In this document: piece after piece, positions 1 through 23,945 of the stretch
How the letters are laid out: each line of letters begins with the position of its first letter
Position numbering within the stretch: position 1 is the first letter of the stretch
Virus record (IMG/VR): IMGVR_UViG_3300027763_000239
Span: 1-23,945 of that record
Length of the DNA: 23,945 nucleotides
From: a virus
Strand: one strand, 5' to 3'
The notes under the pieces: generated by a model
The model's input: the letters and a program-made list of their open reading frames with translations, nothing else
The model's database searches: none
Told to the model about the DNA's origin: nothing
Position numbers and translations under genes: made by a program

Positions 1-825
1 ACCAGTTCCTCCACTTGCAACATTCAAGGTTCCTGCTAAAACAATACCACCTGCTGTAGGTGTACTTGGGGTAAAACCTGTACTTCCTGCACTGAATGTA
101 GCTACTCCAGAACCACTGATAATGGCTCCCCAAGAACCATTTGCATAGCCCTCGAAGGTAGCTGTACTGGTGTTATATCTTAGCGTTCCATTGGTTCCTG
201 CTCTTTGGGCAGTTGTACCTACTGGAACAGTAATTCCACCTGTGCCTGTTAACACTGGGTTGTCAGCAATTGCTATGGTTGGAGCACCACCAGAGGCATT
301 ACCATTAGTAATAGTAATTGAGTTAGTAGTACCTGTAATGGTTGTTTGGCTTACAACTGTTCCATTAACTGTTAGTAAGCCTATGCCTGAAACTGAGGCT
401 AAGTTAGCCACAATCCCTGACAAACTAATTGTAGGGTCACCACTAATACCACTGCCATTAGAGATAGAAAGACCTGAGCCAGATACAGCAACCGATCTGT
501 TGATCAATGTAGTTGAGCCTGTCTTGACTTGAAAGCCTGTTCCAGAGGTCACCAAGGCCAAAGGAGCACCAACCAAATTAATAGCAAAGGTAGAGCCTGC
601 ACCACCATCTACAGTGGTCATTCCTGCACCAGTAGTGATGTATCTAGATGCACCCAGAGCAACTGTGGCCTGAGTCATCAAGAAGGGGTATGTAGACAGG
701 TTAGAGGTAGCTTGAATGGCTCCTGTGGTAGTCTGTACAGTTACGCCATTCTGAACGACTGGGACTGCCTCTGTGCCTGTTAGAGCACTTGCTGTTGGTA
801 ATTGCGTGATGGTTACATTTGCCAT
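1..825 (-). CDS. Tail-fibre-like protein, N-terminal part (cut by the window edge)
   Basis: The frame is open from an ATG at 825 to position 1, giving 275 residues with no stop, so the C-terminus lies outside the window. AGGA sits 7 bases before the ATG, which follows the upstream stop after one base. The protein is rich in Ser, Thr, Gly and Val and has almost no charged segments, as in beta-structured fibres. It opens with MANVTITQLPTASALTGTE, which resembles the virion-attachment start of many phage fibre or appendage proteins. A beta repeat appears twice (SISNGSGISGDPTISLS and SITITNGNASGGAPTIAI). A later stretch, LRYNTSTATFEGYANGSWG, is of a type common in phage tail fibres. Its place after the adaptor gene fits a tail or receptor-contact role. 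Receptor and exact family cannot be told without the C-terminus. Confidence 0.8.
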   Translation of the reverse strand, partial: MANVTITQLPTASALTGTEAVPVVQNGVTVQTTTGAIQATSNLSTYPFLMTQATVALGASRYITTGAGMTTVDGGAGSTFAINLVGAPLALVTSGTGFQVKTGSTTLINRSVAVSGSGLSISNGSGISGDPTISLSGIVANLASVSGIGLLTVNGTVVSQTTITGTTNSITITNGNASGGAPTIAIADNPVLTGTGGITVPVGTTAQRAGTNGTLRYNTSTATFEGYANGSWGAIISGSGVATFSAGSTGFTPSTPTAGGIVLAGTLNVASGGTG

Positions 826-826
826 G

Positions 827-1174
827 TCATTGTCCTGCTGATGGACTCAAAGTGTCCAAGTTACCATTTTGTTGTGGAGTCTGAGTATTTTGTTCTGGAG
901 ACAAGTCCCACTGAGTAGTCCCTGTGGTCTCAATTGCGTCTGGAACAACTGCAATACTATCATCTGGGCGAGGAAAGCGTATGTTAATTTTCTCTGTAGG
1001 ACGTGCGGCCAACCGATAGGGATCTAACTGATCTGCACAGCCTTGGTCACAGACCCGAAGTCCGGGAAAGTTCGGATCGTTCCTCATCACCGAATGAGCA
1101 CGTTTCATCTTGCACCTATCGCAAATTGCAATAGATAATGTTGCGTTGCCAAGAGTATCGAGGAAGATTCCCAT
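827..1174 (-). CDS. Small zinc-knuckle neck-region protein, 115 aa
   Basis: It carries four cysteines in a CxxC-x20-CxxxC arrangement (C18, C21, C42, C46) that could bind one zinc ion. The N-terminus MGIFLDTLGN and the segment DPYRLAARPTEKINIRFPRP resemble a conserved phage protein usually found next to the adaptor gene; this is from memory, and its function is not known to me. The C-terminal third is Gln-, Thr- and Pro-rich and probably disordered. The start is the ATG at 1174, two bases after the adaptor stop, with AAGG just upstream inside the adaptor's end. Position between adaptor and fibre suggests a small virion or assembly protein of the neck or tail (inference). Confidence 0.8.
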   Translation of the reverse strand: MGIFLDTLGNATLSIAICDRCKMKRAHSVMRNDPNFPGLRVCDQGCADQLDPYRLAARPTEKINIRFPRPDDSIAVVPDAIETTGTTQWDLSPEQNTQTPQQNGNLDTLSPSAGQ

Positions 1175-1176
1175 GA

Positions 1177-2250
1177 TTACCTTGTGTAGACTGAAATGTT
1201 TGGGGCAAAATACTCAGGACTTTTGTCCCTTTCTTCTTGCTCCACATCGTAGAGAAACTTATCAGCCATTTTCTCTAAGTAACCTATACGATCAGCTTGA
1301 ATAGTAGGCAGTTCTAAGCTCATTCTGTGAGCTAACATAAAGATTACTGCCTCATACCATCTCTGAGGTATAGCTAACTGACCAGAGAGAGATCCAACGT
1401 CTTGAATATAGGCTGAATACCATACAGTCATCTGTACAAAATAAGTATTTGGCACAGGCCATAGAGCCAGAGTAGGATATGGGATGTTTCGCTCGTAGTA
1501 AAACTGGAAAGGTTGATTGGCAGTGAAGTTTTTGTTAGGCAGATTGGTGTAATCGTCCCTATTTAGCCTAGACATCGTAATCTCACGACTGTTGTTGCCA
1601 AAGTAAAGCTCACGAAGGGCTAGAGTGGTGCCTCCAGTGGCTTGAATTCTGTAGTAAGCGACGTTGGCCCCGGGGTCTATATCTTGCCACACCCACTGCA
1701 AATCAGTCACAGCAACACTAGTACCAGTGTATAGCGTAGTCCATGTTGTCCCATCACTCGAACTCTGTAGCGTGTAGTTCCAAGTTGCACTACCACCACC
1801 AGAAACATAAGGCATAAACCCAATAGAGCCAATATACTGTGGGTCATTGGTTCCATAAACTATTGCAAAATTTCCATTTGCAGAAGATTGTTGGGCATAT
1901 GTGTTTACATTTCCATCATAGATGTTTGCAACTGAACCACCTGCACTAGAGGTGTAGTTTCCATTGGGTCTAGCCATTGTTCTATACAGTACATTTAAAA
2001 CATCATTTGCCCCTGCAGGCAAGTTGTACATATATTGATTAGCATTTAATCCAAGGACTAACTTAGTTACAGCAAAGTACTGAATTCCTCTGTTCATCAT
2101 GTTGGATAGGAGGAAGTACAGGTTTTCTCGTGCGGCTATCTGCTGTTCAGAAGTAATCTCCTCAGCCAACTTCCCACACCTACGCACAGCGTGATCAATA
2201 ACTGTCTGTACGCTGACAACTGTTTGACCTGTTGTACCTGAAAACGCCAT
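1177..2250 (-). CDS. Head-tail adaptor (P22 gp4 / T7 gp11-like) with inserted discoidin-like domain
   Basis: The two ends look like the helical short-tailed-phage adaptor that attaches below the portal: residues 1-95 (VQTVIDHAVRRCGKLAEEIT, then LYFLLSNMMNRGIQ) and 220-357 (REITMSRLNRDDYTNLP, and IPQRWYEAVIFMLAHRMSLE). Between them, residues about 96-219 form a separate beta-rich domain with features of the F5/8 type C or CBM32 fold: DGNVNT near the start, WNYTLQSSSDGTTWTTL in the middle, and AYYRIQATGGTTLALREL at the end. Family adaptors are typically about 160-230 residues, so the 357-residue length is explained by this insert. The insert may bind sugar on the virion surface or host (inference). 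TAAGGA before the ATG supports the start. The adaptor call is firm in outline; the insert call rests on motif pattern. Confidence 0.82.
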   Translation of the reverse strand: MAFSGTTGQTVVSVQTVIDHAVRRCGKLAEEITSEQQIAARENLYFLLSNMMNRGIQYFAVTKLVLGLNANQYMYNLPAGANDVLNVLYRTMARPNGNYTSSAGGSVANIYDGNVNTYAQQSSANGNFAIVYGTNDPQYIGSIGFMPYVSGGGSATWNYTLQSSSDGTTWTTLYTGTSVAVTDLQWVWQDIDPGANVAYYRIQATGGTTLALRELYFGNNSREITMSRLNRDDYTNLPNKNFTANQPFQFYYERNIPYPTLALWPVPNTYFVQMTVWYSAYIQDVGSLSGQLAIPQRWYEAVIFMLAHRMSLELPTIQADRIGYLEKMADKFLYDVEQEERDKSPEYFAPNISVYTR

Positions 2251-2259
2251 GATTTATCC

Positions 2260-2613
2260 TTACCAACAGTTTTTGTGCTTAGAGTTTTTCTCTACAGAAT
2301 TAACTTTGCAATGCTTTAAGCTAATTTGCCCACCATTTTTCTTGGTTTGCGTAAAAGTTCCATCAGCATTGAAAGTTCCACCAGTAGGAATACTGTTTTC
2401 ATTCTCTGCTACAAGCTCTCTTTTACTCAACCATTTTTTAGTTGCTTCAGCATTTAAAGCATTAGCTGTTTTGGCATCTTCTGGACGAGGTTTAAAGCCC
2501 ATTCCTGCACCACGATTATCTCCTTTTACATAGGAAATAAGTTGATGCTCATACATTTTATCTGGGTCTCTAGCATCTCCAAATGCCCCAATAGATGATA
2601 AACCTGTTGCCAT
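2260..2613 (-). CDS. Hypothetical 117-aa protein with KKNGGQI motif and Cys-Trp C-terminus
   Basis: A small hydrophilic protein of no function known to me. The middle (GAGMGFKPRPEDAKTANALN) looks conserved-phage-like from memory. Residues 91-97 read KKNGGQI, a variant of the Gly-Gly motif seen in neighbouring genes. A Lys-, His- and Cys-containing tail follows (LKHCKVNSVEKNSKHKNCW, residues 99-117). The only cysteines are C102 and C116, both in this tail. AAAGGA before the ATG at 2613 supports the start. The gene sits in a run of small basic proteins between the KGG-repeat gene and the adaptor, so it may be a minor virion component (inference). Confidence 0.78.
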   Translation of the reverse strand: MATGLSSIGAFGDARDPDKMYEHQLISYVKGDNRGAGMGFKPRPEDAKTANALNAEATKKWLSKRELVAENENSIPTGGTFNADGTFTQTKKNGGQISLKHCKVNSVEKNSKHKNCW

Positions 2614-2622
2614 GATATTCCT

Positions 2623-2874
2623 TTACCAACCTGAGCAATTCCAACGCTTTAAAGATGCCTTTGCTCTTGGTGCATCCCCTTTAGCGTGTTCAACTACTCC
2701 TGACATCCTTGCACAAAATGAATCTTTCCTAGCACCACCCTGAGGCTGTGGAGCCTTTAAATGGCTACCAGTCTCTCTGTTGTACTTAGCCCTACCCTTG
2801 GCAGTCAAACCTGCTCCTTTGCTTACAGGGAGCTTCTCGCCACGTCCTATAGCTAATGAAGGATTCTTTGCCAT
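2623..2874 (-). CDS. Small basic phage protein (DUF6321-like), 83 aa
   Basis: Residues 22-76 (GLTAKGRAKYNRETGSHLK, then GARKDSFCARMSGV, then KGDAPRAKASLKRW) match my memory of a short conserved phage domain listed as DUF6321, whose function is unknown. The protein is strongly basic. I chose the ATG at 2874, which overlaps the previous gene's stop as TAATG, over a TTG at 2883 that would add three residues. It ends WNCSGW, so like its two neighbours it finishes with a Cys near the end and a terminal Trp. Cysteines are C54 and C80. A basic, compact protein of this kind could contact DNA or capsid, but nothing in the sequence decides this. Confidence 0.78.
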   Translation of the reverse strand: MAKNPSLAIGRGEKLPVSKGAGLTAKGRAKYNRETGSHLKAPQPQGGARKDSFCARMSGVVEHAKGDAPRAKASLKRWNCSGW

Positions 2875-3173
2875 TACCAACAAGGGCAGACTTTCCCACC
2901 CTCCTTATGTTTAGCAGTCTTAGCTGATTGTTTGAAAGCTTGTGAAGTAGGAGCACCCTCGGAGCCTACTTTACGCATTTTCTCACCAGAGCCTTTAGAA
3001 ATACGTTCTTGTTTTGCATGGATGTTGGCATAAAGTCCACCTTTGGCAAACTTCTTACCCTCATCAGCCTTTACAAACTCCTTGCCTACCTTTTGTGGAA
3101 CACCACCATAACCACCCTTGGTGTGGGCAGATATTTCCATTAGTTTATGTTGAGCAGGTGATTTGCTTGGCAT
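2874..3173 (-). CDS. Small basic conserved phage protein, 99 aa, with KGG motifs and CPCW end
   Basis: Two stretches look like conserved phage motifs from memory. Residues 3-39 contain SKSPAQHKLM and VPQKVGKEFVKADEG. Residues 47-86 contain LYANIHAKQERISKGSGEKM and GAPTSQAFKQSAKTAK. I know of no function. Lys is very abundant. Gly-Gly motifs occur at FAKGGLY (residues 42-48) and KEGGKV (90-95), and the protein ends CPCW, where both of its only cysteines lie. The start ATG at 3173 is two bases after the upstream stop; its ribosome binding site is weak, so coupling to the previous gene is likely. The next gene's start overlaps this stop. Confidence 0.78.
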   Translation of the reverse strand: MPSKSPAQHKLMEISAHTKGGYGGVPQKVGKEFVKADEGKKFAKGGLYANIHAKQERISKGSGEKMRKVGSEGAPTSQAFKQSAKTAKHKEGGKVCPCW

Positions 3174-3175
3174 GA

Positions 3176-3595
3176 TTAACCCAAAGGATTAACGTAATGT
3201 TTTTGCATCTCAAGAACAATAGTGTATGTATCTCCTGCACCACCATCTAAAGTAGTAAAAGAAATAGATCCAGTTTTTCCTGATCCTGAATTGTTTGTCA
3301 ATCCACCAAATTTTGAATAATCTTGGGTATAAGAATTGTTCTGGGGGATTGTCTCAATGACTACAGGTGCTGTTGCAACCCAATTCATCTGAACCTCAAG
3401 TCCATGCGTCAATGCAGTAACTTTAAGAATGCTTACAGCATCACAAGCACCACCTGCATTAGATGCAGTTAAATTTGCAGGGTTAACTTTTACTACAGCA
3501 GATTCATTTTCTGTAGTACTCATTGATGCATAGAATTTCATAATAGCGATTCTCTCGCCATCAAATATTGTTTGTGATGTGGCTGTTATTGTCAT
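3176..3595 (-). CDS. Beta-rich probable minor structural protein, 139 aa
   Basis: The sequence alternates Thr, Ser, Val and Ile, and has no catalytic motif I recognise. It begins MTITATSQTIFDGERIAIMK and contains strand-like stretches such as LEVQMNWVATAPVVIETI and GSISFTTLDGGAGDTYTIVL. This fits a small beta-sandwich, such as a capsid or neck decoration protein (inference). The frame could start four codons earlier at a TTG (3607), but I prefer the ATG at 3595, which has GGGA six bases upstream. A stable hairpin lies just upstream at 3614-3633. The motif TTLDGGAGDT is close to TTVDGGAGST in the fibre-like gene at the left edge. Confidence 0.75.
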   Translation of the reverse strand: MTITATSQTIFDGERIAIMKFYASMSTTENESAVVKVNPANLTASNAGGACDAVSILKVTALTHGLEVQMNWVATAPVVIETIPQNNSYTQDYSKFGGLTNNSGSGKTGSISFTTLDGGAGDTYTIVLEMQKHYVNPLG

Positions 3596-3613
3596 AATAA
3601 TTCCCAATGAAGA

Positions 3614-3633
3614 GTGGGAGCCTTAGCCCCCAC
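3614..3633 (-). other. RNA hairpin between the KGG-repeat gene and the 139-aa gene
   Basis: On the minus strand an 8-base-pair stem (one G-U pair) with a TAAG loop lies 6 bases after the stop codon of the 390-aa gene. What follows is TCTTCATTGGG, which is not a T-run. I therefore call it a stable hairpin rather than a terminator. It could protect the upstream message or attenuate the following genes (inference). Confidence 0.6.
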
Positions 3634-3638
3634 CTTAC

Positions 3639-4811
3639 TTAACACTTAATACTACCACCACGTTTTTTCTGTGGTGGAGAAACTGTTATTGATTCCTTGC
3701 TCTTAGTAACACTGCCTGCAGGTTTAGTTTCACCCATACCCATCAGCTTTTTTGCACCTTGGTATATATTGGAAGGGATATTTCTAAGGTACTTAGCCAT
3801 ATCCATATCTTCGTTATATGTACCATTGAGAGTTCTGTCAAAAGCACCTTTAGATAAATCATTTACTGGAGGCTTTGAGACAGCACTGCCTTCTTCACCA
3901 TTAAACTTCATGACCTTGCCACCCTTTTTAAAGGTGCCAGATAATTGGTTTATGTGAACTGGCTTAGATGCAGGCTTGTTACCTTGAGGCATTGCCACAG
4001 CAGAACCAGTGTTATTAACACTGCCCCCCATGGCGAAGTGCTTTTTTGAAGCACCACCTTTCTTGTACCCACCACCATTGGACTCTTTAACAGCACCAGT
4101 TGTTGTGTTGGTCACGCCCTTAGGAGTTCCCACAACATTGTCAACAGCGTACTTATCTACTCCACCACCAGTGTTATATTTGGCTTTTCCACCCTTTTTA
4201 AAACCACCTGCGTTGGACATTCTTACGCCACCAGTACCATGTGCAGAGTCAGGCTTGGCTTGATCAACCTTGGTATTGACGTAGTCACCAGAAGAAGTCT
4301 CTGAGTTAATAGAGCCACCCTTCTTGTAACCACCTCCATTGCCTTCCTTGACAGAACCAGTACCATGAGCACTGTCTTTCTTAGAGGTATGAACCATAGT
4401 CGTATCACCTGACGCTTGTCCACCTGACTTTAGACCCTTGTGAGCCTTACTAGCCTTCATGGATTCATGGTGCTTGAGTTCTTTCTCAACCTTGCCCATT
4501 TCTGCCATTTCTTCCTTGTGAACTTTTGAAGACTCCATCTCTCCACCCTTTTTCATCATAGGTGTAGGCATAGCAGGAGGCATGGCTGTCATAGCCTTAC
4601 GCCTCATAGCCATTGGAGGACGCTTAGGAGCCATAGCCATCATAGCAGGAGGCATTCCACGAGCCATCATTGGCCCAGTCATACCCCCATCCATCATCTT
4701 ATGACCATGTTCTTCCTTCTTCTTCATGGAGACGTGACCACCTTTTTTGAGCTTCAGTTCAACTGAAGGCTCAGTGGTCTCCATTTTTACCATTGGTTTA
4801 AATTGACCCAT
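3639..4811 (-). CDS. KGG-repeat protein, 390 aa, with Met/Pro-rich N-terminal region
   Basis: I do not recognise a named family. The protein has nine Gly-Gly motifs, mostly KKGG followed by a small or hydrophobic residue: residues 22-25, 87-90, 128-131, 163-166, 205-208, 250-253, 260-263, 295-298 and 383-386. Residues 39-92 are extremely rich in Met and Pro, with about 17 Met in 54 residues. Residues 142-298 hold about four degenerate units of the type SAHGTGxVxxxNxGGxKKGG. Residues 345-357 (IPSNIYQGAKKLM) resemble LPSRMYEGAKQLV in the 1987-aa protein. The only cysteine is the last residue (GGSIKC). AGGAGG five bases before the ATG predicts strong translation. It lies after the capsid genes. 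A virion role, perhaps inside the head, is inference. Confidence 0.85.
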   Translation of the reverse strand: MGQFKPMVKMETTEPSVELKLKKGGHVSMKKKEEHGHKMMDGGMTGPMMARGMPPAMMAMAPKRPPMAMRRKAMTAMPPAMPTPMMKKGGEMESSKVHKEEMAEMGKVEKELKHHESMKASKAHKGLKSGGQASGDTTMVHTSKKDSAHGTGSVKEGNGGGYKKGGSINSETSSGDYVNTKVDQAKPDSAHGTGGVRMSNAGGFKKGGKAKYNTGGGVDKYAVDNVVGTPKGVTNTTTGAVKESNGGGYKKGGASKKHFAMGGSVNNTGSAVAMPQGNKPASKPVHINQLSGTFKKGGKVMKFNGEEGSAVSKPPVNDLSKGAFDRTLNGTYNEDMDMAKYLRNIPSNIYQGAKKLMGMGETKPAGSVTKSKESITVSPPQKKRGGSIKC

Positions 4812-4823
4812 GTTGGCCTCCTA

Positions 4824-5804
4824 TTAGGATACTAAGTTTTGGTTAACACCAAGAGCACCAGTGCGAGTAGCATTGGGGCCAACTGCAATGGCAGGCAACA
4901 AAATACCCATCACTGTACGATTGATACCATCAGATGCTGTAGCAGGAACATATGTACCCCTTACGTCACCAGTGGTAGTTGTTGCAGTGGCAGTGTCTGC
5001 GGCTACTGCTGTGCCTGTATCCTGAGCCAATGCGTTGTTAGTTTTAACACTTGAAATATATGCTATGTTAAACACACGAACTGGCAAACCAAGGATGTCA
5101 GTGGTACCAATAGCAATCGTTGCACCCAAAGCACCAGAAATGGTAGCTGATAGGACTGTAAAGAAAGCCTTCTTACCTTTAACAGTAGTTGATTGAACAG
5201 TACCTGTAGCAATTGATTCACTCATAGGTTGACCATAATAGTCATAACCAGTGATTACCACGTTTCTGTTGGTAAGAGTACCAGTACCAGAAACAATGCT
5301 CAATGCACGAGGACAGTCAAGTTGCAACACTGTTTGACCATATGTATTAACAACAGACTTTACTGAAGTTCCTGCAGTCAATGCAATGGTAGAAGATGTT
5401 GTTTGAGCCAAAGCAATGTTATTTGCAATCAATGTTTGAGGAACGATGTCCCACACATAGATACGACCTAATGGGCCAATACCTAAGTCCATAGGAGCAG
5501 GGTCATCAAATACAATGTTGGTATGAGCAGTCATTGCTGTGCTTGATGCAGTTACTGATTGGTTAATGGTATATGTACCAGTACCACCAGTTCCTGTGCC
5601 AAAGGCAGTAATGTAAGTACCATCAGTTACGCTTGTCCCATCAACATACATACCAACAACAATCGGTGCTCCTGACAAAAGAGCAGTGACAGTCAATGTC
5701 GTAGTTGCCATTGAGCCAGTGAAAGTTGCAGTGTAGGGGCGAATTCCTGTACCCATGTAAGTCTGGGCAGGGCCTAAGAATAGGTCATCTGAAAATTGAG
5801 GCAT
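4824..5804 (-). CDS. Beta-rich structural protein, 326 aa, with inserted Gly/Thr-rich module
   Basis: Residues 1-24 and 94-326 look like a conserved phage structural protein, with segments such as [54 protein letters not shown] and DILGLPVRV. Between them, residues about 25-93 form a distinct Thr/Gly-rich beta module ending [15 protein letters not shown]. From memory, this type of module recurs in phage fibres and bacterial surface proteins. The gene follows the capsid gene after a terminator, so it is probably expressed at a lower level than capsid. GGAG eight bases before the ATG supports the start. Likely a head fibre, decoration or neck protein (inference). The low charge and lack of enzymatic motifs support a structural role. 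Confidence 0.78.
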
Positions 5805-5835
5805 TTTGTCTTCTCCTTGAAAAGCTTGACAAGTT

Positions 5836-5870
5836 AATAAAAAAATAGGGAGAGGTTTGACCCCCTCCCT
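5836..5870 (-). terminator. Intrinsic terminator after the major capsid gene
   Basis: Read on the minus strand, a 9-base-pair stem (one G-U pair) spans 5847-5870 with a 6-base loop, and is followed by ATTTTTTTATT. It begins 8 bases past the capsid stop codon. The stem is GC-rich and the T-run is intact, so this is a strong rho-independent terminator by pattern. It probably lowers transcription of the downstream genes relative to capsid rather than ending the operon, because the next gene starts only 32 bases further on and no clear promoter is seen. Confidence 0.85.
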
Positions 5871-5878
5871 TTCTAGGC

Positions 5879-6793
5879 TTAAACGCCTGCTGTACCGTAA
5901 AGGGCACGAGGATCGGTGAAGCCGGGGATATAACGCTCTGTAGCTTTATATCTCATGCTGTCCGTCTCGAAGTCACCTTCCATTGTCTTCTCCAAACGTC
6001 TACGCATTAAGAGCTTCATGCCCTCAGGAGCGTCAGTCTGTACCCACCATGCAGTGGCAGAAGTCAATCTGGAGATGACTGCGGCACCCTCGTCAATCAA
6101 ACCAATAGACTTAATTGGATTCAAGTCATTGTTTGCTGTACCAGTACGCAACACAGATTTCAACAGTACTTCAGCTTGGAAGATATTGCCGGGGGCCACA
6201 ACGAGTTGTCGTGGAACCAAACGAATCTTCTTACCATTGTTGTCCACAGCTTGGCGAATCTGAATCAACATCTGTTCAAGAGATGTTTGAGACAGATTAG
6301 CTGATGTAGCCAATTGGTTGCTGAAAGTACCACTCACGATTGGGTGAGCAGTGCTGATCAACGATACGCCATCACCACCAACATAAGAACTATTGAAGGC
6401 TCTGTTCAAAATATTTGCACAGAGAGTTTCTTTAGTCTCAATCAATGACTGAGCGAGATGTCGAGCATACACTTGACCAATACGAATATGGTCACCGTCT
6501 TCAACCAACACTTTGGTCAATGCGAAGGCGAGGCCATACACATTGTATACATAGCGTTGGAGGAAGAGTACACCACCTTGCTGATAGGACACTGGTGTTC
6601 CATCAGGCAGTTGGGGTGCGGCTCCAAATCCATAAAGGACTGGCTCTTCGTGGTAGTTTCTAGGAATGCCCTCTTGTTCACGAAAAACACGAGACCATTC
6701 ATCTTGTCGGAGGTCATAAACGCCATCAAAGCACTCATTCAAAATGGGTTCAACGATGGATCTAAAGTCCGTACTTCGCATTGGTGCGGCCAT
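5879..6793 (-). CDS. Major capsid protein (HK97-fold type, 304 aa)
   Basis: The sequence matches the pattern of HK97-fold major capsid proteins from memory. It has an N-terminal helical part ([20 protein letters not shown]), a central domain with [20 protein letters not shown] at residues 137-156, and a spine-like helix ([19 protein letters not shown]). Later segments [19 protein letters not shown] and [18 protein letters not shown] are also typical. There is no long N-terminal delta domain; a separate scaffold gene lies upstream. AAGGAGG eight bases before the ATG is one of the best ribosome binding sites in the window, and the gene ends at an intrinsic terminator, both consistent with very high expression. 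Exact subfamily is not decided. Confidence 0.88.
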
Positions 6794-6806
6794 GGTTCAG
6801 TCCTCC

Positions 6807-7388
6807 TTATGCTACTGAGGTGAAGTTACCAAAGAATTGTGAATAAGCATTCACTACTCTAAGCACTACATATGAATCACCCCATGCATTATCTGGATAG
6901 GGGGCTATATCAACAACTCTCATGTCACCTTGTGAACCACTACCAATTGCTGTTGATACACCTAAGGTGCAAGCAGACAAGCCAGTAGTAGTAGAACCTG
7001 CATTAATATTAGAGAAGTTGTACTCAATACCAATAGAGGTTTGAGCGATGGTTGCATCTGATTGAATTTCATAAACGATATTGTTATCGTTGTAGAAATA
7101 GGCCACACATGAACCTGTGATGAAAGTAGTACTGGCAGGCCAATAGTTACTTACACGTCTACGACCAGTGGAATCAGTCCACTCAACACCTGCGAAAGCC
7201 CCAGACCATGCGGCTCCTGCAGTAGCGAGAATGATGACACCTGCTGACGCACTGTATTTTACTGGCTGACCCTTCAAAATGTTTGAAGAGTAACCAGACG
7301 TAATTCCATTGGCTAACGCCTGTGCACGATCCAGACCAGAAGGGTGGAACGCAGGACGTAAGCCGAATGGAGCGTTAGTTGCTGACAT
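6807..7388 (-). CDS. Probable capsid decoration protein, 193 aa
   Basis: It lies directly upstream of the capsid gene. It begins NAPFGLRPAFHPSG, a start I associate with small phage structural proteins next to the capsid gene. The rest is beta-rich with many Ser, Thr, Gly and Ala residues and no enzymatic motif. Stretches such as ILKGQPVKYSASAGVIILAT and GAFAGVEWTDSTGRRRVSNY suggest a compact beta fold. AAGGAG five bases before the ATG supports the start, and good translation is expected. Head decoration or stabilisation is inference from position and composition. Confidence 0.7.
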   Translation of the reverse strand: MSATNAPFGLRPAFHPSGLDRAQALANGITSGYSSNILKGQPVKYSASAGVIILATAGAAWSGAFAGVEWTDSTGRRRVSNYWPASTTFITGSCVAYFYNDNNIVYEIQSDATIAQTSIGIEYNFSNINAGSTTTGLSACTLGVSTAIGSGSQGDMRVVDIAPYPDNAWGDSYVVLRVVNAYSQFFGNFTSVA

Positions 7389-7410
7389 AATAACTCCTTG
7401 TTAAAAATCC

Positions 7411-7956
7411 TCACCCATGAAATATGGGATCGGGAACATTTTTTCTGCTTAACTGCCTTAGACCATCACCTTCAATGTCAGTTAGATTTCTGCCTGAACT
7501 GTCTGTTCCCTGAAGTTGTTCAACTTGGACTCTGATCTTCTCAGCCTCCTCATTGGGTGCCTCATGGTGCATCTGTAACATAACGTCTTGATAAATATCC
7601 ATAGGTAATTTATACAAGATCATTTCATTACAGGCAATAAAACCAATGTGCTCTCCTGCTTTGACTTTGTAGTTCTCGAAATGAGGCATCTCATCTGCTT
7701 TCACAGCGACATAACCTAATCTCATACGCTTATCAATGCTATCGTAGCTATTGGTAGTTGACAGCCAACACAGATGCCACCCCGGCATCTCAGGTACTTT
7801 GGGTAAAGCACTCTGTGTCCATTCCTCACTCCACATCTTGCGACGCTCCTGTGCACTCATGAACTTCTCTTCTGGAGGTTGTCTAGTGGTATCCTGACTA
7901 GCACGACTTTCACGACCACCTGCATTGAGAGATTTTTTTAAACGAGATTCAGTCAT
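7411..7956 (-). CDS. Conserved phage protein of unknown function in the head module, 181 aa
   Basis: No named family is recognised. The first 50 residues are charged and probably flexible (RESRASQDTTRQPPEEK). The core at residues 57-120 is compact (MPGWHLCWLSTTNSYDSIDK, then RLGYVAVKADEMPHF, then HIGFIACNEMILYKLP). A helical Glu-rich segment follows, and the protein ends DPIFHG. It sits between the probable scaffold and decoration genes, so an assembly or minor head role is likely (inference). AAGGAA before the ATG at 7956 overlaps the scaffold stop codon, which suggests coupled translation. Confidence 0.75.
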   Translation of the reverse strand: MTESRLKKSLNAGGRESRASQDTTRQPPEEKFMSAQERRKMWSEEWTQSALPKVPEMPGWHLCWLSTTNSYDSIDKRMRLGYVAVKADEMPHFENYKVKAGEHIGFIACNEMILYKLPMDIYQDVMLQMHHEAPNEEAEKIRVQVEQLQGTDSSGRNLTDIEGDGLRQLSRKNVPDPIFHG

Positions 7957-7967
7957 TGTTTGATTCC

Positions 7968-8918
7968 TTAGTTAGTGTTGTTTCTAGCTTCTTGGGCATA
8001 TCGCTTGATCATCTTGGCTCTCTTCTGAGGATCATCCCAGAAACCTGCATCTTTCATCGCTCGAACCTGTTCAGGTCTTAGCGTGATTTGAGTTCGGTTA
8101 GAAGAACCATTAACAGTCTCACGTCCAGTGCCAGTTTGAACACTCCTTGGTCTCTTAACAGACGGTCTCACGTCCATATCGTCATTGTATCTAGGGTTCA
8201 TACGCTTTGACAAGCGATTGTCCAACTCTTCCCAATATTCTGAGTCAGCAGGATTCCAACCCTCTTTGACGAGGTCTTCGTCAATTACTTTGGCGATTCT
8301 TGAATCAGTATCCCCACCATTGGGGTTATACCAAGAATTCCTCTCCATCCAGTCAGAAGCGTGTCTCTGTACTTTAGGATCAGGAATGTTGTTAGTTTGC
8401 TGTGGCCTGACCTGAGCATCTTTAAAGCCTTTTAGGTCTCTAATGGCTGTCCTAGTCTCGTCCCACATTTCTTGGGCTTTATTGAAGGCATCCCCATCGC
8501 TTACTTGCATAGCCTCAGACATCTTCATCTTGGCATACTGCAATCTAAGCTCTTGGTCTTCAATAGCCTTGTCTATACGAGCTAAATCTGCACTGTGGGT
8601 CTTGTGCTCCACCACTGCTAGACGCTCCATAAGAGCCTCGTTTTGTCTTCTAAGAAGGCTTAGTTGGGCTTCCTTCTCACTTGAAGTGGCCTTGGCTATC
8701 TCCTTCTTGTACCTACGCTTGGCTCGTCTAGCATCACGAATAGCTTGGGTGTCATCAGGATGGTCTTCTCCACCATCATCAGGAACTGCTCCACCCTCAG
8801 CCTTTTGCTCTTGCTGTTCTTCCTCAGGCACTAAATCCTCAGGAAGATCGACTACTGCTGAACCATCAACCTCTTCTTTTACGTTAATGTCTAGCTTTTC
8901 TGTTGTTTCTGTGCTCAT
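7968..8918 (-). CDS. Probable capsid scaffolding protein, 316 aa
   Basis: It has the usual layout of a phage scaffold. An acidic N-terminus (residues 1-57) comes first. A long charged coiled coil (about 58-165, with SLLRRQNEALMERLAVVEHK) follows. A low-complexity linker comes next, and then a basic helical C-terminus (RPEQVRAMKDAGFWDDPQKR, residues 282-301). Scaffolds often bind coat protein through such a C-terminal helix pair. The gene is between portal and capsid, the expected place. Residues 18-28 (DGSAVVDLPED) nearly match residues 24-34 of the portal. The start overlaps the previous stop as ATGA. The call is from architecture and position, not from a family signature. Confidence 0.75.
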   Translation of the reverse strand: MSTETTEKLDINVKEEVDGSAVVDLPEDLVPEEEQQEQKAEGGAVPDDGGEDHPDDTQAIRDARRAKRRYKKEIAKATSSEKEAQLSLLRRQNEALMERLAVVEHKTHSADLARIDKAIEDQELRLQYAKMKMSEAMQVSDGDAFNKAQEMWDETRTAIRDLKGFKDAQVRPQQTNNIPDPKVQRHASDWMERNSWYNPNGGDTDSRIAKVIDEDLVKEGWNPADSEYWEELDNRLSKRMNPRYNDDMDVRPSVKRPRSVQTGTGRETVNGSSNRTQITLRPEQVRAMKDAGFWDDPQKRAKMIKRYAQEARNNTN

Positions 8919-9346
8919 ATGAACGCCCTCATTGCTAGTGGATCACAAGTTACTTTGGCAATGACTTCATGGTCATTGAGGATCATAAACAAGGCTTTGT
9001 CCTCGTCTTGCTCACCCTCAACTTCAACTTCCCACCTGTCACCACCCCATTTAGGGACACGAATGTAGTCTCCAACCTCGCACCATGAGCCTTCAGGCCA
9101 ACCTTGCATAGTGTCTCGGTTTTTGAATGCCAGAGGGCCAATGTGGATGACCTTAGCTACCATGTTTTGCCACTTTTCAGTCTCTTTGGTCTCTGAAACC
9201 AAAATGATCCCTGCACTAGTCGTTCTCGTCTTAGTCCTTCTGAGTTGAACTAAGATTCTTCCACCTAATGGCTTCGCTCCGGGATCTACAACTGGAAAGG
9301 CCCAATTTATCTCAGCTTCGCTAGAAGCTACCGTGCTATCGCTCAT
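8915..9346 (-). CDS. GroES-like co-chaperonin, 143 aa
   Basis: The sequence fits the GroES fold in order. A first strand (PLGGRILVQLRR, residues 26-37) is followed by a mobile-loop segment (RTTSAGIILVSE, 41-52). A strand (MVAKVIHIGP, 62-71) comes next, then a turn leading to EVGDYIRVPKWGGD (90-103), and a closing strand pair (ALFMILNDHEVIAKV, 118-132). In GroES the mobile loop carries a hydrophobic tripeptide that binds GroEL; here GIIL at 46-49 takes its place. It probably caps host GroEL to fold phage proteins such as capsid, as T4 gp31 does. At 143 residues it is longer than typical bacterial GroES, with extra N-terminal and 72-88 segments. It overlaps both neighbours by 11 and 4 bases. 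Confidence 0.82.
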   Translation of the reverse strand: MSDSTVASSEAEINWAFPVVDPGAKPLGGRILVQLRRTKTRTTSAGIILVSETKETEKWQNMVAKVIHIGPLAFKNRDTMQGWPEGSWCEVGDYIRVPKWGGDRWEVEVEGEQDEDKALFMILNDHEVIAKVTCDPLAMRAFI

Positions 9347-9530
9347 TCTCTTTTTCCTCTTCTTGTGTTAACAAGTTGTTAATGGCATCCAAAACTTCTT
9401 GGTGCCCCAAATAAATACCCACCATACGTTGGTACGCTTCCCATGTAGAAGCATTTCCTGCTCCAAGAGAAAAAGCTATTTCAGCTTGGCGTACCTTAAT
9501 GACGCTGATGACTTGAGATATAGAGATCAT
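9336..9530 (-). CDS. Hypothetical 64-aa protein upstream of the co-chaperonin gene
   Basis: A short, mostly helical protein (MISISQVISVIKVRQAEIAF, ending LLTQEEEKENER) with no recognised family. The first part is amphipathic and the C-terminus very acidic. Its ATG directly abuts the stop codon of the previous 50-aa gene, and no good ribosome binding site is seen, so translation is probably coupled. The following co-chaperonin gene starts 11 bases before this stop. Tight packing on both sides supports that it is a real gene. Function unknown. Confidence 0.7.
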   Translation of the reverse strand: MISISQVISVIKVRQAEIAFSLGAGNASTWEAYQRMVGIYLGHQEVLDAINNLLTQEEEKENER

Positions 9531-9683
9531 TTATTTTTTCTTTGCTTGTGCTAGTCCTCCTTGTGGTTTAGCAGGCTTTGAATCGCCCTTGCCCTTTAAA
9601 GATGTGCCATCAAGTTTCTCGCCCATAGCCATACGCTTGTGTTGACGAACTAATTCGCCTTTTTGCTCTGCATCGTTAGACAT
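9531..9683 (-). CDS. Small basic 50-aa protein following the portal gene
   Basis: A short open frame, ATG at 9683 to TAA at 9531, begins MSNDAEQKGELVRQHKRMAM and ends PAKPQGGLAQAKKK. It is very Lys-rich and has no cysteine. AGGAGG five bases before the ATG, inside the end of the portal gene, is a strong start signal. The gene overlaps the portal stop by 8 bases and is followed directly by the next ATG, so it fills what would otherwise be a 145-base gap. The PQGGL segment is only loosely like the KGG motif. Function unknown; a small virion or DNA-contact protein is possible. Confidence 0.75.
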   Translation of the reverse strand: MSNDAEQKGELVRQHKRMAMGEKLDGTSLKGKGDSKPAKPQGGLAQAKKK

Positions 9684-12234
9684 TTTGTCCTCCTAGAAAG
9701 TTCTGAGCTTGGTTTTCAAGTCCCAGTGCAGTTTTTGCCTGCTCGTGTTGCAATTTGCCCCCCTCATGGGTCAATTTTGCAGATTCAATACGTTCTTTGG
9801 TGAGGTTATCCTCAGCACTCATAGCTAAATCCATCTGTTTTTCAGCCATAAACTTGTCAGCATCAGCTTTAAGCTTGGCTTGAGCCAAAGATTGGTCTGA
9901 CTGAAGCCTTGCTTGAGCCATTTGTGCGTCAATTTGGTCTTTTTGTGCTCTACGCTGTGTTTCAGCCATAGAAGTCTGTACCAAAGCCTGTGCATCAGCA
10001 TCCATTGGTGGTTGTGCTTGCTGTTTCAACTGCTGTATTTGTTGCATTATCTGTTGGAAGATGGGCATAACATGGGCAAAGGTCTGCTCAGAGTCTTGTT
10101 GGACGTGTTGAGAGGCCAATGCATACAGTTTGTCAGCCTTGGGAGTGACCTTAGGATCATCGTAGTCCACTTCTTTGCCTCTCAAGGCCTTCTCAACGTA
10201 CTCATTCATCCTAGACTGGTACCACATACCAAAGTGCTCTTGCATATGGGTAACCATAGGCTGTATCAAAGCAGGCATGATCAAGGGATTGGCACCACCA
10301 AACACTGGGTTTTGGTAGAAATCTAAGTGACTCTGGATGTGAGCTAAGTGATCTTGCTCCTCATATGCTTTTGCAGGATGACCAGTCATCATCAAGACGT
10401 TCTCTTGTGAGCTATTGATCATGTCCTCTACAGGCTCCATGACCATTAACTCATTGATCTGAGGTATCTTCATTTGCTTCAAGAATCTCTCAAGCACAGC
10501 CTTTTGGTTGAATGCTTGGGGATACTGAGCCATGATAGACATCACAGCCTGAGTCTGAGCCATTCTCTGGGTTTCTGAGAATATGTGAGGGTCAGAGACT
10601 GGTATAACGTCAGTGTTACGCTTGAAGTCATCTCTGTGGATGTCCAAGTCAGCGACCATCTCGCCTCGTCTTTGGTCATCTAGATACCATCTGTTCAGTC
10701 TACCTAATACCTTTAGGACACGAGCCTGTGACTCATGTAGTCTGGCATGGATAGCTGAGTAGACATGGGCACCCTGTTCAATAAGGGCTTGGGCAGTACC
10801 TACAGGCATATTGTTGGTAGCGTCTGCAATCTTCTCTTCTGAGGTGGACACCACCCCTTTAGCCGCATTTGTGAGCCAACCCAACAACTCCATCAGCACT
10901 GGGCTAGGAGGGTTAAAGGGCATGGGCATGGCTATCTTGCGTACATCGTCAACGCCGGGTGCCCCCTCGATCTCAGCCACTTGAGTGACCTCCACCTGTT
11001 GTGTCTGCCCAGACATCCTAGCACCCTTGATTTTCAACATCGTTGCTGAGTTGTTGATATGTGCAGAGTCTAGGAGGGCACGAAGGGAGCCTGTTAGAGC
11101 CGCAGACAAGCCCCCAATCAGATGGGGTAGTCCAATAGCATAGGCACCACGCCAAGGTATAAACTTAAACTCTACAAGCCAATCCAACTTGGTCATTGTC
11201 TCATCACCCTCTTCCCAGTTACGATAGAGGCCAACACATTTTTGATCTAACTCGTCCACCATCATGATGTAGGGTGCAGTCTCGCCATCAGAACGCTTGT
11301 CCTCATCTAGCTCTAACCATGTGTAGATGTGGAAGACGTTCCTAACTCCATCCTCATTGTCTTGGAACTTCTTACCTTCGATCTTGGTGTTGGCCTTCTC
11401 AGCGTAGCTCATCTCAGGCTCTGCAGAAGCTCTGATCAAGCTAATGTCTCTATAAAGACCTGAATCTACCCTGCGTTGGAACTCCCAAGAGGTAATGGTA
11501 TTGACCTCTGTTATCCTTTGGGCTGTGTAGAAGTTGCCTGAGGCATAAGGTAGGTAGATGTTATCTATAGGCACAAACTCTGTACAGGGACGTTTTTTGC
11601 CTTCGTCGTACCACATTTTGAGGTACTGTGAACCACCAAGAGGAAGTTGGGTCAGTAACTGCTCTTGTTCGTCCCTGAACTCTTCGATCTGCTCTGTTAA
11701 CTGCCAGTTCATGTAGTCACGCTTACGCTCTGCTACTTCAACTTTCTTCTTGTCAACGTCACCAATAATCTTTGTTCTAGTTGGGCCATCTGGTGGGAAC
11801 ATCTCCTTGATGGCTCTGGAGGCAAAGTCCACACAAGCTTCAGCCATAATGGGATGGACAACCTTGGAGGCTCCTAGGAAGTTAGCCCCTCCGGGGGCAT
11901 CTTTACCCAGTCCAGTCCTTTTCAACCCCTCTTCGTATTGTTTGTCTCGCTCCTCACGACTCTGCTTGTCGTTCTCTACGAGGTCTATGTAACGCATGGC
12001 TATACGGTTTAATTCATAGGGGTCAAACTCCTCAGCCAAGTTCTGGTAGAAGTCCTCATCCTCTTCAGGGCCTTGGTAGTCATCAGTGGTGATGATTGCA
12101 GAGCCATCAGGCAGTTCCTCGATGTCCATCTCCTCTTCAGGAAGGTCAACAGTGACGCTACCATCCTCTGCAGGCTCAGACACTCCATCAACAAAGCGTT
12201 GAAAGTCTTGTTCAATTGGCATTTCAGTAGCCAT
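9676..12234 (-). CDS. Portal protein, 852 aa
   Basis: The portal forms the DNA gate at one head vertex and docks terminase and adaptor. Segments typical of portals of short-tailed phages appear in order. These include KVVHPIMAEACVDFASRAIK (residues 124-143), an LPLGGSQYLKMWYD stretch (197-210), EFVPIDNIYLPYASGNFYTA (219-238) and a central helical core with GVVSTSEEKIADATNNMPVG. The C-terminal 160 residues are Gln- and Ala-rich coiled coil, as in the barrel of P22-type portals. The first 70 residues are very acidic, with two DGS motifs at 24-26 and 43-45; DGSVTVDLPEE closely matches the scaffold N-terminus. At 852 residues it is long for the family. AAGGA precedes the ATG, and the gene begins two bases after the 959-aa gene ends. 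Confidence 0.88.
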   Translation of the reverse strand: MATEMPIEQDFQRFVDGVSEPAEDGSVTVDLPEEEMDIEELPDGSAIITTDDYQGPEEDEDFYQNLAEEFDPYELNRIAMRYIDLVENDKQSREERDKQYEEGLKRTGLGKDAPGGANFLGASKVVHPIMAEACVDFASRAIKEMFPPDGPTRTKIIGDVDKKKVEVAERKRDYMNWQLTEQIEEFRDEQEQLLTQLPLGGSQYLKMWYDEGKKRPCTEFVPIDNIYLPYASGNFYTAQRITEVNTITSWEFQRRVDSGLYRDISLIRASAEPEMSYAEKANTKIEGKKFQDNEDGVRNVFHIYTWLELDEDKRSDGETAPYIMMVDELDQKCVGLYRNWEEGDETMTKLDWLVEFKFIPWRGAYAIGLPHLIGGLSAALTGSLRALLDSAHINNSATMLKIKGARMSGQTQQVEVTQVAEIEGAPGVDDVRKIAMPMPFNPPSPVLMELLGWLTNAAKGVVSTSEEKIADATNNMPVGTAQALIEQGAHVYSAIHARLHESQARVLKVLGRLNRWYLDDQRRGEMVADLDIHRDDFKRNTDVIPVSDPHIFSETQRMAQTQAVMSIMAQYPQAFNQKAVLERFLKQMKIPQINELMVMEPVEDMINSSQENVLMMTGHPAKAYEEQDHLAHIQSHLDFYQNPVFGGANPLIMPALIQPMVTHMQEHFGMWYQSRMNEYVEKALRGKEVDYDDPKVTPKADKLYALASQHVQQDSEQTFAHVMPIFQQIMQQIQQLKQQAQPPMDADAQALVQTSMAETQRRAQKDQIDAQMAQARLQSDQSLAQAKLKADADKFMAEKQMDLAMSAEDNLTKERIESAKLTHEGGKLQHEQAKTALGLENQAQNFLGGQNV
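9689..9694 (-). promoter_or_regulatory. Strong ribosome binding site deciding the start of the 50-aa gene
   Basis: AGGAGG on the minus strand lies five bases before the ATG at 9683 and inside the last codons of the portal gene. It is the main evidence that the short frame is translated. Confidence 0.75.
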
Positions 12235-12236
12235 AG

Positions 12237-15116
12237 TTATTTCCTTTTAATCCAAGTATCTGGAGTCATATGGTGCTTTGCAACAAAGTCATCATGTAAT
12301 TTCTGGGGAGGTATCTTATGCTCTTTAGATATGTGAGCCATAAGCTTGTCTATAGAGTGGTAGTCAGTCTTGGTCAAGGCAGGTAGGTTAGTCTCTAGGT
12401 TTTGTACAGCACCACCACTTGCCATCTTTCTAATAGCTCCACCTTTGGCTTTGCTAAGTTTTACGCCTTCTACATCTGAACCTTTAGGAGCGACTAATAG
12501 TTTTTCGTAGACATCATGCACTGGACTATTTTTGTTTATTTGCATTTGGCCTACAACATCACCAACACCAAATACATCACCCACGCTTCTAGGACGCAAA
12601 GTAGGGTTAGACCCTGTGCCAAGGTTATTCAATAGCACTGGAGAGGCATAATCAGTTCCTAAGCCATAGGCATGGCCCATTCCTGCTTTGTCTACAGTTG
12701 CAATAAATCCAAGTTCATTCAGAATTGAATCTCCTCCTGTTGGTTTGTATTTGCCTTGCTTGAGTAAATTGGAATTGGTGAATGAGCCTTGGTCTCTAGG
12801 CAAAGATTCCATGCCAGTAACTCCACCACTGGTCATTACTGGTCTATTAGTAATAGGATTAATAGCAACGCCGACATCATTGTGAATTTGATTGTCCAAT
12901 ATCAAACCAGTTTTGGGATCAACAAATGCACCTGAATGAAAGTCTTCACGTTTCATGTTGTTAACTTGGAGTACTTTTTCAACTAATGGCTGTACATGAG
13001 GATTTTCTTTGGGCTTAGTAAACCACCTATTGGGCATAGGTATTACAGATTGACGATTAGGAGTTTGAACTTTGTCAATTAGTCCAGACAATTCAGGTGC
13101 CTCAGCCTTATACAATCCACGAACCGTATGAGCAAGCTCAGGTGTTTCAGCCAATAGTTTAGTGATTTCTGCTTTAGTTAAAGGAGGTGCTCTATCAAAC
13201 TTTGTTGGTATTCCTTTAGTGGCACCCATCATGCCAACCCCTGCAGGGTTGAAGGCCATAGCCAACTCTTCAGCAGTAGGAGCTTTCATGTCAGCAAAGT
13301 AAGCCCTTGGATCTGTTACCAGTTGTTTAGCACCCTCATACATCTTTGAGGGAAAATTAGCTATAGCCTTTAAGTTAGCTGTCAAATCTTCTATGGGCGT
13401 AAATGGCTCTGTAGGTTTGTTGGCTTGTGCTTTGAGCCATTGGCTAGGCGTGAGCTTGGTATCGTCTTCAGCACCACCACCTTTCATTTTTTTGTCTGCC
13501 AGTTCCATAAACATGGTGTCAGGGTTATTACTGATAGACACACTTCCACCACGTTTCATCTCTGGCTCAGGTTGTGCTAAGTTGACTGCCTCTGCACCTC
13601 CTAACGGTATACCAATCTGTTGGTAAAGAGGTAAGCCTTTCTGGGTGACTTCGTTCTTGAGTGAGGGTGTAAGGTCAAACGTGTGCAGACTTGGAGAGGT
13701 TTTTTGTGTCCAATCTGATGTAATTTTTTGTTGTTGCTCAACAGGCAGAGCTTTAAACATTTCTGGCGTTAAATCAGCATGGTCAAGCATATTGTTAAAT
13801 TCGCTTGCTAACTGTGGGCTAGAAGGCATACCATGCATTTTAACTTGAGCACCATGAGGACTGCCTAGCTTGTTCAGGTAATCAGGCAACATCTTGTCGT
13901 AGAAGCCCTTCATGCCTTCGCCACCAACTTCAAGGTTTTGTCCTGTTAAAGATCGCAATGTTCCTTGTGGCTGTTGTGCAAGCAATTTTTCTGTTGCTTC
14001 TTTTCCTATCAATTCAGGCAAATCTTCAGGCCAAATACCAGTGCGTTTTATTACTTCTTTTCCATTATGGTCATATGCTACTAAGTTGGTACCAGACAAG
14101 TGCAACTCATTAATGTGTTTAGCCAAACTGTAACGCTTTGCTTGCTCGGATCCGGGCGTTATGGCTAACCTGTCATACCCATTCTCAGTAGCGTAGTTGA
14201 TCAGTTTCTTGAGTGCTACCTCGTGCCAGTTCTTTTTGAATGGAGCGTCAGGAACTAAGTTTGTGTCGTGGATTGTGCCAAACCCATAAGGATTTGTTTC
14301 AGTTCTTTCTGTTTTTTTATATGGTGGTTTGTACCCATGTTCACGTCCCTTTTGGTGCCAATCAGACTGTAGTTCCTCAAGGTGCAATACCTTCTCACCA
14401 TTGGGGCCTGATCTGTCAGATACCCTCATGTGAGCTAAGATGTTTGGCTCTGAAAAATGGCCTGAAGTAAATTCATCGCCTTCACCTTTAGGTAACTTTA
14501 ATAGAATTTCACGATAGTTTTGACCATTAGGTAATGCATATTCACCATACCTAGTATTGTCTTCAAGAACACCGTTTAACCTTTGTTGTCTGTCATACAG
14601 AACTTCCATCTCATCAGATAATTGATTAAATAATCTTTTTTGACCATTGGCTTTGGCCTCTAACATTCTTGCATTAACATCATTAACTGTTTGGGAAAGA
14701 CTATGATTGGTAGACTTTTCGCTTCTATTAAGCAAATCAACCATGTAGTTGTATTGATAAGGATCAAGTTCACCACTATTGTGCGCTTCAATCATCTCTT
14801 TCAAATGTTTGGATTCTGTTGGATACAACTCTCTATGTTCACCAGAACCAAGTATCTTTTCTTCAATAGAAGGGTTAGCTTTGGACTGGATAGCCTTAAC
14901 AATCTCTTCTTTGTTGACCTTAGGCATATTGGCTAGAACCTTGTCTATGCCACGCTCTTTGATCTCTGTAGGCTTAACACCCTTGGTCTTTTCTATTTCC
15001 CTTAGGAACTCAGCACCAGTGCCCTTAGGACGTGCCAGAGCCTCTACAGCCTCGTCTAAGGTAGAACGCAATGGTTTAGCCTTGGCTCCCTTAGCTAGTA
15101 GTCCTAGTACGCTCAT
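12237..15116 (-). CDS. Large polyvalent-like protein, 959 aa, with KGG cassette
   Basis: This is a multidomain protein. Residues about 200-430 carry a pattern I know from very large phage proteins: LEELQSDWHQKGREHGY (W253, H254), VPDAPFKKNW (288-297), NGYDRLAITPGSEQAKRY and GGEGMKGFYDKMLPDYLNKL (398-417). Its activity is unknown to me. Residues 520-624 form a cassette that matches residues 1466-1570 of the preceding 1987-aa protein, 93 of 105 by eye. A unique region follows (DNQIHNDVGVAINPITNRPV, then DKAGMGHAYGLGTDY). Two further Gly-Gly motifs lie at 892-893 and 901-902, ahead of a small helical C-terminal domain that ends in KRK. The start overlaps the previous stop as ATGA. A virion-borne or host-delivered role is inference from its kind and place. 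Confidence 0.8.
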   Translation of the reverse strand: MSVLGLLAKGAKAKPLRSTLDEAVEALARPKGTGAEFLREIEKTKGVKPTEIKERGIDKVLANMPKVNKEEIVKAIQSKANPSIEEKILGSGEHRELYPTESKHLKEMIEAHNSGELDPYQYNYMVDLLNRSEKSTNHSLSQTVNDVNARMLEAKANGQKRLFNQLSDEMEVLYDRQQRLNGVLEDNTRYGEYALPNGQNYREILLKLPKGEGDEFTSGHFSEPNILAHMRVSDRSGPNGEKVLHLEELQSDWHQKGREHGYKPPYKKTERTETNPYGFGTIHDTNLVPDAPFKKNWHEVALKKLINYATENGYDRLAITPGSEQAKRYSLAKHINELHLSGTNLVAYDHNGKEVIKRTGIWPEDLPELIGKEATEKLLAQQPQGTLRSLTGQNLEVGGEGMKGFYDKMLPDYLNKLGSPHGAQVKMHGMPSSPQLASEFNNMLDHADLTPEMFKALPVEQQQKITSDWTQKTSPSLHTFDLTPSLKNEVTQKGLPLYQQIGIPLGGAEAVNLAQPEPEMKRGGSVSISNNPDTMFMELADKKMKGGGAEDDTKLTPSQWLKAQANKPTEPFTPIEDLTANLKAIANFPSKMYEGAKQLVTDPRAYFADMKAPTAEELAMAFNPAGVGMMGATKGIPTKFDRAPPLTKAEITKLLAETPELAHTVRGLYKAEAPELSGLIDKVQTPNRQSVIPMPNRWFTKPKENPHVQPLVEKVLQVNNMKREDFHSGAFVDPKTGLILDNQIHNDVGVAINPITNRPVMTSGGVTGMESLPRDQGSFTNSNLLKQGKYKPTGGDSILNELGFIATVDKAGMGHAYGLGTDYASPVLLNNLGTGSNPTLRPRSVGDVFGVGDVVGQMQINKNSPVHDVYEKLLVAPKGSDVEGVKLSKAKGGAIRKMASGGAVQNLETNLPALTKTDYHSIDKLMAHISKEHKIPPQKLHDDFVAKHHMTPDTWIKRK
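13245..13559 (-). repeat. Cassette copy 1 (in the 959-aa gene), direct repeat of 16367-16681
   Basis: This encodes 105 residues from MKRGGSVSISNN to AMAFNP. It is the same length as the copy at 16367-16681 and about 89 percent identical in protein by eye (93 of 105), with clear nucleotide similarity along its whole length. It starts with the KGG motif and contains LTPSQWL and PSKMYEGAKQLV. Confidence 0.9.
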
Positions 15117-18100
15117 AGTGGTCTAACCTCCATTTGGATGTCATCTTCGCTAATCTCACCACCTTTGGCCTTCTTGATAGTTCCACCATTAGCTTTTTTC
15201 TTAGGTTTATCGTAACCAAGATATTCACGAAGTCTTGCAATATCTTCTGCTGTCATTAGTTGACCATGATGGCTTTTAAGTAAAGATGATCTTACATTTC
15301 CTATTGTCTTGCCTTGAGCTAATCTTTCATCAAACAATTTTTTTAATAAAACAGTATCTGGAACGCCAACAATATTGTTATTAACATCAGCCAGACCTCC
15401 TGCATAAGTGGCACCCATTCCAGTATTGTAAGAACCATGTTCAAAATTTGGAGTAACAATTTGAGTATTTGGTTTAACTTCTAAGATTGTTTTAGCTGAC
15501 TGACCTGTTTTAGCATCAGGCATACTCATTGTTTTATAAATATCAGACCACTTAGGAAATCCAAGTTTTTCCATGGCATAGGTATCTCCCACTTCTGCTA
15601 TGGCTTTTCTAATATTTCCTGCACTGTAATCGTCTGTTCCATTGGCTATGATGTCACGAATATTAGGGCTATCAATGCCGGGGAATTTTGTATAAGGATA
15701 TACTTTTGCACCAGTAATTGGATTTATAACTGGCGTTTTTCTAATTGCTTCTTTAAATGCTTTTAGGGCATCATTGGATGGCCTCAGAGCGTTTAACATA
15801 CCTATATAAGGCTCTGCTATATGGTGAGAGAAATCAATCCCATGTTCAGCCATATCCATAACAACGCCTACAGTTGGCCCTTTGCTAGAATAAGTATTTA
15901 AGTTATTAACTTTGCTAGAGGCCGCACCTGCCATCGAAGCCCCTCCTACACCTTGCTGTGCATTTTCTTCAATCAGTGGGTATAACCTACCACCTTGTTT
16001 TTGAACAGAAGCAGGTGTTGAGCTTCGCAATCCTTGACTTAATGGAACTCCTGCAATTTGTGAAACATTTGTACCTGCACCTGACGTATCCCATAGAATT
16101 GGAACTACATATTTATTTTCCAAGTAATCAGGGTTTAAACCTTTTTCAGGTCTCATTTTAAGCGATGGTGTTTCAATATCGCCAGTACCTGTAGTTCTAA
16201 ATAATTCCCTACGCATAACTGCAGGAACATCTAAGTCTTTTTTGTATTTAGTTAGTGCAGTTTTCTCAGCAGAGGTAAGCATACTTTCTGTTTTGTTGGG
16301 GAACAAAGCATCAATAGCATTTAATTTCCCCACTTTTGTAGCCATGCCTGCCAAACCAACACTAGATGGATTAAACGCCATTGCCAGTTCTTCAGCAGTA
16401 GGTGCCTTCATGTCAGCAAAGTAAACCCTAGGATCTGTTACCAACTGTTTGGCACCCTCATACATTCTTGAGGGAAGATTGGCTATAGCCTTCAAGTTAG
16501 CTGTTAGATCCTCTATTGGCGTAAATGGCTCTATTGGCTTATTGCCTTGTGCTTGTAACCATTGGCTAGGAGTGAGCTTGGTATTGTCCTCAGCACCACC
16601 ACCCTTCATCTTCTTATCCATTAACTCCATGAACATAGTGTCAGGGTTGTCAGATATGGTGACTGCTCCACCTTTTTTCATGCCTTCTACTGGAGGTAAA
16701 TTTTTTCCTACATTGTTCATGGCATCAGAAGACATCTTGATAGCTTCCTCCATGGTTACATATTTAGGTATTTCTACTCCTTGATCTTTAAGGGCTTGTA
16801 AAGCCTCCTCACCAAAAGCTTCATCTGAGTGACGCAAACCAGTATGACGCAAATCACCTACATCACTCCAGTTGCCTGACTTTACAAAGTCTTGAACGAA
16901 AGGTAAGTATTGTTCTTTAGGTGCAAGGTTTTGTTTGCCTTTGATTTGAATGATATTAGAAGGGGGAGAACCATATTTTTCTGTATATGCTTCATTTATT
17001 CTTTGAAAATATGGGTGTTTATCATAATTTGCTAAGTCATTTAAAGCATCTTTTAAATCTGGTTCTTGTCCACCATAATGTTGAGCAACTACTTGATTAT
17101 GTAATTCTTGTTTTTGCTCATTACTAAGATTTGCATGACTTCCTAATGCTCTAGATGGTTCAACCTCAACCGTCACATGAGGCTCACCCTTTTTGTCTCT
17201 CAAACTAAATATGCGTGAGCGTCCTTCTAGTACGTCAGGGCAGTAGCCACCAACGCAATGACCCATGGTATCGCCTTCGTATTTAAGAGCCTCAGCAAGA
17301 TACTTTGATGCATCAGCCTTTTGTCCTGCCTTCAAAGCATATGCCTCGTTACCACCTGATTTCATGTAATCAAAGTAAGCTTGTAACCCAAGGTCACCTA
17401 AGTCTTCTTTTGATTTGACTTCTCTCGGAGCTAACTCAATCCACTTGTATCCTTCAGGATACTCTTTGTGGACAGGCATACCCTCAGTAACTTTGAACTG
17501 GGCTTCTGCCATTTTCTTAGCCATCTCTTGGTCATACTCATAGGTTCTGCGTACAGCCTGTTCCATGCTCACATTTTTTAAGCTTTCAGGGCGTATACGA
17601 CCATTTTCTAAGTCTTGCTTGAGAACATCCATGATGTGTGTAAAACCAAGGTCTGATGGATTAAGGGTTGACCCCCTTGTGGTATACAAAAGTGTCTCTG
17701 GAGATAATTTTTTTATCCAATCTTCTGAGCTTGTATATAAACTTGGATCGAGGTGCATCATGTCTTGATGTTGTTGTGCAGTCTCAACATTAATAGCCGA
17801 ATCTGTTCGATTTTCCCACTGTTTGGCAAGGTCAGACTGTGACAATTGTTTGCCACCAAAAGCTTCCCTAGACTGATCTCCCTTACGTTGCCAGTAAGTC
17901 GGATCTTCAGCAATTGGAAAATGTACGACACCTTGTTCAGCCAATTTACGCACTGGGTCTTCAGGCGTTGCCATTTCCTTTTTGACGTAGTTGGTTAGGT
18001 TCTTGTCTACCCACTGATTAAGTGCACCTTTGACTTTGTCTGGCTCTATGTTTTCTTCAAGAATTTTAGCAACACGCAAAGCACCCTCATTACCATGCTC

Positions 18101-21076
18101 TTTCAATTCTTTGATTCGAGCTTCTCTAGCTTTTTCAAATTCTGGGCCATGGTAATATTTGATGTTATTTAAAAGATCGGATTGCTTTAATCCTTTTAAT
18201 TTATTTTCAACCTCATTTGCAAACCAGTTTCCACCCTTGAGCTTGATAGCTCCAACCTGTGAGGCCAATGTTTGTGGCCCTGAGCCAGAGGGGGCTAATT
18301 GACCAAGACCCTCACCTGCTATTTTGCCTAAACCCTTTAAACCCTGTAACTGGGCTTTGATCATGGCTGTACTAGGAAAGAACGATCCTGCCTCACCAGA
18401 TAGCTTTCCTACAGGTGATGTGGCCTTCAGTGGCAGTGTTTCTAAATAATGCTCAGTCCCATAAGGAACTTTATAGTCTGTGCCTTTAATGGCGTTTACT
18501 ACAGCTAAAGGAATGTTAGCCATGTCAGGTATAAAGCCAAGCGTTCCTGCTAATCGTCCACGCAAAGCCTGAAGGGGCATATCTTTAGATGCCTCAGGGT
18601 CTTGGTTTTCTCTGTATGGCTTGAGTTGTGGGAAGACACCAAAGGAGGCTTTTGTATCGTCCTCAGCACCACCACCTTTCATTTTTTTGTCCATCAATTC
18701 CATATACATAGAATCTGGATTGTTAGAAATGTGGACTGCTCCTCCTTTTTTCATTCCTTCAATTGGAGGAATTGGTGCTTGAAGTTGGTTTAATAAGTCA
18801 TCAGTTACTTCACCATATGTTGGTGTGCCATGCTTACGAATTGCTGACTCGTATTCATTTCTAGTAATGTAGCCAGACTGTAACTCGCCTGCATCCATGG
18901 CTTTTAAAATAGCTTCTTCTCTTTGTGGTCGTTTCAAATGTTGAATGTCCATAGCTTCTGGCATATATGCTGATATTTGTCCCAAAAAGTCCTTGTCGAG
19001 TTTGTATAAACCAGTATTCTTTAAATCACCTACATCAGTCCAATTTCCTGACTTTACAAAATCTTGGACATAAGGAATGTAGCTATCTACTATCTTCCCA
19101 TTACCTTTGCCTTTTATTTGGGTAATAGTAGGCGATGCTGAATTTAACTCTTTAAGTTTTTGTGCAACATACTCATTAACACCAGTTTCACCATTATTTT
19201 TCATGGCATTGAGAACGCCACTTGGAAATTGCAAACCTATATCGTCTTCAGTGTATACTTTTGGGGATTTTATCTCAACCGTTGTATGTGGATTACCTTT
19301 AGGGTCAACCAATGAGTAGACCTTGGCCTTGCCACTCTTAATAGCCTCCCAACCACCATGACCATAGCCAAGACTGCCCGAATCACCAGAACCCTCAACC
19401 CAGTCAGGATGGCCTTTAGGTGGCTCGTACCCCCTAACGGAGTGACCCATGGCGTTTGACTCTGCTGAGAATTGGCTTGGCTTGTCTAACTGCACCCATC
19501 TCATACCCTCAGGATATTCTTTGTGAACAGTCATGCCTTCAAGCTTCTTGGCTTGAGCCTCTTGCATCTGCTTGGCTAATGCTAAATCATAGTCAGCAGT
19601 CTTACGAACTGCTTGCTCCATGCTGATGTTCTTTAAGTCTTCAGGCTTCAATCGTCCACTTGCCAAGTCTTCTTTAAGTACATCTATGATGTGGTCAAAA
19701 CCAAGGTCACCTGTTTGGGCTGAATAAATATTAGTGTCAGGTGCAAGCTTGTTTATGTATTGGTTATTTTCTAACCGTTTTAAGTTGTAATCGTCATGAG
19801 AAGACCTAAAGCTATGTGTTTTTTCCAATGATTTTGAGAAAGTATCATCACCAATCAATCGTTCTTTTTCATCGTATGCCATTCCCCTTACCAAATTTTT
19901 TATTTGCTGTTCATTTAAATTAGCAGGACTATCTTTTAAATATTGTACGACTTTTGCATTTAAATTATTTTCAGCTTGCATTCTTTTTGCATCAGCTAAA
20001 TCTGCTTGAGCAAGCTTTTCAGGAAGTTCTTGCAAACTGCTTGCTTTTTTAGGATAAATAGAATTGTCTGCAGTCATTTCATATGCTTTGGCCTCATTAG
20101 ACTTTCCCATGCCTTCAGCAGAAAACCCTTGTTCCTTTCGCCTTTCCCCTAATGTTTTTATATCTTCAGGAGTAAGGTAGTCTGGATCGTGAGGCAAGTG
20201 AGAAGAGTGTTTAATACCTAACTCTAAATTATTATTGGCCTCAGCAGTTAATCTATTGGCTTCACGCTGTAAGTTTGCTTGTTTTCTAGGATCTGTTTCT
20301 TCTTTGGCTCTTTGGGCGAATTTGTTAGCCCTAGCCATATCTACTTTGAATTTCTCATTTGCTTCAGCAACACGACTATCTATTGCTAAACGAACTGGGT
20401 CTTCAGGAGTTCCCAATTCTTTCTTAACGTAGTTGGTCAAGTTCTTATCTACCCAACTGTTTAAGGCATCGTTACGAGCAAAGCGACCTGATTCTGTCAT
20501 TTGTTGTGCTTGTTCTGGCGTGTAATGCTCTATGTTTTCAGTCGCAACCTTACTCCTCAAACGCTTCAACTTATCTTCAACCTCGTCTTTAAACCAATTG
20601 CCACCCTTAGGCTTCATTACATTGGTTTGGGGGATGGCTGTATTGACAAAGGGAGTGAAGGACTCGCCCATCACTGCTCGTCTGCCTGCCTCCTCACCCA
20701 AAGCCTTAGCTCCTTTAGCTCCTAGCTTGACAGCACCTTTGAGGGCTTGGCCTGACATAGGTGTAGGGATGAAGTTACCCATGGTCTCTCCAACCTCTGC
20801 AGTGTGTTGGCGTGACTTGTCATCAGTAGGGATAACGTCAGGGAGCATCTTAGAGATGTCCTCAGAGCCATAAGGAGCAGTAGGTAACTGGCCTCTAAAG
20901 GAAACTTGGTTCAGTAGGTTATATATATCAGCAGGTGCTCCTACTGTTGCAGTGACAGAACCCTTCAATCCACCTGCCAAAGCATCTAAAAGGGCTTGTG
21001 CAGGGACACCAAGGCTCTTGGCATCTTTAATGATTTGGTCAAACGATAAAGGCTGTTGAGCACGAGGATTGGGCAT
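15113..21076 (-). CDS. Giant polyvalent-like protein, 1987 aa, with two PcfJ-like modules
   Basis: Residues 1-157 are largely helical with a Gly/Ala-rich stretch. Residues 158-781 and 948-1472 are two copies of one module. Each contains the PcfJ-like pattern: a GHC motif, a strand pair of the form SLRxxxGxPHVTVE, and QIKGKxN. PcfJ was named for a protein of a conjugative plasmid, and its biochemical role is not known to me. Copy A has Ser (S546) where copy B has Cys (C1274). Residues 1466-1570 are the cassette shared with the 959-aa protein. Residues 1571-1960 are unique (VVPILWDTSGAGTNVSQIAG, then DMAEHGIDFSHHIAEPYIG). The C-terminus carries two more motifs, NGGTI and KGGEI. GAGG before the ATG supports the start. 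The place between terminase and portal fits virion cargo (inference). Confidence 0.82.
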   Translation of the reverse strand: MPNPRAQQPLSFDQIIKDAKSLGVPAQALLDALAGGLKGSVTATVGAPADIYNLLNQVSFRGQLPTAPYGSEDISKMLPDVIPTDDKSRQHTAEVGETMGNFIPTPMSGQALKGAVKLGAKGAKALGEEAGRRAVMGESFTPFVNTAIPQTNVMKPKGGNWFKDEVEDKLKRLRSKVATENIEHYTPEQAQQMTESGRFARNDALNSWVDKNLTNYVKKELGTPEDPVRLAIDSRVAEANEKFKVDMARANKFAQRAKEETDPRKQANLQREANRLTAEANNNLELGIKHSSHLPHDPDYLTPEDIKTLGERRKEQGFSAEGMGKSNEAKAYEMTADNSIYPKKASSLQELPEKLAQADLADAKRMQAENNLNAKVVQYLKDSPANLNEQQIKNLVRGMAYDEKERLIGDDTFSKSLEKTHSFRSSHDDYNLKRLENNQYINKLAPDTNIYSAQTGDLGFDHIIDVLKEDLASGRLKPEDLKNISMEQAVRKTADYDLALAKQMQEAQAKKLEGMTVHKEYPEGMRWVQLDKPSQFSAESNAMGHSVRGYEPPKGHPDWVEGSGDSGSLGYGHGGWEAIKSGKAKVYSLVDPKGNPHTTVEIKSPKVYTEDDIGLQFPSGVLNAMKNNGETGVNEYVAQKLKELNSASPTITQIKGKGNGKIVDSYIPYVQDFVKSGNWTDVGDLKNTGLYKLDKDFLGQISAYMPEAMDIQHLKRPQREEAILKAMDAGELQSGYITRNEYESAIRKHGTPTYGEVTDDLLNQLQAPIPPIEGMKKGGAVHISNNPDSMYMELMDKKMKGGGAEDDTKASFGVFPQLKPYRENQDPEASKDMPLQALRGRLAGTLGFIPDMANIPLAVVNAIKGTDYKVPYGTEHYLETLPLKATSPVGKLSGEAGSFFPSTAMIKAQLQGLKGLGKIAGEGLGQLAPSGSGPQTLASQVGAIKLKGGNWFANEVENKLKGLKQSDLLNNIKYYHGPEFEKAREARIKELKEHGNEGALRVAKILEENIEPDKVKGALNQWVDKNLTNYVKKEMATPEDPVRKLAEQGVVHFPIAEDPTYWQRKGDQSREAFGGKQLSQSDLAKQWENRTDSAINVETAQQHQDMMHLDPSLYTSSEDWIKKLSPETLLYTTRGSTLNPSDLGFTHIMDVLKQDLENGRIRPESLKNVSMEQAVRRTYEYDQEMAKKMAEAQFKVTEGMPVHKEYPEGYKWIELAPREVKSKEDLGDLGLQAYFDYMKSGGNEAYALKAGQKADASKYLAEALKYEGDTMGHCVGGYCPDVLEGRSRIFSLRDKKGEPHVTVEVEPSRALGSHANLSNEQKQELHNQVVAQHYGGQEPDLKDALNDLANYDKHPYFQRINEAYTEKYGSPPSNIIQIKGKQNLAPKEQYLPFVQDFVKSGNWSDVGDLRHTGLRHSDEAFGEEALQALKDQGVEIPKYVTMEEAIKMSSDAMNNVGKNLPPVEGMKKGGAVTISDNPDTMFMELMDKKMKGGGAEDNTKLTPSQWLQAQGNKPIEPFTPIEDLTANLKAIANLPSRMYEGAKQLVTDPRVYFADMKAPTAEELAMAFNPSSVGLAGMATKVGKLNAIDALFPNKTESMLTSAEKTALTKYKKDLDVPAVMRRELFRTTGTGDIETPSLKMRPEKGLNPDYLENKYVVPILWDTSGAGTNVSQIAGVPLSQGLRSSTPASVQKQGGRLYPLIEENAQQGVGGASMAGAASSKVNNLNTYSSKGPTVGVVMDMAEHGIDFSHHIAEPYIGMLNALRPSNDALKAFKEAIRKTPVINPITGAKVYPYTKFPGIDSPNIRDIIANGTDDYSAGNIRKAIAEVGDTYAMEKLGFPKWSDIYKTMSMPDAKTGQSAKTILEVKPNTQIVTPNFEHGSYNTGMGATYAGGLADVNNNIVGVPDTVLLKKLFDERLAQGKTIGNVRSSLLKSHHGQLMTAEDIARLREYLGYDKPKKKANGGTIKKAKGGEISEDDIQMEVRPL
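16367..16681 (-). repeat. Cassette copy 2 (in the 1987-aa gene)
   Basis: This encodes residues 1466-1570 of the 1987-aa protein, from MKKGGAVTISDN to AMAFNP. It lies about 3.1 kb from copy 1 in the same orientation, so recombination between the two could delete or duplicate the DNA between them. Confidence 0.9.
16661..18235 (-). repeat. Module B of the tandem PcfJ-like duplication
   Basis: Residues 948-1472 of the 1987-aa protein. Landmarks are GGNWF (948), QWVDKNLTNYVKKE (W1022), MGHCVGGY (1271-1278), IFSLRDKKGEPHVTVEV, IQIKGKQN (from Q1377), FVKSGNWSDVGDL (W1403) and KKGGAV. Module B is shorter before the GHC motif than module A. Confidence 0.85.
18650..18754 (-). repeat. Cassette copy 3, partial (first 35 residues only)
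   Basis: This encodes residues 775-809 of the 1987-aa protein, MKKGGAVHISNN through GGGAEDDTK. It matches the start of copies 1 and 2 and then diverges into a different sequence. Confidence 0.85.
18734..20605 (-). repeat. Module A of the tandem PcfJ-like duplication
   Basis: Residues 158-781 of the 1987-aa protein. Landmarks in order are GGNWF (158), SWVDKNLTNYVKKE (W208), MGHSVRGY (543-550), VYSLVDPKGNPHTTVEI, TQIKGKGN (from Q653), FVKSGNWTDVGDL (W679) and KKGGAV (776-781). The same landmarks recur in the same order in module B. Confidence 0.85.
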
Positions 21077-21136
21077 TATGACCTCGGAAGATTGGAGTAA
21101 ACCATATTATGCCTAGTGTTTGACCCTTGGTCTAGC

Positions 21137-22561
21137 TTATTGAGCATAAGGATTGCCTTTGCTCTTGTTCATACCTGAGTCCACATAATCGTCTTCATCA
21201 TAATCATCTGGCCTTGGGCCATCGACATCCAACCATCCAGTGTCCCTCAGGAACCTCAGGGCTTGGGTCATGGCATCCACATAGTCATCGTGAGCACTCT
21301 CAGGAAAAGCACAGACTTGGCTGACCATGCCTTCAGCCCAATCTTTGACAAATCCCTTGTTCTTACCTGACTCAGGTATCCAGACTCGCCCATGGACAAT
21401 GACAGGGCTGACCACATTGAGTCTTTGGACTTTGTCGATGCGACCCGGGTTATAGGCCCTCACAGGCAAGTGTGCTCTCTGGAGGTCTTGGATCAACTGA
21501 ATGCCTGCTGACTTGTCCTCCACCAGTATCAAGTCCACCCTCTTCTTGTCCTTCCCCTCCCCAAAGACCACCTCGTACTCCTCCTTGACCTTAGGACGTA
21601 AGTCAGGGTACTGGAGCCTATCTTGCCAACAATCGATCACCATGGCACTCATTGGGCCATCAGTAGGTTTAAACACTCCAAAGGTTATACAAGCAGTGGC
21701 ATCGTTCTGAGTCTTCTCTGAGGTTGCACAGTCGTAGCTTTGGACAATGTACTCAAACTTGGGGAAAGCCCTACCATTAGGCCAGAGCTTGAACATCGAG
21801 CGTTTGATGATGCCAGTGTCCTCAGGATCGAGTATCTCAGCATAGATCTCTTGCTTTCCTAATTTGGTGCCTTCGTATTGTAAGATTTGCTTCTTAAAGC
21901 TTGGGGCTAAGTTAGCTAAGTTAGTGTAAGTCGAGGCTGTGGTCACCACAACGTCATCCCCATCCCTGCCTACCAAATCAACAATAAGGTCTTTTGGTCT
22001 AGGGGTAGTCGTAGCTATGATGCGTGTCCTGTCTCCTAGGCGTACAGAGAACTGGATCTGATCCCAAGCGTCTGTGATGTAGTCCCAAGCCGCCAGTTCA
22101 TCACACCAAGCCCCATGCCACTGACCCCCCCTGAAACGCTCAGGCTCACTAGCAGGGATACCCTTTAGTAAGGAGCCATTGGTCAGGGTAATCTCGTGAA
22201 AGCTCTTGTTGTAGTCTTTGATCAGTTCTTGAGGGATGACGTTGATCAGGCCAGAGTCACCCTCAAACATAGTTCCCCTTACGTCTGAGGAGGTAGGGCC
22301 TGCACAGAGCCATCTAGAGTTAGGTAGCTCCCAAGCCCATCTACCTATGGTCTCTGAGGCTGTTCTGGTCTTCCCTGCACCCCTTCCTGCCAATAGGAGC
22401 CAAATGTTCCACCAGTTCCCTGCAGGCACGATTTGGTGGTCATGGGCGTTCGCTAACCAACTCATATGCCACTTGAAGGCTATCAGATCCTCTGTAGACA
22501 GTCTTTTAAGAGAATCCTGTATCTCAGGGTCTTGCAGTTGTTCAATGATCTCCTCATGCAT
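21137..22561 (-). CDS. terL: Terminase large subunit, 474 aa
   Basis: This is the ATP-driven DNA-packaging motor and nuclease. The ATPase domain has Walker A GRGAGKT at residues 59-65, Walker B AWCDE at 151-155 (D154, E155) and the coupling motif ATTTPRP at 183-189. The nuclease domain shows acidic residues at the expected places: D277 in SYDCATSEKTQNDATA, E348 and D349 in ILVEDKSAG, and D425, D426 and D429 in HDDYVDA. The order, spacing and 474-residue length are normal for the family, and all key residues are present, so it should be active. It starts 8 bases before the small-subunit stop. A 60-base gap follows before the giant gene; I see only a weak 4-bp hairpin in it. Packaging strategy cannot be decided here. 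Confidence 0.96.
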   Translation of the reverse strand: MHEEIIEQLQDPEIQDSLKRLSTEDLIAFKWHMSWLANAHDHQIVPAGNWWNIWLLLAGRGAGKTRTASETIGRWAWELPNSRWLCAGPTSSDVRGTMFEGDSGLINVIPQELIKDYNKSFHEITLTNGSLLKGIPASEPERFRGGQWHGAWCDELAAWDYITDAWDQIQFSVRLGDRTRIIATTTPRPKDLIVDLVGRDGDDVVVTTASTYTNLANLAPSFKKQILQYEGTKLGKQEIYAEILDPEDTGIIKRSMFKLWPNGRAFPKFEYIVQSYDCATSEKTQNDATACITFGVFKPTDGPMSAMVIDCWQDRLQYPDLRPKVKEEYEVVFGEGKDKKRVDLILVEDKSAGIQLIQDLQRAHLPVRAYNPGRIDKVQRLNVVSPVIVHGRVWIPESGKNKGFVKDWAEGMVSQVCAFPESAHDDYVDAMTQALRFLRDTGWLDVDGPRPDDYDEDDYVDSGMNKSKGNPYAQ

Positions 22562-23051
22562 TGGAAATCACTACTTGACGCTTCATCTCATAATTCTTGA
22601 CTAGAGTAAAGACAATCTCCTTAGCCATCACATCCACAATCTGGCCTTCTACCTCAGGCTTCTGAGTAGCAGTTCTATCAGCAAAGAGAGTGTTGTACTT
22701 CCCTGCTAACCACTTCCTACCCTCCATCCTGAGCTTCTTGTCTTGTACTGAGGCAGGATCTACACGCTTATTCCCTTGGGCATCGAAGAAGGTTGCAGGC
22801 TCCTTATCCATAATCTCTGCATATTGATCTACTAGGGTTACTGCGTAGTCTGCTCTCGCCTGTCTGAGCATCTCCCCAAACTCAGGGTGTAATGTAATCC
22901 ATTTGTATACAGTTGACTGAGCAGGCAGTAAGGCATTCTTTGTGAGGTTTTGTATAGTGTCACCAGTAGCTACCCTAGCACATATCTCATTGGCTATTCC
23001 TATATCGAAGGTACTTGGTCTTCCACCTTTATTTACTACTTCATTAGGCAT
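22554..23051 (-). CDS. terS: Terminase small subunit, 165 aa (Sf6 gp1-like)
   Basis: It recognises phage DNA and hands it to the large subunit. Residues 9-70 (GGRPSTFDIGIANEICARVA, then GDTIQNLTKNALLPAQSTVY, then KWITLHPEFGEMLRQARADY) form the helix-turn-helix part in the pattern of the Sf6 gp1 family. The middle (RMEGRKWLAGKYN, residues 108-120) corresponds to the oligomerisation core, where Sf6 has a similar TRKWALARMNP stretch. The C-terminal 35 residues may bind the large subunit. GGGAG six bases before the ATG supports the start. The gap of 45 bases upstream is the largest near it and could hold a promoter, but I see no convincing one. Confidence 0.92.
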   Translation of the reverse strand: MPNEVVNKGGRPSTFDIGIANEICARVATGDTIQNLTKNALLPAQSTVYKWITLHPEFGEMLRQARADYAVTLVDQYAEIMDKEPATFFDAQGNKRVDPASVQDKKLRMEGRKWLAGKYNTLFADRTATQKPEVEGQIVDVMAKEIVFTLVKNYEMKRQVVISNA

Positions 23052-23096
23052 TACGTTCTCCCAAACTCTTATGCACTATTTAAGTTTAACTTGTTC

Positions 23097-23378
23097 TTAC
23101 CCTTGGAGCAATCTCTTTTGGAGCGTTTTGTTAGCTTCTTTGACTTCTTCAATCTTGATGATTGTATCTGCGAGTTTGTTTTCTAAGAACTGTAGTCTTG
23201 CTTGTGCATACTCTACCCAATTCATCCACTCTAAGTCGCTGACCTCTTCTGCTGTGGGCACCTTTGGTACTGGTGCTTTGGTGGCCTTTGCGTCAACTAC
23301 CCTCTGAACAGGCATTATGACTTTCTCTTTGCGTGTCGCATGAGTCTTTATCGGTGCAATCATGGGCTTTTGTGCCAT
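23097..23378 (-). CDS. Hypothetical 93-aa protein with C-terminal coiled coil
   Basis: The first 45 residues are basic and Ala/Pro/Val-rich (KATKAPVPKVPTAEE). Residues about 50-93 form a likely coiled coil (YAQARLQFLENKLADTIIKI and EEVKEANKTLQKRLLQ). No family is recognised. The ATG at 23378 has GGAG eight bases upstream, which I prefer over the later ATG at 23315, where only a weak AGAG is seen. This choice gives an 86-base overlap with the preceding zinc-motif gene in a different frame, which is unusually long for this operon. It immediately precedes the small terminase gene; a packaging-related role is possible but unsupported. Confidence 0.65.
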   Translation of the reverse strand: MAQKPMIAPIKTHATRKEKVIMPVQRVVDAKATKAPVPKVPTAEEVSDLEWMNWVEYAQARLQFLENKLADTIIKIEEVKEANKTLQKRLLQG

Positions 23379-23502
23379 CTTTAGTTCTCCAAATTATACC
23401 ACAGTTAATACATCTGTATAAAAAACTTTCAATCACCACAAGCTTTCTATTACCTTGTGGCCCTCTGACTATTCCATCAAAAGTGCGTATCTTCTCAATC
23501 AT
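23293..23502 (-). CDS. Small CxxC protein, possible zinc finger, 69 aa
   Basis: Residues 31-49 read C-x2-C-x12-H-x-C (CINCGIIWRTKDGTKAHDC), which could bind a zinc ion. Two more cysteines lie at 55 and 65. The N-terminal half is strand-like (RKLVVIESFLYR), so the whole resembles a small zinc ribbon. Its start overlaps the previous stop as ATGA. The last 28 residues, including H47 and C49, are encoded in DNA that also encodes the next gene's N-terminus in another frame. Function unknown; small zinc proteins at this place in phages may regulate transcription (inference). Confidence 0.65.
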   Translation of the reverse strand: MIEKIRTFDGIVRGPQGNRKLVVIESFLYRCINCGIIWRTKDGTKAHDCTDKDSCDTQRESHNACSEGS

Positions 23503-23780
23503 TGCCTCTGGCTTGGAATACGACTTCTAATGGCCTCTACAGCGTTTTTTAAGGCTGTGCATACCTCACCCTCGTCCTCACTGTCTGCAAGGCTCTGAAC
23601 CACCTCTGCACAGGCTTCACGCTCGATCATCACTGCTGTCTTAGAAGTATCAATAGCCACTGCCATAACCTCTGCTATTTTCATGCTTAACTTTTCGTTA
23701 AGCTCGACATCAGTGTACAGTTGTTGACCTGTTCCCCTAGCTAGAAATTGACGCTGAAAGTCGCTCATTTGTTTGGTCAT
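23499..23780 (-). CDS. Hypothetical 93-aa acidic helical protein
   Basis: No family is recognised. It is mostly helical, with MSDFQRQFLARGTGQQLYTD near the start and SLADSEDEGEVCTALKNAVE near the end, and a segment rich in Ala, Val and Met between. It overlaps both neighbours by ATGA junctions, so it is translationally coupled in the operon. Function unknown. Confidence 0.7.
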   Translation of the reverse strand: MTKQMSDFQRQFLARGTGQQLYTDVELNEKLSMKIAEVMAVAIDTSKTAVMIEREACAEVVQSLADSEDEGEVCTALKNAVEAIRSRIPSQRQ

Positions 23781-23911
23781 TTCTTCTTCCTTAATTTCTT
23801 GTTAATTGTATCACGATGCATAGCCCATTCAAGTAGCCACATCCACATTGTGTGCTCGTGCCCAAGAAAATGGTTAAGCTGTGCAAACTCTAAAAAAGCT
23901 TTTTCTTTCAT
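23777..23911 (-). CDS. Small Trp-rich 44-aa protein
   Basis: This short frame starts MKEKAFLEFAQLNHFLGHEH, continues with a Trp-rich core (TMWMWLLEWAMHRD), and ends in a Lys-rich tail. AAAGGAG lies eight bases before the ATG, and the stop overlaps the next start as ATGA, so it is very probably translated. One helix with aromatic residues and a basic tail could be membrane-peripheral or bind a partner protein; nothing decides this. No family is recognised. Confidence 0.72.
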   Translation of the reverse strand: MKEKAFLEFAQLNHFLGHEHTMWMWLLEWAMHRDTINKKLRKKK

Positions 23912-23945
23912 GTGTTTTTCTCCTTTAGCTTGGCTTCAATGGCTC
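23908..23945 (-). CDS. C-terminal end of an unknown gene, cut by the window edge
   Basis: Only the last 11 residues are visible (AIEAKLKEKNT), ending in a TGA that overlaps the next ATG as ATGA. This junction type is used repeatedly in the operon, which is the reason for choosing this frame. The ribosome binding site of the next gene lies inside it. The frame choice is tentative, because a second frame ends in TAA nearby. Confidence 0.4.
   Translation of the reverse strand, partial: AIEAKLKEKNT

Follow-up and report, generated by a model that had tools for sequence, protein, structure and literature searches.

Why a single phage gene should encode the same ordered series of protein landmarks twice is the question raised by the giant open reading frame P0001 in the window, an IMG/VR fragment of 23,945 nt. 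The frame is open and complete from an ATG start (1987 aa), its stop overlaps the start of the next ORF, P0002, on the same minus strand, and it is flanked by the genes for the large terminase subunit (TerL) and the portal, indicating a phage with portal-terminase packaging. Modules are referred to below as S-type or C-type according to whether they carry GHS or GHC. The features of the locus are:

21137–22561, minus strand: large terminase subunit TerL, flanking gene (PF03237/PF17289)
15113–21076, minus strand: P0001, giant protein of 1987 aa with an S-type module, a C-type module and a third segment
20606–21076, minus strand: N-terminal region of P0001, aa 1–157, common to the closest relatives up to GGNWF
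18644–20605, minus strand: module 1 (S-type, GHS), aa 158–811, from landmarks, blastp and tree
18977–19570, minus strand: PcfJ-like domain of module 1, aa 503–700, predicted GNAT-like fold (AlphaFold)
19439–19447, minus strand: GHS of module 1, aa 544–546, Ser replacing the Cys of PcfJ
18650–18763, minus strand: KKGG linker 1, aa 772–809, including KKGGAVHISNNPDSMYMELMDKKMKGGGAEDDTK, the C-terminal tail motif of single-module relatives
16571–18643, minus strand: module 2 (C-type, GHC), aa 812–1502, its start matching separate C-type genes (L005, L006, L126)
16781–17482, minus strand: PcfJ domain of module 2, aa 1199–1432 (Pfam match aa 1261–1319), predicted GNAT-like fold
17255–17263, minus strand: GHC of module 2, aa 1272–1274, invariant in 56 aligned C-type relatives
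16577–16690, minus strand: KKGG linker 2, aa 1463–1500, from its motif
15197–16570, minus strand: third segment of P0001, aa 1503–1960, first ~80 aa resembling part of P0002
15116–15196, minus strand: C-terminal tail of P0001, ANGGTIKKAKGGEISEDDIQMEVRPL, where DNA homology to L014/L011 resumes (aa 1963)
12237–15116, minus strand: ORF P0002, 959 aa, with the ELQSDWHQ domain, a third KKGG linker and a KGG tail
13449–13562, minus strand: KKGG linker copy in P0002, aa 519–556, from sequence comparison
9676–12234, minus strand: portal protein, flanking gene (phrog_1216, E 9.5e-19)

The doubling itself, described in the first-pass annotation as the same ordered landmarks twice in one polypeptide, is borne out for all seven landmarks, each of which occurs exactly twice and in identical order in both modules: GGNWF (aa 158 and 948), WVDKNLTNYVKKE (208 and 1022), GHS (544) or GHC (1272), PHxTVE (596 and 1299), QIKGKxN (653 and 1377), FVKSGNWxDVGDL (673 and 1397) and KKGGAV (776 and 1467). 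Aligned by blastp, the modules are 37% identical over 423 columns (E 2e-73), and the two halves reach a Smith-Waterman score of 792, against a mean of 49 and a maximum of 73 in 200 shuffles. Contig L002, which may represent the same virus from the same sample, encodes aa 1–1459 identically. P0001 consists of more than two modules, as a third C-terminal segment (aa ~1503–1960) follows whose first ~80 aa are 86% identical to part of P0002, and the KKGG...NPDxMxMEL linker present twice in P0001 has a third copy in P0002.

Both modules had been proposed to be PcfJ-like, and here the answer differs between them. Module 2 passes the curated cut-off of the Pfam PcfJ family (PF14284; E 4e-8, 33.6 bits against a cut-off of 25), the same model matches all 28 scanned C-type relatives at E ≤ 0.01, and the pattern common to PcfJ proteins at large, EG..[LM]xHCVxxY followed by TxE and QxxGxxN, is retained. 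Module 1 differs from the PcfJ family in having Ser for Cys, an extra glycine-rich segment of ~25 residues and no PF14284 match at E ≤ 1 in the Pfam scan; none of the S-only relatives scanned matches this model either, and the conserved H-C-V core of PcfJ is replaced by HSV in every S-type sequence. In profile-profile comparisons with canonical plasmid and phage PcfJ, the module 2 family scores well (P 98, E 2e-13) and the module 1 family weakly (P 51, E 1.5e-4), so that the PcfJ assignment of module 1 holds solely through its homology to the C-type family (P 100, E 2.5e-62). These comparisons identify module 1 as a sister subtype of PcfJ that the current Pfam model does not recognise. P0001 also departs from the usual proteins of the PcfJ-like family in carrying two modules on one chain. 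Scans of P0001 and P0002 with NCBIfam and PADLOC returned nothing useful, and the portions of the literature on PcfJ that were covered yielded no reported function or activity, most matches being to unrelated pCFJ worm plasmids.

Both subtypes recur widely, with at least 468 viral contigs matched by the module profile search and at least 155 by the S-type search. The non-redundant proteins comprise 54 complete single-C proteins, 45 complete single-S proteins and two in which a single ORF encodes S followed by C, namely that of the window's own virus (found again in L002/L092) and that of L039. The motif MGHSV[RK]GYEP is invariant in 66 of 66 distinct single-S sequences, 45 of them complete single-module proteins, so that the Ser must be maintained by selection and has not decayed. 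Among the 56 aligned relatives of the C-type family, the C, H, Q and N of GHC, PHxTVE and QIKGKxN are likewise invariant. One fully supported branch separates S from C in the domain tree; once the motif columns are left out, four changes are required for the split, and limited mixing of the subtypes by recombination is therefore likely. On this phylogenetic basis the S and C modules are long-diverged, separate clades.

If one PcfJ module had recently been duplicated in tandem at this site, with the first copy now decaying and its Cys changed to Ser, this would account for the near-identical landmark blocks (WVDKNLTNYVKKE is identical, and the blocks are 77–85% identical at the DNA level) and for a module 1 that Pfam no longer recognises. 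Such an origin is largely refuted by the separate S and C clades, and also sits poorly with the invariance of GHS and with a second half that begins like independent C-type genes, and recombination at landmark sites is a better explanation for the likeness of the landmarks; we regard a duplication of this kind as highly improbable. Of the tandemly duplicated modules first described, the homology thus stands and the duplication does not: since the two subtypes split long ago and almost all relatives in the TerL–portal slot have just one of them, P0001 is better read as a fusion of two resident gene types.

Gene boundaries in the relatives are informative about how such a fusion is built. On contig L126 the S gene (805 aa) and the C gene (1413 aa) are adjacent but unfused; their junction corresponds to aa ~804 of P0001 and falls just after the KKGG tail, and the start of module 2 coincides with the start of independent C-type proteins (L005, L006). 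Single-module relatives (e.g. L006) and relatives of P0002 terminate in KKGG-type tails, which, combined with the L126 junction, means that the linkers are best read as former C-termini retained after fusion. These alignments show that in P0001 two complete PcfJ-like gene units of long-separated types, S and C, have been fused, together with a third unit. Neither S/C cassette exchange nor the fused pair was found described in the literature searched. On a further contig (L122, 3517–9566) the ORF after an S-type ORF overlaps it in a different frame and contains the rest of a C-type module; this is either a broken or frameshifted S–C fusion or an assembly error.

Wherever the fetched locus contig was long enough, the gene order was TerS, TerL, the giant PcfJ-like protein, an optional second ORF, portal, GroES-like, scaffold-like and capsid, with the giant protein ranging from 676 to 2500 aa among fetched loci. 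The PcfJ-like protein of phage DSL-LC04 (OR003939; WJZ48068.1, 825 aa) resembles P0001 in its slot between TerL and portal, its module order and its GHC type, but has a single module and lacks the KKGG...NPD tail; the DSL-LC04 genome paper does not mention PcfJ (PMC10611076). The GroES-like gene of the window (8915–9346, minus strand) lies within the head cluster and is kept in relatives, its DSL-LC04 relative being annotated as a co-chaperonin.

Within this conserved order the giant protein is markedly variable. Compared with L023, the TerS, TerL, portal, GroES-like, scaffold-like and capsid proteins are 91–98% identical whereas the giant protein is 47% identical. DNA homology to L023, L021, L014 and L011 ends at aa 161–171 of P0001, just past GGNWF, and returns in the tail of P0001 (aa 1963) in L014/L011 and in the tail of P0002 (aa ~890) in L021/L023, the relatives whose flanking genes are 91–98% identical to those of the window. 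More generally, in 254 of 290 related pairs, which are non-independent, homology is back no more than 250 nt ahead of the portal start (median 67 nt). The break sites of 821 related pairs, again non-independent, fall before the gene start (382), within 20 aa of GGNWF (214), later than GGNWF (154) or earlier in the N-terminal part (71), and a strict rule that exchange always occurs at GGNWF was rejected on these counts. Mapped onto the TerL tree, the proteins switch between S and C 34 times, at least 23 of these switches being forced by supported branches; the total is not much below the mean of ~43 obtained with shuffled labels, and identical TerLs were found with different S/C types. The comparisons show that the TerL–portal locus is a recombination hotspot at which relatives exchange whole modules, often in conserved landmark sequences, and that GGNWF and the KGG tail are among the sites of exchange. 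The P0001 gene therefore has the appearance of an effector locus with rapid exchange, and a simple duplication describes it less well.

The suggestion that the product is a polyvalent protein finds support in its context. Relatives in the same slot carry ART-PolyVal (12 of 28 C-type and 8 of 30 S-type relatives), LPD23 (4 of 28 C-type relatives), PBECR5 and ParB_N, all of which are polyvalent-protein domains in the sense of Iyer et al. (PMC5512222), although the text of that 2017 paper does not mention PcfJ. Like the polyvalent proteins described there, the slot relatives are large multi-domain proteins of terminase-portal phages. P0001 had no ART, PBECR or LPD match in the Pfam scan, its domain content being the two PcfJ-like modules and a third segment without a domain match. 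Very large relatives in L039 and L036 (2451 and 2500 aa) have N-terminal ART-PolyVal domains, and one S-type relative has a PBECR5 nuclease domain. The neighbouring P0002 (12237–15116, minus strand) contains a well conserved ELQSDWHQ...GEGMKGFYD domain with no Pfam family match, a relative of which lies within gp34 of Pelagibacter phage HTVC028P, whose adjoining genes are annotated as internal proteins. The further proposal that P0001 travels with the DNA and acts early in the new host is consistent with its position between TerL and portal, and the slot domains together with the HTVC028P gp34 context favour a delivered effector, supporting it without proving it.

The same position in a head-packaging cluster in nearly all relatives, along with the internal-protein genes beside gp34, could be expected of a core protein inside the head, or of an ejection protein, in which the PcfJ-like modules only shape or anchor the giant chain and catalyse nothing in the host. 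A structural part would not usually diverge so strongly or swap modules while adjacent head genes stay almost identical, however, and toxin-like or enzyme domains (ART-PolyVal, PBECR5, LPD23) occupy the same slot, so we consider this reading unlikely. The probability we attach to P0001 being made and active in the infected cell without being packaged, for example in superinfection exclusion or takeover, is similarly low: the plasmid and large-phage PcfJ proteins examined do lie outside structural clusters, but the shared strand, the overlapping start and stop with P0002 and the common conserved tail point to late co-expression with the head genes.

As to what the modules might do, structure prediction gave confident models for both, module 2 (aa 945–1432, 56 sequences) at pLDDT 90.2 and the module 1 domain (aa 503–700, 57 S-type sequences) at pLDDT 91.1 and pTM 0.85, and the separately predicted models have the same order of structural elements. 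Among the best 50 matches listed by a structural aligner, almost only GNAT acetyltransferases were found for both, HAT1 first, with best Z-scores of 8.3 and 7.9, although a Z near 8 can reflect a common arrangement. Foldseek found no match reaching E 0.001 for either module (best E 0.075–0.094). In the GNAT fold the acetyl-CoA loop, [QR]xxGx[GA], sits between strand 4 and helix 3; in the models the QIKGKxN loop is placed likewise, after strand 4 and before a helix, with the Q and first G invariant and the third position variable (QIKGKQN in most). The modules thus resemble GNAT acetyltransferases (HAT1, RimL and ESCO1 in the PDB) in predicted fold order and in a QxxGxx loop after the fourth strand, but differ in a long insertion between strands 3 and 4 and in Z-scores of only about 8. 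No sequence similarity to GNAT acetyltransferases was found in the PDB chain search, where the module profile gave chance matches only, or in an hhalign comparison of the S-type domain with a single phage GNAT family (P 0.1). On these models we think it somewhat probable that the PcfJ-like modules have a GNAT-type fold, while a GNAT-type activity is put forward tentatively.

The invariant C, H, Q and N of the C-type family occur in the order of the triads of papain- or transglutaminase-like enzymes, and PcfJ might accordingly be a cysteine enzyme that uses the GHC Cys, the PHxTVE His and the Gln/Asn of QIKGKxN, with module 1 an inactive partner and possibly with cutting at the KKGG linkers, a motif class enriched in the PcfJ-like protein family (166 KxGG against 64 expected). 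The His is not conserved across PcfJ at large, the Ser form is strictly conserved and it is acetyltransferases that both models resemble; on these grounds we did not adopt the cysteine-protease reading, which appears quite unlikely.

The reading we prefer is that P0001 would be a variable polyvalent effector that is expressed late alongside the head genes and enters the virion, with the KKGG...NPDTMxxEL tail plausibly serving as a signal for sorting or processing, and that accompanies the DNA on delivery, whereupon its modules may act on host or defence targets. Each module would most likely adopt a divergent GNAT-type fold. Both types keep the same QIKGKxN loop in the predicted position of the acetyl-CoA loop, and the GHS/GHC segment in which they differ would immediately precede strand 2, the site of acceptor binding in GNATs. 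The simplest conjecture from the models is that GHS and GHC correspond to two acceptor specificities, in which case having both in one protein would widen the target range. Taken as a whole, the combination of an S, C and third-unit fusion, an exchange hotspot, a virion-delivered polyvalent effector and a divergent GNAT fold has in our judgement an even chance of being correct. The broader generalisation, that PcfJ domains are divergent GNAT-type acyltransferases whose GHC and GHS acceptor classes are swapped as virion-delivered effector cassettes and sometimes fused, is rather doubtful at this stage.

What is new here is a protein that joins two alternative subtypes drawn from a recombination hotspot, together with a proposal for the fold of the PcfJ family that can be tested; that proposal and the two strictly conserved putative active-site variants make the family directly accessible to experiment. 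Module exchange is seen unusually clearly at this locus, next to head genes that are otherwise almost identical, as would be expected if host defences or competing phages exert pressure on the gene, and the group concerned comprises at least 468 uncultivated phage contigs.

KGG-type sequences also occur elsewhere in the window. An idea that KxGG is avoided in head proteins as a protease site was dropped: portal, TerL and capsid contain none, but family members are non-independent and such zeros mean little. The last ~60–70 residues of P0002 (12240–12450, minus strand) are similar to portions of unrelated proteins from cyanophages that carry tail fibre and phrog_10346 annotations, and resemble a mobile tail. 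A 390-aa protein (3639–4811, minus strand) has about eight KKGG-type repeats, which its relatives keep (80 KxGG in 14 proteins against 11 expected).
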